Shown piece after piece: positions 1 through 64,000 of a stretch of DNA of 64,000 bases. Where the stretch lies: contig JAETSI010000003.1 of assembly GCA_021769725.1 (NCBI GenBank), positions 1 through 64,000 of the forward strand, given 5' to 3'. The stretch is from Oscillospiraceae bacterium. Its GTDB lineage: Bacteria > Bacillota > Clostridia > Oscillospirales > Ruminococcaceae. The notes under the pieces are model-generated. The model made no database searches. It was not told where the DNA came from and saw only the letters and a program-made list of their open reading frames with translations. The position numbers and the translations under genes are program-made. The stretch's first letter is position 1; every line of letters starts with the position of its first letter.

Positions 1-113
1 TCATGCTCTATACTTGAAATATACCCCTGTGTAAGTCTTGCTTTCTGAGCAAGCTCCGGCTGGGTAAGCCCAAGCTCCTCACGTCGGTTTCGGATTTTGT
101 TTCCTAATGTCAT
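1..113 (-). CDS. XRE-family helix-turn-helix regulator, N-terminal part (runs off the window)
   Basis: The reading frame begins MTLGNKIRNRREELGLTQ and continues into 'ELAQKA' and 'YISSIE', the usual first two helices of a Cro/CI-type DNA-binding domain. Only about 37 codons lie inside the window. An AAGGAG ribosome site overlaps the stop of the 81-aa gene upstream, so the two are co-transcribed and probably translationally coupled. It lies in the leftward operon headed by the Rha-like gene. Its role is inferred to be regulation of the mobile element. Confidence 0.8.
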   Translation of the reverse strand, partial: MTLGNKIRNRREELGLTQPELAQKARLTQGYISSIEH

Positions 114-119
114 AAACTA

Positions 120-365
120 TCACTCCTTTGATTTGGCGAATTTTTTCACCATTTTATGCAGGTTAGGTGAAGCTGCACTACTGATTATTTCACTCTGGGA
201 AGCAATGTTATAAAGTCTTTCCGGCGCATCTGTTTCAATAAGAAAATCCAATGCCGCCGACAGTGCCATTGCTTCTGAGCGGTCAATTATATTTGAACTA
301 TCTGTTACTGTTAATACGAATGCCACAAGAGCGTCTGTTACTTGTTTTTTCTGGTCTGGTGTCAT
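120..365 (-). CDS. Small hypothetical protein of a phage/ICE-like operon
   Basis: An 81-residue acidic, probably helical protein with no signal peptide or membrane segment and no family I recognise. It has a strong GAGGAGG ribosome site and lies 12 nt downstream of the Rha-like gene; its own stop overlaps the ribosome site of the following XRE gene. The tight packing is the main evidence that it is real. Its position between Rha and a Cro/CI-like protein suggests an early or regulatory gene of a prophage or integrative element; no function can be assigned. Confidence 0.6.
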   Translation of the reverse strand: MTPDQKKQVTDALVAFVLTVTDSSNIIDRSEAMALSAALDFLIETDAPERLYNIASQSEIISSAASPNLHKMVKKFAKSKE

Positions 366-377
366 AAAACCTCCTCC

Positions 378-1052
378 TCAAAACAGCGAAAGCTGGATAT
401 TCTCATCGCTGCCATAGCTGAAATAATTCCTTTTGTATCTGTTGACAGCCATTTGAGAAATTTCAATATCGCTGTTGTTCATGATAAAGTTAGCGATTTT
501 CTGACATGAATATTCATCTGAAATAATCATATCGTCAACCTGTCGTTTGAGTTCCGGATCAAGCGTTGAGATTTTGCTTGGCGTAGTGTGTTTATACTTC
601 TTCTTTATTCGCTTTGCTGGTTCTGGAGCAGGCTGTGATGTTGATGTCATAATAAATGGTATAAGAGCCTTGACTGTTTCACTCACTGCCAAAGAAACCG
701 CCTTCACGATAACTTCTTCGAGATTGATTCCGTTAAGTCTGTTCTGGAGCTTATCCTCCATGATATTAAAAGCTTCGATATATTTCAGCTTCCATTCAAG
801 AGCTTCTTTTCCCGTGAACCCCATTACGAGCAAACTGAATCCATCTCGGGTAATATCATAACGCTTATAATGCTTACCAGTTCCGGCAGTATAGGTTGTT
901 TCAATGAACATTTTAGTCAAAGCGCAATTTTGCGCCTTGAGATTTTCAATCGCTCGAACAACATCTTTATGATGTTTTCCAAAATCATTGGCTACCTGCA
1001 AGCTGGAAACTGTCAGCCGTCCGTCGAGATTGTTAATTATGATTTCATTCAT
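378..1052 (-). CDS. Rha-family phage regulatory protein
   Basis: The N-terminal ~110 residues match the Phage_pRha pattern: 'LTVSSLQVANDFGKHHKDV' near residue 13, 'YDITRDGFSLLVMGFTGKEA' near residue 65, then 'WKLKYIEAFN'. Rha proteins are found on temperate phages and related elements and are thought to act in lysis/lysogeny control. The C-terminal half is lysine-rich and includes a helix-turn-helix-like stretch (residues ~170-205), a likely DNA-binding part. It is the first gene of a leftward operon driven by the promoter with an embedded operator at 1142-1170. It marks the left edge of the window as element-derived. Confidence 0.85.
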   Translation of the reverse strand: MNEIIINNLDGRLTVSSLQVANDFGKHHKDVVRAIENLKAQNCALTKMFIETTYTAGTGKHYKRYDITRDGFSLLVMGFTGKEALEWKLKYIEAFNIMEDKLQNRLNGINLEEVIVKAVSLAVSETVKALIPFIMTSTSQPAPEPAKRIKKKYKHTTPSKISTLDPELKRQVDDMIISDEYSCQKIANFIMNNSDIEISQMAVNRYKRNYFSYGSDENIQLSLF

Positions 1053-1141
1053 AAAAATTTCCTTCTTTCTGTTTACTTTTCAAGATTCTTGTGATACAAT
1101 TATCATAGGGCTTACTGCGCCCTGAGATATCTGTTACTAAT

Positions 1142-1170
1142 ATTATAATAGATAATTATCTAAATGTCAA
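1142..1170 (-). promoter_or_regulatory. Sigma-A promoter for the rha operon with an operator in its spacer
   Basis: On the minus strand there is a consensus TTGACA (1165-1170), a 17-bp spacer and a consensus TATAAT (1142-1147). The spacer holds a perfect 14-bp palindrome, TAGATAATTATCTA, so a bound repressor would block polymerase. This is the classical layout of a lysogeny-type switch between divergent rha and XRE genes. Confidence 0.8.
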
Positions 1171-1192
1171 GCGATTTTCAGACAATTATCTA
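1149..1192. promoter_or_regulatory. Paired operators in the rha/XRE divergent region
   Basis: A perfect palindrome TAGATAATTATCTA (1149-1162) is followed 30 bp later by a one-arm variant CAGACAATTATCTA (1179-1192). Two related operators between divergent genes fit binding by the XRE protein encoded to the right; that assignment is inference. Confidence 0.6.
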
Positions 1193-1228
1193 TTACTGTG
1201 ATTTTGTACAAAAGGGAGTTGATTTATT

Positions 1229-1672
1229 TTGTCAATGGTTGACAGAATATGCGAGTTAGCGCAAAAAAAAGGTCTTAGTATTGCAGCATTAGAAAAGGCT
1301 GTGGGATTGAGTAATGGTATAATAGGCAAATGGAAAAAGCAAAGTCCATCGTGTGATAAACTTAAACTCGTAGCCGATTATCTAAATACAACCATTGATT
1401 ACTTATTAACAGGCATAAAAAACGAATTAAAACAAAATGAAATTGAATTGCTTGAAGTATTCCAAAATTTCAACGACCGTGAGCAGGTAAAAATAATAGG
1501 CAGAATGGAAGAATGGCTTGAAGTTAAACACCAAAGAGAAGCTATAAGCAAGAGCTCGAGGATTGTCGGAGTTCAGGTTGCCAGAAGAACAGACGGAAAA
1601 TTTATCAAAGAACCACTTACTGCTGAAGAATTTGAAAGGATAGAAGCACTGCCAGAAGATACCGATTATTAA
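1229..1672 (+). CDS. XRE-family transcriptional regulator (repressor-like)
   Basis: 147 residues. Residues ~5-60 form a Cro/CI helix-turn-helix ('KGLSIAALEKAVGLSNGII', then 'ADYLNTTIDYLLTG'), followed by a C-terminal helical region with no recognised catalytic motif. A TTG start is chosen because GGGAG lies 10 nt upstream; the in-frame ATG two codons later is 16 nt from it. It is divergent from rha and followed by an ImmA-like fragment, the usual repressor/metalloprotease cassette of ICEs and phages, in which ImmA/IrrE proteases cleave the repressor. Here the protease is broken, so de-repression by that route should be lost. Confidence 0.85.
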   Translation: MSMVDRICELAQKKGLSIAALEKAVGLSNGIIGKWKKQSPSCDKLKLVADYLNTTIDYLLTGIKNELKQNEIELLEVFQNFNDREQVKIIGRMEEWLEVKHQREAISKSSRIVGVQVARRTDGKFIKEPLTAEEFERIEALPEDTDY

Positions 1673-1680
1673 TACATAGT

Positions 1681-1725
1681 AAAAGCACCTCCGAGAGAGT
1701 ACAATAATTCTCGGAGGTGCTTTTT
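1681..1725 (+). terminator. 16-bp perfect hairpin: terminator that also buries a ribosome site
   Basis: AAAAGCACCTCCGAGA (1681-1696) pairs exactly with 1709-1724 around a 12-nt loop, followed by a T run: a good intrinsic terminator for the XRE gene. The 3' arm contains GGAGG (1713-1717), the only good ribosome site for the ATG at 1726, so the hairpin would also hide the translation start of the ImmA-like fragment. Confidence 0.75.
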
Positions 1726-2435
1726 ATGCATTATGAGATTTATAAAAACGCAAGAGACGCCAGCTGGAGATTTTTGCTCCAGCACAAAATTTGCAGTCTG
1801 CCAGTTGATTTAAGACACATAACTTCGGATATGGGGATAATAGTCAAAAAGGATGATATTGGCACGCTCGGTGCGGATGAGCGAGGCCTAAATCAGTTAA
1901 ATAAAGCTTTTTTGTATTCTGCTTGTCAAATCACAATCGCCGTGATTGTCAATCTTGAAAATCCTGTTGCTGATTTAACAGTTGAGCAGATTGCGAAGCT
2001 CTATATGGGAGAGATTACAAATTGGCAGGAAGTAGGCGGTGAAGATGCACCTATCGTATGCATCGGAAGAGAAGCTACATCCGGTACACGTGAGGGTTTT
2101 GAATCTGTTACCGGAACAGCTGATAACTGCAAGTATACGCAGGAACTTACATCAACGGGCGATGTGGTGCAGACGGTATCTTCCAATCCGAATGCAATTG
2201 GATATGCTTCAACGGCATCGGTAAGCGATAAGGTTCAGACGGTCAGTATAGACGGAGTTATGCCGACTAAAGAAACGATTCTTAGTGGTGATTATAAAAT
2301 TCAGCGTAATTTTGTACTTGTCACAAAAAAGATAAGGAACTGAGCGATTCTGCAAAAGATTTCTTTGATTTCTGCATGAGCAGCGAATCAGATGAGTATA
2401 TCACAAAGGCAGGTGCGGTTCCCGTTGCAAAGTAA
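1726..2435 (+). pseudogene. Chimeric relic: ImmA/IrrE-like N-terminus joined to PstS C-terminal part
   Basis: The first ~55 codons ('YEIYKNARDASWRFLL', 'LPVDLRHI') resemble the N-terminus of ImmA/IrrE-type proteins, normally ~180 aa with an HExxH site that is absent here. From about 1925 the frame reads as a phosphate-binding protein: 'IAVIVNLENPVADLT', 'GEITNWQEVGG', 'REATSGTREGFE', 'NAIGYAS', typical of PstS. The open frame stops at 2343, but the PstS C-terminus ('LSDSAKDFFDFCMSS', 'YITKAGAVPVAK') continues in the -1 frame to 2435. The signal peptide and first half of pstS are missing. The simplest reading is an element inserted in, or recombined with, pstS, leaving two truncated genes fused. 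The shift lies in a run of six A and could be decay, a sequencing error or recoding. Confidence 0.75.
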
Positions 2436-2512
2436 TACATTGGATTAAACGCAGAAGAGAGAAGCTGATAACATGGTAAAGTTGAAAAATATCAGGACTT
2501 ATTGAAAAAAGC

Positions 2513-4165
2513 ATGAATCTGTTATTTACTGTATGCGGATTTATTGCTGTAGCATTTGTGTTGATTGCTTTGATTATGGGGATCCTCTACGAGTGTTTTG
2601 AATCGCAGATTATCAACGAACTTAAAAGAGAAGCGGAATATATTTCCATAGCGGTTGAAAATGAGGGGCTTAATTATCTAAGTGACATTGAAGATAAAAA
2701 TGAGCGTATAACACTGATTGCTCCTGATGGAACTGTAATTGCAGATACTGCGGCAGATGCAGGATCTCTTGAAAATCATGGCAGCCGTAATGAAGTGAAG
2801 CAGGCAATTAAGGATGGCAGCGGTACAAGCCTGAGATACTCCAATACATTAACAGAAAAAATCGTATATTATGCAGTAAAAATGAAAGACGGAAACATTT
2901 TGAGAATTTCCACAAGATACCGTGCGATTGCTATTGTTTTGTTGGGTCTGATACATCCGATTGCATTTGTTATATTGATCGCACTGCTGTTTTCGCTATG
3001 GTTATGCCACAGAGTATCTGTCAGACTTGTCGAACCAATCAATGGTCTTGACCTTGAACATCCTGAAAAGAATGAAACCTACGAGGAACTTACACCACTT
3101 CTGAAAAAAAATTCAAATCAGCGTAAAACCATTGACAAGCAGTTAAAAGATGCCGTACAGATGCAGGAAGAATTCCGTCTAATTACTGAAAATATGAACG
3201 AGGGTTTTTTAGTGATCGACAGTAAAATGCGTATTCTGACGTACAATTCCTCTGCAATGAAATTTCTTGATATTTCGGAAACAGAATCAGAAAGTATACT
3301 TTCTGTAAATCGCACAAGGGAATTCAGAAAAATGATCGAATATGTATTATCCGGTGAACGTTATGAATATGAAACTGAATCGGAACATAAATGCTGTCAG
3401 TTTATTGCGAATCCTGTTTTTTCAGAGGGTCAGACAATTGGTGCTGTTATTGTGATTTTTGATGTGACAGAAAGTGTAAACCGTGAAAAGCTGAGACGCG
3501 AATTTACATCAAATGTTTCTCATGAACTGAAAACTCCTTTAACGTCTATATCCGGATTTGCTGAAATCATGAAAAACGGAGATACGCCAAGTGAAATGGT
3601 TATTGATTTTTCAAAATCTATATATGATGAGGCACAAAGACTGATTTCGTTGGTTTCTGATATTATGAAAATTTCTGAACTGGACGAAAAGTCTGTTGTT
3701 TACGAAAAAGAAGCTGTTGATTTGTATGCACTCTCTTTGGAAATTGCAGAAAGACTTCGTACAGAGGCTGATAAGAAAAACATTAAAATCAATGTTATAG
3801 GCGATACTGTTGAGGTTATCGGAGTACGTAAAATTTTGGACGAAATGATTTATAATCTCTGCGACAATGCAGTGAAGTATAACAGAGATAACGGTATTGT
3901 TGATATTATCGTAAATACGGCTGAAAACAAGGTGAAACTTCTTGTTCGTGATACGGGAATTGGCATTCCGTCAGTTCAGCAAAACCGTGTTTTTGAACGC
4001 TTTTACAGAGTTGATAAAGCACGCTCCAAATCTATCGGGGGAATAGGTCTTGGACTTGCAATTGTCAAGCATGGTGCGCTCTATCACAATGCAGAAATAA
4101 ATCTGGAAAGCAAGGAAAATGTGGGAACTTCAGTAAGCATTTTCTTTCAGAATGATGTTGTTTAA
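2513..4165 (+). CDS. phoR: PhoR-like sensor histidine kinase, N-terminus probably frameshifted
   Basis: A 550-residue membrane kinase: TM1 (residues ~3-25), an extracytoplasmic sensor, TM2 (~145-168), a PAS domain (~215-310), HisKA with 'NVSHELKTPL' (phospho-acceptor His about 337) and HATPase with 'DNAVKYN', 'DTGIGIP', 'GIGLGLAIVKH'. PhoR autophosphorylates under phosphate limitation and passes phosphate to PhoB; no phoB is beside it here. Neighbourhood with pstS supports the name. The ATG used has no good ribosome site. A better start at 2473 is out of frame, and removing one A from the run 2485-2489 would join it and add about 13 residues. A linked frameshift or sequencing error is therefore possible. 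Confidence 0.75.
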   Translation: MNLLFTVCGFIAVAFVLIALIMGILYECFESQIINELKREAEYISIAVENEGLNYLSDIEDKNERITLIAPDGTVIADTAADAGSLENHGSRNEVKQAIKDGSGTSLRYSNTLTEKIVYYAVKMKDGNILRISTRYRAIAIVLLGLIHPIAFVILIALLFSLWLCHRVSVRLVEPINGLDLEHPEKNETYEELTPLLKKNSNQRKTIDKQLKDAVQMQEEFRLITENMNEGFLVIDSKMRILTYNSSAMKFLDISETESESILSVNRTREFRKMIEYVLSGERYEYETESEHKCCQFIANPVFSEGQTIGAVIVIFDVTESVNREKLRREFTSNVSHELKTPLTSISGFAEIMKNGDTPSEMVIDFSKSIYDEAQRLISLVSDIMKISELDEKSVVYEKEAVDLYALSLEIAERLRTEADKKNIKINVIGDTVEVIGVRKILDEMIYNLCDNAVKYNRDNGIVDIIVNTAENKVKLLVRDTGIGIPSVQQNRVFERFYRVDKARSKSIGGIGLGLAIVKHGALYHNAEINLESKENVGTSVSIFFQNDVV

Positions 4166-4315
4166 GGCAATCTCTAAAAAATATTTAGTTAAGGTAACAA
4201 GAGAAACAGCCTCTTCTTTCTGATATATCAAGTCAGTTAACAAGTATTAATTGCAATTTCCTTAGTCTGCAGCTGAAAGAGATAATTACTCAGTAAAAAA
4301 ATTCATATAATGTGC

Positions 4316-4344
4316 TGGACTTTGCTCTGATTTTATGATAAAAT
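4316..4344 (+). promoter_or_regulatory. Probable promoter for the bceRS-like pair
   Basis: TGGACT (4316-4321), a 17-bp spacer and TAAAAT (4339-4344) lie about 40 bp before the response-regulator start. The 4166-4315 stretch upstream shows no gene or strong hairpin. Confidence 0.45.
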
Positions 4345-4382
4345 ATCAATATATATTTTAGTCAAGGGAGAGAAAGAATGCA

Positions 4383-5054
4383 GTGTACAGAATATACATT
4401 ATAGAAGATGATTTTACCATTTCAGCTCTAATGAAAAAACATTTTGAAAAATGGGAATACGAAGTAAAATGCTCTGAGAATTTTAATGAAATAATCGATG
4501 AATTCACAGAATTTGATCCACATATCGTTCTTGTGGATATAATGCTTCCGTTCTTCAACGGATATCACTGGTGCAGCGAGATACGCAGAATATCTGAAGT
4601 TCCCATTATGTTTATTTCCTCAGCGTCTGATAATATGAATATCGTCATGGCGATGAATATGGGAGCTGATGATTTTATTGTTAAACCAGTTGATCTTAAT
4701 GTTATGACGGCAAAAGTACAGGCAATGCTGCGCCGAACCTACGATATGGGCGGAAGGATACCTGTTCTTGAACATAATGGTGCGGTTCTCAATCTAAATA
4801 ATACTACGCTTGTTTATAATAGGCAGACTATTGAATTAACAAAAAATGATTTTCGTATACTCCAGACTCTTATGGAAAATAGAGGAAAGGTCGTCAGCCG
4901 TGAAACACTGATGAACAGGCTCTGGCAGACTGATTGTTATGTGGAAGAAAATACCCTTACTGTAAACGTTACAAGATTGCGAAAAAAGCTGGAATCCGCC
5001 GGACTGAAAGATTTTATTAAAACTATAACAGGAACGGGGTATATCATAGAATGA
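4383..5054 (+). CDS. bceR: OmpR-family response regulator, BceR-like
   Basis: 223 residues: receiver domain with phospho-acceptor Asp about 52 in 'VLVDIMLP' and conserved 'KPVDLNVM', then a winged-helix effector domain ('VSRETLMNRLWQ', 'VNVTRLRKKL'). A GTG start is used: GGGAG lies 12 nt upstream, and the nearby ATG at 4378 is in another frame that ends at once. It overlaps the kinase gene by ATGA. With the kinase and ABC transporter downstream it matches Bacillus-type BceRS-BceAB modules, where the regulator switches on the transporter when peptide antibiotics such as bacitracin are met. Confidence 0.85.
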   Translation: MYRIYIIEDDFTISALMKKHFEKWEYEVKCSENFNEIIDEFTEFDPHIVLVDIMLPFFNGYHWCSEIRRISEVPIMFISSASDNMNIVMAMNMGADDFIVKPVDLNVMTAKVQAMLRRTYDMGGRIPVLEHNGAVLNLNNTTLVYNRQTIELTKNDFRILQTLMENRGKVVSRETLMNRLWQTDCYVEENTLTVNVTRLRKKLESAGLKDFIKTITGTGYIIE

Positions 5055-6037
5055 AACTTTTTATGAAATATATCTGCCAGTATAGGAAAAATATTTTGTT
5101 CTTTTTGTTGTATTCAGTTGTTTTTGCATCTGTTTTACTCATATACGATTCTAACATTGAGGCGGTTTTCTATGCTTTTGTTATTTGTTCACTGACAGGG
5201 GCTGTAATTATTGTATATGGATTTCTGAGATTCAGAAAAAAATACCTGCTGCTTCGTGAAATATATATTAATCTTCCTCTCATGACAGATAATCTTCCGG
5301 AAGCTGAAAATATTACAGAGGAAGAAATGCATAATATTATTACAAGATTGGTCTCCCTCAACAGCGAAAATGTTACCAGAACGAAAAGTATACAGCAGAA
5401 TAATTGTGATTATTTTACAGTATGGGTACATCAGATAAAAACGCCTATTTCGGCTATACAGATGATATTACAGACGAATGACAGCAGCATGAATCATGAA
5501 ATATCGGCTGAACTTTTTCTGATCGAACAATATGCGGAAATGGCTTTGCAGTATATCCGGCTTGACAGCGAATCAAGCGATTTTGTTATAAAAAGTTACG
5601 ATCTTGACTTGATTATCCGTCAGGCAGTACGAAGATATGCTCCGCTTTTTATACGCAGAAAAGTCAGACTTGACTATCATCCGACAGAAGCGGAAGTACT
5701 CACAGATGAAAAGTGGCTTGTCTTTGTGATAGAGCAACTCTTGTCAAATGCGGTGAAATATACCGCAAAGGGCTGTGTTACGATAAAATTCAAAGATAAT
5801 AAACTTTCGGTCAGTGATACGGGAATAGGAATTGCTCCAGATGATCTTCCCAGAATATTTGAAAAAGGTTATACCGGAATGAGCGGACGTACAGATAAAA
5901 AATCGACAGGTCTTGGTCTTTATCTCTGTAAAAATGTATGCGATAAGCTGGGACACGAGCTTTCGGCGCACTCTGAGGTAGGGAAGGGCAGCGAGTTTTT
6001 CATTGATCTGAGTTCAAAAAAGCTATGCATAGAATGA
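5051..6037 (+). CDS. bceS: Intramembrane-sensing histidine kinase, BceS-like
   Basis: 328 residues with two N-terminal TM helices (about 14-32 and 38-56) and almost no extracytoplasmic loop, the hallmark of intramembrane-sensing kinases. The His-box is 'VHQIKTPISAIQ' (His about 127), followed by 'SNAVKYT', 'DTGIGIAPDD' and 'STGLGLYLC'. Such kinases do not bind the antibiotic themselves but read the flux of the partner BceAB transporter. The gene overlaps the regulator by 4 nt and is followed by a hairpin and a separate transporter promoter. Confidence 0.85.
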   Translation: MKLFMKYICQYRKNILFFLLYSVVFASVLLIYDSNIEAVFYAFVICSLTGAVIIVYGFLRFRKKYLLLREIYINLPLMTDNLPEAENITEEEMHNIITRLVSLNSENVTRTKSIQQNNCDYFTVWVHQIKTPISAIQMILQTNDSSMNHEISAELFLIEQYAEMALQYIRLDSESSDFVIKSYDLDLIIRQAVRRYAPLFIRRKVRLDYHPTEAEVLTDEKWLVFVIEQLLSNAVKYTAKGCVTIKFKDNKLSVSDTGIGIAPDDLPRIFEKGYTGMSGRTDKKSTGLGLYLCKNVCDKLGHELSAHSEVGKGSEFFIDLSSKKLCIE

Positions 6038-6053
6038 TCTTATCTTTCAAAAA

Positions 6054-6118
6054 TGTCACATAAAACAGCCGGAATGTCACACGATTCGATGTTGTGCTTC
6101 CGGCTTTTGTGTTATAAT
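6054..6118 (+). promoter_or_regulatory. Transporter promoter region with two TGTCACA boxes
   Basis: Two identical TGTCACA heptamers (6054-6060 and 6075-6081) lie exactly 21 bp apart, on the same helix face. A consensus TATAAT (6113-6118) follows, with only a weak, short-spaced -35 (TTGTGC). A good -10, poor -35 and phased upstream repeats suggest an activator-dependent promoter; the neighbouring BceR-like regulator is the obvious candidate. Confidence 0.55.
6067..6109 (+). terminator. Hairpin between kinase and transporter genes
   Basis: AGCCGGAA (6067-6074) pairs with TTCCGGCT (6098-6105), with an inner CACA/TGTG pairing, followed by TTTTGTG. It can act as a partial terminator for the bceRS transcript. 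It overlaps the second TGTCACA box, so the two functions may compete. Confidence 0.5.
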
Positions 6119-6189
6119 AATCACAGTACCGCACAGGAGGCTGTTAATGGAAGTCACTGCTGCGGTGCAAGAAGAAAGGAGGCATTATC

Positions 6190-6954
6190 ATGTCAATATT
6201 AGAGGTAAAGAGCCTTGAAAAAATCTATACTACACGATTCGGCGGAAATCAGGTAAAGGCGCTGAAAAACGTTAATTTTTCTGTTGAAGCCGGAGAATAT
6301 GTTGCTATCATGGGGGAATCCGGTTCAGGGAAGTCTACGCTGCTGAATATTCTTGCGTCATTGGACAGTCCAACGGCAGGGGAGGTTTATCTTGACGGAA
6401 AACCAATGTCAAAAATAACCGAAAACGAGCTTTCAGCATTTCGGCGTGACAATCTGGGGTTTGTATTTCAGGATTTCAACCTTCTTGATACGTTCAGCCT
6501 GAAGGACAATATTTTTCTTCCGCTTGTCTTGTCAGGCAAAGGTCATACTGAAATGCAGAACAGACTTGCTCCCATCGCCAAGCGGCTTGGAATAACCGGA
6601 CTGCTGAACAAGTTTCCCTACGAGGTTTCCGGAGGTCAGAAACAGCGTGCGGCAGTTGCAAGAGCTATTATAACCAATCCGAAGCTCATACTTGCCGACG
6701 AGCCTACGGGGGCGCTCGATTCAAGATCTGCCGACAGTCTTCTGAGCGTATTCAGCGATCTTAACAGCATGGGACAGACTATCCTTATGGTAACTCATTC
6801 GGCAAGAGCCGCAAGCCGTGCAGGTAGAGTTATGTTTATCAAGGACGGCGAAGTTTTCCACCAGATATACAGGGGAAACAGCAGCGGTGAGGAGATGTTC
6901 CGGAAAATCTCGGATACGCTCACGCTTCTTTCATCAGGCGGTGATGCACGATGA
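6190..6954 (+). CDS. bceA: ABC transporter ATPase, BceA-like
   Basis: 254 residues with all ATPase motifs: Walker A 'GESGSGKST' near residue 43, Q-loop 'FVFQDFNLLD', signature 'VSGGQKQR', Walker B 'LILADEPTGALD' and the H-loop 'VTHS'. It belongs to the MacB/BceA group that powers FtsX-type permeases. It has an AAAGGAGG ribosome site and overlaps the permease gene by 4 nt. With the permease it should free undecaprenyl-linked cell-wall intermediates from peptide antibiotics, as known for the family; which peptide cannot be told from sequence. Confidence 0.9.
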   Translation: MSILEVKSLEKIYTTRFGGNQVKALKNVNFSVEAGEYVAIMGESGSGKSTLLNILASLDSPTAGEVYLDGKPMSKITENELSAFRRDNLGFVFQDFNLLDTFSLKDNIFLPLVLSGKGHTEMQNRLAPIAKRLGITGLLNKFPYEVSGGQKQRAAVARAIITNPKLILADEPTGALDSRSADSLLSVFSDLNSMGQTILMVTHSARAASRAGRVMFIKDGEVFHQIYRGNSSGEEMFRKISDTLTLLSSGGDAR

Positions 6955-8954
6955 ACGGCATTTTTTATCAGAAGCTTGCAGCGAGCAATATCCGCAAAAA
7001 CGGAAAAACATATTTTCCGTATATTCTGACGTGTATTTTCACAATAGCCATGTATTACATCATGAAGTCGCTGTCACTGAACAAGGGACTCGAAAATGTG
7101 CTGGGTGCTGATACGGTTGCTTATGTTCTTAAACTCGGAAGCAATGTGATAGCGATATTCTCATTCATTTTTCTGTTCTACACCAACAGCTTTCTTACAA
7201 GAAAGCGCAAAAAGGAATTCGGCCTGCTGAATATTCTCGGAATGGAAAAAAAACATATCGCCAGAATGATCGGGTTCGAGAGTCTTTACGTTATGATAAT
7301 CAGCTTTGCCGGCGGAATCGGTCTGGGCGTACTGCTCGATAAGCTGATGTATGCTGCGATATCACGGCTTATAAAAACAGATATCCCTCTGGGATTTTAC
7401 TTTTCACATAAAGCTGTGGCAAGTACGCTGGTTTTATTCGGTATACTCTTCTTCCTGATATTTATCAATTCACTGAGAATGATACACATTTCAAAGCCGA
7501 TCGAGCTTCTTAAAGGCAATAATATGGCAGAAAAGGAACCCAGGGCAAAATGGTTTATCGCACTTCTCGGCGCAGCCTGCCTTGGTACGGGCTACTATAT
7601 TGCCGTTACGATAAAAAATCCTATGATGGCGCTTCTTTTGTTTTTTGTTGCAGTAATTCTTGTAGTAATAGGTACATATCTCATTTTCACTGCCGGAAGC
7701 ATTGTTTTTCTGAAAATCCTGAAAAAGAACAAGAGATACTATTATAAAACAAATCATTTTATAAGCGTCTCCGGAATGATGTACCGCATGAAGCAGAATG
7801 CCGTAGGTCTTGCAAATATCTGCATACTTTCAACTATGGTTCTTGTTATGGTATCGTCCACGGCGTCGCTGATAATCGGAACGAATGAGATAATCCGTGA
7901 GCGTTATCCCTATCAGTTCGAGATAAGCCAGCGCATGGGAAAAATTGAGGATTTTGAAAAGCTCAAAAATGCAGTCCGTGATATCGCCGATAAGGAGAAT
8001 GTCAGAATAAAAGATGAAACCTCCTTTTCAGATATCCAGTTTCAGATGATACAGGACGGGGATATACTAAGGGGAGCCGATAATTACGACGATGTAACGT
8101 CACTTGATAATGTCCGCAATATATTTGTGCTGACAGCAGAAGATTATTCTGCGTATACAGGCAACAATGCCGTATTGTCCGACAACGAGGTAATTCTCTG
8201 GCAGAACAGCGAAAAATACAAGGGCGATGATTTCTGGCTTTTTGATAAGAATTACAGAATAAAGGAAGTCACTGAAGATTTTATTGAAAGGGAAAACGTC
8301 AATGAGGAGATATGCCCGACATTCGGAATCGTTGTAAAAGATCATTCAGTGATGCAGGAATTATACGAAGGTCAGAAAAGGATATACGGCAAAAACGCCA
8401 GTGAAATAGAGCATATATACGGGATAGATACAGACAGGGATGCCGACGGACAGATCAGCTTTTCGGATGCGGTTTTAAAAAATATTGATAAATACGAGGG
8501 GGTCAGTATATACCGTTTCAATTGCCGTGAAACACAGAAAAAGGATGTTTATTCTCTGTACGGAAGTTTTTTCTTCCTCGGTATTTTCCTCGGACTGCTG
8601 TTTACAATGGCGACTGTGCTGATCATCTATTACAAGCAGATCTCAGAGGGTTACGACGATAAGAGCCGATTTGAGATAATGCAGAAGGTCGGCATGAGCG
8701 AAAGGGAAGTCAAGGAATCTATTCATTCACAGGTCCTTACGGTATTTTTCATGCCGCTGATCCTTGCCGGAATACATATGGCATTTGCTTTCCCGATAGT
8801 ACGGAAAATCCTTGTAATGCTCCAGCTTACAAACGTAAAGCTTTTTGCAGTATGCACGCTCTGCGTATTTCTTGCATTTGCTGTGATCTATGCCGTGATC
8901 TATCTCATGACTGCACGGGTATACTATAAAATAGTAAAAACATCAAGGAAATAA
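6951..8954 (+). CDS. bceB: FtsX-type ABC permease, BceB-like
   Basis: 667 residues. Four TM helices lie in the N-terminal part, further TMs around residues 200-310, then a large extracellular domain (roughly residues 315-530) before the last three TMs. The ~200-residue extracellular domain before TM8 is the diagnostic BceB feature and carries drug specificity. 'LTRKRKKEFGLLNILGM' is a conserved cytoplasmic coupling region. It is the last gene of the module and is followed by a strong bidirectional terminator. Length and layout match known BceB proteins. Confidence 0.9.
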   Translation: MNGIFYQKLAASNIRKNGKTYFPYILTCIFTIAMYYIMKSLSLNKGLENVLGADTVAYVLKLGSNVIAIFSFIFLFYTNSFLTRKRKKEFGLLNILGMEKKHIARMIGFESLYVMIISFAGGIGLGVLLDKLMYAAISRLIKTDIPLGFYFSHKAVASTLVLFGILFFLIFINSLRMIHISKPIELLKGNNMAEKEPRAKWFIALLGAACLGTGYYIAVTIKNPMMALLLFFVAVILVVIGTYLIFTAGSIVFLKILKKNKRYYYKTNHFISVSGMMYRMKQNAVGLANICILSTMVLVMVSSTASLIIGTNEIIRERYPYQFEISQRMGKIEDFEKLKNAVRDIADKENVRIKDETSFSDIQFQMIQDGDILRGADNYDDVTSLDNVRNIFVLTAEDYSAYTGNNAVLSDNEVILWQNSEKYKGDDFWLFDKNYRIKEVTEDFIERENVNEEICPTFGIVVKDHSVMQELYEGQKRIYGKNASEIEHIYGIDTDRDADGQISFSDAVLKNIDKYEGVSIYRFNCRETQKKDVYSLYGSFFFLGIFLGLLFTMATVLIIYYKQISEGYDDKSRFEIMQKVGMSEREVKESIHSQVLTVFFMPLILAGIHMAFAFPIVRKILVMLQLTNVKLFAVCTLCVFLAFAVIYAVIYLMTARVYYKIVKTSRK

Positions 8955-8958
8955 AAAA

Positions 8959-8998
8959 ACACGGTCATTGCTTAATTCAGCGATGACCGTGTAGATTT
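8959..8998. terminator. Bidirectional terminator between convergent genes
   Basis: ACACGGTCAT (8959-8968) pairs with ATGACCGTGT (8983-8992); an A run precedes it and a T run follows it, so it serves both the permease gene and the leftward TSUP gene. Confidence 0.85.
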
Positions 8999-9769
8999 TT
9001 ATTTTATAAATCTTACCGCAATGATGACGAGACCAAGCACTGCCAGCACGATGCCTGTGGCACGATTCAGCGTTGTGGGAGATGCTTTATTTGCAAATTT
9101 TGAAGCGATCCTTGCCCATAGCAGCGTTGACAGTACACAGAAGATCAGAACAGATATATCAGGCATACCGTCTATTGCAAAATGAGAAACAGAACCGGTC
9201 AGAGCAGTAAACGCCATAATGAACACGCTTGTGCCTACTGCTGTTTTAAGTTCATATCCGAGTACAGACGTAAGGATAAGCAGCATCATCATACCGCCGC
9301 CTGCGCCTATGAATCCGCAGATCAGACCTATGACTGTGCCGCAGACGACAGACTGTACCATCTGTTTTTCTTTAGTTTTTGACTGCATACTTTCCTTTGT
9401 TGTCATAACGGGTCTTACGATAAATTTGATTCCCAGCAGAAAAGTCATGACTACCGAAAAGCTGCCCATAGTCGTATTTGGAACCATACTTGCAAGGAAA
9501 CTGCCTGCAAATGTAAATATCAGAACGGTTATCATCATGATAAGTCCGTTTTTAATATCAATGTTTTTATTCTTTCCGTAAGTATATGCACTTGCCGCAC
9601 TTGCGAGTACGTCGCTTGCAAGTGCAATTCCGACCGCCTCATACGCCGACATTCCGAGAAAGGTTATCAGCATTGGACTGATTACCGCAGCGGCGCTCAT
9701 TCCGGCAAATCCGGTGCCGAGACCTGCACCCGTGCCGGCTATGAAACAAATAATAAATTCAAGCAACAT
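8999..9769 (-). CDS. TSUP (TauE/SafE) family membrane permease
   Basis: 256 residues, eight or nine hydrophobic segments, with the family's repeated glycine-rich turns 'GTGAGLGTGFAGMSAAAV' near the N-terminus and 'GFIGAGGGMMMLLIL' in the second half. TSUP proteins move sulfite, sulfonates or other small anions; the substrate here is unknown. The start is placed at the ATG with AAGGAG seven nt upstream; a longer open frame would run back into the TetR gene in another phase. It lies 20 bp downstream of the TetR-type regulator and is probably co-transcribed with it. Confidence 0.85.
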   Translation of the reverse strand: MLLEFIICFIAGTGAGLGTGFAGMSAAAVISPMLITFLGMSAYEAVGIALASDVLASAASAYTYGKNKNIDIKNGLIMMITVLIFTFAGSFLASMVPNTTMGSFSVVMTFLLGIKFIVRPVMTTKESMQSKTKEKQMVQSVVCGTVIGLICGFIGAGGGMMMLLILTSVLGYELKTAVGTSVFIMAFTALTGSVSHFAIDGMPDISVLIFCVLSTLLWARIASKFANKASPTTLNRATGIVLAVLGLVIIAVRFIK

Positions 9770-9789
9770 TTTACATCTCCTTAAAATTG

Positions 9790-10344
9790 TCAGAATTTTG
9801 TGATAAATCCCATAATATAGTTCACCATTTCTTCCGGTGTTTCTTCCATTCCGCAGTCTGCCCACTTTTTTATAATATCTGATATAAGAGCCATTTTGCC
9901 TACTGCGCAGTACTTATCACGGATAGAAGAAGCTGTTTTTCCTTTTTGTTCACGTTCCATTTTTTCATTTGTTTTCAGGAAAAAAATCGTCATATTCTGC
10001 ATACTATAGATATTATTTCTATTTTTGCTGAATAATCTTTTATAGTCTTTGGATACCTGGTAAATGTAATGAAATAGAAATTCCCGCCATTTTCTTTCAT
10101 TGTCAGAATACATTACCGGACGAATTTCCTGTTCAAAAAACTGCATTCTTTCTTCAACAATGGAGTTTACAACATTTTCTATAGATTTGTAATTACGGTA
10201 GAAAGATGTTCTGGAGACATTAGCTTTTTTTACTAAATCTGTGACTGTAATATCTATATATGGCTTTTCTGACAGTAATTCAACAAGTGCATTTTCAATT
10301 TCTGCCTTTACGGAAAAGTGTTTTTTATCATTCTGAATTATCAT
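9790..10344 (-). CDS. TetR-family transcriptional regulator
   Basis: 184 residues: N-terminal helix-turn-helix ('IDITVTDLVKKANVSRTSFY', residues ~29-48) and a divergent helical ligand-binding region, ending with the 'EEMVNYIMGF' helix common to short TetR regulators of Firmicutes. Divergent from the ABC exporter pair and upstream of a TSUP permease, so it probably represses one or both. The palindrome at 10422-10432 just after the exporter's -10 is a candidate operator. Confidence 0.85.
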   Translation of the reverse strand: MIIQNDKKHFSVKAEIENALVELLSEKPYIDITVTDLVKKANVSRTSFYRNYKSIENVVNSIVEERMQFFEQEIRPVMYSDNERKWREFLFHYIYQVSKDYKRLFSKNRNNIYSMQNMTIFFLKTNEKMEREQKGKTASSIRDKYCAVGKMALISDIIKKWADCGMEETPEEMVNYIMGFITKF

Positions 10345-10386
10345 GTTACATTTTCACCACCTTTTGTACCATTTTATAAAAGGCTA

Positions 10387-10432
10387 TTGACTTTACTTAT
10401 TAATTGAGCTATACTGAATGCTACACAGTGTA
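10387..10432 (+). promoter_or_regulatory. Exporter promoter and candidate TetR operator
   Basis: TTGACT (10387-10392), a 17-bp spacer and TATACT (10410-10415) form a good promoter for the rightward exporter genes. The 11-bp palindrome TACACAGTGTA (10422-10432) lies at the expected transcription start, where repressor binding would block initiation. Confidence 0.6.
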
Positions 10433-10490
10433 ACATATAATATCTGTATTGTATCACAGAAAAATCAATTTGTCAAGAGAGGTTGAGAGA

Positions 10491-12263
10491 ATGATTCGAT
10501 TATTAAAATATCTGAAAAAAAGAGAATGGCTGTTTGCTCTTTGTTCCGTTGTATTCATTGTAGCTCAGGTGTGGCTTGATTTGAAAATGCCGGATTATAT
10601 GAATATTATAACACAGGCATCGCAGGGAGGAATAGATCCCGATACCGGAGTAAAATACGTTATGGGCGATATCTGGACAAACGGCGGATTCATGCTGCTG
10701 TGTGCTCTGGGAAGCATGGCGTGTTCCGTTATAACAAGCTTTTTTGTTGTAAGGATATCAGCAGATTTTTCAGCAAGGCTTCGTGAAATACTTTATAAAA
10801 AAGTTCAGCGTTTTTCTATGTCTGAAATAAACAAATTCAGTACAGCTTCATTGATAACACGTTCTACCAATGATGTTCAGCAGATCCAGATGCTGATAGC
10901 CATGGGATTGCAGATGATAATAAAAGCACCGATTACCGCAGTGTGGGCAATCACCAAGATAGCCGGAAAACAGTGGCAATGGTCAGCAGCGGTCGCAGTG
11001 ACGGTTGCGGTATTGCTCTTGGGAATAACTATAATCATGTCACTTGTAGTTAAAAAGTTCAAAAAGCTTCAGAGGCTTACAGATAATCTTAATCAGGTTA
11101 CACGTGAAAATTTAAGCGGACTCCGTGTTATACGTGCATACAATGCAGAAAAGTTCCAGGAAAACAAATTTGAACAGGTAAACGGAGAGTTTATAAAAAC
11201 GAATCTGTTTGCCGGCAGAGTAATGGCGTTTATGAATCCGCTTATGTCACTTGTAATGAACGGCATTTCACTGGCTATATACTGGATAGGAGCATATGTT
11301 ATTAATTCTGCAGACCTGATGTCTGTACAGGGACTGTTCGGAGATATGGTAGTATTTATGTCTTATGGAATGCAGATAATTGCTTCATTCATGATGCTTG
11401 CTATGATGTTTATGATAGCTCCACGTGCATTTGTTTCGGCAAACCGTATCAACGAAGTTATTAATACAAATGAACTTATCAATGAAGGCAAGGGCGTCGG
11501 AGAAACGAATGAGAAAGGAACAGTTGAATTTAGAAACGTATCATTCCGCTATCCTGATGCCGGAGAAGATGTTCTCAGCGATATTTCCTTCAAGGCAGGA
11601 AAGGGGGAGACAGTTGCGTTTATAGGTTCTACCGGCTGTGGAAAATCAACAGTTATTAATCTGGTATCACGTTTTTACGACGTGACCGGAGGCGAAGTGC
11701 TTGTAGACGGTCATAATGTTCGTGAGTACCGCAAAAATGAACTTGCAGACAAGATAGGATATGTTTCACAGAAAGCAGTTCTTTTCAGCGGAGATATACG
11801 TTCAAATGTAGATTTTGGAAACAACGATGCAGACGACGATGTTGTAAAAAAATCCATTGATATTGCACACTGCACTGAATTTGTAGAAGGTGAAAAGGGC
11901 GGAATAACAAGTCATGTAGCACAGAATGGTTCTAATTTTTCCGGAGGTCAGAAGCAAAGGCTTTCTATCGCCCGTGCTATTGCCAGAGAAGCAGAAATAT
12001 ACATTTTTGACGATACGTTTTCTGCACTGGACTACAAAACGGATCGTGAACTCCGTGCCGAATTGAAAAAGGAAATGAAAGATGCAACCTGTCTGATCGT
12101 TGCACAGCGTATCGGTACGATAATTGATGCAGATTTGATAATTGTTCTTGAAAACGGCAGGATTGTCGGTCACGGAACGCATAAGGAACTAATGAAAACG
12201 TGTTCCGCCTATCAGGAAATTGCATACAGTCAGTTAAGTGAGGAGGAATTAAAGAATGCCTAA
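10491..12263 (+). CDS. Heterodimeric ABC exporter, subunit with degenerate ATP site
   Basis: 590 residues: six TM helices then an ATPase domain. Walker A 'GSTGCGKST' and signature 'NFSGGQKQR' are intact, but the catalytic Glu after Walker B is Asp ('IFDDTFSALD') and the switch His is Gln ('VAQR'). Loss of both is typical of the degenerate half of heterodimeric exporters such as LmrCD, BmrCD or TM287/288. The ATG start is chosen from the initiating 'MIRLLKYLKKREW'; an in-frame extension overlaps the promoter region. The stop overlaps the partner gene by 8 nt. Exported substrate unknown; drugs, lipids or peptides are possible. Confidence 0.85.
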   Translation: MIRLLKYLKKREWLFALCSVVFIVAQVWLDLKMPDYMNIITQASQGGIDPDTGVKYVMGDIWTNGGFMLLCALGSMACSVITSFFVVRISADFSARLREILYKKVQRFSMSEINKFSTASLITRSTNDVQQIQMLIAMGLQMIIKAPITAVWAITKIAGKQWQWSAAVAVTVAVLLLGITIIMSLVVKKFKKLQRLTDNLNQVTRENLSGLRVIRAYNAEKFQENKFEQVNGEFIKTNLFAGRVMAFMNPLMSLVMNGISLAIYWIGAYVINSADLMSVQGLFGDMVVFMSYGMQIIASFMMLAMMFMIAPRAFVSANRINEVINTNELINEGKGVGETNEKGTVEFRNVSFRYPDAGEDVLSDISFKAGKGETVAFIGSTGCGKSTVINLVSRFYDVTGGEVLVDGHNVREYRKNELADKIGYVSQKAVLFSGDIRSNVDFGNNDADDDVVKKSIDIAHCTEFVEGEKGGITSHVAQNGSNFSGGQKQRLSIARAIAREAEIYIFDDTFSALDYKTDRELRAELKKEMKDATCLIVAQRIGTIIDADLIIVLENGRIVGHGTHKELMKTCSAYQEIAYSQLSEEELKNA

Positions 12264-14052
12264 TCCAAGAATGAGAGGACCGATGCCATCTGTCGGACGG
12301 GTGGAAATGAAAAAATCACTGGGCGCATTGATGCAGTATTGCAGAAAATATCTTGGAATTATTATTTCCGCCCTCATATGTGCCGCAGTCAGCGCAGTGC
12401 TTGCTGTTATAGGACCTGATTACATATCACAGCTTACGGAGGTTATTACAGAGGGAATAAGCTTCACCGGTGTGGATATTGATCTGAACCGCATAAAGCA
12501 TATTGCCTTTATACTTATCGGAATTTACGGAGCAAGTATGGTTCTGAGCTATGTACAGTCATTTGTGATGAATTATGTTTCGTGTAATGTCGGAAGAAAG
12601 ATGCGTACTGATATAAGTCATAAGATAAACCGTATTCCGCTGAAATATTTTGATTCGCACAATTACGGCGATACTCTTTCATGTGTTACAAATGACGTTG
12701 ATACTATTGCACAGTCCCTGAATATGAGTATAGGCGCTCTTGTTACAGCCACAGCAACGATCATCAGTTGTATTATTATGATGTTCGTTACAGAATGGCG
12801 CATGGCGCTTACGGCAATTGCAGCTTCGCTTGTAGGATTTATCGCTATGGGCACTATCATGGGGAAATCCCAGAAATACTTCAATTCCAGACAAATGAGC
12901 CTTGCGAAGGTAAACGGTCATGTAGAAGAATACTACGCCGGACAGAATATTGTCCGTGCATATAATTCTGAAGAAAAGGGATTGAAAGCGTTTCAGGCAG
13001 CAAACGAAGAACTTCGCAAAAATACATTCAAAGCAGAGATCTTTTCAAGTCTTATGATGCCGCTTATGTCCTTTGTTGGCAATTTCGGATATGTTGCAGT
13101 ATGTATCGTCGGCGGAGCGCTTGCATTCAATAATACGATAAATTTTTCTGTTGTTGTAGCGTTTATGATATACATTCGTCTGTTTACATCTCCGCTCGCT
13201 CAGATAGGTCAGGGATTTTCAGGTTTGCAGTCAGCAGCAGCGGCAAGCAGCCGTGTATCTAAATTTCTGGCAGAAGAAGAGCTGTCAGACGAGTCTTCAA
13301 AAAAAGCTGTCCTTACTGATGTAAAAGGTAATGTTGCATTTGAACATATAAACTTCGGATATGAGCCGGATAAAACGATAATTCATGATTTTTCTGCAAA
13401 AATAAAAGCGGGTCAGAAAACTGCCATTGTTGGTCCTACAGGTGCAGGAAAGACGACTATAGTAAATCTGCTCATGCGTTTTTACGAACTTAATAAGGGA
13501 TCTATTACTGTTGATGGCACACCTCTTTCAGATATCACACGTGAGAATGTTCATGATATATTCGGCATGGTTTTACAGGATACCTGGCTTTTTGAGGGAA
13601 CAGTCAGAGAAAATCTGACGTATGGAAAAACCGGAATATCTGATGAAAAACTCATGGATATCTGCTGTCAGTGCGGTCTTAAGCATTTTATAACGACTCT
13701 GCCGCACGGACTTGACACGGTTCTCAACGATAATGTCACAATTTCTGCCGGTCAGAAGCAGCTGCTTACCATTGCACGTGCTATGGCTGAAAACGCTCCC
13801 ATGCTGATACTGGACGAAGCTACATCTTCTGTTGATACAAGAACAGAAATAAAGATTCAGAAAGCAATGGATGCTATTACTAAAGGCAGAACCAGCTTTG
13901 TCATCGCACATCGTTTGTCAACTATTAAAAATGCTGATATGATCCTATATATGCGTGACGGGGATATCAAGGAAAGCGGAACGCATGATGAACTTATTGC
14001 CAAGGGCGGATATTATGCTGAACTTTACAATAGTCAGTTTGTTCATGCATAA
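12256..14052 (+). CDS. Heterodimeric ABC exporter, catalytic subunit
   Basis: 598 residues with six TMs and an ATPase domain. It keeps Walker A 'GPTGAGKTT', Walker B with catalytic Glu 'LILDEATSSVD' and switch His 'IAHRLSTI', but its signature is altered ('ISAGQKQ' in place of LSGGQ). The intact catalytic residues pair with the normal signature of the first subunit to give one working site, and the altered signature completes the weak site, exactly as in asymmetric exporters. Strong GAGGAGG ribosome site inside the end of the preceding gene; a terminator follows. Confidence 0.85.
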   Translation: MPNPRMRGPMPSVGRVEMKKSLGALMQYCRKYLGIIISALICAAVSAVLAVIGPDYISQLTEVITEGISFTGVDIDLNRIKHIAFILIGIYGASMVLSYVQSFVMNYVSCNVGRKMRTDISHKINRIPLKYFDSHNYGDTLSCVTNDVDTIAQSLNMSIGALVTATATIISCIIMMFVTEWRMALTAIAASLVGFIAMGTIMGKSQKYFNSRQMSLAKVNGHVEEYYAGQNIVRAYNSEEKGLKAFQAANEELRKNTFKAEIFSSLMMPLMSFVGNFGYVAVCIVGGALAFNNTINFSVVVAFMIYIRLFTSPLAQIGQGFSGLQSAAAASSRVSKFLAEEELSDESSKKAVLTDVKGNVAFEHINFGYEPDKTIIHDFSAKIKAGQKTAIVGPTGAGKTTIVNLLMRFYELNKGSITVDGTPLSDITRENVHDIFGMVLQDTWLFEGTVRENLTYGKTGISDEKLMDICCQCGLKHFITTLPHGLDTVLNDNVTISAGQKQLLTIARAMAENAPMLILDEATSSVDTRTEIKIQKAMDAITKGRTSFVIAHRLSTIKNADMILYMRDGDIKESGTHDELIAKGGYYAELYNSQFVHA

Positions 14053-14063
14053 TCGTATTTTTA

Positions 14064-14088
14064 GGAGGCTTTCGAGCCTCCATTTTTT
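14064..14088 (+). terminator. Intrinsic terminator after the exporter genes
   Basis: GGAGGCT (14064-14070), a TTCG tetraloop, AGCCTCC (14075-14081) and a T run: a textbook terminator. Confidence 0.9.
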
Positions 14089-14110
14089 ATGCGAACACGC
14101 TATATTGCCC

Positions 14111-14139
14111 TTGATTTTTTACAGCGATTGTGATATAAT
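14111..14139 (+). promoter_or_regulatory. Probable promoter for the rhamnose operon
   Basis: TTGATT (14111-14116), a 17-bp spacer and TATAAT (14134-14139). No other good promoter was seen before rfbA, so the transcript would run through the palindromic element at 14171-14375 and begin with a very long hairpin. Confidence 0.6.
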
Positions 14140-14170
14140 TAAAAAGTCGCTGGATTTAATCAGTGCTTCC

Positions 14171-14375
14171 TTAAGGCAATACCGCACAAAGCACGCCTGA
14201 CGGCTCTGCACGTCATCTGCTGCGCCCGAAGGAAGTGCCCTTGGGGTACATATTTTCCGTCATCTTGCACAGAAATTTCTTAACATACGACAGTATGCCT
14301 TCGAAATTTCTATACAATCTGACGAAAAATCTGACTGCGCATCTGCCGCACAATCTTTGTGCGGTGTTGCCTTAA
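14171..14375. repeat. 205-bp palindromic repeat element, TTAAGGC type
   Basis: Terminal inverted repeats TTAAGGCAATACCGCACAA... (14171) and its near-exact complement ending GTGTTGCCTTAA (14375) match at 20 of 21 positions. The interior is also self-complementary, with GAAATTTC on both sides of a CATAC/GTATG core (14284-14297). It encodes nothing. The left side abuts a fragment of another end type (GGATTTAATCAGTGCTTCC, about 14152-14170) that also forms the ends of the element at 45149-45319, so two elements or fragments are nested here. Confidence 0.85.
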
Positions 14376-14429
14376 ATAAAACATAGCGCAAGGTGTAAAA
14401 AGACGATTCTGACTAAAGGAGTATTATTA

Positions 14430-15317
14430 ATGAAAGGAATCATATTAGCCGGAGGTTCCGGTACAAGACTTTATCCATTGACAATGGTAACTTCAAAACA
14501 GCTTTTGCCTGTTTATGACAAACCAATGATATATTACCCATTGTCAACACTGATGCTGGCAGGGATAAAAGATATACTAATTATCTCCACTCCGACTGAC
14601 CTTCCGAATTTTGAACGGCTTCTCGGAGAGGGTTCAGAATATGGTATCAATCTTTCATATAAGGTTCAGCCTTCTCCGGACGGACTTGCACAGGCTTTTA
14701 TTCTTGGCAAAGAATTTATAGGTGATGACGCTTGTGCAATGGTGCTTGGGGATAATATCTTCTATGGAAATGGTTTTGGAAGTATTATTCGCAATGCTAA
14801 GAAGAATGCAGAAGAAAACAGGAGAGCCACTGTGTTCGGTTATTATGTTTCTGATCCTGAACGATTTGGCGTGGTTGATTTTGATAAAGAGGGACACGCT
14901 CTTTCTATTGAGGAAAAGCCTTTAGTTCCAAAGAGTAATTACGCTGTGACAGGTCTGTATTTTTATCCGTCAGGTGTAAGTGCAATGGCAAATCAGGTAA
15001 GACTTTCTGCACGCGGCGAATTTGAAATTACGACATTAAATGAAATGTATCTTAACGATAAACTTCTTGATGTTCAGCTTCTTGGCAGGGGATTTGCATG
15101 GCTTGATACCGGAACAATGGATAGTCTTGTTGATGCAGCAAATTTTGTTCAGATGGTACAGAATCGTCAGGGCATTGAGATCTCTGCACCGGAGGAAATC
15201 GCATTTATTAATGGTTGGATCGACAAGGACGGACTTATGAAATCGGCTGAAAAATATGGAAAGTCCCCTTACGGCGCACATCTTAGAAGGGTTGCCGAGG
15301 GTAAGATCAAATATTAA
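14430..15317 (+). CDS. rfbA: Glucose-1-phosphate thymidylyltransferase
   Basis: 295 residues, the usual RmlA length. The nucleotide-binding motif '[11 protein letters not shown]' is at the N-terminus, followed by '[18 protein letters not shown]', 'GDNIFYG', 'VVDFD' and 'WLDTGT'. It joins dTTP and glucose-1-phosphate to dTDP-glucose, the first step of dTDP-L-rhamnose synthesis. AAAGGAG ribosome site; first of four tightly spaced rfb genes in the order A-C-B-D. The product probably feeds rhamnose-containing wall or capsule polymers; no glycosyltransferase lies in the window. Confidence 0.95.
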
Positions 15318-15329
15318 GGAGTACATAAA

Positions 15330-15881
15330 ATGGGAAACTTTACTTTTAATGAAACAAAAATCAGAGGCGTTTACATAATTGATGTGAGAACTTACGGTGA
15401 CAACCGTGGTTACTTCATGGAAACATATAAGGAATCCGATTTTAAGGCTGCCGGACTTGATTACAATTTCGTACAGGACAATCAGTCAAGCTCACGAAAA
15501 GGCGTTCTTCGTGGGCTTCATTTTCAGAAGACACATCCGCAGGCAAAGCTTGTCCGTGTACTGAAAGGCGAGGTTTTTGATGTTGCTGTCGATCTTCGTA
15601 AAGACAGTATGACATATGGTCAATGGGTAGGAGTTGTTCTTTCAGAGGAAAATAAGCGTCAATTCATGATTCCCCGTGGCTTTGCACATGGATTTGTAGT
15701 AATGAGCGACTATGCGGAGTTTGCATATAAATGCGATGAACTTTATCATCCTGAAGATGAGGGCGGCATTATGTGGAATGATCCTGCAATTGGTATTGAA
15801 TGGCCTGAAGTCGGGGAAATAATTCTCAGCGAAAAGGACAAAATCCACCCTTTGCTTGCAGAATTGAAAATTGAGTTTTAA
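15330..15881 (+). CDS. rfbC: dTDP-4-dehydrorhamnose 3,5-epimerase
   Basis: 183 residues, normal for RmlC. Family landmarks are 'DNRGYFMETY', 'QDNQSSSRKGVLRGLHFQ' with the catalytic His, 'GEVFDVAVDLRKDS' and 'FMIPRGFAHGF'. It epimerises C3 and C5 of dTDP-4-keto-6-deoxyglucose. It starts 12 nt after rfbA with its own ribosome site. Confidence 0.95.
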   Translation: MGNFTFNETKIRGVYIIDVRTYGDNRGYFMETYKESDFKAAGLDYNFVQDNQSSSRKGVLRGLHFQKTHPQAKLVRVLKGEVFDVAVDLRKDSMTYGQWVGVVLSEENKRQFMIPRGFAHGFVVMSDYAEFAYKCDELYHPEDEGGIMWNDPAIGIEWPEVGEIILSEKDKIHPLLAELKIEF

Positions 15882-15893
15882 GGAGAATGTACC

Positions 15894-16922
15894 ATGACAA
15901 TATTTGTAACAGGCGGAGCCGGATTTATCGGCTCAAATTTCATATTCCATATGCTTGATACTTATCCTGACTACCGAATTGTATGTCTGGATAAACTTAC
16001 ATATGCAGGCAATCTGAGTACATTAGGGCCTGTCATGACAAATCCGAATTTCCGCTTTGTAAAGATAGATATATGCGACCGTGAAGCTGTATATAATCTT
16101 TTTGAGGAAGAAAAACCGGACATTATTGTGAATTTTGCAGCTGAATCCCACGTTGACCGTTCTATTGAAAATCCGGAAATATTTTTGCGGACGAACATCC
16201 TCGGCACTCAGGTTCTTATGGATGCTTGCCGTAAGTACGGAATCCGGCGCTATCATCAGGTATCTACCGATGAAGTTTACGGCGATCTCCCCATTGATCG
16301 ACCTGATTTGTTCTTTACAGAAGAAACTCCGATACGTACAAGCAGTCCGTACAGCAGTTCTAAGGCTGGTGCAGATTTGCTTGTAATGGCATATAATCGC
16401 ACCTACGGTCTCCCTGTGACTATTTCAAGATGCTCAAATAACTACGGTCCATATCACTTTCCTGAGAAATTGATCCCTCTGATGATCGCCAATGCTCTTG
16501 CGGATAAGCCTCTTCCTGTTTACGGCGAGGGACTGAACGTCCGTGATTGGCTCTATGTTGACGACCACTGCCGTGCTATCGACCTTATCATACACAAGGG
16601 CCGAGTTGGGGAGGTCTACAATGTCGGCGGTCATAATGAAATGAAGAACATCGACATTGTAAAGCTGATATGCAGGGAACTCGGCAAGCCTGAGAGCCTT
16701 ATTACTCACGTTGAGGACAGAAAGGGTCATGATATGCGTTACGCTATTGATCCTACAAAGATTCACAACGAACTTGGCTGGCTGCCCGAAACCAGATTTG
16801 AGGATGGTATCAGAAAAACGATTAAGTGGTATCTTGAGAATCGTAAGTGGTGGGAAACTATCATTTCTGGCGAATATCAGAACTACTATGAGAAAATGTA
16901 TGGCAGCCGTGCGGAGGTCTAA
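15894..16922 (+). CDS. rfbB: dTDP-glucose 4,6-dehydratase
   Basis: 342 residues, an extended short-chain dehydrogenase. NAD-binding 'GGAGFIGSNF', 'TDEVYGDLP' with the catalytic Thr-Asp-Glu, and the 'YSSSKAG' Tyr/Lys pair are all present, as are 'SNNYGPYHFPEKLIPL' and 'RDWLYVDDH'. It makes dTDP-4-keto-6-deoxy-D-glucose, the substrate of RfbC. Located 12 nt after rfbC in the same operon. Confidence 0.95.
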   Translation: MTIFVTGGAGFIGSNFIFHMLDTYPDYRIVCLDKLTYAGNLSTLGPVMTNPNFRFVKIDICDREAVYNLFEEEKPDIIVNFAAESHVDRSIENPEIFLRTNILGTQVLMDACRKYGIRRYHQVSTDEVYGDLPIDRPDLFFTEETPIRTSSPYSSSKAGADLLVMAYNRTYGLPVTISRCSNNYGPYHFPEKLIPLMIANALADKPLPVYGEGLNVRDWLYVDDHCRAIDLIIHKGRVGEVYNVGGHNEMKNIDIVKLICRELGKPESLITHVEDRKGHDMRYAIDPTKIHNELGWLPETRFEDGIRKTIKWYLENRKWWETIISGEYQNYYEKMYGSRAEV

Positions 16923-16925
16923 TCG

Positions 16926-17810
16926 ATGAAAGCATTTGTTACAGGTGTAGGAGGACAGCTCGGACATGACGTTATGGGTGAGCTTGCAAAGCGTGGATAT
17001 GAATGTGCAGGCTCGGATATTATTGAATCAGCAGATTCTTCTTATCCTTATTTTCAACTTGATATAACCAATGCAGAAGCGGTTGACAAGGCAATATCAA
17101 AGGTTAAGCCTGATGTAGTTATCCACTGTGCTGCATGGACAGCCGTTGATGCTGCTGAGGATGAAGAAAATATCCCTGAAGTTAAGTCAATAAATGTTGA
17201 CGGTACACAGAATATCGCCAACGTATGCAGGAAACTGAACTGCAAGATGATATATATTTCAACTGACTATGTTTTCAACGGGCAGGGAACTGAGCCGTGG
17301 CAGCCGGACTGCAAGAACTATGCTCCGCAGAATGTTTACGGACAGTCCAAGCTTGACGGTGAATTTGCCGTTGCAAGTACGCTTGACAAATATTTCATTG
17401 TACGTATTGCATGGGTATTCGGTGTGAACGGTAAAAATTTTATCAAGACTATGATAAATGTAGGCAAGACACATGATGAAGTTAAAGTTGTCAGTGATCA
17501 GATCGGCACTCCGACTTATACTTTAGATTTATCCAGACTTCTTGTTGATATGGCTGAGACTGAAAAATACGGTTATTATCATGCTACAAATGAAGGGGGA
17601 TATATCTCATGGTATGATTTTACTGTTGAGATATACAAGCAGGTAGGAATGAGTACAAAAGTAATTCCTGTGACAACTGCTGAATACGGGTTGTCAAAAG
17701 CCGCAAGACCTTTCAATAGCAGGCTTGACAAATCAAAGCTTATTCAAAATGGCTTTACTCCTCTTCCTGCATGGCAGGATGCACTTTGCAGATATCTAAA
17801 GGAAATATAA
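16926..17810 (+). CDS. rfbD: dTDP-4-dehydrorhamnose reductase
   Basis: 294 residues. N-terminal 'GVGGQLGHDV' nucleotide loop, 'STDYVFNG', the catalytic 'YGQSKLDGE' Tyr/Lys pair and 'RIAWVFG' identify RmlD, which completes dTDP-L-rhamnose synthesis. GGAGG ribosome site overlapping the end of rfbB. It closes the rfb operon; the dockerin gene begins 18 nt later and may be read through. Confidence 0.95.
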   Translation: MKAFVTGVGGQLGHDVMGELAKRGYECAGSDIIESADSSYPYFQLDITNAEAVDKAISKVKPDVVIHCAAWTAVDAAEDEENIPEVKSINVDGTQNIANVCRKLNCKMIYISTDYVFNGQGTEPWQPDCKNYAPQNVYGQSKLDGEFAVASTLDKYFIVRIAWVFGVNGKNFIKTMINVGKTHDEVKVVSDQIGTPTYTLDLSRLLVDMAETEKYGYYHATNEGGYISWYDFTVEIYKQVGMSTKVIPVTTAEYGLSKAARPFNSRLDKSKLIQNGFTPLPAWQDALCRYLKEI

Positions 17811-17828
17811 TTATATATGGAGGTTAAT

Positions 17829-20453
17829 ATGATATTAAGCAAAATAATTTCAATTGCCGCTGTTCTTCCGCTGTGTATATCCTGCTTAAATACCCAGGTA
17901 TTTTCGGAATCAACAGAGCCGACACTCCTTGATATTTCACAATTTACTGTTATGGACGAAAATCTCGTACATCTTGGTGCGTCACACCTGAATGATGCTT
18001 CTGTGCTTTTTGACGAACAAGATAAAGTTCCGGAATCTCCTTCAAATACCGCTGTTGATAAAGATGTATTTGAGGGAACGAACAAATCGAAAAATTGGAA
18101 ACCAAATCAGCAGGCAGAGTATGGTGAAGATTCATTTTATATTGACTTTGGAGCAAATTATATAATAACCGGCATATGTTATCTTGATACAAATGGAGTA
18201 AATGAGTGGAAAGTTGAAAGCGGAGAACCGTTTAATTGGAATGAAATTCTCTCATTTTCCACAGATTCATATATGTCGTGGCAGGGAAAAAAGATTACAG
18301 ATGCATCGCCAACAAGATATCTTCGATTTTCTGCCGGATGCGGAGACAGCGGTATAAGCGAACTTGCGATCTACGGATATAAAATTTCAGAATTATCAGA
18401 TGAACAGCGCTTGAAAACATCTGCCAAGCCCTCTGGAAGCTCTAAAACAAATCTTTCTTCCGGTGGCCGTGTAGGTTTCAATACATTTATTGATGATCCT
18501 ATCACTTCGATTTTTGCTGCTGGAAACGTGCGTGAATATCACAATTTAAACTGGCTTATTGATTCTGACGGAAAGATCAAATTTACGCAGGGTTCATGGG
18601 GCGATATGGACAGTTATTATGCATCAATGAAAGATCAGAATATCAGTATTATTCCATGTTTTCAGGGCGGAAGCAGCTATATTTACGGAGGTACGGATTA
18701 TCCGGAAATTGCAGTTCCGAAAGATGCAGATACTCTTGACCCGGAAAGCTATACTCTCCATGCGCAGGCAATGTATCAGGTAGCAGCACGATACGGAAAC
18801 AACCCTGATGTTGATCCTGATACATTGAATGTAGCTGATTCTAAAAAAGCAACCGCCGGTTTGGGATTGCTGTCTGCACTCGAAAATTGTAACGAACCAA
18901 ATAAGAGCTGGAGCGGCAAAGCAAATTATTATACACCATATGAACTTGCTGCAATGTGCTCGGCAGACTATGATGGACATGAAGGAACAATTCCAAACGC
19001 AGGAGTAAAAAATGCCGATCCTGGCTTTAAACTTGCAATGGGAGGACTTGTCGGAACATCCACGATGTTAGACTATCTGTCTGAAATGAAGCTTTGGTTT
19101 GACTATAACCGTACTGACGGAAAATTTGCTGTGGATATTATAAATGTTCATATTGGGCCGGATGAGTATAATCCGGAAAGCAGTGATTTTTCGGAAAAAA
19201 TCCATTCTATTCAGAATTGGATCAATGAAAATGCTCCGGGAACAGAACTGTGGATTTCAGAGTACGATGTTCCTATGAATGACTGTGTGATTGAAGGTGT
19301 GGATAATCATGAAAATGAAGTATATCAACTTAAATATGCACAGCGTTTGACAAGAACCTGCCTTGTTGCCATAAAAAATGATGTTGACAGAATCACAAAG
19401 TTTCAGCTTAGGGATGAACAATCCGGAGTATATGCCGATTCGGGACTTGTAACATATAAAGGACAATGGGATAAAAAAACTGCGTGGTATTATATTTCAT
19501 GTATGACATCAGTGCTGGAAAATGCGGATTTTTGTGATGATCTGTCACATGATGGAGCTGCTGTTTACCGATTCAAAGACAGAGTGACCGGTGAAATAAT
19601 AGATTGTGTCTGGTCGCCGACAAATGAGGAAAAAGTGATAAATGATTTTTCTATGTCTGTTGGAGATTCCGAATATGCATATCTCACAGTGCCGTCTCAA
19701 TATGCGGAAGGAACTACGAAAAATCTGGAAATTATAGACGGAAATATTACTGTTGATGTAACAGAAACACCGGTTTATATTACATATTCAGCTTCGGAAA
19801 AAAATGTGGTAAACGGAAAAGGATATTATATCCGTCCGGTTGATATTTGTTTATCCGAAAATAAAGAAACAGAAATATGTGATTTGTCTGCCGCACCATC
19901 TGATGCAACGCTCAATCAGTTTTATCGAATGTTTGATGAACCGGACACAATGCCTGAGTTTATCTACAGCAATACTTCGTTGCTTTCAAAACCCGATACG
20001 AATGTAAACCGATCTGATATTACTTGTTATGCAGATCTTGGGAGTACATACTGTATAACCGGATTTGGCATCTACGATACGTATGGTACAGGAAAATTTT
20101 CCGTTTATGATGCCAATACGGATGCTCTCATCTGGTCAAGCGATATGGGAGGATATATGTATCGCAATATAAGTATGATTGCAGAATCTGCTCCGACCAA
20201 TAAATTAAAAATTGTCAAAGGCGGCGGAGATTTAAATGAATTAGCAATATATGGATATGCTGTTTCTGATAAAGCGATTTCCGGTGATGTCAATGCTGAC
20301 GGTAAATTCAATATAGCTGATGCTGTTATGATGCAGAAGTGGCTCTTGTGTTCTGGAAATCTGACTGACTGGAAAGCTGGCGATTTATTTAAAGACAATA
20401 TCATAGATATTTACGATTTATGTCTTATGAAACGAATGTTGATTGAAAAATAA
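17829..20453 (+). CDS. Secreted dockerin protein with a glycosidase-like TIM barrel
   Basis: About 874 residues; the ATG with GGAGG six nt upstream is chosen over one four codons earlier. Signal peptide (residues 1-24, 'IISIAAVLPLCISCLN'), an N-terminal discoidin/CBM-like domain (~45-190), a central barrel (~215-600), a second discoidin-like domain (~690-800) and a C-terminal dockerin ('GDVNADGKFNIADA' plus a weaker second repeat 'GDLFKDNIIDIYDL'). 'ENCNEPN' (Glu about 356) and 'WISEYDV' (Glu about 478) look like the acid/base and nucleophile of a clan-A glycoside hydrolase (GH39/GH5-like). The dockerin predicts attachment to a cellulosome. I cannot assign a GH family or substrate. Confidence 0.75.
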   Translation: MILSKIISIAAVLPLCISCLNTQVFSESTEPTLLDISQFTVMDENLVHLGASHLNDASVLFDEQDKVPESPSNTAVDKDVFEGTNKSKNWKPNQQAEYGEDSFYIDFGANYIITGICYLDTNGVNEWKVESGEPFNWNEILSFSTDSYMSWQGKKITDASPTRYLRFSAGCGDSGISELAIYGYKISELSDEQRLKTSAKPSGSSKTNLSSGGRVGFNTFIDDPITSIFAAGNVREYHNLNWLIDSDGKIKFTQGSWGDMDSYYASMKDQNISIIPCFQGGSSYIYGGTDYPEIAVPKDADTLDPESYTLHAQAMYQVAARYGNNPDVDPDTLNVADSKKATAGLGLLSALENCNEPNKSWSGKANYYTPYELAAMCSADYDGHEGTIPNAGVKNADPGFKLAMGGLVGTSTMLDYLSEMKLWFDYNRTDGKFAVDIINVHIGPDEYNPESSDFSEKIHSIQNWINENAPGTELWISEYDVPMNDCVIEGVDNHENEVYQLKYAQRLTRTCLVAIKNDVDRITKFQLRDEQSGVYADSGLVTYKGQWDKKTAWYYISCMTSVLENADFCDDLSHDGAAVYRFKDRVTGEIIDCVWSPTNEEKVINDFSMSVGDSEYAYLTVPSQYAEGTTKNLEIIDGNITVDVTETPVYITYSASEKNVVNGKGYYIRPVDICLSENKETEICDLSAAPSDATLNQFYRMFDEPDTMPEFIYSNTSLLSKPDTNVNRSDITCYADLGSTYCITGFGIYDTYGTGKFSVYDANTDALIWSSDMGGYMYRNISMIAESAPTNKLKIVKGGGDLNELAIYGYAVSDKAISGDVNADGKFNIADAVMMQKWLLCSGNLTDWKAGDLFKDNIIDIYDLCLMKRMLIEK

Positions 20454-20455
20454 TA

Positions 20456-20505
20456 AAGGCAACACCGTACAAAGCCGTCAGGCGTGCTCTGTACGGTATT
20501 GTTTT
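20456..20505. repeat. Short palindromic repeat, TTAAGGC-type arm (also acts as terminator)
   Basis: AAAGGCAACACCGTACA... pairs with TGTACGGTATT around an inner AGC/GCT, matching the end of the 14171-14375 element, including its ACGCCTGACGGC segment in inverted orientation. Being two nt after the dockerin gene it probably serves as its terminator. It also supplies the last codons and stop of the leftward regulator relic. Confidence 0.7.
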
Positions 20506-20690
20506 ATCGTTTCAACAACTCTGAGTACGTCTTCCGGTGCATCAAAGCTGTAGAGCAATCCGTAAGGGATACTGTAGTCCCAGTTCACCGGAATGGAAAC
20601 AAGTCCGGGATGAACCTCCTGCCAGCATTCCAGCACCTGCACAAGGTACGTCTGACGACAGAGACAGTAATCATATACGGTGTTGCTTTA
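20478..20690 (-). pseudogene. C-terminal relic of a LysR-type regulator
   Basis: The minus strand reads about 70 codons ending 'VSIPVNWDYSIPYGLLYS' and 'VLRVVETIKQYRTEHA', the typical end of a LysR substrate-binding domain. The DNA-binding domain and most of the protein are missing: the upstream edge meets the repeat at 20691-20850 and the other edge lies in the repeat at 20456-20505. It was probably once the divergent regulator of the aldo/keto reductase. Confidence 0.6.
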
Positions 20691-20850
20691 GAGCCTATTC
20701 AGTATCTTTTTTTACACGTCTTTTCGGCAATTTTCGCCGCTTACTGCGTCAAAAATCCTTGTCATACGTCAGTATGTCTGCGAATTTTTTCCTTGTAACC
20801 GACAAAATTATGCTCGAAAATCTGCACATAAAAAGATACTGAATAGGCTC
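20691..20850. repeat. 160-bp palindromic repeat element, GAGCCTATTCAG type
   Basis: Ends GAGCCTATTCAGTATCTTTT (20691) and AAAAGATACTGAATAGGCTC (20850) are perfect inverted repeats. The interior carries the CATACGTCAGTATG core (20763-20776) and TTTTCGGCAATTTT / AAAATTATGCTCGAAAA arms shared with the element at 33960. No coding capacity. It separates the LysR relic from the aldo/keto reductase gene; the ~50 bp to its right read like the tail of a lost gene. Confidence 0.85.
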
Positions 20851-20905
20851 TTAGATCCATTTCTGCGTATGAAGAAGCTTATGAAATGGTAAGGAGTATT
20901 TGAAT

Positions 20906-21745
20906 ATGGAATATGTAACATTGAATAATGGAATAAAAATGCCGAAATTAGGTTATGGTGTTTATCAGATTGATCCTACAGAAGCAGAAAGATGTGTGCT
21001 TGATGCAATCAGCGTGGGTTATCGTTCCATTGATACGGCACAGGCATACGGAAATGAAGAGGGCGTAGGAAACGCAATCGTGAAGTGCGGAATCCCTCGT
21101 AAAGAACTGTTCATTACAACAAAAGTATGGATAAGCAGTTCAGGCTATGAAAAGGCAAAAGCATCTATTGAAGAATCTCTGCGTAAGCTGCAAAATGATT
21201 ATATTGATCTTATGTTGATTCACCAGCCATTCGGCGACTATTACGGAACATATCGTGCTATGGAAGAAGCATACAAGTCGGGGAAGATAAAAGCTATCGG
21301 TGTATCAAATTTCTATCCGGACAGATTTATTGACATTCACCATTTTGCAGAGATTAAGCCGGCAGTTAATCAGATGGAAACTCATGTGTTCCAACAACAG
21401 AAGACTACGAAAGAATATCTGAAAAAGTATGGTGCACAAATTGAATCCTGGGGTCCTTTTGCAGAGGGAAAAAACGACTACTTCAACAATCCTGTTTTAA
21501 AGGAAATTGGTGCAAAATACGGAAAATCAGCCGCACAGGTTGCGTTGCGTTTTCTGATGCAAAGTGATGTAATCGTTATTCCGAAATCCACGCATAAGGA
21601 ACGTATGGATGAGAATTTCAGTGTTTTCGATTTTATGCTGACATCAGATGAAATGAATGCGATTGAAGCGTTGGATGGAGGTGAGAGCTTGTTCTTCTCG
21701 CATTACGATCCAGAAATCACAGAATGGTTTATGACAATGGCATAA
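20906..21745 (+). CDS. Aldo/keto reductase (NADPH-dependent, 2,5-diketogluconate-reductase-like)
   Basis: 279 residues, standard AKR length. Catalytic Asp and Tyr lie in 'DTAQAYGNEEGVG', Lys in 'TTKVW' and His in 'LIHQPFGDYYG'; 'GVSNFYPDR' and 'VIPKSTHKERM' (cofactor loop) follow. It reduces carbonyls of sugars or aldehydes with NADPH; substrate unknown. The ATG nine nt after AAGGAG is used; a TTG two codons earlier is too close. Its likely former regulator remains only as a fragment. Confidence 0.9.
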   Translation: MEYVTLNNGIKMPKLGYGVYQIDPTEAERCVLDAISVGYRSIDTAQAYGNEEGVGNAIVKCGIPRKELFITTKVWISSSGYEKAKASIEESLRKLQNDYIDLMLIHQPFGDYYGTYRAMEEAYKSGKIKAIGVSNFYPDRFIDIHHFAEIKPAVNQMETHVFQQQKTTKEYLKKYGAQIESWGPFAEGKNDYFNNPVLKEIGAKYGKSAAQVALRFLMQSDVIVIPKSTHKERMDENFSVFDFMLTSDEMNAIEALDGGESLFFSHYDPEITEWFMTMA

Positions 21746-21994
21746 GAATAATTGATAATTTTATAAGTTGCTGTGACTTGCGTAAAAAAAGCGGCAGTTC
21801 TGTTTATTTCGTTCTATTCTATGGACGGAGGTACTTTTGAAAAGTCGATTAGCTCCACTGCCAAATTAGCTTCTCATAATGATATAAAAGAGGGGAGAGG
21901 CTACTTATTTATCCTATGACAGTTATGAAAAAAAAGTGATTGAAATCCGGCAATATAAATTAATTACGCCTGGACAGGCAGAATGGAGATTATT

Positions 21995-22768
21995 ATGAGT
22001 AAGAAAATAGTACAGACAGCAGGAAAAGAACAGCTCGGAGCATTTGCGCCTATGTTTGCACATCTCAATGATGATATACTGTTTGGAGAAGTATGGAATG
22101 AAGAAGCAATAGACGTAAAAATGAAATGTATTGTTACGGTAGTATCACTGATGGCATCAGGAATTACTGATACATCGCTGACATATCACTTGCAGAATGC
22201 AAAGATACATGGTGTTACAAAAGAAGAAATTGCTGCAATTATTACTCATGCAGCTATGTATGTGGGTTGGCCAAAAGGCTGGGCAGTATTTCGTCTTGCG
22301 AAAGAGGTATGGAATGAGGAAAGTTATGAAATGACCGAAAAAGATAAGTACCAGAATACAATCTTTTTCCCGATTGGCGAACCTAATGACGCTTTTGCAC
22401 GGTATTTTGTGGGACAAAGCTATTTAGCTCCCATATCGACTGAGCAGGTACCGATTTATAATGTGACTTTCGAACCTGGATGCCGCAATAACTGGCATAT
22501 CCACAATGCCAAAAGTGGAGGCGGTCAGATGCTTATCTGCGTTGGCGGTTGTGGATTTTATCAGGAATGGGGAAAGGATGCAATTGAGATGAATCCCGGC
22601 GACTGCATCAACATTCCTGCTAATGTCAAGCACTGGCATGGAGCTGCTCCAGATTCATGGTTTTCGCATCTTGCTGTCGAGATAAATGGGGAGGATACCG
22701 GCACTGAATGGCTGGAAGCGGTTTCTTACGAGGAATATGGCAAATTAGAGCGTGTTCACATAAAATGA
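21995..22768 (+). CDS. Carboxymuconolactone decarboxylase-like / cupin fusion protein
   Basis: 257 residues. The N-terminal ~110 residues are a CMD/AhpD-type helical domain ('MKCIVTVVSLMASGI', 'EIAAIITHAAMYVGWP'); it lacks an obvious CxxC pair, so peroxidase activity is doubtful. The C-terminal half is a cupin ('NNWHIHNA', 'GGGQMLICVGG', 'MNPGDCINIPANVKHWHGA') with metal-binding His residues. Such CMD-cupin fusions often sit beside aldo/keto reductases and are thought to act on small carbonyl compounds. GGAG ribosome site before the chosen ATG. The last seven codons, including the stop, lie inside a repeat arm. Confidence 0.85.
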   Translation: MSKKIVQTAGKEQLGAFAPMFAHLNDDILFGEVWNEEAIDVKMKCIVTVVSLMASGITDTSLTYHLQNAKIHGVTKEEIAAIITHAAMYVGWPKGWAVFRLAKEVWNEESYEMTEKDKYQNTIFFPIGEPNDAFARYFVGQSYLAPISTEQVPIYNVTFEPGCRNNWHIHNAKSGGGQMLICVGGCGFYQEWGKDAIEMNPGDCINIPANVKHWHGAAPDSWFSHLAVEINGEDTGTEWLEAVSYEEYGKLERVHIK

Positions 22769-22771
22769 ATG
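22748..22771. repeat. Solo arm of a GAGCGTGTTCACATAAAA element
   Basis: Bases 22748-22771 match the left end of the complete element at 33960 almost exactly. No second arm was found nearby, so this is a one-ended relic. It forms the final codons of the CMD-cupin gene. Confidence 0.7.
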
Positions 22772-22867
22772 TGGGGGATTTCGAACATAATTTTGGCGAA
22801 TACAAGGGTGCGGGTGTTCAGTGAACACCTCTGCGAAGCAGAAGCACCGATTACTTCTTTAGGGATC

Positions 22868-22960
22868 GGATTTTTACCAGTCATATAGAACCTGTAATAC
22901 TCAACGGGAGACAACTTTGCTAAACTCCATTGATAGCGCTCGTTGTTATAGTATCTGAAC
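22868..22960 (-). pseudogene. IS3-family transposase C-terminal relic
   Basis: The minus strand reads 'YYNNERYQWSLAKLSPVEYY' followed by 'RFYMTGKNP', the conserved C-terminal end of IS3-family OrfB integrases. Nothing else of the transposase or its inverted repeats is seen. The rest of the 450-bp gap before hsdR shows no convincing gene. It marks the right-hand edge of the restriction island. Confidence 0.7.
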
Positions 22961-23172
22961 TACTGCATCTTTGATGATGACCGCCGAGGGTTAGGAGCGT
23001 GACAGAGCAGCGTGCGTTTATATTCAGCTTTTGCACGGGCTGTCGGAGTGTTCGGACGAAGATGGATAATAACAGCAGAGAGCTTTGCTACGGCAAGGCT
23101 CTTTTGTTTTGCCCTGAGATGAGCGGAAACGATCGCAGAGCCGTCCGTTTGAGACGCTATCCTTGATAATGT

Positions 23173-23210
23173 AAAAGACAGCTCAGAAAGCATTCTCCGA
23201 GCCGTCTTTT
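23173..23210 (-). terminator. Terminator after hsdR
   Basis: On the minus strand AAAAGACGGCTCGGAG pairs with its near complement ending GCTGTCTTTT; it lies directly after the hsdR stop. Confidence 0.65.
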
Positions 23211-23217
23211 ATATACG

Positions 23218-26200
23218 TTATCCTATATTCCAAAACCGTTCAAAGAAAGCCTTGAGCTTTTCGATGACCGTTTCTTTTTTAGCCTTGCGATTACCGCCGC
23301 CACCACCGAAGCGAGATACCGCAGGCAGTATTTTGTCTATATCCGTACCCGTGGTTTTAATACCGCCGTCACGGAAAGCACCATCGACAAATGTTCTTGT
23401 TTCGGTATCTTTGAGCTTTTCTTCCGTAATGATCTGGACGAGAGCTTTCTCACGCTCCTCGGCTACATAGTCTTGCCATTCGTTCATAACATCATCAACA
23501 TCGTTAATGCCGTTTATGAAATTCTCGATAAGGTCTTTTTTGCTTCTCAGCTCAGGGCTGGAATCAACAGCTTTCTGAATGGTGATAAGCACTTCCTTAT
23601 CCGTACAATGACTGTCGTGATACTTTGTGACAAGCATAAGGATATAGTCGATATTGATTTCTATCTGTTTGATAAGCTCGATCTCAAATACAATATCATC
23701 GTCAATATCGGTTAGTTTCCCCTTTTTACGGCGCTCATTCCATTCGTCACGCAAATCCTGATACCGTCCGAGGTAGTCCTGAAAATCTCTTTCTGAGATG
23801 ATCTCTCTGCCCTCAAATTCATCGAAGCTTACAAGCAGATTGCGCATACGCAAGATAGCACCGAGCAGAGCGGTAAACTCCTTCTGCCGTTCTTCTCCCA
23901 CGATCTGCGGCTCGTCAAGCGGAAAATCTTTCAGGAGCTTGTCTATCATATCCACATAGCCGTCAACGTGCTTACCCTTGCTGTCCTCATAGCCGTTGTA
24001 GTAGTCACCAAAGCTCTGCAAGGTCACGATGCCGCCTGCCGCCTTGTCACCAAATAGGGAGATAGCAGCGTCCGTCCGCTTCTGCAAAGCACGGAAACAA
24101 ACGATATTTCCGAATGTTTTGATAGAATTGAGTATGCGGTTGGTACGGCTGTAAGCCTGTATCAGACCGTGCATTTTCAGGTTCTTATCTACCCACAGCG
24201 TATTGAGCGTAGTCGCATCGAAGCCCGTCAGGAACATATTTACCACGATAAGCAGGTCAATCTCCTTATTCTTCATACGGAGCGATACGTCCTTGTAGTA
24301 GCTCTGGAACTTGTCGCTTGATGTATCGTAATTCGTATTGAACTGCTTGTTATAGTCGGAAATAGCTTTTTCAAGGAAATCTCTTGAAGTGGAATCGAGT
24401 ACAGAGGTATCTTCGGGATTTTCTTCATCGAGGATACCGTCGGGATCTTCTTCATTCGCTCCATAGCTGTATATGATCGCTATTTTAAGTGCTTTTTCGG
24501 GGCTTGCAGTCATCTGCTTCAAAAACTCCTCATAGTAGAGCTTTGCTGCCTGTACCGAGGATACCGCAAAAATGGAATTGAAACCGCTGACACGCTGCTT
24601 CTGCTTGATTTCCTGCACCTGTTCACGCTTTTTGGCATCAGCTACCTCAGAAACATTCGTCAGCACATTATAGTTATATGTACGCTCAAAAGCCTTGCGG
24701 TAGGTCTTTTGGTCAAAGTGATCTAAGATGTATTTGGTTACAAGGGAGATACGTTTCGGGGACATATACGCCTTTTCACGATCAATATCCCACACTTTGA
24801 TATCTTCAATATCTTCCTCTTTATCCATCGTTTTGATGTAGTCCACACGGAACGGAAGAACGTTCTTATCGTTGATTGCATCAACAATGGTGTATTGGTG
24901 TAGTCTATCACCAAAAGCCTGTGCCGTGGTGCGGAGGTTAGGATTTTTACCTGTTGCCGAATTTTGAGCAAATATAGGCGTACCCGTAAAGCCGAACAGG
25001 TGATATTTCTTGAATTTCTTAGTGATAGCTTGGTGCATATCACCGAACTGGCTTCTATGGCATTCATCGAAGATGATAACAACACGCTTATCATAGACTT
25101 CGTGCGTGGCATTTTTCTTGATGAATGTAGCGAGCTTCTGAATGGTAGTGATGATGATACGGCAGTCGGGATTTTCAAGCTGCTTTTTCAGTATGGTAGT
25201 AGAGGTGTTGCTGTTGGCAGCGCCTTTTTCAAAGCGGTCATACTCACGCATGGTCTGATAATCGAGATCCTTACGGTCAACCACGAACAGCACTTTGTCG
25301 ATGTAATCGAGCTTTGAAGCCAGCCGAGCTGACTTGAAAGAAGTCAATGTTTTGCCAGAACCCGTTGTATGCCATATATATCCGCCGCCTGCAATAGAGC
25401 CGTATTTCTTGTAGTTATGGGCAATTTCGATACGGTTCAGGATACGCTCCGTAGCAACGATCTGATACGGGCGCATAACGAGCAAAAGCTCCTCGCTTGT
25501 GAAAATGCAGTATTTTGTCAGGATATTGAGGATCGTATGCTTTGCGAAAAAGGTCTTTGTGAAGTCCACAAGATCGGGGATGACCTTGTTATTCGCATCA
25601 GCCCAAAAGGACGTAAACTCAAAGCTGTTGCTTGTTTTGGTCTTTTTGCGGCTCTTGCCAGCTTCTTTTACGGCATTGAAACGTGTGGTATTGCTGTAAT
25701 ACTTCGTGTTCGTGCCGTTGGAGATCACAAAGATCTGCACATACTCAAACAGACCGCTTCCCGCCCAGAAGCTGTCACGCTGATAGCGGTCGATCTGATT
25801 GAACGCTTCACGGATAGGCACACCACGCCGTTTCAGCTCGATATGCACAAGCGGAAAGCCGTTCACAAGCACCGTCACATCATAACGGTTCTGCCGTTTG
25901 CCGGTATTAACCTCATACTGATTGATGACTTGCAGGCTGTTGTTATGGATATTCTTCTTGTCGATCAGCGTGATATTCTTTGTCGTGCCGTCGTCACGTT
26001 TCAGGTTCTTTACGCTGTCTTCCTGTATCGTGCGTGTTTTCTCGACGATACCCTCATTGGCGTTTGCGATATATTCCGTGAAAAAGCGTTTCCATTCGCC
26101 GTCGGTGAAGGTATAGCCGTTGAGCCGTTCGAGCTGCACCCTGATATTCGTGATAAGGTCATCTTCCTTGTGAATGGTCAGATACTCATAGCCCAGCTCA

Positions 26201-26331
26201 CCGAGCCTGCGGATAAACTCACGCTCAAGCTCTGCTTCGCTCTGGTAGGCTTCGGCAGTGCGCTGTTCTGGGATATATTCGGTAACTACCGTGTTTTCGC
26301 TTGTTGCGGCTACAATGTTGAAATAACTCAC
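23218..26331 (-). CDS. hsdR: Type I restriction endonuclease subunit R
   Basis: 1037 residues, typical HsdR. The N-terminal nuclease domain has 'YDVTVLVNGF' and 'HIELKRRG' (PD-(D/E)xK core). The helicase motor has Walker A 'WHTTGSGKTLTS', 'FDECHRSQFG', 'GFTGTPIF' and 'QAYSRTNRIL'. C-terminal helical domain binds the methylase core. HsdR translocates DNA past the bound complex and cuts unmethylated DNA at a distance. It overlaps hsdS by ATGA and is the last gene of the hsd operon. All motifs look intact. Confidence 0.95.
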   Translation of the reverse strand: MSYFNIVAATSENTVVTEYIPEQRTAEAYQSEAELEREFIRRLGELGYEYLTIHKEDDLITNIRVQLERLNGYTFTDGEWKRFFTEYIANANEGIVEKTRTIQEDSVKNLKRDDGTTKNITLIDKKNIHNNSLQVINQYEVNTGKRQNRYDVTVLVNGFPLVHIELKRRGVPIREAFNQIDRYQRDSFWAGSGLFEYVQIFVISNGTNTKYYSNTTRFNAVKEAGKSRKKTKTSNSFEFTSFWADANNKVIPDLVDFTKTFFAKHTILNILTKYCIFTSEELLLVMRPYQIVATERILNRIEIAHNYKKYGSIAGGGYIWHTTGSGKTLTSFKSARLASKLDYIDKVLFVVDRKDLDYQTMREYDRFEKGAANSNTSTTILKKQLENPDCRIIITTIQKLATFIKKNATHEVYDKRVVIIFDECHRSQFGDMHQAITKKFKKYHLFGFTGTPIFAQNSATGKNPNLRTTAQAFGDRLHQYTIVDAINDKNVLPFRVDYIKTMDKEEDIEDIKVWDIDREKAYMSPKRISLVTKYILDHFDQKTYRKAFERTYNYNVLTNVSEVADAKKREQVQEIKQKQRVSGFNSIFAVSSVQAAKLYYEEFLKQMTASPEKALKIAIIYSYGANEEDPDGILDEENPEDTSVLDSTSRDFLEKAISDYNKQFNTNYDTSSDKFQSYYKDVSLRMKNKEIDLLIVVNMFLTGFDATTLNTLWVDKNLKMHGLIQAYSRTNRILNSIKTFGNIVCFRALQKRTDAAISLFGDKAAGGIVTLQSFGDYYNGYEDSKGKHVDGYVDMIDKLLKDFPLDEPQIVGEERQKEFTALLGAILRMRNLLVSFDEFEGREIISERDFQDYLGRYQDLRDEWNERRKKGKLTDIDDDIVFEIELIKQIEINIDYILMLVTKYHDSHCTDKEVLITIQKAVDSSPELRSKKDLIENFINGINDVDDVMNEWQDYVAEEREKALVQIITEEKLKDTETRTFVDGAFRDGGIKTTGTDIDKILPAVSRFGGGGGNRKAKKETVIEKLKAFFERFWNIG

Positions 26332-27473
26332 ATTCTCACTTCCTCAAAGGACAACAGCTTGTCCCGATAATATTCATATTGTTTACGTCTTGCTTCTATC
26401 TCCGCAGGCAAGCCCTCGGAAATATCGTTGCAGAGTTTGTCAAAGCGGTTGAGGATATTTACTATTCTGGTTTGTTCTTCTATTGGTGGGATGGGGATAA
26501 TAAGTTGATGTAGTTTACTGCCCTTTATACCTTTTACAGTACCACCAGTAGATGATTTATACAATCTATTTTGAAATTCTGTACATAAAAGATAATGCTT
26601 TAAGAAATTAGATAATAATACAGATTTTTCTTTTGGTCTGTATTTAATTACTCTTTGAGCTAAAGCTATTTTATCATTATCAATTTGTGCTACATTTCCT
26701 AAAGGTGCTTCAGTTGTAATCAACACATCTCCTATCTGTGGAATTCCTCTGCGCATTACTTCTTCATAAGCATCAATACTTATATATTCTTTAGAACAGT
26801 TATAATCAATAAAACCTTTTCGAATATTTTTAGCTGTTACTAAAAATATTCCTTCATCTGTTTTCCTAGGAGTTTTTCCACGATAATCGACAATATCACA
26901 AATTTCTCCCAATGTCCTCCACTCACATTCACTTCCAAAATCTAACAGCATATCCCGATAATACTCATACTGCTTTTTGCGAGCCGTGAGTTCTGCCGTG
27001 AGTTCTGCCGTGAGTTCTGTAAAATTGTCCAATATTCGCACGATTTCTTCTTGGATTTCGAGTGGCGGGAGGGGGATTTTAATTTTATTTAACACTTTTT
27101 GTGTAAGGCTTGGAACACCGCCAGCGGTATTATATTGTTCAAGATGTTCTCTTAACAAACAATGATATACATACCGAGGAATAGCTTTTGTTGTATCAAT
27201 ATCAGTATAGAAAATGGTATCAACATTCCAAAACGGTGTGTCTACATAATATAGCTTGTCAATAGACCCTTTACGTGGAATAAGTACGCTTGGCTTGTCA
27301 TAAGCAAAGGTATCAATATAGGTCATAATACCACCAGAACCATAGACAGGGATATCACCATTACCGAAATTCTTATAATCACTACCGTTTTTTATTGTCA
27401 AAAATTCATGTAATTCTTTATATTCCACCCCATTCGGGCAAAGCTCTTTTATTAGTTGTTCAAGTTTGGTCAT
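26328..27473 (-). CDS. hsdS: Type I restriction specificity subunit S
   Basis: 381 residues with two target-recognition domains, each followed by a conserved helix: 'IPLPPLEIQEEIVRILDNF' then 'QYEYYRDMLL', and 'IPIPPIEEQTRIVNILNRF' then 'QYEYYRDKLL'. The helices set the distance between the two half-sites. After the first one comes 'TELTAELTAELTARK', encoded by a 12-bp tandem repeat. The start is the ATG of 'MTKLEQL', ten nt after AAAGGA; an upstream ATG is too close to it. It overlaps the preceding accessory gene. Recognition sequence cannot be predicted. Confidence 0.92.
   Translation of the reverse strand: MTKLEQLIKELCPNGVEYKELHEFLTIKNGSDYKNFGNGDIPVYGSGGIMTYIDTFAYDKPSVLIPRKGSIDKLYYVDTPFWNVDTIFYTDIDTTKAIPRYVYHCLLREHLEQYNTAGGVPSLTQKVLNKIKIPLPPLEIQEEIVRILDNFTELTAELTAELTARKKQYEYYRDMLLDFGSECEWRTLGEICDIVDYRGKTPRKTDEGIFLVTAKNIRKGFIDYNCSKEYISIDAYEEVMRRGIPQIGDVLITTEAPLGNVAQIDNDKIALAQRVIKYRPKEKSVLLSNFLKHYLLCTEFQNRLYKSSTGGTVKGIKGSKLHQLIIPIPPIEEQTRIVNILNRFDKLCNDISEGLPAEIEARRKQYEYYRDKLLSFEEVRM
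26984..27019. repeat. 12-bp tandem repeat (three copies) in the hsdS spacer helix
   Basis: CCGTGAGTTCTG occurs three times head to tail without mismatch; on the coding strand it encodes repeated T-A-E-L. In EcoR124I the number of TAEL units (two or three) is known to change the length of the non-specific spacer in the DNA target. Copy number here could vary by slippage or recombination. Confidence 0.9.
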
Positions 27474-28296
27474 CTTCTTCATTTCCTTTATAAAATGGAA
27501 TAGGTAAGCTAATACCACTAGTTGTATGTGTTGAGCCAATTAAAACACAATGAAATTGGTATTTTCCTTTTACTATTTTTAATATTTCTGGTATATTCTC
27601 AACACATATAATCTCACATCTTTTTTCTTGAAGGTCGCTATTGTTAAAGAATACAACATATTTTATCTTTTCTTTGAATTGGTATATATATTCAAGCATA
27701 ACACTATCGTGTGTTAATCTATATCCATTGTATTCAGGTTTTTTTAGCAAGTCACCATATAATATCCCTGTTTTCACATCGGGGAAAACAGCGTTTAAAA
27801 CTAAAGCAGAATCGTTATATTCAACCATAAATACGCCAATACTTTTATCGCCTGAATACTTATCTAAGCTATCAATATGATTTTCCCAATTCTTTTTAAA
27901 TGAAAGACAAAAATCATCATAACTATGTTTACTATACCATATGTCCGTCATAATAGTTTTTCCCTCATAGCAAGGAGTTACGTTCATTTCGGCTTTTAAT
28001 TCTTCCTCTTTTGCTTCTGCTTCTTTTTGTAGCCTATATTGCTCTATCTTCATCTTTGAGCCTTTTCTATTTGAATGTGATGAAGTCACTTCAAAATGCT
28101 CTACAAATCCACTGTCAAAGATAAAATCGGGGAATTTACTTGGCTCTGGATTTGGTATTGCGGTTTGAAAAATATTCTCTATTAAGCTCCTGTCTTTGAC
28201 AGAACATACATAACAGATATTATTATTTGATAGCACAACACTTTTTAAATAATCAAAGCAATTTTTCTCAATTTTTCCACGTTCCATATTATCCAT
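27460..28296 (-). CDS. Unrecognised accessory protein inside the type I restriction operon
   Basis: About 278 residues, between hsdM and hsdS and overlapping both (8 nt with hsdM, 14 nt with hsdS), so translated as part of the operon. The start is either the ATG overlapping the hsdM stop or one three codons later. No signal peptide or TM. Residues ~55-80 read 'FPDFIFDSG', 'EHFEVTSS' and 'RKGSKMK': a PD...E-x-(T/K) layout reminiscent of PD-(D/E)xK nuclease folds, but the match is weak. A charged coiled-coil-like stretch (about 83-105) follows, then a mixed C-terminal domain. It is more A+T-rich than hsdR and hsdM, suggesting separate acquisition. Function unknown. Confidence 0.75.
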
Positions 28297-29854
28297 CAAT
28301 CTCTGCAATAATCTTATCAATTTCGCTTCTTAGTACATCTTCACGCTTGACAATCTCAGCAATTTCTGCATTCAGCTTTACAATATCAATGACTTTCCTT
28401 GTGTCCTCCTGCTCAACATAAGTCGAAACGGAAAGATTATAGTCATTTTCGGCTATTTTATTGTTAGGTACAAGACGGCTGAAATATTCTATTTTTTCAG
28501 CACGTTCCGTGAACGCAGCCACGATTTTTGCGATATTGTCCTCGGTCAGTTTGTTGTTATTCGTGACCTTAACACATTCCTTTGAAGCGTCTATGAAAAG
28601 TGTGCTGTTTGCGGTCTTGTTCTTTTTCAGCACCATAATGCAAGTAGCGATTGAAGTACCGTAAAACAGGTTATCGGGGAGCTGAATAATGCAGTCCACA
28701 AAATTATTGTCGATCAGATACTTGCGTATTTTCTGTTCAGCACCGCCACGATACATCACGCCGGGGAAACATACGATAGCAGCTGTTCCGTTGTTTGCAA
28801 GCCAAGACAGCGAGTGCATAATGAAAGCGAGATCAGCCTTAGACTTAGGTGCAAGCACTCCGGCAGGGGAGAAACGTGGATCATTGATAAGCAGCGGATT
28901 GGCATCGCCCTCCCACTTTATCGAGTACGGGGGATTTGATACGATGACCTCAAACGGCTCATCGTCCCAATGCTGCGGCTCGGTGAGGGTATCTTCGTGA
29001 GCGATATTGAATTTATCGTAGTCAATATCGTGCAGGAACATATTGATACGGCAGAGGTTGTATGTGGTGATGTTGATTTCCTGCCCGAAAAAGCCTTGAC
29101 GGACTTTATCCTTGCCGAGTATTTTGGCAGCTTTCAGGAGCAGAGAGCCACTTCCACAAGCTGGATCATAAACCTTGTTTACCTCTGTTTTTCCTGCCGT
29201 TGCAAGCCGTGTCAGAAGCTCCGAAACCTCCTGCGGAGTGTAATACTCGCCGCCCGACTTGCCCGCATTTGAAGCGTACATACCCATAAGGTACTCATAG
29301 GCATCGCCGAACGCATCAATGGTGTTCTCCTGATAATCGCCCAACTGCATAGAAGCCACGCCGTTCATCAGCTTCACAAGTCGCTCGTTACGCTTTGCGA
29401 CAGTACCGCCGAGCTTGTTGCTGTTCACATCGAAATCATCAAACAGTCCCCTGAAATCGTCCTCACTCTCACAACCCTGGGCAGAACTTTCAATACTGCG
29501 AAAGATTCCCTCAAGCGTTTCGTTAAGGTTCTCGTCTGTATCAGCCTTTGCAAGCACGTTGCAGAAAAGCTGGCTCGGCAGAATAAAAAAGCCTTTAGTC
29601 TGCACCATATCATCACGGGCAGTCTCAGCATCATCGTCAGAGAGCTTGGCATAGTCGAAATCGGGAGTGCCTGCTTCGATCTCTCCTGCATTGATATAGT
29701 TTGTCAGGTTTTCCGAGATATAGCGGTAAAACAGCATAACAAGGACATAATTCTTGAAGTCCCAACCGTCAACGCTGCCACGCAAATCGTTGGCGATACC
29801 CCATATTGTGCGATGAAGCTCCGCACGTTCCTGTTCTTTTTTATTATCTATCAT
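28289..29854 (-). CDS. hsdM: Type I restriction N6-adenine methyltransferase subunit M
   Basis: 521 residues. N-terminal HsdM helical domain ('[20 protein letters not shown]'), then the SAM-binding motif '[11 protein letters not shown]' and catalytic 'NPPYSIKW', with '[14 protein letters not shown]' between. C-terminal helices end '[16 protein letters not shown]'. Two copies with one HsdS methylate adenine in each half-site. First gene of the operon, with a consensus promoter about 60 bp upstream. Intact. Confidence 0.95.
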
Positions 29855-29910
29855 AGGTCAAAACTCACTTTCGTTTAGTATGCTATCAAAAACTTACCAT
29901 ATATCTTATT

Positions 29911-29939
29911 ATTATAGCACAAAACTCATAATTAGTCAA
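29911..29939 (-). promoter_or_regulatory. Promoter of the hsd operon
   Basis: Minus-strand TTGACT (29934-29939), 17-bp spacer and TATAAT (29911-29916), about 60 bp before hsdM. No operator is evident. Confidence 0.75.
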
Positions 29940-30750
29940 TCGGCAAGCAGCATTATTTCCCTGTTTTCACCGAGGAAAAAATCAGTCACAAGGAAGTTGT
30001 AGGCATAGCTGATATAACATCAGCTTTTGAAAACAATAAGAGCCTTACCCTCCGTGACAGGAGTGTAAAGCTCTTTTCATAGCCTGCTTATTTGTCTTGT
30101 ATAGGAGATACTTCTTTATGGAGCATCACCGAAATGCGAGGATGTTGATCAACAGGCTCTCACCTATTCCGAAATCAAGGTTCTCTGCACAGGTGATAAA
30201 CGTATCAAGGAAAAATTAATGCTTGAAAATGAGGTAAAGGAATTGAGAGCGCTGTCAGCAGAACATAAAAATACAGTTTATGAAATGCAGGATAAGGTCA
30301 AGGCTCTTCCTACTGAGGAGAAACTTCTGACTACTATTCTTAATGAAATATATACTGATCGTGAAGCGCTCCATAAGCTGCTAAAGCTCTTGAAACGGCG
30401 GCGCTTCGCATACCACTAAACTGATTAAGAACTTTGCACATAATCTGAACCGCTTAGAATCTGCGCTCTATAACATAGATGGCAGAATCGAGAGAGTCAA
30501 GGAGAATCTCACATAACTTAGGATCGACTATGCTGAAGCCCAAAAGTTCGTAACAGAGCCGTTCCCTCAACAGGCGGAGGACAGGCTGAAAACGCTGACC
30601 GATGAACTGAACAAGGCGGCTATTGAAGTCAAAAAGAACGCTCCGAAGCGTGAAAAGACCTGTTACTTTGAACGTGCGAAGATGAAGCGTGATGCTATGC
30701 GTATCGCTAAAAAGCCGAAGCAAGATAAAAACCTCTGTCAGCAACAATGA
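29939..30750 (+). pseudogene. Relics of an ICE-type SNF2/DEAD helicase protein
   Basis: Several broken frames. From about 30136 'YSEIKVLCTGDKRIKEKLML', 'NEVKELRALSAEHKNTVYEM' and 'DREALHKLLK' match the C-terminal part of the very large helicase/methylase-like proteins of Tn1549-type conjugative transposons. After a frame change at about 30400 it goes on as 'FAHNLNRLESALYNIDGRI', an in-frame stop, then 'FPQQAEDRLKTLTDELNKAA' to 30749. An earlier open stretch (29939-30082, 'KQHYFPVFTEEKISHKEVVG') may be another piece. Thousands of bases of the original gene are missing. It shows that the restriction island sits in mobile-element debris. Confidence 0.65.
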
Positions 30751-30902
30751 TTGAGTCATGTCCTACGTTTTTAAGCATACTTACAAATGTTTAAAATTGT
30801 AGCCTTTTGCATTATCATCAGATGTGTATATCTGGTTGGCTTCGCTGCACATTTTTAGTTTTTTGTCAATACCTTTTTGAGAAAATTTACATTGTATTCA
30901 TA

Positions 30903-30943
30903 AAAATAGTCACAGGTTCTTTTCTGATCCTGTGACTATTTTG
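30903..30943. terminator. Bidirectional terminator
   Basis: AAAATAGTCACAGG pairs with CCTGTGACTATTTT across a short loop, with A and T runs outside. It can end the leftward dockerin transcript and any rightward read-through. The 30750-30900 stretch shows no gene. Confidence 0.8.
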
Positions 30944-30998
30944 CTTTTTCTTAGCTTAATGACATTAGCCTGTCAGGGGAGCTTTCTGTAAAAAGTTA

Positions 30999-31895
30999 CT
31001 AATTATTTAAGAAATAATCGTAAACGCTTAATTTACAGTTGGAAGAAATGGCAGTGTAATAGTTGAGCAGCAGTGTTGCGTCAGAACCGTTAATAATTCC
31101 GTCAGCATCAATATCTGCTGCAATTTCCTGTTCAGGAGTAAATCCGCTTTCTCCGTTTGAAGATAGTTTTGTATATGCGACAAGGATCTGCGTTGCATCA
31201 GAACCGGTAATCATTCCGTCATTGTCAATATCTCCGAGCATACGGTCAGAAACATTTATCTTCATAGGCTTTGCGTAATCGCCAACAGGAAAAAATTCCT
31301 TAAAATTCATTGTATCTCCACCGTATTTGTAAAGAATTTCACACTGTGCTCCGGGTTCGCCAGACATAAATTCAACAGCGTATCTTCCTGCCGGAGTTTC
31401 ATTATTGACGACAGCAGAAAAACCGGCAAGAGGATAATCATCGGAATTTTCTGAAGTCAGTTCAAAAGGTTCGGTATTCATACCCAGGGAATAAGAAATA
31501 AAATGCTCATTTAGTTCAGGATGAGCCGTAACAGCAATAGAACTTGATTTTTTAAATTGTGAATATGGTGAATTTCCACACAAGGTTATCGGATCTTGTA
31601 AGTTATCCAGAGCGATATATTCACTGTCGCACTTCCACTTTACAATAATGTGACCGGCAAATTTCTGATCGTCGTCGATGTAAACCTCAGCATTAAACGA
31701 ATTATTTGCGCCTGTAAATAAGCCGCTGTTCACATAAACAGTACCGTTTTTGAGAACCTGTGCCTCATCGGTTTCGATCGGTTTAAAATAGAGTGACGGC
31801 TGATAGCTGCTGTCGTCCACAGCAGCGTCAGAGAACGGAACAGCAAGCATTGAAGCTGCTAAAACTGTCGAAACAGCAAATGATATTTTTTTCAT
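30999..31895 (-). CDS. Secreted dockerin protein with a cohesin-like domain
   Basis: 298 residues: signal peptide (1-24, 'VSTVLAASMLAVPFSDA'), an immunoglobulin/cohesin-like beta domain (~30-210; 'LKNGTVYVNSGLFTGA', 'PAGRYAVEFMSG') and a C-terminal dockerin with two calcium-loop repeats, 'GDIDNDGMITGSDA' and 'ADIDADGIINGSDA'. A protein with both modules could act as an adaptor in a cellulosome; the cohesin assignment is by pattern only. GAAAGGAG ribosome site; it begins 13 nt after the MTA/SAH nucleosidase gene and is probably co-transcribed with it, an odd pairing. Confidence 0.75.
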   Translation of the reverse strand: MKKISFAVSTVLAASMLAVPFSDAAVDDSSYQPSLYFKPIETDEAQVLKNGTVYVNSGLFTGANNSFNAEVYIDDDQKFAGHIIVKWKCDSEYIALDNLQDPITLCGNSPYSQFKKSSSIAVTAHPELNEHFISYSLGMNTEPFELTSENSDDYPLAGFSAVVNNETPAGRYAVEFMSGEPGAQCEILYKYGGDTMNFKEFFPVGDYAKPMKINVSDRMLGDIDNDGMITGSDATQILVAYTKLSSNGESGFTPEQEIAADIDADGIINGSDATLLLNYYTAISSNCKLSVYDYFLNN

Positions 31896-31908
31896 GATTG
31901 ATCTCCTT

Positions 31909-32586
31909 TCAGATTGATTCGGTCATTTTTAAAACAATTTCTGCAACACGTTTTGCGGCTATTTTTTCAAATTCGTCAAAAGAAATGACCCCGTTATCGT
32001 CTGCGTTGTCAGAAATGCATCTTACGCTTAAATACGGCATATCATTAAGGAAACAGCAGTGACCTACGGCTGCGCTCTCCATATCAACTGCATACGGATC
32101 AAACCGTTTCTGAATATCTGCCTTTACTTCGTTACTTGAAATAAACGCCTCTCCTGATACTATCCTTCCACGAAAACTGTTTATGCCGGATTCCTTACAG
32201 ACCTTTTCTGCAATATCCATAAGTTTTTTGTCAGACTTGAAAATACCGCAGTACGGAGGGTAATCCTGAAGGAAGTGAAGATCAAGATCATGGGGCAGCA
32301 CCTCGGTGGATATAACAATATCACAGACTTTGACAGCAGAATTCATTCCGCCTGCAATACCTGTATTTATTACGCAGTCCGGATGAAAGTTGTCAATAGC
32401 CGCCTGGGTACAAAGTGCAGCATTCACCTTTGCAATTCCGCAACAGGAATTTACAATTGTGTTGTTTTTATATGTATTGATGTAAAAATCAAAGCCGGAA
32501 AAGCGTTTGATTTGTGCATCACCAAGAGTACTTCTTATATCAGCAAGTTCTGAGGGCATTGCTCCGATAATGACTATGGTTTTCAT
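31909..32586 (-). CDS. mtnN: 5'-methylthioadenosine/S-adenosylhomocysteine nucleosidase
   Basis: 225 residues, the usual size. 'IGAMPSELADIRSTL' at the N-terminus has the catalytic Glu region, followed by 'NTGIAGGMN' and 'VDMESAAVGHCCF' with substrate-binding Met-Glu and 'VRCISDNADD' with the catalytic Asp. It hydrolyses MTA and SAH to adenine and thio-sugar in SAM recycling and autoinducer-2 precursor formation. Consensus promoter upstream. Confidence 0.9.
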   Translation of the reverse strand: MKTIVIIGAMPSELADIRSTLGDAQIKRFSGFDFYINTYKNNTIVNSCCGIAKVNAALCTQAAIDNFHPDCVINTGIAGGMNSAVKVCDIVISTEVLPHDLDLHFLQDYPPYCGIFKSDKKLMDIAEKVCKESGINSFRGRIVSGEAFISSNEVKADIQKRFDPYAVDMESAAVGHCCFLNDMPYLSVRCISDNADDNGVISFDEFEKIAAKRVAEIVLKMTESI

Positions 32587-32639
32587 TAATGACAGCTCCT
32601 TTATAAAATACAGACAGTGCAGAACTTGTCTGTATTTTT

Positions 32640-32668
32640 ATTATAGCATAAGCAATATGCAAAGTCAA
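32640..32668 (-). promoter_or_regulatory. Promoter of the nucleosidase-dockerin pair
   Basis: Minus-strand TTGACT (32663-32668), 17-bp spacer and TATAAT (32640-32645), about 55 bp before the start codon. Confidence 0.75.
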
Positions 32669-32722
32669 GAGATTTACTGTATTTAATGAGCGTGAGGAAA
32701 TAGGAACTTATGGATATCCCGA

Positions 32723-33754
32723 TCAAAGATATCTTACAATTTCTGGAAGTTTCTCAGCATAGTGTTCGCCGACCAGCCCGAAATCTTTTTCCTTGTAACA
32801 CCATACAGCTCTGGCAATATTAAATTTTTCCAATGCAGCATGGATATCTGCAAACCACCTGACCGTACTTTCCGGATCTGCCTTGTCGATAACACCGTAT
32901 TCGCCGCAGTACAGCGGAACATTATATTTTTCGCCCACATCCAGAGCCGTCTTGAATTGTCTTTCAAAGAAGCTGCTGTCGATCAGAACGCCTTCGTAAT
33001 CAAATTCATTATCATAGCTGTTGTTGAAAAGAGCGCTTGATTCTCTGCGGTATTCGTCTACTGTTCCGGGGTAAGCAATACTGTAATCAGATGGCATATT
33101 CTCTACCCAATAGCCGGACTGGTGGGTAAAGATCATGGGACTGTAGCAATGGAATGTGAAAACGATATTTTCATCAGCTGGTTTATCCAAAAGTAAAAGT
33201 CCCTCTATGCTGCTGTTAAAGTATCCTCCGATAATTATTCTGACATCATCGGATATTTCACGTATAGCTCTGATAGTTCTTTCAGCAATTCGATTCCAGA
33301 TCTCCGCTGTTTCTTTTGCAGTAATTTCGTTAAGAAGTTCAAATGCTACAAATGCGGAATATTTCGCATATCTTCGTGCAAGTTCCTGCCACAGTCCCAC
33401 AAAGATATCCTGAAGTTCCTCGTTATAAAAGAACTGACAGTATGTCTTGTCGTCAAAAACATATCCGCAGGCTTTGTGCAGATCAAGAACCATTTTCAGA
33501 TCATATTTTTTACACCATTCAATACAGCGGTCGATATGTGCAAATCCGCTTTCGATGAAGCTTCCGTCATCGTTCTGGATAACGTTGTAGTCAATCGGAA
33601 TACGCACATGATCTGCTCCCCATGATGCAATTTTTGCAAAATCATCTTCGGTAATAAAATTGTTGAAGCGTTCTTCTGTGTAATTTCCGGCACCGCACTG
33701 TGAAAGCCATCCTCCCAGATTAACGCCCTTTTTATAGCCTGTAAATTCTCTCAT
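32723..33754 (-). CDS. Glycoside hydrolase family 5-like enzyme, cytoplasmic
   Basis: 343 residues. 'GVNLGGWLSQCGAGN' begins the barrel, 'DHVRIPIDY' is the conserved Arg strand, 'DLHKACGY' precedes the acid/base in 'FELLNE' (Glu 143), 'FHCYSP' follows and 'YCGEYGV' holds the nucleophile (Glu 285). There is no signal peptide and no dockerin, so it should act inside the cell on imported oligosaccharides such as cellodextrins or other beta-glucans. Substrate is inferred from family only. The flanking intergenic regions carry a terminator and a palindromic element. Confidence 0.88.
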   Translation of the reverse strand: MREFTGYKKGVNLGGWLSQCGAGNYTEERFNNFITEDDFAKIASWGADHVRIPIDYNVIQNDDGSFIESGFAHIDRCIEWCKKYDLKMVLDLHKACGYVFDDKTYCQFFYNEELQDIFVGLWQELARRYAKYSAFVAFELLNEITAKETAEIWNRIAERTIRAIREISDDVRIIIGGYFNSSIEGLLLLDKPADENIVFTFHCYSPMIFTHQSGYWVENMPSDYSIAYPGTVDEYRRESSALFNNSYDNEFDYEGVLIDSSFFERQFKTALDVGEKYNVPLYCGEYGVIDKADPESTVRWFADIHAALEKFNIARAVWCYKEKDFGLVGEHYAEKLPEIVRYL

Positions 33755-33929
33755 AATAAATTCCTTTCCCGGAAGTGTCCGTTTTATACTCGCCGCACAA
33801 AGATCATGTCGAAAATTTACATTCTTTGTGCTATGATATATATGTTATAATAAATCTGCTCAAAAGTATATTATAGATTTTACCTTTATATCATATTATT
33901 TGCTCATGAAAATTTCCATATATTATAAA

Positions 33930-33959
33930 GAAGCAGGTTTTGAGTACCTGCTTCTTTTT
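33930..33959 (-). terminator. Terminator beyond the fusion gene
   Basis: GAAGCAGGT and ACCTGCTTC form a 9-bp stem flanked by A/T runs. It lies downstream of the leftward fusion gene, past the palindromic element. The 33755-33930 stretch probably holds the GH5 promoter, but no clean match was found. Confidence 0.6.
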
Positions 33960-34121
33960 GAGCGTGTTCACATAAAAATGGAACGCACATCTTTTCGGCA
34001 AATTTTGATGGCTACTGCGTTGAAAAAGTTCACCATACGACAATATGCTTTCACTTTTTCGTCTTATATCCGTCAAAATTATGCTCGAAAATCCGCACGT
34101 TCATTTTATGTGAATACGCTC
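33960..34121. repeat. 162-bp palindromic repeat element, GAGCGTGTTCACATAAAA type
   Basis: Ends GAGCGTGTTCACATAAAA (33960) and TTTTATGTGAATACGCTC (34121) are inverted copies with one mismatch. The interior has the core CATACGACAATATG (34034-34047) and the TTTTCGGCAAATTTT / AAAATTATGCTCGAAAA arms also found in the 20691 element, although the outer ends differ. Non-coding. Confidence 0.85.
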
Positions 34122-34136
34122 TAATTTCTTATGATG

Positions 34137-36662
34137 TCACGCTGTCACGATACTGTCAGCATTATGAAGCTTAAGCTTTTCAACTGCCTGTTCACGCATT
34201 TTGTATTTCAGGATCTTTCCGGCAGCATTCATCGGGAAGCCGTCTACGAAATCCACATATTTAGGGCACTTATGCTTTGCCATACGCTCAAGACAGAAGT
34301 TTCTTATTTCCTCCTGATCTGCCGTTTCCCCCTCCTGAAGAACTATGCACGCCATAACTTCTTCACCGTAATCCTGATCCGGAACGCCGATAACCTGAAC
34401 ATCCTTTACCTTGGGGTGAGTATAAAGGAAGTCCTCTATTTCCTTGGGATATATATTTTCACCGCCACGGATTATCATATCCTTGATTCTTCCGGTGATC
34501 TTATAATAGCCGTCCACTGAGCGTCTCCGTGCGAGATCTCCTGTATGAAGCCAGCCGTCCGAATCAATAGCGGCGGCGGTTGCTTCGGGCATTTTATAGT
34601 AACCTTTCATGATATTATAGCCTCTTGCTACAAATTCTCCGTCCGTATCGTCAGGCAGTTCCTGATTGGTTTCAGGGTCTACTATCCTGCACTCAACACC
34701 GAAAATAGGACCTCCTACCGTATTTACACGCTGTTCTATGGTATCGGTCGTTTTACTCATGGTAGTAGCCGGAGAAGCTTCGGTCTGACCGTAAGTAATG
34801 CATATCTCTGTCATATTCATTTTTTCCAGAACCTCTTCCATAGTCTTGATAGGACATGGAGAGCCTGCCATGATACCTGTTCTCATATGTGAAAAATCGG
34901 TCTTTTCAAAGTCCTCATGACCAAGCATTGCAATAAACATGGTGGGAACGCCGTGAAAACAGGTTATTTTTTCTTTGTTAATGCAGGCAAGACCCTTTCT
35001 TGGCGAGAACCTTGTTATTGGCGACATTGTAACTCCGTGCGTCATTGAAGCGGTCATTGCAAGAACCATACCGAAGCAATGGAACATAGGTACCTGTATC
35101 ATCATACGATCGGCAGTGGAAAGATCCATGCAGTCACCAATAGCTTTTCCGTTATTGACTACATTATAATGTGTAAGCATAACTCCCTTTGGGAAACCTG
35201 TCGTGCCGGAAGTATACTGCATATTGCAGACATCGTGTATATCAATAGTCTTTCTTGCCTTTTCGACTTCGCTGTACGGAATATTTTTAGAGAGAGCTAT
35301 TGCCTCATCCCATGTAAAGCATCCGCTGTTTTTGGAATCAATGGTTATGATATTTTTAAGGAAAGGAAGTTTTTCAGAATTAAGCTGTCCGGGTGCACAG
35401 TTTTCAAGTTCGGGGCACAGTTCCCTTATAATGTCGATATAGCTTATGTTCTTGATACCGTCTATCATAACAAGGGTATTTGTATCCGACTGTCTCAGAA
35501 GATATTCAGCCTCGTGAATACGGTACTCTGTATTGACTGTAACAAGAACGGCTCCGATCTTTGTTGTTGCCCAGAAAGTGATATACCATTGTGGGACATT
35601 CGTTGCCCATATAGCAACATGATCGCCTTTTTTAACGCCCATAGCCATAAGTGATCTTGCAAAAGTGTCAACGTCGTCCCTGAATTCAGGATATGTTCTT
35701 GTATAATCAAGCTCAGTATATCTGAAAGCGTATTGGTTCGGGAAAGCATCGCACATACGATCCAGAATATCCGGGAACGTATAATTTAAAATTTTTTCCT
35801 TTGGCCATGGATAATATCCCGTACCTTTAATGCTTGTCTGAAGCGGATGCTTGTGCTTTTTCTTGTAGGGAGCCATATAATCGGCAAACTGGGGGATAAC
35901 TACTCCTGCATCGCAGAGATCCTTGGACCATCTTTTTACCCATTCAAGGGAAATATAACCGTTGTAATTTATAGTTTCAAGAGCACTTATCATATTCTTT
36001 ACAGGTATATCGCCTGTTCCCAGAATACGGTATTCAACGGCAGTGCCATTCATTACACTGTCCTTGACCTGCACGTATTTTATGTATTCTCCCAGATTAG
36101 CGACAGTTGTTTCGGGAGATTCGCCGGCATAGCGATAGGGGTGATGCATATCCCAGAGAGCGGCTACCTTACGGCTGTTTACTGCGTTGAGGAGACGTGC
36201 AAGACGCTTTGTATCGCTGTAAACGCCGTTTGTTTCAACGAGAAGAGTAACATTGTTTTCCTCGGCAATAGGGACAAGATTCGTAAGAGCTTCACATATA
36301 TACTCATCATCGACCTCACCGCAGGGAGCAGGGTCAAGATCTCCGAGGATTCTTATAAACGAAACGCCGAGCTTTGAAGCAAGCTGTGCATAAGCCTTTA
36401 TTTCTGCCTCTGCCTCTTTGAATTTATCTTTGAATTTAAGACAGGCTCCGGAAGCAAGACAAGAAATTTCAAGCCCCAGAGATTTGAGTTTTGCGATAGT
36501 CGAGGGGAGCTGTGCTTCCGTAAACGGCTGAGCTTTTACGGAAAAAATCTCATCGCCGAGCCCACGTATTTCAATGCCGTCAAAACCGAAATCTTTTGCC
36601 ATTGAATAGATATCCGACCACGACCAGTCAGGACAAGCAAGAGTAGAAAAACTTATTTTCAA
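34137..36662 (-). CDS. Fusion of a sugar-isomerase-like TIM barrel and an acyl-CoA synthetase
   Basis: 841 residues. Residues ~1-265 form an AP-endonuclease-2-type barrel as in sugar phosphate isomerases/epimerases and IolE/Hyi ('DFGFDGIEIRGLGDE', 'VTLLVETNGVYSDT', 'WDMHHPYRYAGE', 'ISLEW'); putative metal ligands Glu, Asp, His and Glu are visible. From ~280 onward it is an AMP-forming acyl-CoA ligase: 'YTSGTTGFPKGVML' near 480, 'YGQTEASP', 'GWLHTGDLARR', 'GRIKDMIIRGGENIYPKEIE' and 'AAGKILKYKMR' with the catalytic Lys. The TTG start lies nine nt after AAAGGA. No stop, frameshift or internal ribosome site separates the halves. Ligase substrate is probably a medium or long fatty acid; the joint purpose is unknown. 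Confidence 0.85.
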   Translation of the reverse strand: MKISFSTLACPDWSWSDIYSMAKDFGFDGIEIRGLGDEIFSVKAQPFTEAQLPSTIAKLKSLGLEISCLASGACLKFKDKFKEAEAEIKAYAQLASKLGVSFIRILGDLDPAPCGEVDDEYICEALTNLVPIAEENNVTLLVETNGVYSDTKRLARLLNAVNSRKVAALWDMHHPYRYAGESPETTVANLGEYIKYVQVKDSVMNGTAVEYRILGTGDIPVKNMISALETINYNGYISLEWVKRWSKDLCDAGVVIPQFADYMAPYKKKHKHPLQTSIKGTGYYPWPKEKILNYTFPDILDRMCDAFPNQYAFRYTELDYTRTYPEFRDDVDTFARSLMAMGVKKGDHVAIWATNVPQWYITFWATTKIGAVLVTVNTEYRIHEAEYLLRQSDTNTLVMIDGIKNISYIDIIRELCPELENCAPGQLNSEKLPFLKNIITIDSKNSGCFTWDEAIALSKNIPYSEVEKARKTIDIHDVCNMQYTSGTTGFPKGVMLTHYNVVNNGKAIGDCMDLSTADRMMIQVPMFHCFGMVLAMTASMTHGVTMSPITRFSPRKGLACINKEKITCFHGVPTMFIAMLGHEDFEKTDFSHMRTGIMAGSPCPIKTMEEVLEKMNMTEICITYGQTEASPATTMSKTTDTIEQRVNTVGGPIFGVECRIVDPETNQELPDDTDGEFVARGYNIMKGYYKMPEATAAAIDSDGWLHTGDLARRRSVDGYYKITGRIKDMIIRGGENIYPKEIEDFLYTHPKVKDVQVIGVPDQDYGEEVMACIVLQEGETADQEEIRNFCLERMAKHKCPKYVDFVDGFPMNAAGKILKYKMREQAVEKLKLHNADSIVTA

Positions 36663-36698
36663 ACAAATCAATCCTTTACATAAAATTATACCTAATTA

Positions 36699-36727
36699 AT
36701 TATACCATATTTTCTTGCGGATTGCAA
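36699..36727 (-). promoter_or_regulatory. Promoter of the fusion gene
   Basis: Minus-strand TTGCAA (36722-36727), 17-bp spacer and TATAAT (36699-36704), about 40 bp before the TTG start. Confidence 0.7.
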
Positions 36728-36773
36728 GTGCTTGTAAAAGGTTTTTTAAGGCATGGTCAAAAAAATAATTATG

Positions 36774-36893
36774 CTAACCGCTATTGTGCAATTTGCAATA
36801 GCGGTTAGGCAACATTGCACAAAGATTGTTGTGCAGATGCGCCGTGAAAATTTTAGTAAGATTGCATAAAAATGATACTGAACAGACTATTAT
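36774..36893. repeat. Hairpin and composite repeat relic
   Basis: CTAACCGCTATTG pairs perfectly (13 bp) with CAATAGCGGTTAG (about 36774-36807). It is followed by GGCAACATTGCACAAAG, a degenerate TTAAGGC-type end, and by GATACTGAACAGACT (about 36872-36888), a degenerate GAGCCTATTCAG-type end. It looks like a decayed mixture of two element types next to a truncated regulator. Confidence 0.5.
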
Positions 36894-37333
36894 AAAAGCA
36901 ATCGATATTGATTTGGTGTATACCCGGTTGTTTTTGAAAATTGTCTCAGAAAATATTTGCTGTCGGTATAACCGCATTTTTCAGCAATTTCCTGAACATA
37001 TAAATTTGTTGTACATAAAAGAAATTTTGCTTTGGAAATCCGTGCATTAATGTAGTCTTGGTAAAAGCTGATCTGAAAACATTTTTTATATAAAGAACGG
37101 AAATGCCCAGAACTAAAAGAATAAGAGCTGCAGATATCATCAATTGAATAATTTTGTTCCGGGTTCATATAAATTTTGTTTCTTATTTTTAACATTTCTT
37201 CGTAGTGCGGCAGAATGCGGCTTTCAGAGATAGCTTTTAATTGTAGATCAAGATGAGATGTGCCAAATTCAAGCAGACTGGAACACGTACTGGTGCTATT
37301 GCACGAAGTTGCAAGACATATAAATGAATCCAT
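36890..37333 (-). pseudogene. AraC-family regulator, C-terminal part only
   Basis: 147 residues. The C-terminal ~100 are a full AraC DNA-binding domain ('YSIDDICSSYSFSSGHFRSL', 'EIAEKCGYTDSKYFLRQFSK', 'GYTPNQYR'). Ahead of it is only a ~45-residue remainder of the effector domain, in a frame opening after stops, with no good ribosome site. Full AraC regulators are usually 250-300 aa or longer. It is probably a relic, although a DNA-binding-only protein cannot be ruled out. Confidence 0.65.
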
Positions 37334-37344
37334 TCCATAATTTT

Positions 37345-37446
37345 CTATATATCTTTTTTTCGGATCAGAAAGGAAGTGAGCTTATCCGCAAGCAGTTCGG
37401 CATCTGCTTTACTTCCATTTATAAAACAATTCCAATGTAAAGGGGC
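37345..37446 (-). other. Short coding-like fragment of unknown origin
   Basis: The minus strand reads 'LHWNCFINGSKADAELLADK' then 'LTSFLIRKKDI' before a stop, in a different frame from the AraC relic that follows and with no clear start. Codon content looks genuine, so it is listed as a probable gene fragment. The rest of the gap to 37608 holds one imperfect rightward hairpin (about 37453-37493) and no gene. Confidence 0.35.
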
Positions 37447-37608
37447 AAATCAAACAGTCTTATCTTCCTGCATATGAAGGTAAGGCTGTTTTTATTTGTA
37501 TTTACAGTGAAATGTGTTCTGATACATCAAAAGTGGTGAAAATTGTCTGAAAGCTTTCTGCAAGGGAGGAATAAGTATGGAGATTTTCCCTGAAAAAGAA
37601 AAATAAAA

Positions 37609-37641
37609 CGGATTACAGTTCTGTATGATTTCTGTAATCCG
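37609..37641 (-). terminator. Terminator of the peptide/ABC locus
   Basis: CGGATTACAG (37609-37618) pairs with CTGTAATCCG (37632-37641); in the leftward direction it is followed by TTTTATTTTTC. It ends the transcript containing the ABC permease. Confidence 0.8.
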
Positions 37642-37657
37642 TTTATACAAATGATCG

Positions 37658-39844
37658 TTATATTTTCTTTTGTTTAACTGCATAATATATAACAATTCCT
37701 AAAGCTAAAACAGGCATTATAAATTGAACAACCGAAAACTCGTTCAACGCCGCATTCACACTCAGCAGAGGATTCATACAGATCTTCGCCATAATATCAG
37801 CACCGAGCAGATAGACTATAATCGGAAGAACAAACAAAGCGAAATTCACAAGCACAGCTATGGTTGTGTTTTTGGACTTTGAGGAGATCCAGAGCATAAA
37901 TAGTGCAGACAAAATTATAAAAACAGTTCTGAGAATAAATATAACTGCAAAATACTGCCATAATTTCAAATTTATAGGGAAATCAATAAAATTTGTTATA
38001 CTCTGAACTGATGCATCAAGCCCGCTGAATCCGTAGAATTGATAAACCTTGAATGAATAGCCGATAAGCCACATTAATGATGACAGTAAGCCATAGTCAA
38101 TTGAAATGATGATATTTCGCTTAATATATTGCTTTCTGCCTGATGCGGTGGAGTTAATTATTGACAGCATTCTGTACTTGTTGTCATTTGCAATCAGCGG
38201 AGAAATAAGGAACATACATAGCATCATTGTAATCAACGCATACTTCATATCATCATCATATCCGACTTTGCCAAACATTCTCTTGTAACCTGTATCATAG
38301 AAAATTTTAGTATTATCAATATTTTTTATCAGTTCATATCTGTTCTTTAGAAGAATAAATCCAGATTCAGGGGCAAGCTGTTTCTGAATCTCCATCATTT
38401 CACCTGAAAAGCTGTTGGAGTCCTGTAAAATTTCATTCATCTTATTATTCAAGTCAAAAAAGCGCTTTTCCTCGGATTTTATAAAATCATCCGTTTCGCT
38501 TGTGATTTCCCCCTCAAGCTGATTGGTATAATACTTATAGTACACGTCCTGAACGTCGTATTTCTTTTTGAATGAGGAATTGAGAAAAACTGTAATCAGC
38601 ATAAATACCACAATTATAACGATACCTTTCTGCTGAATAAGCGACTTGTAAAAACCGTAGTAAAGTGCGGAATGAACCTTGTTTCCCTTACCGAAATTCA
38701 GCTTAATTCCAATCTTTCGGAATTCAAGATTCCGTTTCTTTGCGTATAGGTATGCCGACACAAGTGAGCAAATAAATGCAATCAGAATTACCGCTGTAAA
38801 AGATGCAGAAATAAGCGGAATCGGATATTCAAAGAAGTTAATATTCTTGTAATCACAGAAAATTTCGTTGACCTTTGTGAATGCAATTACATTGATATAT
38901 CGGAAAATACTGTAAATCGAAAGCGGATGAATCAGTGCATATAAAAGTCCCTCGATGATAACTACTGCCGTAGAAATTCCGTAAAATGAAACCGTATTTT
39001 TTGTTGTTACCGCAATAAGCGACAGTACCGCACAGATTGTGAAAATGGCTGTAGATTTAAATAATCCGAAGATTATAAGATATTCCGCAACATTGATTTT
39101 TAGATTACAGCCTATGAAGCCAGCAACGGACTGTATCGGTCTTGATAAGTCGCCAAGTCCGTAAATGAATGAGGAAACAATGAGATTTTCCCCGTAAATC
39201 AGAAAAACTGCAAGAAAAACTGTTACCGCAAGTGCTGACAATTTGGAGAAAAGCAAATAACTTCTGCCTCGTTTGAGAGTAAACAGTAGTCTAGAAATTC
39301 CTTGTTCTCTGTCCGAAATCATTAGCGTAAGGACAGCGAAAAGCAGAATAAATCCACAGAGAATATCTGTAAAGCTATTGTCTGTTGCAAGGTTTATTCC
39401 CTTAGATACGTCAAAAACAGGCTGAACATCACGAACATTTGTGTATGCAGGCGGAGTTTTAACGATACTCCTGTAATTGAAAGTATCAGGCTTAGCAAAA
39501 ATTGAAATTTTTATCATTAACTTTGCCTGTGTATCAATATTTTCGAGATATTCTTTGTACGTAACAACATTCTGACATTCATCATATAGTTCAGCCATTG
39601 CACTCCATTTATAAACGGGAGAATGAGAGAAATCATTAAGCTGTTCGTCAAGCCAAGCCAATTTTTCTTCATCTGTTTTATATTTAAGCTCGGAGTAGAT
39701 TTTTTTGTAATCGGCAGAAGTTATTTTTCCCGAATTTGCAGTTCTGAAAAGAAGATATGCATTGAGGATGAAAACGGCAACGATAATCAGAAGAAAAATT
39801 CTGTTACTGAACAGTTTTTTTAATTCAGTAGAAAGAACTCTCAT
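37658..39844 (-). CDS. ABC-2 type permease, double-length
   Basis: 728 residues, about 12 TM helices in two halves. The first half begins 'LSTELKKLFSNRIFLLI' and the second restarts near residue 385 with 'GFYKSLIQQKGIVIIVVFML', each followed by an extracytoplasmic loop and five TMs, so it looks like two ABC-2 permease units fused in tandem. The start overlaps the stop of the ATPase gene by 4 nt, so the two form one transporter. Given the secreted peptide and lipoprotein genes ahead of it, a role in export of, or protection from, a peptide is plausible but unproven. Confidence 0.8.
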   Translation of the reverse strand: MRVLSTELKKLFSNRIFLLIIVAVFILNAYLLFRTANSGKITSADYKKIYSELKYKTDEEKLAWLDEQLNDFSHSPVYKWSAMAELYDECQNVVTYKEYLENIDTQAKLMIKISIFAKPDTFNYRSIVKTPPAYTNVRDVQPVFDVSKGINLATDNSFTDILCGFILLFAVLTLMISDREQGISRLLFTLKRGRSYLLFSKLSALAVTVFLAVFLIYGENLIVSSFIYGLGDLSRPIQSVAGFIGCNLKINVAEYLIIFGLFKSTAIFTICAVLSLIAVTTKNTVSFYGISTAVVIIEGLLYALIHPLSIYSIFRYINVIAFTKVNEIFCDYKNINFFEYPIPLISASFTAVILIAFICSLVSAYLYAKKRNLEFRKIGIKLNFGKGNKVHSALYYGFYKSLIQQKGIVIIVVFMLITVFLNSSFKKKYDVQDVYYKYYTNQLEGEITSETDDFIKSEEKRFFDLNNKMNEILQDSNSFSGEMMEIQKQLAPESGFILLKNRYELIKNIDNTKIFYDTGYKRMFGKVGYDDDMKYALITMMLCMFLISPLIANDNKYRMLSIINSTASGRKQYIKRNIIISIDYGLLSSLMWLIGYSFKVYQFYGFSGLDASVQSITNFIDFPINLKLWQYFAVIFILRTVFIILSALFMLWISSKSKNTTIAVLVNFALFVLPIIVYLLGADIMAKICMNPLLSVNAALNEFSVVQFIMPVLALGIVIYYAVKQKKI

Positions 39845-40581
39845 TTTTGCACCTCACCATAATACTGCATATACAGATTTTCGAGAGTTTTTTCACCGCT
39901 TTCTACCTTTTCAACAAGCTCAGGAATTGTTCCGCTTTCAATTAAATGACCCTCTTTTATGAAAAGAATTTCCTTTGCGATAGTTTCAATATCAGAAACG
40001 ATATGAGTTGAAATGATGATGATTTTGTCCTTACCTAAATCAGAAACCATATTTCGTATTATTACACGCTGTTTTGGATCAAGCCCCGCTGTTGGCTCAT
40101 CAAGAATGATAAGTTCGGGATTGCCAAGAAGTGCGGATGCAATTAGAACACGCTGTTTCATACCGCCTGAGAATCCGCCCATTTTCTTGTCAAGACTTTC
40201 AGTAAGTTCAACTCTTTCCATAATCTTAGGAATTTCCTGTTCAGACTGTTTTTTGTCGAGGCATTTCAAAGATGCTATATAGTTGAGAAAAGTATGTGCG
40301 GTCATGCTTTCGTACAGATTCTGCTGCTGCGGCATGAATCCAAGCCGACTGCGGAATTTTTCTTTCAGATTTTTTGTTTCTTCGCCATTCCACAGTATCT
40401 TTCCGTTGTCATTATCGGGCAGAAGATTGTCTGTTATCATATTCATAAGTGTTGATTTTCCTGCACCATTTGGTCCGAGAAGTCCGTAGATTCCGTTTGT
40501 GAATATGAAACTAAAATTGCATAAAGCGTGCTTTTTTTTGCTATAATGTTTGTTGATTTTCTGTAATTCGAGATTGTTCAT
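39841..40581 (-). CDS. ABC transporter ATPase, ABC-2 type
   Basis: 246 residues with Walker A 'GPNGAGKST', Q-loop 'FMPQQQNLYE', signature 'FSGGMKQR', Walker B 'LIILDEPTAGLD' and switch 'STHIVSD'. This pattern is that of the CcmA/BcrA-type ATPases that work with ABC-2 permeases. Starts 5 nt after the lipoprotein gene and overlaps the permease gene. Confidence 0.9.
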   Translation of the reverse strand: MNNLELQKINKHYSKKKHALCNFSFIFTNGIYGLLGPNGAGKSTLMNMITDNLLPDNDNGKILWNGEETKNLKEKFRSRLGFMPQQQNLYESMTAHTFLNYIASLKCLDKKQSEQEIPKIMERVELTESLDKKMGGFSGGMKQRVLIASALLGNPELIILDEPTAGLDPKQRVIIRNMVSDLGKDKIIIISTHIVSDIETIAKEILFIKEGHLIESGTIPELVEKVESGEKTLENLYMQYYGEVQK

Positions 40582-40586
40582 TCATA

Positions 40587-41729
40587 TCACTCCTTATCGA
40601 GTGCTAAAAGTTCTTCTTCGGTAAGTTTTATTGTTTTGTCACCATTGGTGAGTATATAACTGCTGTTATGCATTGAAACAGGCATATAACAGTTCATATC
40701 TTTTACATTGTGTTTTGAAAAATCCGATAAATTGTACCATATAAGTGCGAATTCATTTTTATCATCACGAATAAACAGTTTGTTATTATGAACGGAAGCA
40801 AAAGTAACTTTATTAGTATCAAGTTCTCTCTTAACATTGTTATCAATAATAATACATTTTTTTATGCTGTCATCATAATAAACAATGGTATCAGAATTAA
40901 CAAATACAGGCTTTGATGGAATATCACTTTCTATCAGTTCATTTTTTTCTAAATTAAATTCAAATATCAATTCTGTAAACATTCCTTCTGACAAATCATC
41001 ATAGCTCTTAGAGAATTCATAATTAACTATCAGTTTTTCATTATAAATACCCATTATCTTTGCAGAACTTGAAGAATCTGCACTTTCAAATTTTTTGTCT
41101 CCGTCATAAATACTTCCATAATTTTTATATTCACCGTTTTCAAGATCAATACTGCATAAATAATGTGTTCCGCCTATATTAGAGTAATAAAAAGCACCAT
41201 AATCATCGCATTTAGGATTCATATCATCAGCCGTAAAATAAATTTTATTATTATGAAATACATATCCTCTTGTGTCAGCCGGGACACAATCTGTGAAATT
41301 GGTTACAACTTCTATTTCAGATGTTTCTAAAGAGGCTCTGCATAATTTTGAATTTATGTAGAAGTTTCTTTTACCGTTTTTTTCTTCTTTTACTCCATAA
41401 TCGCTCTTGAAGAAATAGATGCTATTTTGCACAAGCATAGGACAGATTCCGATGTTTCTTGCAATACATTCATCTGTATTGTGTTTACAGTTTGGTCTTG
41501 AGCAAAGAACGGTGCTTTCCATAGTTCCATAATCAAAATATTTCGATGGTGTTCCGTCACTTCCGTTAAAACCGCCAATAATTCTTCCATCTTCATAATT
41601 GTCAAAACATTCAGCAACATATATAGATTTATCTGTACTTGATGTAGGCATAATAGGATTGGGTTTATTATTGCACGCTGTTAAGAATATGAATAGAGAT
41701 GCAGAAATTAAACTTATTATTTTTTTCAT
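40587..41729 (-). CDS. Lipoprotein of unknown function with a Cys/His motif
   Basis: 380 residues. Signal peptide with lipobox 'FIFLTAC' (Cys about 19). After a short linker comes 'CSRPNCKHNTDEC' (C-x4-C-x-H-x4-C) near residue 76, a motif seen repeatedly in Clostridia lipoproteins of unknown role, then many short beta strands ('NSIYFFKSD', 'NKIYFTADD', 'NDKLFIRDD'-like) suggesting a beta-propeller. It should sit on the outer face of the membrane, beside the ABC permease encoded in the same operon, perhaps as a substrate or immunity receptor. Confidence 0.7.
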   Translation of the reverse strand: MKKIISLISASLFIFLTACNNKPNPIMPTSSTDKSIYVAECFDNYEDGRIIGGFNGSDGTPSKYFDYGTMESTVLCSRPNCKHNTDECIARNIGICPMLVQNSIYFFKSDYGVKEEKNGKRNFYINSKLCRASLETSEIEVVTNFTDCVPADTRGYVFHNNKIYFTADDMNPKCDDYGAFYYSNIGGTHYLCSIDLENGEYKNYGSIYDGDKKFESADSSSSAKIMGIYNEKLIVNYEFSKSYDDLSEGMFTELIFEFNLEKNELIESDIPSKPVFVNSDTIVYYDDSIKKCIIIDNNVKRELDTNKVTFASVHNNKLFIRDDKNEFALIWYNLSDFSKHNVKDMNCYMPVSMHNSSYILTNGDKTIKLTEEELLALDKE

Positions 41730-41798
41730 AACTTTCCTTTCCCATATAACCTGATTAAGGCTGTTGCTCCTTTTTATGAGAACAACAGCCGATTATAT

Positions 41799-42167
41799 TT
41801 AAGCATTCATTGCAATTGTTTTATTGTCAAAACCGTCTAAATGGTGAATGGTTTTAGCATAAAATATATCAGAACCAGAAACTCCCACAATAACTTTACC
41901 TGTTGTGCTTGATTTAAAATATGGCGAACGCATAGGTTCGGCATTGTAATTTATATGTTCTATATATACACTCCTGTTTACATTTGTTAATGTGGAGTTT
42001 GTATATGCATATACAGATGTTGAAGATACTGAATTATATCCAGTTGCATTGCCATTCGCAAAAGATTGTGTTGTCCAATACGCACTTGTACTAAAACTCA
42101 TAGCACAGGTTGACAGGCACGATACCGCTATTAAAGAAGCAATTACCTTTTTGATTTTTCTTGTCAT
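41799..42167 (-). CDS. Small secreted protein, possible exported peptide or bacteriocin-like product
   Basis: 122 residues. The ATG eight nt after GAAGGAGG is used; an earlier in-frame ATG has no ribosome site. Signal peptide (1-30, 'VIASLIAVSCLSTCAMSFST') ending near 'SAYW'. The mature ~90 residues are rich in Ser, Thr, Asn, Tyr and Ala with no Cys. First gene of an operon with a lipoprotein and an ABC transporter, a layout reminiscent of lactococcin-972-type loci (small Sec-secreted protein plus a large permease and ATPase), though I see no clear sequence similarity. Function unknown. Confidence 0.65.
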   Translation of the reverse strand: MTRKIKKVIASLIAVSCLSTCAMSFSTSAYWTTQSFANGNATGYNSVSSTSVYAYTNSTLTNVNRSVYIEHINYNAEPMRSPYFKSSTTGKVIVGVSGSDIFYAKTIHHLDGFDNKTIAMNA

Positions 42168-42455
42168 ATAAATGACCTCCTTCAAAAAATTAAATGATTG
42201 TTTTCTGTCCTTTAATCATCATTTTTTTTGACATATTAATATAGAAGATATACTGTGGATTAGCAGTAATTTTCTGTGATATATGTATATATGAGATTTA
42301 AGGTTGCCTTGATTAATTTTTGTCTGATTACTTAATGTAACCAACTTCGTTTATACAAATTACATTCATTATAAAGATGAAATATGTAACTGTAATTTTT
42401 TGGTATAAGTGTGAGTTTCTTTGCCACACTTTGTCAATAACCAAGTCTATAATTC

Positions 42456-42519
42456 ATTTTAAATCTTTATATTCCATTTGTCAATAGGTGTGGCACGAAG
42501 CGCAGTTTTTTGGCACGAA
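42456..42519 (-). promoter_or_regulatory. Promoter and upstream repeats of the secreted-peptide operon
   Basis: Minus-strand TTGACA (42479-42484), 17-bp spacer and TAAAAT (42456-42461). Just upstream of the -35 there are two direct copies of GGCACGAA (42492-42499 and 42512-42519), 20 bp apart. This leaves a leader of about 280 nt (42168-42450) with no gene. The rest of the gap is A+T-rich without clear structure. Confidence 0.5.
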
Positions 42520-42597
42520 ATGCATATAATTATTTTATTTTAAAATAAAACGAGTTTTTATTCACTTCAAGTTTTACAAAAAAGAAAAGTGTCAGAC

Positions 42598-42786
42598 TCA
42601 GTGCAGATCGGTCAGGCATTTTGCTTCATTTGTATTTGCACTGAAATATTCGCTTAAAGTTTCGCCGAGACTTTCCATAGTTTTCTGAATGCATTTTTCA
42701 CGTAATTCAGGCTTTGCTTTTTCCCATAAAACAGGGATATTATCCACGTTAATATAACTGACTGCTTTTATTTCTCTTTTTGCCAT
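42598..42786 (-). CDS. Small protein next to the serine recombinase
   Basis: 62 residues, 'VSYINVDNIPVLWEKAKPEL', helical and acidic, with an AGGGGCG ribosome site. It is divergent from the recombinase and close to it. Such small ORFs frequently accompany large serine recombinases; a directionality factor or a cargo protein are possibilities, neither shown by sequence. Confidence 0.5.
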   Translation of the reverse strand: MAKREIKAVSYINVDNIPVLWEKAKPELREKCIQKTMESLGETLSEYFSANTNEAKCLTDLH

Positions 42787-42931
42787 ATTGATCGCCCCTG
42801 TAAATCATATGCATCATTGCGTGTCCGACTTGTAATAATTTTTTTAAATGATATTTCATACATTATTTTGATCTATTTGAATATATGATAAATAGATAAA
42901 ATTTATATTATTTCAAAAGGATATGATTAAT

Positions 42932-44365
42932 ATGAAAACAGCAGCAGCATACATACGTGTATCAACAGAAGACCAGGTTGAGTATTCACCTGACAGTCAG
43001 TTAAAAGCAATAAGAAATTATGCAAAGCAAAATGAAATAATTTTACCAGATAAATTTGTTTTTATCGATGAGGGTATCAGCGGACGAAAAGCTGATAAGC
43101 GTCCAGCATTTCAGCAGATGATAGGAACAGCTAAACTTAAGCCCAGACCTTTTGACGTGATTTTACTTTGGAAATTCAGCAGATTCGCACGCAACCGTGA
43201 GGATAGTATTGTGTATAAGTCAATGCTCAGGAAACAATGTGGTATTGATGTTATCTCTATATCAGAACAGCTTGGTGAAGATAAAACTTCTATACTTATC
43301 GAAGCATTGATAGAAGCTATGGACGAATACTATTCCGTAAACCTTGCTGAAGAAGTGCGCAGAGGAATGAACGAGAAGTTTTCTCGCGGAGAAGTCGTCT
43401 CACAACCGCCTTTTGGCTATAAAATGGGAAACGGTTTTTTTGTTCCGGATGAAGTTAATGCACCTATTGTTCAGATGATGTTCAGAGATTATCTTAACGG
43501 AATGGGAACAAGAGCAATTTCCGCAAAGCTGAACGATATGGGAATTAAAACATCAAAGGGAAATAACTTTGAAAACAGAACTGTTGAGTATATACTTACA
43601 AACCCTGTATATATCGGCAAATTAAGGCGAAGTAAGAACGGATACAGCAATCTTGACCGTTTTCATGAAGATACAGAAAATACTGTTTATATTAATGGAA
43701 ATCATAAGCCAATCATTGATAATGAAACTTTTGAACTGGTACATAAAAAACGTATTAAAAATAAAAGCCTGTATAAAAGATACGACAGACAGGCACATGT
43801 TGAGTTTATGCTTAAAGGCTTAGTCCGATGCAGTAACTGCGGTGCAACATTGACATTAAATGCTAAAGCTCAGTATCTTCAATGCCACAAATATGCAAAG
43901 GGTGCTTGTAAAATTTCACATAGTATTATGTTAAAAAAAATCAATACACTTATAATCGACAGATTAAAATCAGATTTATCAACCGGATCTTTTGAATTGA
44001 ATATAAAGCCACGTGAAGAATATAAAAAAATAGAAATACCGGTAGATAATCTCATAGAAAAGGAATGCAAAAAACTTGACAGAGTGCGGGAAGCTTATGA
44101 ATCTGGTGTTGATACTTTAGAAGAATATAAAATCAATAAAATAAAAATAAACCAACGCATAAAAGAACTTGAAATGATGCGACCTGAACAAATATCACAG
44201 AATGAGATAATAAAAAATACAGAGAAAAAAATTACAGCAACATTAGATATTCTTGAGAATCCAGATGTCAGCGAAACAATAAAAAATATTGCTTTAAGAG
44301 AGATCCTCGACAAAATAATATTTCTGAAACCTCGTGGAATTATCGAAATATTTTATAAGCATTAA
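42932..44365 (+). CDS. Large serine recombinase
   Basis: 477 residues. N-terminal resolvase domain with catalytic Ser 11 in 'AAAYIRVSTEDQ' and 'DEGISGRKADKRPAFQQM', 'WKFSRFARNRED'; recombinase domain ('PPFGYKMGNGFF', 'GTRAISAKLNDMGIKT', 'YILTNPVYIGKL'); zinc ribbon 'LVRCSNCGATL' with 'LQCHKYAKGACK'; C-terminal coiled coil (~370-440). These enzymes insert and excise phages and elements at specific sites; SpoIVCA of the B. subtilis skin element is related. The ATG ten nt after AAGGA is chosen. The stop codon TAA lies within the first bases of the 41-bp repeat, directly against a truncated cotJC. Catalytic motifs are intact. Confidence 0.9.
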   Translation: MKTAAAYIRVSTEDQVEYSPDSQLKAIRNYAKQNEIILPDKFVFIDEGISGRKADKRPAFQQMIGTAKLKPRPFDVILLWKFSRFARNREDSIVYKSMLRKQCGIDVISISEQLGEDKTSILIEALIEAMDEYYSVNLAEEVRRGMNEKFSRGEVVSQPPFGYKMGNGFFVPDEVNAPIVQMMFRDYLNGMGTRAISAKLNDMGIKTSKGNNFENRTVEYILTNPVYIGKLRRSKNGYSNLDRFHEDTENTVYINGNHKPIIDNETFELVHKKRIKNKSLYKRYDRQAHVEFMLKGLVRCSNCGATLTLNAKAQYLQCHKYAKGACKISHSIMLKKINTLIIDRLKSDLSTGSFELNIKPREEYKKIEIPVDNLIEKECKKLDRVREAYESGVDTLEEYKINKIKINQRIKELEMMRPEQISQNEIIKNTEKKITATLDILENPDVSETIKNIALREILDKIIFLKPRGIIEIFYKH

Positions 44366-44402
44366 GGCGACCAGTACAAACTTTGTGTGGTGTTGCCTTA
44401 AA
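44362..44402. repeat. 41-bp mini palindromic element, TTAAGGC type
   Basis: TTAAGGCGACCAGTACAAA followed at once by its near complement ending GTGTTGCCTTAA: two element ends with no interior. It gives the stop codon of the recombinase and immediately precedes (in its direction) the last codon of truncated cotJC, so it is exactly at the breakpoint. Confidence 0.8.
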
Positions 44403-44516
44403 CTATATCTTTTGGGAATTCAGTCCGCCAAGCTGAGTGATAATTACCTTTGCAAGTTTAGCGTTAGGTGTTTTTATATTGACAGGGTATTGTAATTTTT
44501 TCTCATATTGCCACAT
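44403..44516 (-). pseudogene. cotJC: Truncated cotJC (first ~31 of ~200 codons)
   Basis: The 37-codon frame reads 'MWQYEKKLQYPVNIKTPNAK' and 'LAKVIITQLGG', the highly conserved N-terminus of CotJC, a manganese-catalase-like spore coat protein, then six unrelated codons and a stop at the repeat. No other part of cotJC was found in the window. It begins 3 nt after the cotJB stop, as in intact cotJABC operons. Either the gene is dead or the missing part is beyond an inserted element. Confidence 0.85.
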
Positions 44517-44519
44517 AAG

Positions 44520-44768
44520 TTAACTCCTTTCCCATGGCCATGGTTCGTCGATCCATGACCAGTGTTGATCGTCATTGCTCTGTTCGGGAGTTATCGGACC
44601 AAACTTGGAGATATATTCTTCAACTGATTTTTTTCTCAGATCTCTGTATTTTTTGAACAGAGCAAGTGCTCTCCGACAGTTCGGATGCGTATCAAGGTAA
44701 AGATTGAGTTCTTTAAGAGCAAAATCATACTCCTTTATTTTTTTCATAAGACGAGCTTTTTCGTTCAT
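44520..44768 (-). CDS. cotJB: Spore coat peptide assembly protein CotJB
   Basis: 82 residues: 'FALKELNLYLDTHPNCRRAL' and 'YGPLTP'-like 'FGPITPEQSN', ending 'WSWIDEPWPWE', all typical of CotJB. It is needed, with CotJA and CotJC, for an inner spore coat structure in Bacillus. Overlaps cotJA by 4 nt. Intact, although its partner cotJC is broken. Confidence 0.9.
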   Translation of the reverse strand: MNEKARLMKKIKEYDFALKELNLYLDTHPNCRRALALFKKYRDLRKKSVEEYISKFGPITPEQSNDDQHWSWIDEPWPWERS

Positions 44769-45016
44769 CTTGGATCACCTCCCGTAAATGGCAGATCAAG
44801 TTCAGGGAAAAGAGTTCCTTTACACAGAGCTTCAGAATCGTCGTAGACCTGATTCCACTGCTGAAACGGAACATATGCCATCGCCAGGGGAGTATTTTTG
44901 GGGAAGCGTGATATATCGCCGGTGATTCCTGAATTCATATTACGGCTGCTGTTCAGCGAGGCTTCACGTTCTCTCAGGACAAGACCGTCTATATCATCAA
45001 AAAGATTGAGATTCAT
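44765..45016 (-). CDS. cotJA: Spore coat associated protein CotJA
   Basis: 83 residues: 'PLAMAYVPFQQWNQVYDDSE' and 'GTLFPELDLPF' are the CotJA signature. The ATG with AAAGGAGG upstream is used; an in-frame extension has no ribosome site. First gene of the cotJABC operon. Its presence suggests that the organism or a recent ancestor sporulates. Confidence 0.9.
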   Translation of the reverse strand: MNLNLFDDIDGLVLREREASLNSSRNMNSGITGDISRFPKNTPLAMAYVPFQQWNQVYDDSEALCKGTLFPELDLPFTGGDPR

Positions 45017-45111
45017 ATATGATGTTCCTCCTTTCTGTATTTGCAGAGAACATCGTGCAGACATCTCTGCACATTAATATATTATTCTGCAAATAAAAAT
45101 GCGGTTACAAA

Positions 45112-45150
45112 AATAACCCCGGAAGTTTTTTTATCGCTTCCGGGGTTATT
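45112..45150 (-). terminator. Strong terminator hairpin
   Basis: AATAACCCCGGAAG (45112-45125) pairs perfectly (14 bp) with 45137-45150; leftward it is followed by TTTTTG. It would end the HU operon transcript, beyond the palindromic element at 45149-45319. Confidence 0.8.
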
Positions 45151-45319
45151 AAGGAATCACTGAATAAATCACGCCTGACGGCTCAGTACGCATCTTGCTT
45201 GCATATTTTCCGTCATCTTGTACAGAAACTTCTTGACAGACGGTAGCCTGCCTGCAAAATTCCTATACAATCTGACGAAAAATCTGACTGCGCACTGGAT
45301 TTAATCAGTGCTTACTTAA
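45149..45319. repeat. 171-bp palindromic repeat element, TTAAGNAATCACTG type
   Basis: Ends TTAAGGAATCACTGAATAAA (45149) and TTTAATCAGTGCTTACTTAA (45319) are imperfect inverted repeats. The interior (CATATTTTCCGTCATCTTG, then ATACAATCTGACGAAAA) is nearly the same as that of the 14171 element, although the outer ends differ. Non-coding. Confidence 0.85.
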
Positions 45320-45345
45320 TTATATCTATCATATATTAGTAATGA

Positions 45346-45717
45346 TTAAAAGAGATCGAATTCGCCGAGTACATCGCCATTGATAACGTAGTATACCTTG
45401 TTGATTTCAGGTCTTACATAAACGTCAACTCTCTTTACAGTTTTAACGTCAGCAGCTTCAACAGCTTTTTTTACGAGATCATCGGCAGATGATTCAGAAC
45501 CGTTAGCTTGGATAACTACCTTGCTTTCAAAATCAGATTTCTTTGATACCGTATCTTTTTTTATAGTTTCTTTTTTTGCAGAAGCAGTCTTCTTTGCAGC
45601 AGGTTTCTTCTCTGCTGCCGTAGCAGTTTCAGCCACATTTTCAGATACAGTGTCAGCAATTATTTCCTTTTCAGCAGTTACGGCTGCCTTTGTGGCAGTT
45701 TTCTTAGGTCTTGGCAT
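45346..45717 (-). CDS. DUF6465-like protein with a Lys/Ala-rich tail
   Basis: 123 residues. The first ~60 are Lys/Ala/Thr-rich (histone-tail-like, 'KKPAAKKTASAKKE'); the last ~60 form a compact domain ('KVVIQANGSESSADDLVKKA', 'VDVYVRPEINKVYYVINGD') that I associate with DUF6465, of unknown function. It lies 20 nt downstream of the HU gene with a GGAGG site and is probably co-transcribed. The basic tail and HU linkage suggest DNA or nucleoid association; inference only. Confidence 0.65.
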   Translation of the reverse strand: MPRPKKTATKAAVTAEKEIIADTVSENVAETATAAEKKPAAKKTASAKKETIKKDTVSKKSDFESKVVIQANGSESSADDLVKKAVEAADVKTVKRVDVYVRPEINKVYYVINGDVLGEFDLF

Positions 45718-45737
45718 AATATAAATTCCTCCTTAGA

Positions 45738-46013
45738 TTACTTGTTGACTGCGCTCTTGAGAGCCTGACCTGCCTTGAATGCAGGAGCCTTTGAAGCAGG
45801 AGCAGTCATCATTTCCTTTGTCTGGGGATTCAGTACTTTCTTCTCCTTGCGGTCACGAACTTCAAAAGTTCCAAAACCAACGATTGATACCTTTTCACCG
45901 TTTACAAGAGCTTCTGTAATTGCAGTAACAACAGCGTTTACAGCAGCTTCAGCATTCTTCTTCGTGAACTCTGTTTTCTCAGCAACGACACTGATTAATT
46001 CGGTCTTTGTCAT
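45738..46013 (-). CDS. hup: HU-family nucleoid DNA-binding protein
   Basis: 91 residues: 'MTKTELISVVAEKTEFTKK' start, 'GEKVSIVGFGTFEVRDRKEK' and 'PAFKAGQALK' end, a standard HU. The ATG eight nt after GGAGG is used; one five codons upstream overlaps that site. HU bends and compacts DNA and aids recombination. Very strong promoter upstream. Confidence 0.95.
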   Translation of the reverse strand: MTKTELISVVAEKTEFTKKNAEAAVNAVVTAITEALVNGEKVSIVGFGTFEVRDRKEKKVLNPQTKEMMTAPASKAPAFKAGQALKSAVNK

Positions 46014-46047
46014 TTTTTTATCCTCCATTAGTTTTATTTACAATTGA

Positions 46048-46076
46048 ATTATATACCCTTTACAGCGATTTGTCAA
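46048..46076 (-). promoter_or_regulatory. Strong promoter of the HU gene
   Basis: Minus-strand TTGACA (46071-46076), 17-bp spacer, TATAAT (46048-46053): full consensus. A second TTGACA occurs just upstream (about 46094-46099). Confidence 0.85.
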
Positions 46077-46199
46077 GAACTTAACGAAAAATTGACAAAA
46101 TGACCTGTATTTGGCTATCTATCGCAGAATTTTTATTCATAAAGGCAATAGAATGCTGATTTTAGCCGTTTAAACTGTATTTACGCAGCAACATTTATT

Positions 46200-46256
46200 T
46201 TAAGGCAGTACCGCACAAAGCGCATCTTACACAATCTTTGTACAGTACTGCCTGAA
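46200..46256. repeat. 57-bp palindromic repeat, TTAAGGC type
   Basis: TTAAGGCAGTACCGCACAA... (46200) and its imperfect complement ending AGTACTGCCTGAA (46256) enclose ~15 bp. It lies 12 bp after the clpB stop and may double as its terminator. The 46080-46200 stretch has no gene. Confidence 0.8.
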
Positions 46257-46268
46257 ATAAAATGCTGT

Positions 46269-48875
46269 TTATGTTTCAGCTACAAGTTTTCCGTTTTCAT
46301 CAAGATCAATATTGATAACATCGCCAACTGAAAGATTCTCAGAAATAAGTTTTTTAGCAGCAAGAGTTTCCACTTTGCTCTGAATAAATCTTCTCAGCGG
46401 ACGAGCGCCGAAGTTGGGATCATATCCGCAGTCTATAATATAATTCTTGGCTTTTTCGGTAACATTTATACGTATATGCTTGTCATCAAGACGCTTTTGC
46501 AGATCAGACAGCATAAGTTCGATAATATTCATGATATTATCCTTTGTCAGCGGTTTGTAGAAAATTATTTCATCAAGACGATTAAGGAATTCCGGTCGAA
46601 ACTGTGTTTTAAGCAGCTCCTCTACTTTGGAACGTGCTTCGTCTGTAATCTCTCCGCTGCTGTCAATACCGTCAAGGATAAAAGGTGAACCGAGATTTGA
46701 TGTGAGAATTATGACTGTATTCTTGAAGTCCACGGTTCTGCCCTGAGAATCAGTGATCCTGCCGTCGTCAAGAACCTGAAGAAGTATATTGAATACATCA
46801 GGATGAGCTTTTTCAATCTCATCAAAAAGTATAACTGAATAGGGTTTTCTCCGGACAGCCTCGGTAAGCTGACCGCCTTCATCGTATCCGACATATCCGG
46901 GAGGCGCTCCGATAAGGCGACTTACGCTGAATTTTTCCATGTACTCGCTCATGTCAATACGTATCATGCTGCGTTCGCTGTCAAAGAGTATTTCAGACAG
47001 AGCCTTTGCCAACTCTGTTTTACCAACGCCTGTCGGGCCAAGAAACAGGAAAGAACCGATAGGTCTGTCCGGATCCTGAATTCCGGCACGTGAACGGAGA
47101 ATAGCTTCACTGACCTTTTCTACTGCCTCATCCTGACCGACCACACGTTTGTGCAGAAGTTCTCCGAGACCGAGAATCTTTTCCTTTTCTCCCTCCATAA
47201 GTTTTGAAACAGGAATACCCGTCCAACGGCAGACAATTGCAGCTATTTCGTCTTCCGTAACCTTGTCACGGAGCAGTTTGCCTTTTTCCATATCTGCTTC
47301 TGCCTGTTTTTCAAGCTGTTCCAGTTCTTTCTGAAGTTTGGGGAGACGACCATATTTCAGTTCAGCCGCTTTATTTGTATCGCAGTTGATGCCTCTCTCT
47401 GCACGTTCTATTTCAATATTTACAGTTTCAATCTCTTCACGAAGTTTCTGTACGGCTGAAATATCATTTTTTTCGTTTTCCCACCGTGCTTTCATTGCAC
47501 TGAACTTCTCACGCAGCTCTGAAAGTTCTTTCTGAATTTCTTCAAGATGTTCTTTGGAAATGTTGTCGTTTTCTTTTCTAAGTGCAGTTTCTTCTATTTC
47601 CAACTGGACGATCTTACGTGAAATAACGTCAAGCTCTGTAGGCATTGAATCCATTTCAGTACGGATCGTAGCGCAGGCTTCGTCGATAAGATCAATAGCT
47701 TTGTCGGGAAGGAAACGATCGGTGATATATCTGTTTGAAAGAACAGCCGCAGAGATCAGCGCACTGTCGTGGATCTTTACACCGTGAAATACCTCGTATC
47801 GCTCTTTGAGTCCACGAAGGATGGAAATAGTATCTTCCACTGTAGGTTCGTCCACCATAACTGTCTGGAAACGTCTTTCAAGAGCCGGATCTTTTTCAAT
47901 ATACGTGCGGTATTCGTTGAGTGTAGTAGCGCCTATGCAGTGAAGCTCGCCCCTTGCCAGCATAGGTTTAAGGAGATTTCCGGCATCCATTGCGCCGTCA
48001 GTTTTACCCGCTCCGACTATTGTATGAAGTTCGTCTATAAAGAGAATTATCTGACCGTTACTGTTTTTGATCTCTCCTAAAACGGCTTTAAGACGTTCCT
48101 CAAATTCGCCTCTGTATTTTGCGCCAGCCACCAATGCTCCCATATCAAGCGAGAAAACCTTGCGGTTTTTTAGACTGTCCGGAACATCTCCGGCAACTAT
48201 TCTCAGCGCAAGACCCTCTGCAATAGCAGTCTTACCGACACCAGGTTCTCCGATAAGAACTGGATTGTTCTTTGTTTTACGACTGAGTATCCTTATAACG
48301 TTTCTTATTTCGCTGTCACGTCCAATAACGGGATCAAGCTTGTTCTGCCGTGCAAGTTCAACAAGTTCCTGACCGTATTTTGTAAGTACGTCGTAAGTAT
48401 CTTCCGGATTTTCGCTTGTAACACGGGAACTTCCTCGCACTGTCATAAGAGCGCTGAGGAAACTCTCACGAGTAATATTGAACGTTCTGAATAGCTGACT
48501 TGTATCTCTGTCTTTGCAGTCGATAAGAGCAAGCATCAGATGCTCAACGGAGATAAATTCATCCTTCATGTTATTGGCTGCCTGTCCGGCTGCGGTTATC
48601 ATACGGTCTGTCTCTGCCGAAAGACCTACATTACTGCTTCGGCCGCTGCCTGTCACTTTTGGCAGCATACTGATACGCTTATCTGTTTCGGATTCAAAAA
48701 TGTCGGCATCGATATTCATTTTTTTCAGCAGCTGTGGGATAAGTCCGTTTTCCTGCTTTAAAAGTCCAGCCAGAATATGGACAGGTTCAATCACTGTATT
48801 GGATTGCATAACAGCTATATTCTGGGCTTTTCTTATAGCATCCATAGACATCTGAGTTAATTTCTCTGCATTCAT
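46269..48875 (-). CDS. clpB: ATP-dependent disaggregase ClpB
   Basis: 868 residues, full length. N-domain repeat, AAA+ domain 1 with '[13 protein letters not shown]' (near 205) and '[19 protein letters not shown]', a long coiled-coil middle domain (~405-530), AAA+ domain 2 with '[16 protein letters not shown]' (near 600), '[20 protein letters not shown]' and a ClpB C-terminus without the ClpP-binding loop of ClpA/C. With DnaK it dissolves protein aggregates after heat stress. It follows a ribbon-helix-helix gene by 11 nt and shares its promoter. Confidence 0.95.
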
Positions 48876-48886
48876 AATTTTTCCTC

Positions 48887-49528
48887 CTATATTGTATATT
48901 TTTCAAGCATTGATGTATATTGTTCCTCCAGCCATGGGGAATAATCCATGAGACAGGATGGATTTGCAAAATAAGTCTGGAGCGATCTATTGAGCGTATC
49001 AAGATAACTTCCTATCGCACAGGCGGTATTTTGATCGTCAAGTCCGGTATTCAGAAGTTTTCTGACAAATGTTACCGTTGTAAGATCGCTTAGTTCCTCT
49101 CCATATTTAAGCCTGCTGAGCTGTTCCGATTCCATATCTGACCAATACATAAAAAAGTTTCTAAACATGTCCATCAGCTTTTCATTCATGGTTCTTACGC
49201 TGACACGGAGAGTTCCGATAAAAATATCCGGAGAGCGGGCAAGTTCCACACGATAGCTTATCGTAGGGCGGTATTTATATTCCAGAGCCGTTTTCATGGT
49301 CATCAATGACGCCGAACGCTGCTGCTGTATCTGGAAACTCCTGCCTATATGTTCAGTCAGCGAATCGAAGATATCATGCATTCTCATTTCGGGGGTTACG
49401 CATGAAAGTTCTGCGGCCAAAATCTGATTTATAAGATTTGATCTGCTTGTGCCAAGCCGGGAAGCTTCCCGGTCAACTGCTTTTATAACGTCGTCAGCAA
49501 GGACGAGACTATATATACTTCGCTTCAA
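48887..49528 (-). CDS. Ribbon-helix-helix protein preceding clpB
   Basis: About 213 residues. Residues ~3-42 ('RSIYSLVLADDVIKAVDREA', 'SRLGTSRSNLINQILAAEL') are a good CopG/MetJ-type ribbon-helix-helix DNA-binding domain. The remaining ~170 residues are a helical domain that I do not recognise. A TTG start eight nt after AAAGGGG is preferred; an ATG 11 codons earlier lies too close to the promoter. It is the first gene of a two-gene operon with clpB, and its promoter carries paired repeats, so it is a candidate autoregulator and heat-shock sensor in place of CtsR or HrcA. Inference only. Confidence 0.7.
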   Translation of the reverse strand: MKRSIYSLVLADDVIKAVDREASRLGTSRSNLINQILAAELSCVTPEMRMHDIFDSLTEHIGRSFQIQQQRSASLMTMKTALEYKYRPTISYRVELARSPDIFIGTLRVSVRTMNEKLMDMFRNFFMYWSDMESEQLSRLKYGEELSDLTTVTFVRKLLNTGLDDQNTACAIGSYLDTLNRSLQTYFANPSCLMDYSPWLEEQYTSMLEKYTI

Positions 49529-49549
49529 TGGATTCACCCCTTTGTAATT

Positions 49550-49591
49550 AATATACCACATATTATATAACTTGTCAAGCGTATTATATAA
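49550..49591 (-). promoter_or_regulatory. Promoter of the RHH-clpB operon with paired repeats
   Basis: Minus-strand TTGACA (49573-49578), 17-bp spacer and TATATT (49550-49555). TATTATATAA occurs at 49561-49570, inside the spacer, and again at 49582-49591, just upstream of the -35: direct repeats 21 bp apart. RHH dimers often bind such tandem sites cooperatively. No CIRCE or CtsR heptamer was seen. Confidence 0.65.
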
Positions 49592-49613
49592 TTTATCACA
49601 CGAATTTCACATT

Positions 49614-49642
49614 GTAAAAAAATCCTTCCTTTTCAGGAAGGC
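49614..49642 (-). terminator. Terminator of the beta-helix lipoprotein gene
   Basis: Leftward CCTTCC-loop-GGAAGG followed by ATTTTTTT. The 49643-50014 gap between it and the gene end is A+T-rich and shows no gene. Confidence 0.75.
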
Positions 49643-50014
49643 GGGTGATCTGTTCTGCGGAAAACCGCTTAAGCACTGTGAACTGATCATAACAATAAGT
49701 TAAAAGAAATATAGAGAATAGAAAACATGAAAAATTACAAATGAAAATGAAATTTGTATTATGTGTTTACCATAATATATTTATGGCAAGCAAAGAAAAT
49801 TAAATCCAGTTTAAAGTACATGAGAGGGGAGGGTACTTTCCACTAAATACCTTAAATATTCATTTGCTGTATGTATTATATCGCATATTGAAATTTATTA
49901 CAATATATATTTATGTACAAAACTGCACAATAGTCTCATTTTTGAATATTTTGCTATTTTTTAATCTTAATATTTTGTTAATAAGTAATCAAATAATACT
50001 ATTTAAAACTATAT

Positions 50015-51412
50015 TTAATTAATTTCAAAGATATTATCTGTGCCAATAACGGAAAAATCATCGGATGTATTTCCGCCTACTATAGTATAAAAGTTGCTGT
50101 TTTCGGAAATTTCCGGGGCAAGCATAAGCAGGCTCCTGAAGCTGCAATGAGGTGTAAAACTTATCATCTGAGTACCGTCAAGAATCATTTCAGCAGTTGT
50201 TCCGCCAGGAACTGAAGTTCCGAACACTGCAATAATATACGGATTGTCTGATGCTGACGGAGCACTGACCTGATTTCCGGCTGCGAAAAGATATCCTCCG
50301 GTACAGATGAATTCACCGGCGGCATAAACAGAGCATTTTTCTTCTTTGTTACCGCCTAAAACAACCGAATGACCGCCGGTAATATGGATGCTTCCCTTAG
50401 ATTTTATGCCGTTTGTACCACCTGATATTGTCAGATCACCTCCGCTGACTGTGATATCATCATTAGCGATAAGACCGGATTTTTTTGATTTAATGTTCAG
50501 AGTACTGTTTTCTATGATTATATCATCGTCACTGCATATTCCATGTGCATTTCCGGCGTTGATATTAATCGTACCGCTGCCTTTTATGCAAAGGGTATCG
50601 TTGGAGTATATAACACCATCAAGAGCCTTGTTTTTTCCGGCGTCACTGAGAATATTTTCTGATCCATTATTTGCCTTGATCGTACATTTTTTTGCTTCAT
50701 TTATAAAAATCGCCGGTCCGGAAGAATTGTGGATATTCACCCCGTCAAGAATAATTGTAACTTTCTCTTCAACAGCAGTATTTACGCATATCTGTCCGTC
50801 TGCAAGAGAACCGGTAAAGCGATAATCTCCTCCGGCATTGACTGTTACTACCGAGCCGTCAACAGTTACGTTTGTACCTGTGAATGCAGGTGTATCTCCA
50901 AGTCTGATCTCTGCTGTGTACTTTTTTTCTTCCGATATTGGCTCCGTTGGAGCTTGTGTGGGCTGCTGGATTGATACGTTTTCAGCCGCCTGAACATTTC
51001 CGCTATTGTTTCCGTAATCTTCTCCTGAGTGCTGTGAACTGCCTGTTTGATGTGTTGCCTCGGAAGATTCGTTACTCTCGCTCGAAGAACTATTGGCAGA
51101 TGTTTGCATATTGGAGGAAGATGACTTTGCCGTCGTTGTAACTGTATGCCTGTTGTCTCCAGAGGAATTTCCTTTTAATTTTGTTGTGACATCAGAAGTT
51201 TTTCTGTCAGAAGAAGAGGCAGATGTTGCTTCTTCTGTACTGTCTGAATCGCTTTCAGTAATGATACTGTTTTCATTATCTTTGATTATTACCGAAGTTT
51301 CCTTGCCTTTGGGTTCGGAATCATGTTTTGATTCCGCATTTTTTCCGCATGATGACGCTCCGGCAAGGCATAACAGAGCGGTCAGAAATGATATAATTCT
51401 ACTGTATTTCAT
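50015..51412 (-). CDS. Carbohydrate-binding beta-helix lipoprotein, Cthe_2159-like
   Basis: 465 residues. Lipobox 'LCLAGASSC' (Cys about 22), a ~125-residue Ser/Thr/Asn-rich linker, then a right-handed parallel beta-helix (~165-420) with repeated rungs such as 'VTIILDGVNIHNSSGPAIF', 'SNDTLCIKGSGTININAGN', 'SKKSGLIANDDITVSGGDL' and 'TNGIKSKGSIHITGGHSVV'. This matches the Cthe_2159 family, shown in Clostridium thermocellum to bind cellulose and acidic sugars. It should be anchored to the membrane and reach through the wall. It follows the DUF4956 gene after a GC-rich hairpin and probably belongs to the same unit. Confidence 0.8.
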   Translation of the reverse strand: MKYSRIISFLTALLCLAGASSCGKNAESKHDSEPKGKETSVIIKDNENSIITESDSDSTEEATSASSSDRKTSDVTTKLKGNSSGDNRHTVTTTAKSSSSNMQTSANSSSSESNESSEATHQTGSSQHSGEDYGNNSGNVQAAENVSIQQPTQAPTEPISEEKKYTAEIRLGDTPAFTGTNVTVDGSVVTVNAGGDYRFTGSLADGQICVNTAVEEKVTIILDGVNIHNSSGPAIFINEAKKCTIKANNGSENILSDAGKNKALDGVIYSNDTLCIKGSGTININAGNAHGICSDDDIIIENSTLNIKSKKSGLIANDDITVSGGDLTISGGTNGIKSKGSIHITGGHSVVLGGNKEEKCSVYAAGEFICTGGYLFAAGNQVSAPSASDNPYIIAVFGTSVPGGTTAEMILDGTQMISFTPHCSFRSLLMLAPEISENSNFYTIVGGNTSDDFSVIGTDNIFEIN

Positions 51413-51469
51413 ATTTTTCTCCTGTAATACAAAAAAGCCGCAAGTGCAGCTCTTATTATTGAGAGAGGC

Positions 51470-51499
51470 GGGGGGAGTTGGAAATCAAATACTCCCCCC
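51470..51499. other. G/C-rich intra-operon hairpin without a T run
   Basis: GGGGGGAGT (51470-51478) pairs perfectly with ACTCCCCCC (51491-51499). It lies between DUF4956 and the beta-helix gene; lacking a U tract it is more likely to stabilise or process mRNA than to terminate. Confidence 0.5.
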
Positions 51500-51507
51500 T
51501 GGTGATT

Positions 51508-52260
51508 TTAATTTTCGTATACCTTATCGTCGTATTTAAAGAAAACAAGATTTATGGTCATATTGCCGTTGAGCGCACGAAGTTCATCAATAAACTTTTT
51601 CTGGTCTATATCTTCATTGACATCCACACTGTAGATAAGTTCAAACAATGTACCAAAATTAGTTGTTTTTACTCGTCTGAGTTTATAAAACTGTGTATAC
51701 TTTTTGAGAACAGGATCAAAAGCACCCTGATAATCCAGATTTTCGGGAATGGTTATTTTAAGCGTCATATGACGTCTTTTGGTACCGCCGAAATCAAATT
51801 CTGAAAGAACGAACATAACAAGTCCGAGAAATGCAAAGAAAACTATTCCGAATCCTACATAACCGATTCCGCAGGCAACACCGGATGCCATTGCAAAGAA
51901 GATATATGCTATATCTTTCGGATCTCCCGGCACGCTTCTGAAACGGACAAGGGTAAATGCTCCGGCAAGACTAAGAGCACCGGCAGTTGTATTTATAAGA
52001 AGGAGGATAAGAGCAACTATAGTTGGCAGCATTATCATGGTCAGAACATAGCTCTGGGAATATCCCTCTTTTCTGTGTGTGACTATGTAGATAAGACTGA
52101 TAAAAAATCCGATTACGAGGGCTGCTCCTACGCAGAGAAAAAATTCTTTTGGCTTGATCTCTGCCAGTACTGAAGCGGCTGTATTATTAACTACCGGACT
52201 TGATGTGACTTCTTCATCATATCTTGAGAGAACATTGCCGAAAAAACCGTTTGGAAACAT
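51508..52260 (-). CDS. DUF4956 membrane protein
   Basis: 250 residues with four TM helices (about 37-58, 73-95, 100-112, 122-145) and a C-terminal cytoplasmic domain of ~100 residues. 'AFTLVRFRSVPGDPKDIAYI' is the family's conserved cytoplasmic motif. DUF4956 genes commonly sit directly after a VTC-domain gene, as here (stop and start adjoin), and near CotH or beta-helix surface proteins, suggesting joint work in surface polymer or protein modification. No CotH gene lies in this window. Confidence 0.85.
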   Translation of the reverse strand: MFPNGFFGNVLSRYDEEVTSSPVVNNTAASVLAEIKPKEFFLCVGAALVIGFFISLIYIVTHRKEGYSQSYVLTMIMLPTIVALILLLINTTAGALSLAGAFTLVRFRSVPGDPKDIAYIFFAMASGVACGIGYVGFGIVFFAFLGLVMFVLSEFDFGGTKRRHMTLKITIPENLDYQGAFDPVLKKYTQFYKLRRVKTTNFGTLFELIYSVDVNEDIDQKKFIDELRALNGNMTINLVFFKYDDKVYEN

Positions 52261-53054
52261 TATAAAACACTCCTGTTCATTATTGTATTATTTCTGGTAA
52301 CAGATATTTTAGGAACAAATATCTGTTTTTTGCTGTCTATCTGTTCTTCAATAAAATTTGTATATGCTTTTCCGTACTTTGAAAAACTCGCCTTGAAAAT
52401 CCTTAGTTCTGAAAGCTTATTTACAAGCCAGTCAGGAACGGAATCGGAAATTTTTACTTCCATTAGCCGCTGATCTGCATCAATAATAAAATTACCATAG
52501 CTTTCATATTCAAGTCCAAGATCATATCGGCGTTCTGTCAGTTTTCTATCAAATGTCAGCCGGAAGTCGTGATTATCCTTGCCGAAAAAGGCTTCACGCC
52601 GATAGCTTATGTATTGTTTCGGTTCTACGGGATAATGGTCGAGAAATGCATCAAGTTCTCTGAAAACCTGCTCGGTTATATATTTTGAAGTCTGTGGTTT
52701 GATTCGGTTATTGATGTAGAGCCCGGCTTCTGCAAGAGTCATTGATACACGGCGCTTTGCGACTACACCGCCGATCTTCTTTTTTATCTCCAAAAATACC
52801 ATATCATCCGGAGCGGCAGGCGAGTAGTAGCTGCGGAGCCGTATTTTTTCCTTATAATAAGGCTTTGAGAGGGATTCTCTTATAAGGAAATCATCAGATG
52901 TGTCGTAGTAAATATTAAATATACTGTATTCCTTGCCGCCAACGCAGTATTTGTCTGGGTTCATATATTCCGGAATGATTTTCATAAGATTCTCATACTG
53001 TTCCATATTCAGAAGAAATTTTATTTCCTTGCGTGCAAATGAATTGATTGCCAT
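52260..53054 (-). CDS. VTC-domain polyphosphate polymerase-like protein
   Basis: 264 residues. Basic tunnel motifs of the VTC fold: 'ARKEIKFLL', 'FNIYYDTSDDFLIRESLSKP', 'KEKIRLRSYYSP', 'VFLEIKKKIGGVVAKRRV', 'YISYRREAFFG' and 'LMEVKISDSVPDWL'. Yeast Vtc4 uses this fold to make polyphosphate from ATP; the bacterial family is usually annotated likewise but not always proven. No SPX domain or TM. Paired with DUF4956, which may supply the membrane part. Promoter with phased boxes upstream. Confidence 0.85.
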   Translation of the reverse strand: MAINSFARKEIKFLLNMEQYENLMKIIPEYMNPDKYCVGGKEYSIFNIYYDTSDDFLIRESLSKPYYKEKIRLRSYYSPAAPDDMVFLEIKKKIGGVVAKRRVSMTLAEAGLYINNRIKPQTSKYITEQVFRELDAFLDHYPVEPKQYISYRREAFFGKDNHDFRLTFDRKLTERRYDLGLEYESYGNFIIDADQRLMEVKISDSVPDWLVNKLSELRIFKASFSKYGKAYTNFIEEQIDSKKQIFVPKISVTRNNTIMNRSVL

Positions 53055-53125
53055 TCTGTCTCACTCCTTTCTTTTGACTCTGACATTAGTTAAAGGAAAG
53101 AGTCGTATTTGTTTTTCATGAGTTT

Positions 53126-53158
53126 ATTATATCAGTCTATTCTTAAAATTATCTTAAA
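53126..53158 (-). promoter_or_regulatory. Promoter of the VTC operon with OmpR/PhoB-type boxes
   Basis: Minus-strand TATAAT (53126-53131) with no consensus -35; in its place two TTTAAGA copies (53141-53147 and 53152-53158) lie 11 bp apart. Direct repeats with an 11-bp period over the -35 are how OmpR/PhoB-family activators bind. Phosphate control of a polyphosphate-like enzyme would make sense, but is inference. Confidence 0.5.
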
Positions 53159-53199
53159 GCTTTTGTAAAAAATCTGGGAAAATTGTGAAGATATTATAA

Positions 53200-53229
53200 A
53201 AAAAGGAACAGATGAAACCGTTCCTTTTT
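53200..53229 (-). terminator. Terminator of the cohesin-like lipoprotein gene
   Basis: Leftward AAAAAGGAAC pairs with GTTCCTTTTT across a short loop and is followed by further T residues. Confidence 0.8.
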
Positions 53230-53248
53230 GAAAGTTGACATTATTGTC

Positions 53249-54190
53249 TCAGGCGTTAGAATCTACTCTGCTTGAAATTTCCGCAAATTCTCCAGCCGGC
53301 TTTACGCCATTTGCCTTTACGGTCATAGCGTTGGAATCGTAGTAGAACCAGAGGAGTGTGGCGGCAAGACCGGGATTATTCTTTGTATTGATGTAGAAAT
53401 CAACAGTATCGCCCTGCTTGCAGCTTATGTTGTCTCCGTAAAGTATAAAGTCGGTTTCGTTGGAGTGATCCTCGCCTTTTTTGGCATCTCCTCCGACTGT
53501 GATAGAGCCTGAATATATTTTAGGATTTGTGATTACACCTTTTACGCTTGAAAAGTCGGTAGCGAAAGTTATTGGATATTCGCCGTCCGGAATACCGTCC
53601 TTGACCTCAAATGTAACTTTGATAAATTCGCCGTTGAAAACAAAATCTTCATCCAAGGAGCAATCTATCCAGAGAACGTAATTTCCGTTTGTTACGCTCT
53701 TGTAGTCAGAATTGCCTCCGTTTTCGGTAACATATTCTGTAACAGTCTGTCCGGAGCTGTCCGTTACTTTTTCACCCTGAGCATCGGTAACGTCAACAGG
53801 CTTTGTTGACGACTGACCGCCTGAAGGAATAGACGGTGAAATATCTACAGATTCAGGATCCTGTCCGCCAAGATTTAAACCGTTGCCATTGCTTTCGCCG
53901 CCTACTGAACCGATCTCACCAGATTGCATAGGAATTTTAATAAGCTCTCCCTTTTCACCGGTTACCAACTCCAACGGAAAGTCTTTGAAAATATCAATAG
54001 TTGTATTTTCCGCATCAGTGCTTTTGTTAGTTTCCGAACCGTTAGCTGTCTGTTCTTCCTGAGAGCTTCCGCTGCCAGAAGAATCCTTCTCCTTGCTGCT
54101 TTTATTATTATCCGAGCATCCTGCAAATGACGAAAGTGCCATACTTGTCAGAAGAAGAAGAGAAATAAGTCTTTTCTTTAAACTGTTCAT
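53249..54190 (-). CDS. Lipoprotein with a cohesin-like C-terminal domain
   Basis: 313 residues. Lipobox 'MALSSFAGC' (Cys about 25), a ~130-residue Ser/Gly/Asn-rich linker, and a beta-sandwich domain (~165-305) with 'KVTFEVKDGIPDGEYPITFA' and 'NPGLAATLLWFYYDSNAMTV', a pattern close to cohesin modules, which bind dockerins. If it is a cohesin, this would be a membrane-anchored docking point for the dockerin proteins encoded nearby; the match is by pattern only. Own promoter and terminator; neighbour of the VTC operon. Confidence 0.65.
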   Translation of the reverse strand: MNSLKKRLISLLLLTSMALSSFAGCSDNNKSSKEKDSSGSGSSQEEQTANGSETNKSTDAENTTIDIFKDFPLELVTGEKGELIKIPMQSGEIGSVGGESNGNGLNLGGQDPESVDISPSIPSGGQSSTKPVDVTDAQGEKVTDSSGQTVTEYVTENGGNSDYKSVTNGNYVLWIDCSLDEDFVFNGEFIKVTFEVKDGIPDGEYPITFATDFSSVKGVITNPKIYSGSITVGGDAKKGEDHSNETDFILYGDNISCKQGDTVDFYINTKNNPGLAATLLWFYYDSNAMTVKANGVKPAGEFAEISSRVDSNA

Positions 54191-54258
54191 TTGAATCGTC
54201 CTTTCATATTTTCTTAAAAACGTTATATCTATGAACCTGAAACAGATTTTACAATATT

Positions 54259-54287
54259 ATTATACACAATTATATCGCCTTTGTCAA
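54259..54287 (-). promoter_or_regulatory. Promoter of the cohesin-like lipoprotein gene
   Basis: Minus-strand TTGACA (54282-54287), 17-bp spacer, TATAAT (54259-54264): full consensus. Confidence 0.85.
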
Positions 54288-54453
54288 GGGAAGCAGAGAA
54301 ATGTAAAGTGATTTATACAAAAAGTCATCTTTTTGTCATGCAGATTTCATAAAACTGTCACTTAACGGCTTTCGTTCTTAACTTATTTTAACCAGAGAAA
54401 GATTTGTTATTTCAACGGTATAGGGCGTTTCATGACCGGGATAATCGCAATTA

Positions 54454-54508
54454 GAGTGTGTTCGCATAAAATGAATGCACGTCTTTTCGGCAAATTTTGT
54501 GCATTGTC
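54454..54508. repeat. One-armed relic of a GAGCGTGTTCACATAAAA element
   Basis: GAGTGTGTTCGCATAAAATG and the following CACGTCTTTTCGGCAAATTT match the left part of the 33960 element; the core and right arm are missing. It lies just upstream of the MerR promoter. Confidence 0.75.
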
Positions 54509-54528
54509 ACGATTTTTCTGTAAAACTA

Positions 54529-54559
54529 TTGACTTAGAGTAAAATTAAAGTATTATAAT
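54529..54559 (+). promoter_or_regulatory. MerR-type promoter with a 19-bp spacer
   Basis: TTGACT (54529-54534) and TATAAT (54554-54559) are 19 bp apart rather than 17. The spacer reads TAGAGTAAAATTAAAGTAT, an imperfect inverted repeat. MerR-family activators work on exactly such overlong spacers, so the downstream MerR gene is probably autoregulated. Confidence 0.7.
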
Positions 54560-54597
54560 ATTATTATGATTACTAAATTGCATCCGAGGTGAATATA

Positions 54598-54996
54598 ATG
54601 ACAATAAAAGAAGTCAGTGATAAATTTAATATTTCGCAGGATACACTCCGTTACTATGAACGTGTGGGAATGATACCGCCCGTAACCAGAACGTCCAGCG
54701 GAATAAGGGACTATCAGGAAAATGATCTTGCATGGGTTGAACTGGCAGTCTGTATGCGCAGTGCCGGACTTCCGGTTGAGACTATAATTGAATATGTCAG
54801 ACTTACTCAGGAGGGAAATTCTACATTTTCCGCAAGACTTCGGCTGCTTGAAAATCAGAAGGAGGTACTTTCAAAGCAAAAAGAAAAAATTGAAGACGCC
54901 ATGAAACGCCTTAATTATAAAATAAGACGTTATGAAAAAGCTGTCGAAACGGGTGTATTATCCTGGGATAACGAAAAATGCGAATATTATAATTAA
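54598..54996 (+). CDS. MerR-family transcriptional regulator
   Basis: 132 residues. Winged helix 'TIKEVSDKFNISQDTLRYYE' with 'RVGMIPPVTRTSSGIRDY', then a long dimer coiled coil (~78-115). No Cys ligands for metal, so it probably senses an organic or oxidative signal, like many MerR proteins paired with oxidoreductases. The ATG eight nt after GAGG is used; a GTG three codons before overlaps the ribosome site. Followed 20 nt later by a flavin reductase gene. Confidence 0.9.
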   Translation: MTIKEVSDKFNISQDTLRYYERVGMIPPVTRTSSGIRDYQENDLAWVELAVCMRSAGLPVETIIEYVRLTQEGNSTFSARLRLLENQKEVLSKQKEKIEDAMKRLNYKIRRYEKAVETGVLSWDNEKCEYYN

Positions 54997-55016
54997 GCAA
55001 AGCGAGGTTTTAATGT

Positions 55017-55634
55017 ATGAAAGTATTAATGATAAACGGAAGCCCTCATGCAGAAGGAAATACATATATCGCACTGCATGAAATGGAGAAGATCTTCAAA
55101 GAAAATAATATTGAAACAGAAATTATTCATGTTGGAAACAAGGATATCAGGGGATGTATAGCCTGCCGAAGCTGTACTGAAAAAGGACAGTGCGCATTTG
55201 ATGATATTGTAAATGAAATTGCTCCGAAATTTGAAGCCTGTGACGGTCTTGTAATCGGTAGTCCTGTTTATTACGCATCAGCAAATGCAACTTTGATTGC
55301 TTTCCTTGATCGACTTTTCTACAGCAGTCATTTTGATAAAACGATGAAGGTCGGTGCAAGTGTTGTTGCAGCAAGACGAGGCGGCCTTTCAGCTGCGTTT
55401 GATGAATTGAATAAATATTTCACTATCTGTGGAATGCCTGTTGCTTCCAGTCAGTATTGGAACAGTATTCATGGAGGAGCGCAGGGCGAAGCATCACAGG
55501 ATGCAGAAGGATTACAGACAATGAGAACTCTTGCAAAGAATATGACTTTTCTGATGAAAAGCATAGAGCTTGGCAAAAAAACTTATGGTCTGCCTGAAAA
55601 GGAAACCAGCCAGCGTACCAGTTTTATAAGATAA
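55017..55634 (+). CDS. Flavodoxin-like NAD(P)H-dependent FMN oxidoreductase
   Basis: 205 residues. 'MINGSPHAEGNTYIAL' phosphate-binding loop, 'CIACRSCTEKGQCAFDD' (a CxxCxxxxxC motif common in iron-sulfur flavoprotein-like members), 'GSPVYYASANATLIAFLDRL' FMN site. It probably reduces quinones, azo or nitro compounds using FMN. Co-transcribed with the MerR regulator, which likely controls it. A perfect terminator follows. Confidence 0.88.
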   Translation: MKVLMINGSPHAEGNTYIALHEMEKIFKENNIETEIIHVGNKDIRGCIACRSCTEKGQCAFDDIVNEIAPKFEACDGLVIGSPVYYASANATLIAFLDRLFYSSHFDKTMKVGASVVAARRGGLSAAFDELNKYFTICGMPVASSQYWNSIHGGAQGEASQDAEGLQTMRTLAKNMTFLMKSIELGKKTYGLPEKETSQRTSFIR

Positions 55635-55673
55635 AAAATACGTGCTTTCATTTAATGAAAGCACGTATTTTTT
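55633..55673. terminator. Bidirectional terminator
   Basis: AAAAAATACGTGCTTTCAT is repeated in inverse after a three-base TTA loop; a 19-bp perfect palindrome with A and T runs, shared by the convergent flavin reductase and dockerin genes. Confidence 0.9.
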
Positions 55674-55678
55674 CCGAA

Positions 55679-58099
55679 TTAAAGCATTTTTATCAGTCTT
55701 TTTCTGAGCAAAACGAGATCAAAAGCATTTACCAGACCGTCACTATCCATATCGGCACGTGCGAACTGATCTTTAGTAAAAACTTCCATACCAAGGATAT
55801 AACGCTGCGTAAGTACAAGATCGGCAGCGGATACTATTCCGTCGTTGTTAATATCTCCTGCAAATTCCTCCTTTACTTCAAGAAGATTACAGAGCACGAT
55901 CTCTTTTTCCACACCGGAAGCAGAAGTTATTTTTACAGAATACTTTCCTTCGTCTGAACTTTCGGAAGCCTTAAATGTGTATTCTGCGCCGTTTGCGCCC
56001 GATATCGGCTTACCATTATGATACCATTGATATGTTGGGGATTCGAGAAGTGTAATTGATCTGAGAGTATATTCTTCTCCTTTGCACAGACGTATATCCG
56101 TTCCGGATGCATACGAAACGAAATCAGAGGGAACAGTACATTCGCCGCTCTTTGCTTCACCTGTCAATTTCCAATCATTGGCACTGTCCTGGAGGAATAT
56201 GCGAATGGATTTCAGAGATGTCCCGGAAGCAAGATCCATTGTTGTACCCAATGGGATCCGGAATTCCACAATATCGCCGTTCCACTTGCAGAGACATCCG
56301 TCGTGAGAGCCGTTGTTGAAATAAACGTAGCCATTACTTGCAAAGTATATCCAGTATGCACGGTCAGTTTCAGCGTTTTCTACTCGCAGATTATAAACCG
56401 GAGCATCTGCGCCTCCAGGAAGTATTCCCCTGATGTAGAAATACTTGTCATCGGCTGTCATGTACAGTTTGTCGCTGCCGTTTTCGGCGATAAGCGTATC
56501 CTCTGTCCATTCGCCGCTGAAAGATTCAAGACCGTCGGTGAACATCTGACCATTTATGGAATACATCCTGTCAGAGGGATCACTGCCCGAACGCAGGAAA
56601 TTATCTGTACCATGGCTGCTGGTTTCAGTTACATTGAACGAGCCGATATAGTTGGCTCCGAGGGCAGCGTGCCATACGCCGTCGTTGGCAAACTGCACAG
56701 AACGCTGACTTGTCTGGTATATGGAATTTTCGCCCATAGTCAATTTAATGTAGGCATTCCATTTGCCGGTCGGGAGACTGTCCGGAAGCTTTGCCAAAAT
56801 TTTTTCATCAGCAACAGTGCAGGAACGCCACTGATTAGGATCTATGCCGATTCCTGTTCTCATAAAGTTTCCATTCCGTTCAAGGAGAAGTTCAGCTTTA
56901 ACGTTTGGAATCGGATTGGCAAATCCGGTATTCTCAACTTTAAAATGAATATTGAGCTGACCACCCTGTTCTACATTTTCTGAAAGCTCTGACTTTCTCA
57001 GAACAAAACGGTATCCTATATGGTCACGGATAAACTGAAATACAGTCTGACCATAGTAAGCCGAATGATTGAAAGTTTTTTCAAGATCTGCGCTGTCATC
57101 AAATGTCTGATACAACGGTTGAGAAATATCGTTTTCTTTGCTGAACGTATAATTTTTATATAATTGAAAAATATTTGCGTTTATGTAGCTGAGATGTGTA
57201 TTGTACATTTCAGTTATTGCATTTTCCGGCAGATATGTATCGTATTTCTGCGCCCAGTCAAGATTGCCGGAAAACTCGCCGCCAAAATATGAATTTATCG
57301 TCTGGCTGCCGAGCCATTTTGTTTCTATGTCACGGTTTGCATATGTACCAAGGTCAGAATCGCTTCCCATATATCCGTCGTTGTAAAGACCTACTCTTGC
57401 GGCATCGCTGCCAGGTTCGGCTTGATAATCGGCAAGATCTTTCCGTTCTATGCCTGCCCATCTGGCAAAAGTATCAGGTGTTCTCACAGTAACCGGAACA
57501 GGGGAGGGGACACATTCCAGCATGGTATCAAGAACCTGTGCCTTGTAATCAACGGAGGTGTATTTGCCTCCGTGCTGTTCGCCCCATTTACCGACAAGTC
57601 CGCTTTCCACAAAGGCAAGGATATCCTTGTATTCTTCAAGCAGACCGCTGTCCCTGAGCTGACGAACATGATTAAGAGTCTGTTCAAATGTTGCAGGTTC
57701 GGGATTGTCAGCGCCTTCTGCATCATATCTGAGACGCAGTGCTATCATACAGCCGTTATTGCGTGCGTTTTCAAAAGTTTTGCGCCATGAATCAAAGAAA
57801 GCATCGTCGAGGTCATAATCAATCTTTTCTTCGTTCATACCGCTGGAGAATGCACCTATATCAATAAAAAAAAGCACAATATTACCTGTAGGACTATATA
57901 TCGGTGTGTTCCCGGGTTTGCAGACAGCCCATATGGTCTGCGTATATCCTGCGCCGGGATTATTTATCGTCCCTACAGATTCAGTATAGGAAATCCCGCT
58001 GTCTTTAAGAGAAGAGTTTTCCGAAGCTGCCGGGAGTATAGGAATAAATGTGCAGCAGAGAATTGAAGCAATTATTCTTGATATAAATTGTGATTTCAT
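55679..58099 (-). CDS. Secreted dockerin protein with DUF4874/DUF4832 domains
   Basis: 806 residues. Signal peptide (1-25), DUF4874-like N-domain (~30-220: 'NNPGAGYTQTIW', 'FENARNNGCMIALRLRYDAE', 'VESGLVGKWGEQHGGKYTS'), DUF4832-like part (~230-480, 'FQFIRDHIGYRFVLRKSELS' with a beta sandwich), a CBM-like region (~500-660), an Ig-like domain ('YQWYHNGKPISGANGAEYTF') and a dockerin with 'GDINNDGIVSAADL' and 'ADMDSDGLVNAFDL'. DUF4874/4832 proteins resemble TIM-barrel glycosidases; substrate unknown. The dockerin predicts cellulosome attachment. Confidence 0.8.
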   Translation of the reverse strand: MKSQFISRIIASILCCTFIPILPAASENSSLKDSGISYTESVGTINNPGAGYTQTIWAVCKPGNTPIYSPTGNIVLFFIDIGAFSSGMNEEKIDYDLDDAFFDSWRKTFENARNNGCMIALRLRYDAEGADNPEPATFEQTLNHVRQLRDSGLLEEYKDILAFVESGLVGKWGEQHGGKYTSVDYKAQVLDTMLECVPSPVPVTVRTPDTFARWAGIERKDLADYQAEPGSDAARVGLYNDGYMGSDSDLGTYANRDIETKWLGSQTINSYFGGEFSGNLDWAQKYDTYLPENAITEMYNTHLSYINANIFQLYKNYTFSKENDISQPLYQTFDDSADLEKTFNHSAYYGQTVFQFIRDHIGYRFVLRKSELSENVEQGGQLNIHFKVENTGFANPIPNVKAELLLERNGNFMRTGIGIDPNQWRSCTVADEKILAKLPDSLPTGKWNAYIKLTMGENSIYQTSQRSVQFANDGVWHAALGANYIGSFNVTETSSHGTDNFLRSGSDPSDRMYSINGQMFTDGLESFSGEWTEDTLIAENGSDKLYMTADDKYFYIRGILPGGADAPVYNLRVENAETDRAYWIYFASNGYVYFNNGSHDGCLCKWNGDIVEFRIPLGTTMDLASGTSLKSIRIFLQDSANDWKLTGEAKSGECTVPSDFVSYASGTDIRLCKGEEYTLRSITLLESPTYQWYHNGKPISGANGAEYTFKASESSDEGKYSVKITSASGVEKEIVLCNLLEVKEEFAGDINNDGIVSAADLVLTQRYILGMEVFTKDQFARADMDSDGLVNAFDLVLLRKRLIKML

Positions 58100-58289
58100 G
58101 TTTAAATACCTCTTTGAATATTATTTTGTATATATCATACCATAAATTGCAATCCATTTCAATAGTTATATAAAAAATTCACATATTTTTTAAAATAAAC
58201 AAAAAATCTTATTATTTTACAAAATTTCCCTTGATTTTCTATGTCATATGATGTATAATAAAATAAATTTATTTTTTAGGATGATGAAA

Positions 58290-59096
58290 ATGAGTAAGAT
58301 AAATATTGGATTTATAGGTGCCGGAAATATGGGTGCCGCTATTATGAAAGGAATTACAGGCAGCAAAGCAGCGGAAAATATCCAACTTTACGCCTTTGAT
58401 CCGGACAAATCTAAAACTGAAAATCTCAAAAAGTATGGCGTTGAGGAAGCTTCAGGCGAGGCAGATCTTACAGAAAAATGCAGATATATATTTCTTGCTG
58501 TCAAGCCTCAGATTATAGAATCTGCTCTTGAAGCAGCTGCTCCATCGTCAAGTTCAGAAAAGATTTTTGTATCTATCGCAGCAGGTATTACAGCTGAATT
58601 TGTTGCTTCAAAAACTGTTCCGGATGCAAAAGTCATTCTTGTTATGCCTAATACACCTCTTCTTTTAGGCGAGGGGGCAACTGCACTTTCACGGAACGAA
58701 CGAGTAACAGATGAAGAATTTAAAACGATTCTTGATATTTTCAGGCTTTGCGGAAAAACAATCGTTATTCCACGTGATAAAATGAAAGAAATAATAGCAG
58801 TTAACAGCAGCAGCCCGGCATTCATTTATCTTTTTGCAAAAGGATTTATTGAATATGCCGAAACTGTAAATATTGATGCCGCAGCAGCAAAAGAACTTTT
58901 TTCTCAGGCGCTTATTGGTTCAGCCAAAATGATAACCGATTCTGGGTATTCCATTGATGAACTTATAAAAATGGTATCTTCTCCGGGCGGAACAACTCTT
59001 GCCGGACTTGATCGATTCTATGAGGGAAAACTGACTGAAATGGTAAAAAATGCCTGCGACAGTTGCACAAGAAGAGCATACGAACTGTCAAAATAA
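58290..59096 (+). CDS. proC: Pyrroline-5-carboxylate reductase
   Basis: 268 residues. N-terminal Rossmann loop 'GFIGAGNMGAAIMKGI', 'LAVKPQ', 'VILVMPNTPLLLGEGATAL' and C-terminal 'ELIKMVSSPGGTTLAGLDRF' are ProC signatures. It makes proline from P5C with NAD(P)H. The ATG eight nt after AGGA is used; several earlier in-frame ATGs lie in the leader. No proA or proB nearby. Confidence 0.93.
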   Translation: MSKINIGFIGAGNMGAAIMKGITGSKAAENIQLYAFDPDKSKTENLKKYGVEEASGEADLTEKCRYIFLAVKPQIIESALEAAAPSSSSEKIFVSIAAGITAEFVASKTVPDAKVILVMPNTPLLLGEGATALSRNERVTDEEFKTILDIFRLCGKTIVIPRDKMKEIIAVNSSSPAFIYLFAKGFIEYAETVNIDAAAAKELFSQALIGSAKMITDSGYSIDELIKMVSSPGGTTLAGLDRFYEGKLTEMVKNACDSCTRRAYELSK

Positions 59097-59156
59097 AGAA
59101 AAGTTCTAAATGTACAAGCTTCCGCATATCCTTGAAAAAGAAAGGATTGATGCGGA

Positions 59157-59744
59157 ATGAAGCACGTAAGTTATATAAAAGCAAGAGATGCCAGACCTCT
59201 TGTTACAACACTATTAGCTTTGGCAGTTATTGGAATCGCTGTGGGATCCGTATATCAGGCAGTACGCAGTCCGGGATCTTCAGCAAAGATACACCAGTAT
59301 TTTGCTCCTGTTTATAGAGGAACAGATCTGTTTGAGTATATGTGCCGTGGATTCGGAATATCGGTTTTGTTTCTGACAGCGGCATTTATTATGGGATTTT
59401 TTGCTCTGGGACAACCTGTGTGTTGTTTTCTTATGGCAGCAAGAGGATTCGGGATAGGTGCATCCGGAACGATGATGTATGCGCTTCACGGTACAAAAGC
59501 AGTTATGGGAATGCTGCTTTTCGTTCTGCCGAAAGCTGTTCTTTCTGTATTAATATGCGTTCTTGGCTTTCGGGAAGCAATGAAAGCTTCATCTTACACT
59601 CTAAGCGGCTGGACACCAGAAGGTTTTACTGAGCACAGAAAAACAGATTTCAAGCTCTACTGCATAAAATTTTTTGTTCTTATTATACTATCATTGATTA
59701 TATCAGCCGTGGATGCAGCAATAAATTTTGTATTCGCCGGTTGA
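59157..59744 (+). CDS. SpoIIM-like membrane protein
   Basis: 195 residues, five hydrophobic segments. The central 'FIMGFFALGQPVCCFLMAAR' and 'GFGIGASGTMMYALHG' resemble the SpoIIM core; the N-terminus is short and basic. In Bacillus SpoIIM works with SpoIID and SpoIIP in septal peptidoglycan removal during engulfment; distant relatives exist in non-sporulating bacteria. GAAAGGA-type ribosome site. Starts a short rightward run with the YesL-like gene. Assignment by pattern; a generic membrane protein is the alternative. Confidence 0.55.
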   Translation: MKHVSYIKARDARPLVTTLLALAVIGIAVGSVYQAVRSPGSSAKIHQYFAPVYRGTDLFEYMCRGFGISVLFLTAAFIMGFFALGQPVCCFLMAARGFGIGASGTMMYALHGTKAVMGMLLFVLPKAVLSVLICVLGFREAMKASSYTLSGWTPEGFTEHRKTDFKLYCIKFFVLIILSLIISAVDAAINFVFAG

Positions 59745-59766
59745 ACAGAACGGAGGAATATTAAAA

Positions 59767-60681
59767 TTGGCTCTATTTGATTACGAAAGCGCAGGAGTCG
59801 GGATTTCTAAAAATGCGCCAAAAAAGAAAGGTATAAAGCTGTTCGGGGATATTTTCTTCCGGAAATTCTGGAAGCTGATTGAAGTAAATATGCTCTATAG
59901 TTTGTTTTTTTTGCCGCTTATATTAGGATTTATGTCAATAGTATATCTGTACGATGTGAATTTAACGATCTCGCTTGTTGCAGCGATAGCTTGTCTTCTC
60001 TTTTTTATGGTTACCATAGGACCTGCAACTGCTGGCGTAATGAAAATAATGCGATGTTATCTGATTGAAAAGCACACATTTATAATTCGTGATTTTTTCA
60101 GGGCATTCAGAAGAAGTTTCAAAAAAGCGGCAATTATCGGCTTTATAGACTGTATGGTAATAATATCGGTTTTTGCCTCTTTAAAGGTTTATCCTATGAT
60201 GGCAGTGACATATAATTCCAAAATGCTTTATGTTCCGATGACCATAACACTTAGTTTTGCTCTCGTGGTCATGATGATGAATTACTTTATCTTTCTTATG
60301 CTTGTTGCAACCAATCTTTCACTTAAAAATCTCATAAAAAATTCATTTGCCCTTGCATTTATATCTCTGAAAGGCAATATAATAATTGTATTGACAACAA
60401 TCGTGACAATGTTCTTAATGCTTCTGCTATTTATCTATCTTACTCCGGTTTTCTGGATTTTGCTGCCATTTTTCCCTGCTGCATTTATTATGTTCGTGAC
60501 AGCATTCAATAGTTATCCGGTAATACAGAAATATGTCATAAATCCATATTACACAAGCATTGGCGAGATAAATCCGGAGCTGATCAGCGGCTCTGACGAA
60601 GAAACGCTTTTTGAAGATATGGGCGGAAAAGAAAAGCCAATTGAGAAAAGAAAAAAAGGAAAAGGAAAGAGAATTTCATAA
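59767..60681 (+). CDS. YesL-like (DUF624) membrane protein
   Basis: 304 residues. A TTG start is chosen because GGAGG lies 10 nt upstream and just after the preceding stop; an ATG 13 codons earlier overlaps that gene. Six TM helices; 'GDIFFRKFWKLIEVNMLYSL' and 'TIGPATAGVMKIMRCYLIEK' with 'FFRAFRRSFKKA' are the DUF624 pattern, a family often found by sugar ABC transporters but of unknown function. Lys/Arg-rich C-terminal tail. Terminator follows. Confidence 0.75.
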   Translation: MALFDYESAGVGISKNAPKKKGIKLFGDIFFRKFWKLIEVNMLYSLFFLPLILGFMSIVYLYDVNLTISLVAAIACLLFFMVTIGPATAGVMKIMRCYLIEKHTFIIRDFFRAFRRSFKKAAIIGFIDCMVIISVFASLKVYPMMAVTYNSKMLYVPMTITLSFALVVMMMNYFIFLMLVATNLSLKNLIKNSFALAFISLKGNIIIVLTTIVTMFLMLLLFIYLTPVFWILLPFFPAAFIMFVTAFNSYPVIQKYVINPYYTSIGEINPELISGSDEETLFEDMGGKEKPIEKRKKGKGKRIS

Positions 60682-60687
60682 CATTTT

Positions 60688-60713
60688 AGCGGCGATTAAT
60701 ACGCCGCTTTTTT
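60688..60713 (+). terminator. Terminator after the YesL-like gene
   Basis: GCGGCG (60689-60694) pairs with CGCCGC (60702-60707), followed by six T. Confidence 0.88.
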
Positions 60714-60763
60714 GTTACTTATGCATAAATAAATGATTAAAACTTATTTTTTTTAAAATTATG

Positions 60764-60792
60764 TTGACATTTGGAGAATTATGTATTATAAT
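60764..60792 (+). promoter_or_regulatory. Consensus promoter ~800 bp before the M15-like gene
   Basis: TTGACA (60764-60769), 17-bp spacer and TATAAT (60787-60792). The next rightward gene starts at 61595, so it drives either a very long leader, a non-coding RNA, or a short gene not recognised. Confidence 0.8.
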
Positions 60793-60806
60793 AATAACAG
60801 ATATAT

Positions 60807-61490
60807 AAAACAAAAGTAGAACACTTAAAAAGAAGGAAAACAAATCGATAATACTGTTTCAATCAGACGCAGATGTTTTTCTTTTGGTTAAATTAACTGA
60901 TTATTATTCTGATGTCCTTATAACTACCGAGCGGTTACGGTAAAAGATGTAATCTGATGTGATGTGCATGGACTTTTGCATACACTGACGACATCGCAGG
61001 GAATGAAGATGTAACAGTTAATTTAATTGTGATGAGCATAGGCGTCTTTGTTGCATATATCCGTAATAAAAAATGCAGCATTGTATTAATACTGATATTA
61101 TTAACTATAAAAAATGTAATTTGTCTGTTCTCGTACAGAGATACATACATCATATGCTTTTTTAAAAATTGATGATAAAAAGTAATCTTACAGCTGTAAA
61201 GATGTTAATTATTATTGTCTTGCAGAAAAACGGGATATCTTACGGGAGGCTTTCGGACAAGGAAGAACCGAAATTGGCAGGAATGTTGTCTGCATTACTG
61301 CAATATATCCTAATTTTCGATTTATGGGGATAATAGTTCACGTTAAGAAATAATATGGATAATTGTGCTTCAATCAAGTGAACAGTGAAAATGTGTAGAA
61401 AAAACAGGGAACGATAAAACAAAAAAGTAGAACACAAAACAAGGAAACGAACAAAAACAAATAAAAAGAAGACAAAACAAAACAAATCGA
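60807..61490 (+). other. Long leader region with duplicated A-rich boxes
   Basis: AAAACAAAAGTAGAACAC (60807-60824) and AAAACAAATCGA (60837-60848) recur in the same order as AAAACAAAAAAGTAGAACAC (about 61416-61435) and AAAACAAATCGA (61479-61490). The ~570 bp between them has no convincing gene; one rightward frame reads like a short membrane peptide ('VTVNLIVMSIGVFVAYI') but lacks a start and ribosome site. It may be a duplication with an insert, a structured leader, or an unannotated RNA. I recognise no riboswitch. Confidence 0.45.
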
Positions 61491-61594
61491 CATCATGGAA
61501 TGACATAAAGAAAGAAAAAAGAAATAGCGGTCAAACCGCAAATCCGTAAAAACGGAATCAAGTGCAGAACAAAATTATCGGAGGATATAAAATA

Positions 61595-62563
61595 ATGGCA
61601 AAAAGACGGCTTAGATGGAGTCGTGTCTTTATTGCAATGTTTGGACTGTCAGTATCTATATTTGCAGTTGACGGACTCCGCAGAGATTTTTTCAAAACAA
61701 CAAGCAGCATTACTGTTGACGGTGATTTTGTTGAAAAGGATTCCGCCGGGAACCATGAAAATAAACAGAAAGAAGATATGGTTTCTTTTGGAAATGGCAC
61801 ACAGCCAACTACAGTTTTTGAAGGGGTTCAGAATCTCGGCTATTCAGAACTAAGCGTTCCGCCTTCAAAACTTAATACAGGAACGCTCTCTATTATAAAC
61901 GACGAACATCCTGCTGACGGATCTGCCCCATTTGGCATGGTCGGTTTGCTTGAAAATAAAAGTGAAGATTACTCACTGATGGACGAATCCGTGAAATTAA
62001 ATGAGGAAGCTGCTGCTGCATTGAACGGCATGATGGCGGATTATCATAAAGCTACAGGACTTACGGATTTCGTTGTATATGGAACAAATGAAACCTTCAC
62101 CGGAGAAGGATCGTTGTGTCCTGAGTATTTTCCTGAGTCAATCACGGGAAATACTATAGATCTTGCCGTAACTGCTTACGGTACACCCGTTGCTTTTGAC
62201 GGGAATGATGCAGAAGGCTGGATCGTAGATAACTGTTATAATTATGGATACATAGTAAGATATCCAAGAGGGAAAGAAACTTTAACAGGTCATTCTTTCT
62301 GTCCGTGGCATCTTCGTTATGTAGGTCAGCCTCATTCTGCCTTAATGGCAGAAAAAGGGTTATGCCTTGAGGAATATATTGAATTTCTAAAAGGCTATAG
62401 TTATGAAAACAAGTTGATTTATTCTTTTAATGATGTAGAATACGAAATTTATACATCGAACGCAGCAAGCGAAGCTGCTTCTGCTCGTGTTCCTGTTTCT
62501 GGAAATTATACGATCTCCGGCGACAATATTGGAACATATATTATTACAGTGAAGAAAAACTGA
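61595..62563 (+). CDS. M15 (VanY-like) D,D-carboxypeptidase homologue lacking catalytic residues
   Basis: 322 residues. N-terminal basic segment and one TM (~8-24), a ~95-residue linker, and a C-terminal M15 domain. The scaffold is clear: 'WIVDNCYNYGYIVRYPRG' and 'LTGHSFCPWHLRYVG' align with VanY/YodJ. In active enzymes the first zinc His lies in SxHxxGxAxD; here this reads 'ESITGNTID', with Ser (182) for His. The catalytic Glu of ExWH is Cys (236) in 'CPWH'. Asp 189 and His 239 remain. Zinc hydrolysis of D-Ala-D-Ala is therefore unlikely; a peptidoglycan-binding or regulatory role is inferred. GGAGG ten nt before the ATG. Confidence 0.8.
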   Translation: MAKRRLRWSRVFIAMFGLSVSIFAVDGLRRDFFKTTSSITVDGDFVEKDSAGNHENKQKEDMVSFGNGTQPTTVFEGVQNLGYSELSVPPSKLNTGTLSIINDEHPADGSAPFGMVGLLENKSEDYSLMDESVKLNEEAAAALNGMMADYHKATGLTDFVVYGTNETFTGEGSLCPEYFPESITGNTIDLAVTAYGTPVAFDGNDAEGWIVDNCYNYGYIVRYPRGKETLTGHSFCPWHLRYVGQPHSALMAEKGLCLEEYIEFLKGYSYENKLIYSFNDVEYEIYTSNAASEAASARVPVSGNYTISGDNIGTYIITVKKN

Positions 62564-62583
62564 ACGAGTGTTAAGTTGATTTT

Positions 62584-62609
62584 AGCCAGTCTGCGGACTG
62601 GCTTTTTTG
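62584..62609 (+). terminator. Terminator between the two carboxypeptidase-like genes
   Basis: AGCCAGTC (62584-62591), TGCG loop, GACTGGCT (62596-62603) and a T run. Confidence 0.9.
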
Positions 62610-62655
62610 TAATATCATAGAATCTTGTCTCATATAAATTATTGAGGTGATTTAT

Positions 62656-63789
62656 ATGAAAAAGATTTTACTTTTCTTTGCATGTATGTTTTTTTGTGGA
62701 ACATCTGCCGTTCCGCAAGGTAAAAAAGAAGAAACTATACCGCTTCCTGCCTCATATGTTCTTATGGAATGCCGTACCGGAACAGTTCTGCAAGAGCACA
62801 ATATGCACGAAAAAATGAACGCAGGATATCTTTCAAAACTGATGTCGCTGCTTTTGATTGCGGAGGATATTGATACAGGAGAATATACATTAGACACAGA
62901 GTTGACTGCGTCTCAAACGGTTTTGGGAATGAAGGGCTCAATTGTCTGGCTGGAAGCAGGAGACAAAATGTCAGTTGATGAACTTTTGAAAAGTGTTATC
63001 ATAGGCAATGCTAATGATGCACTTGCAGTTCTTGCTGAACGCTCATGCGGTGACATTGATTCATTCGTTATGGAAATGAATAGTCGTGCCTTCGATCTTG
63101 GACTGCGTGATACAGCTTTTTTCTCGCCATACGGATTTTATGACGAACGTGAATACACCACTGCTTATGACATTGCAGTTATCTGCACTGAACTTAAAAA
63201 ATATGATTTTTTGTCTCCCTACTTCAAGACATGGCGTGATTTTGTTGCAAATGAACAGGTCGAACTTGTAAATGAAAATACATTATCCCGGACTTATCAG
63301 CGACACTGTGGCTTTAAGGCGTCTCACTCTGATAATTCAGGATATTGTATTGCAGAATGCGGAAGTTCTGATGACGGAACAGCTTTTATTGCGGTTGTAC
63401 TTGGTGCGGAAAATGATGATGTTTCTTTTGGAAATGCAAAACGTCTTATTAATTCCGGATTCAGCGACTATAAAGTTACCGATTCTTATTTTCCGGACGA
63501 AATGATAAAACCGGTTAAGGTAAAAAACGGAGTTGAGTCAGCTGTTGAACTGGGACTTGCAGAACAGGGCAGTATTGTTGTGCCAAGAGGTACTTCGTCT
63601 CTCAGTATGGTGAGCGTTATTCCGGATTATCTTGATGCACCTCTTTCAAAAGGCGACCGTGTGGGCAGAGCAGCTGTGTATAATGGTAAGAATCTTGTTT
63701 TTGAAACGGACATTATCGTTAAAAATGATGTAAATAAACTTACATTTTGCTTTTTATTAAGAAAAGTCTTGTTAAATATAACAGAATAG
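62656..63789 (+). CDS. S11 (DacF-like) D,D-carboxypeptidase homologue lacking catalytic residues
   Basis: 377 residues: signal peptide (1-19), S11 domain (~30-250) and a PBP5-type C-terminal beta domain with a final hydrophobic/amphipathic helix. The fold is clear ('SYVLMECRTGTVLQEHNMHE', 'LGLRDTAFFSPYGFYDE', 'SGYCIAE'). All three active-site motifs are changed: SxxK reads 'YLSK' (Tyr 58 for the nucleophile Ser, Lys 61 kept), SxN reads 'NAN' (118-120) and KTG reads 'KAS' (221-223). It should not be a working penicillin-binding protein. The ATG after GAGGTG is used. It lies ~90 bp after an M15-like gene that is likewise degenerate. Confidence 0.85.
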   Translation: MKKILLFFACMFFCGTSAVPQGKKEETIPLPASYVLMECRTGTVLQEHNMHEKMNAGYLSKLMSLLLIAEDIDTGEYTLDTELTASQTVLGMKGSIVWLEAGDKMSVDELLKSVIIGNANDALAVLAERSCGDIDSFVMEMNSRAFDLGLRDTAFFSPYGFYDEREYTTAYDIAVICTELKKYDFLSPYFKTWRDFVANEQVELVNENTLSRTYQRHCGFKASHSDNSGYCIAECGSSDDGTAFIAVVLGAENDDVSFGNAKRLINSGFSDYKVTDSYFPDEMIKPVKVKNGVESAVELGLAEQGSIVVPRGTSSLSMVSVIPDYLDAPLSKGDRVGRAAVYNGKNLVFETDIIVKNDVNKLTFCFLLRKVLLNITE

Positions 63790-63843
63790 TCTGTTTAAAA
63801 TTGTTATAAATAACCAAAAGTGCAAATAATATTGTAAATGTAC

Positions 63844-63872
63844 TTGAAAAAATCTGTAAAATATAGTATCAT
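63844..63872 (+). promoter_or_regulatory. Promoter of the last (partial) gene
   Basis: TTGAAA (63844-63849), 17-bp spacer and TATCAT (63867-63872), ~60 bp before the start codon. Confidence 0.65.
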
Positions 63873-63930
63873 ATAAATAGGTAATTTATATTGTCCGGAG
63901 TAATCCGTACATATTGGAGGTATATTAAAA

Positions 63931-64000
63931 ATGTCTTTAAAACTCAACACTAAATATTTGAAGGATTTTGTAAATCCGGATGAACTCGTAGGTATTAAGG
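63931..64000 (+). CDS. pgi: Probable glucose-6-phosphate isomerase, N-terminal part (runs off the window)
   Basis: Only 23 codons: 'MSLKLNTKYLKDFVNPDELV', as at the start of Pgi proteins of related Ruminococci. TTGGAGG ribosome site and a promoter upstream show that a real gene starts here. The enzyme would interconvert glucose-6-phosphate and fructose-6-phosphate. The name rests on a short stretch. Confidence 0.45.
   Translation, partial: MSLKLNTKYLKDFVNPDELVGIK

Follow-up and report, generated by a model that had tools for sequence, protein, structure and literature searches.

Rumen and gut relatives of Ruminococcus flavefaciens carry two neighboring genes for homologs of D,D-carboxypeptidases, one of family M15 and one of family S11, that have lost their active sites and are both maintained under purifying selection. 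The account toward which we lean, with modest confidence, is that the S11 protein is a mother-cell cortex D,D-carboxypeptidase turned non-cutting binder or regulator, and that the M15 protein has a separate history together with another S11 homolog (S11b), the adjacency of the two genes being mostly accidental. The locus spans positions 61595–63789 of the window, i.e., the whole 64,000-nucleotide stretch of DNA analyzed, and both reading frames are open:

61595..62563, + strand, pseudo-M15 (VanY/VanXY-like), from ORF, Pfam, alignment, and model
62656..63789, + strand, pseudo-S11 (PBP5-type D,D-carboxypeptidase homolog), likewise from ORF, Pfam, alignment, and model

The M15 protein, probably a type II membrane protein, consists of an N-terminal helix, a low-confidence linker, the M15 domain, and a C-terminal beta part, and the S11 protein of a probable signal peptide, the S11 domain, a PBP5_C domain, and a C-terminal helix. 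Just upstream of the locus lie genes for a SpoIIM-like membrane protein (59157–59744; under its curated cut-off, 23.5 bits vs 26.9) and a DUF624/MusI-like membrane protein (59728–60681). On the reverse strand, 55679–58099 encodes a large secreted protein ending, by eye, in dockerin-like repeats, consistent with a cellulosome-bearing Ruminococcus.

Loss of both active sites under purifying selection

The S11 protein belongs to its fold family by matches to Pfam Peptidase_S11 (E 6e-40, 137.6 bits, gathering cut-off 27.6) and PBP5_C (46 bits, cut-off 21.2), and its AlphaFold model (pLDDT 88) predicts a PBP6/PBP5 fold, with E. coli PBP6 as the best structural match. All three catalytic hydroxyls are gone (the Ser nucleophile, the Ser of SxN, and the Thr of KTG), and the Lys of SxxK, the Lys of KTG, and the Asn of SxN are kept:

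62827..62838, + strand, Tyr58-Leu-Ser-Lys61 replacing SxTK, Lys kept (genus and family alignments)
63007..63015, + strand, Asn118-Ala-Asn120 replacing SxN (27/27 genus rows; in the degenerate clade 48/51 NAN and 3 NAG)
63316..63327, + strand, Lys221-Ala-Ser-His224 replacing KTG(T), Lys kept (genus and family alignments)

The M15 protein matches Pfam VanY (E 4e-10, 40 bits, gathering cut-off 25), which places it in the M15B fold family, and its model (pLDDT 80) is predicted to resemble VanXYg (4f78) most closely. Its SxH motif reads PES (Ser182) and its ExPWH motif CPWH (Cys236), with the zinc ligands Asp189 and His239 remaining:

62138..62140, + strand, Ser182 replacing the zinc-binding His (no His in 30 genus rows, none in 67)
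62300..62302, + strand, Cys236 replacing the catalytic Glu (Cys in 28/30 and 65/67 rows, never Glu)

These losses hold across the genus. A first set of 31 M15 and 29 S11 ORFs was found with the window's proteins in the window's genome and its genus-mates, and counts use only the rows covering each motif (30 for M15; for S11, 28 at the nucleophile, 27 at SxN, and 27 at KTG). Within it, the S11 nucleophile place is Tyr in 26 rows and Phe in 2, and an intact SxxK, SxN, and KTG occur in 0/28, 0/27, and 0/27 rows, respectively. At the zinc His place of the M15, Ser (23), Asn (3), Arg (2), Cys (1), and Asp (1) are found, and at the catalytic Glu place Cys (28), Val (1), and Ser (1). A larger, overlapping set comprised the window, one further locus, and the best 80 of 204 loci (72 titled Ruminococcus), its M15 rows being picked with a pseudo-M15 profile. 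There, KTG is found in 0/81 S11 rows, His224 in 81/81, and the nucleophile place holds Tyr in 75, Phe in 2, and Trp, Cys, Ser, and Ala in 1 each; NAN in 81/81 rows is no evidence since the search pattern held GNANDA and the count is thus true by construction. His and Glu are each found in 0/67 M15 rows, Asp189 and His239 being kept, and the full set of active M15B residues (SxHxxGxAxD and ExxH) was seen in 0/30 and 0/67 rows.

Both genes are constrained, albeit less so than their neighbors: the median dN/dS (Nei-Gojobori, pairs with dS 0.1–1.5 and >72% identity) was 0.116 for S11 (95 pairs) and 0.114 for M15 (31 pairs), i.e., ~0.115 for both, compared to 0.040 for pgi, 0.033 for der, and 0.083 for DUF512. 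The first-pass annotation had proposed two maintained pseudoenzymes with well-kept folds and no stops. Every substitution it named is present (Ser182 and Cys236; Tyr58, NAN, and KAS), both folds are kept in the AlphaFold models, and the combination of lost catalytic residues and purifying selection bears out the proposal for both proteins. It did not remark on the retained lysines and Asn of the S11 motifs, nor did it pick up the connection to sporulation described below. Orthologs with normal catalytic residues, which it had named as the refuting case, were not seen among the covered genus rows, and a recent decay is ruled out by the genus-wide losses and low dN/dS.

Of 99 genus genomes searched, 89 had an S11 match better than 1e-40 and 92 an M15 match better than 1e-80. 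One of the 89 (G352:C119:151338-152466) is broken by several stops, indicating that the S11 gene can be lost in the genus, and the S11 matches of G012 and G377 hold one stop each. The window's genome also carries three other S11 genes and three other M15 genes, two of the latter with intact motifs and the third, on contig C46, without a pattern match.

A pgi-linked S11 locus

In the genus, the S11 gene precedes pgi, DUF512, and der, and the same S11-pgi-DUF512-der order was found in another family of the order (L096), with intact SITK/SAN/KTG motifs. Across the family, pgi was recognized beside S11 in 52/58 rows. Among 52 family genera read, 23 had an intact site, 26 NAN or NAG, and 3 a partly lost site (L219, L236, and L237), although the degenerate share is probably overstated since these 52 of 95 searched genera were the top of a degenerate-profile list. 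Degeneracy confined to the genus could be rejected: Asn replaced the Ser of SxN in 51 of 80 rows used for a tree. An order-wide search yielded 28 loci read, of which 17 came from other families (14 of them from one family); all 17 were intact, i.e., no degenerate S11 was found outside the family among these matches, nor in L096, L097, and L100.

The tree of these 80 rows (quick and unrooted, with motif columns removed) required at least four changes between intact and degenerate forms. All 29 SAN rows were grouped to the same side of a branch with SH-aLRT 96, which allows the change to NAN to be a single event, and one old replacement of SAN by NAN can unite most of the degenerate forms. Within the NAN clade (51 rows), the lysines of SxxK and KTG are each kept in 51/51 rows and the Asn of SxN in 48/51, the Thr of KTG has become Ala in 44/51, and a His follows the place of KTG in 32/51. 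Its nucleophile place drifts over T, S, Y, H, A, F, and V, with Ser in 10/51. Outside this clade, the partly lost pgi-linked genes read KYG (L219:4027-5226), KTA (L236:4077-5267), and KAC with Gln replacing the SxxK Lys (L237:4023-5207), and represent early steps of a comparable loss, each reached independently.

A sporulation-type promoter and co-absence with spoIVA

Two lines of evidence link the S11 gene to sporulation, the first of which is its promoter:

62612..62639, + strand, sigma-E-type promoter of the S11 gene, with ATA at 62612–62614 and the −10 CATATAAAT at 62631–62639

An excerpt of PMC3789822 gives ATA as the −35 of sigma-E, AC as that of sigma-K, and CATATTAT as a mother-cell −10; with ATA rather than AC at the −35, the S11 promoter is of the sigma-E rather than the sigma-K type. 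A CATA box at −50..−18 of S11 was found in 20/26 genus rows (500 letter shuffles: mean 2.7, max 9), six rows being without one, and in 43 of 70 family and order rows, of which 3 come from other families and 3 repeat a genome (shuffles: mean 7.85, max 15). Over −55..−18, CATA occurred in 20/26 genus and 38/58 other rows vs 25/78 rows of a pgi control, where 12 of the 25 were CATA followed by the ribosome-site word TGGAG. When the 20 genus rows were anchored on CATA, positions −19 to −17 gave A 13, T 19, and A or T 18.

The second line is phylogenetic. A spoIVA match was obtained for 272 of 297 family genomes, 268 of them over the curated cut-off, and S11 was missing in 20 of the 25 genomes without spoIVA vs 7 of the 272 with it (Fisher p 7e-21; absence was counted by eye as a best E above 1e-40, and the test ignores relatedness and assembly gaps). 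Joint absence also occurred inside genera, i.e., g89 (G123, G192, and G272), g94 (G128, G276, and G304), and g105 (G200), both genes being kept by the remaining members searched in each genus. Standing against the link are five of the 25 family genomes without spoIVA, which have S11 (G179, G205, G217, G322, and G338); seven further exceptions have spoIVA without S11 (G104, G110, G134, G226, G246, G266, and G288). The marks of a DacB/DacF-type gene, absence along with sporulation genes and a sporulation promoter, were both found for S11, at the family level and by motif only.

At the genus level, profile searches of the 99 genomes did not discriminate between S11 presence with and without spoIVA. 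A spoIVA match was found in 97 genomes, both genomes without it (G365 and G387) keep both pseudoenzyme genes, and 10 of the 97 lack an S11 match better than 1e-40, at least two of these being cut by contig ends. That members of the window's genus sporulate is our inference, against which stands the entry for R. albus 7 in part of Galperin 2012 (PMC3533761), a Spo0A+ strain given there as not forming spores and as missing ten spore genes; R. bromii, for its part, does form spores according to a portion of PMC5814915. Degenerate S11 loci are known from g89 (L218), g94 (L205, L207, L208, and L209), and g105 (L214). Site loss as a mere by-product of lost sporulation is not supported, since the genomes with degenerate forms in these three genera and in the window's genus have spoIVA.

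A proposed path from cortex enzyme to non-cutting binder

Taken together, the S11 gene would be the genus's copy of a pgi-linked Ruminococcaceae D,D-carboxypeptidase. Its promoter and phylogenetic profile suggest expression in the sporulating mother cell, driven by sigma-E, and the protein would presumably be exported into the compartment in which cortex assembly takes place. In the clade that includes Ruminococcus, this protein lost its catalytic hydroxyls in place and retained both active-site lysines and the Asn pair. Because the latter are kept, it may still bind D-Ala-D-Ala stems or cortex peptidoglycan and leave them uncut; in penicillin-binding proteins (PBPs), these pocket groups are the ones that would contact a peptide carboxylate. 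Conversely, the Tyr at the nucleophile place could fill the pocket, which speaks against ligand binding.

A candidate for what such a binder might act upon is an active S11 paralog (L335:4294-5454; MASTTK/SGN/KTG), one of the three other S11 genes of the genome. Upstream of it lie scpA, scpB, and a gene resembling ytfJ, whose match is below cut-off, and a pseudouridine synthase gene follows. The paralog has a CATA box in all three of the five genomes for which upstream DNA was read. The dacB gene of Bacillus subtilis is found near scpAB and rluB, and from this gene order we take the paralog to be the DacB counterpart. The pseudo-S11 does not share the dacB neighborhood: it adjoins pgi, and the scpAB region holds another S11. 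As a binder or competitor, the pseudo-S11 could set where or how far the active paralog trims cortex stems. More specifically, and only as an unlikely refinement, the NAN/Lys/Lys site would read uncut D-Ala-D-Ala stems or cortex muropeptides, and the masking of these, or recruitment of the paralog, would set cortex cross-linking, amounting to PBP control of a non-enzymatic kind across a whole clade of the Ruminococcaceae.

It is similarly improbable that the S11 is structural only, its fold and C-terminal domain acting as a scaffold and its pocket lysines serving stability. B. subtilis SpoIIQ, which part of PMC4982068 presents as an inactive LytM protein with Ser for His, offers a precedent for such a scaffold, against which stands the retention of the old-site lysines and Asn-Ala-Asn in all or nearly all of the 51 rows of the NAN clade.

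A separate history for the M15 protein

The M15 protein, by comparison, is best read as a membrane-anchored vegetative pseudo-VanY that would derive from an S11b-M15 operon. S11b (SLTK, SGA, and KTG) lies directly upstream of M15 in 16/30 genus genomes read, mostly behind a sigma-A-type promoter (by eye). In all 28 rows (L065:5701-6789 and 27 others), its SxN place reads SGA, except for SGG in L277 and L278, so that the Asn is lost, with SxTK and KTG intact. S11b also precedes M15 genes lacking the zinc His and Glu in genera g113, g29, g43, and g44 (nine loci):

L277–L280, L282, L283, L285, L288, and L296, S11b and pseudo-M15 loci in four other genera

This sharing makes S11b and pseudo-M15 look like an older association. 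No M15 was found at the pgi-linked S11 loci of the same four genera. In the window, S11b is gone, leaving what looks like its promoter before M15 alone:

60764..60792, + strand, sigma-A-type promoter TTGACA-17-TATAAT (12/12 consensus matches; a scan gave 20 sites, 17.4 expected)
60793..61594, + strand, stretch of ~800 nt before M15, the place of S11b in relatives, with no recognized gene

This promoter was probably inherited from the lost S11b gene. Of the 14 S11b-less loci, 13 carry a TTGACA/TTGACT-17-TATAAT element between −86 and −945 nt of M15 (the 14th is cut short), and tblastn matches to the S11b N-terminal part remain in 6; for the window, the promoter is kept but 60793–61594 gave no such match. 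A short AAAGTAGAACAC stretch occurs twice within this interval (by eye). No Rfam match at gathering score was obtained for structured RNA anywhere in the window, including this M15 leader.

Decay of M15 proteins probably happened more than once, since Tyr takes the place of the zinc His in other paralogs of the family (L289, L291, L292, L294, and L298), whose motif reads SDYHTG or TEYHTG. As to the present role of the pseudo-M15, stem-peptide binding in the envelope and cysteine- or metal-based sensing are both candidates. The second would involve three conserved cysteines, the first of which is:

62114..62116, + strand, Cys174, one of three conserved cysteines (174, 214, and 236), all three in 62/67 rows

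That these cysteines bind another metal or form a disulfide, making the protein a redox or metal sensor, fits their joint presence in the genus and the retention of Asp189 and His239. We nevertheless consider it distinctly unlikely, given that Cys214 also occurs in the three M15 rows that retain both His and Glu (L287, L293, and L297), and that pseudo-M15 rows of other genera lack Cys174 and Cys236.

The first-pass annotation had also suggested that the two proteins form a peptidoglycan-sensing or enzyme-regulating pair, and here the genus-wide comparison did not follow it. Among 28 genus genomes with both genes (by eye), the tandem arrangement occurs in 21, and six of the seven genomes without an M15 match better than 1e-80 also lack S11, as a dedicated complex or sensing pair might predict; this joint absence may represent one deletion or one assembly gap. 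The remaining genomes include two head-to-head cases, with S11 facing an S11b-M15 unit, four with the genes apart, on separate contigs and away from their ends, and one undecided. The promoters differ, sigma-A-type before M15 and sigma-E-type before S11, and a terminator stands between the genes:

62584..62603, + strand, intrinsic terminator between M15 and S11, with like stems in 16/20 tandem gaps (the 21st tandem locus, G017, has a truncated S11 and is not counted)

An operon or pair is hence not supported. Since, in addition, pseudo-M15 goes with S11b and not with the pgi-linked S11 in four other genera, and degenerate S11 is far more widespread than its adjacency to M15, a dedicated complex of the two appears very unlikely.

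Relation to known systems

The nearest known counterparts of the S11 are the sporulation D,D-carboxypeptidases DacB (PBP5*) and DacF, which share its S11 and PBP5_C fold, probable signal peptide, and sporulation-type promoter. In excerpts, dacF is given as a sigma-G gene of Clostridioides difficile (PMC3789822) and dacB is placed among the genes of stages III–VI (PMC3533761). Unlike these, the pseudo-S11 lacks the three catalytic hydroxyls and is pgi-linked, outside the scpAB region. That it still catalyzes through a re-made site (Lys61, Asn118, Asn120, Lys221, and His224), possibly hydrolyzing another amide or ester, is highly improbable: over 51 rows the lysines never vary and the Asn pair rarely does, with His224 constant in the genus, but the nucleophile place has no conserved hydroxyl or thiol and, clade-wide, the His is limited to the 32 rows noted above. 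For the M15, the VanY/VanXY-G D,D-peptidases (M15B) share the Pfam VanY domain and a predicted VanXYg 4f78-like fold, from which the pseudo-M15 differs by the absence of the zinc His and catalytic Glu. A vancomycin-resistance gene was rejected, all matches falling below the curated cut-offs, and those to the NCBIfam vanY and vanXY models far below (116.2 vs 425 and 88.7 vs 500 bits).

Sporulation pseudoenzymes are already known from other folds. As presented in part of PMC4982068, SpoIIQ is likewise an inactive sporulation protein with a peptidoglycan-hydrolase fold and Ser at the zinc His place; it differs in its LytM fold and in being a forespore protein with a known partner, SpoIIIAH. The C. 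difficile pseudoproteases CspA and CspC, according to an excerpt of PMC6636752, are similarly spore pseudoenzymes of one lineage beside an active paralog, but have a subtilisin fold and act in germination signaling. Word searches of the open-access literature found no inactive sporulation S11, and no inactive VanY among the matches listed.

The series from intact (SAN/KTG) through partial (L219, L236, and L237) to fully lost sites (NAN/KAx) at one synteny-held S11 locus offers a clean system for asking what D,D-carboxypeptidases do besides cutting. Judged from these sequences, the S11 looks like a spore-formation protein that was still needed after its enzyme activity ceased. According to part of PMC5814915, sporulation was considered absent from many of the predominant gut species. 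If our account of the S11 is true, a low-mass PBP would have been repurposed without its chemistry across many gut and rumen genera, in sporulation.
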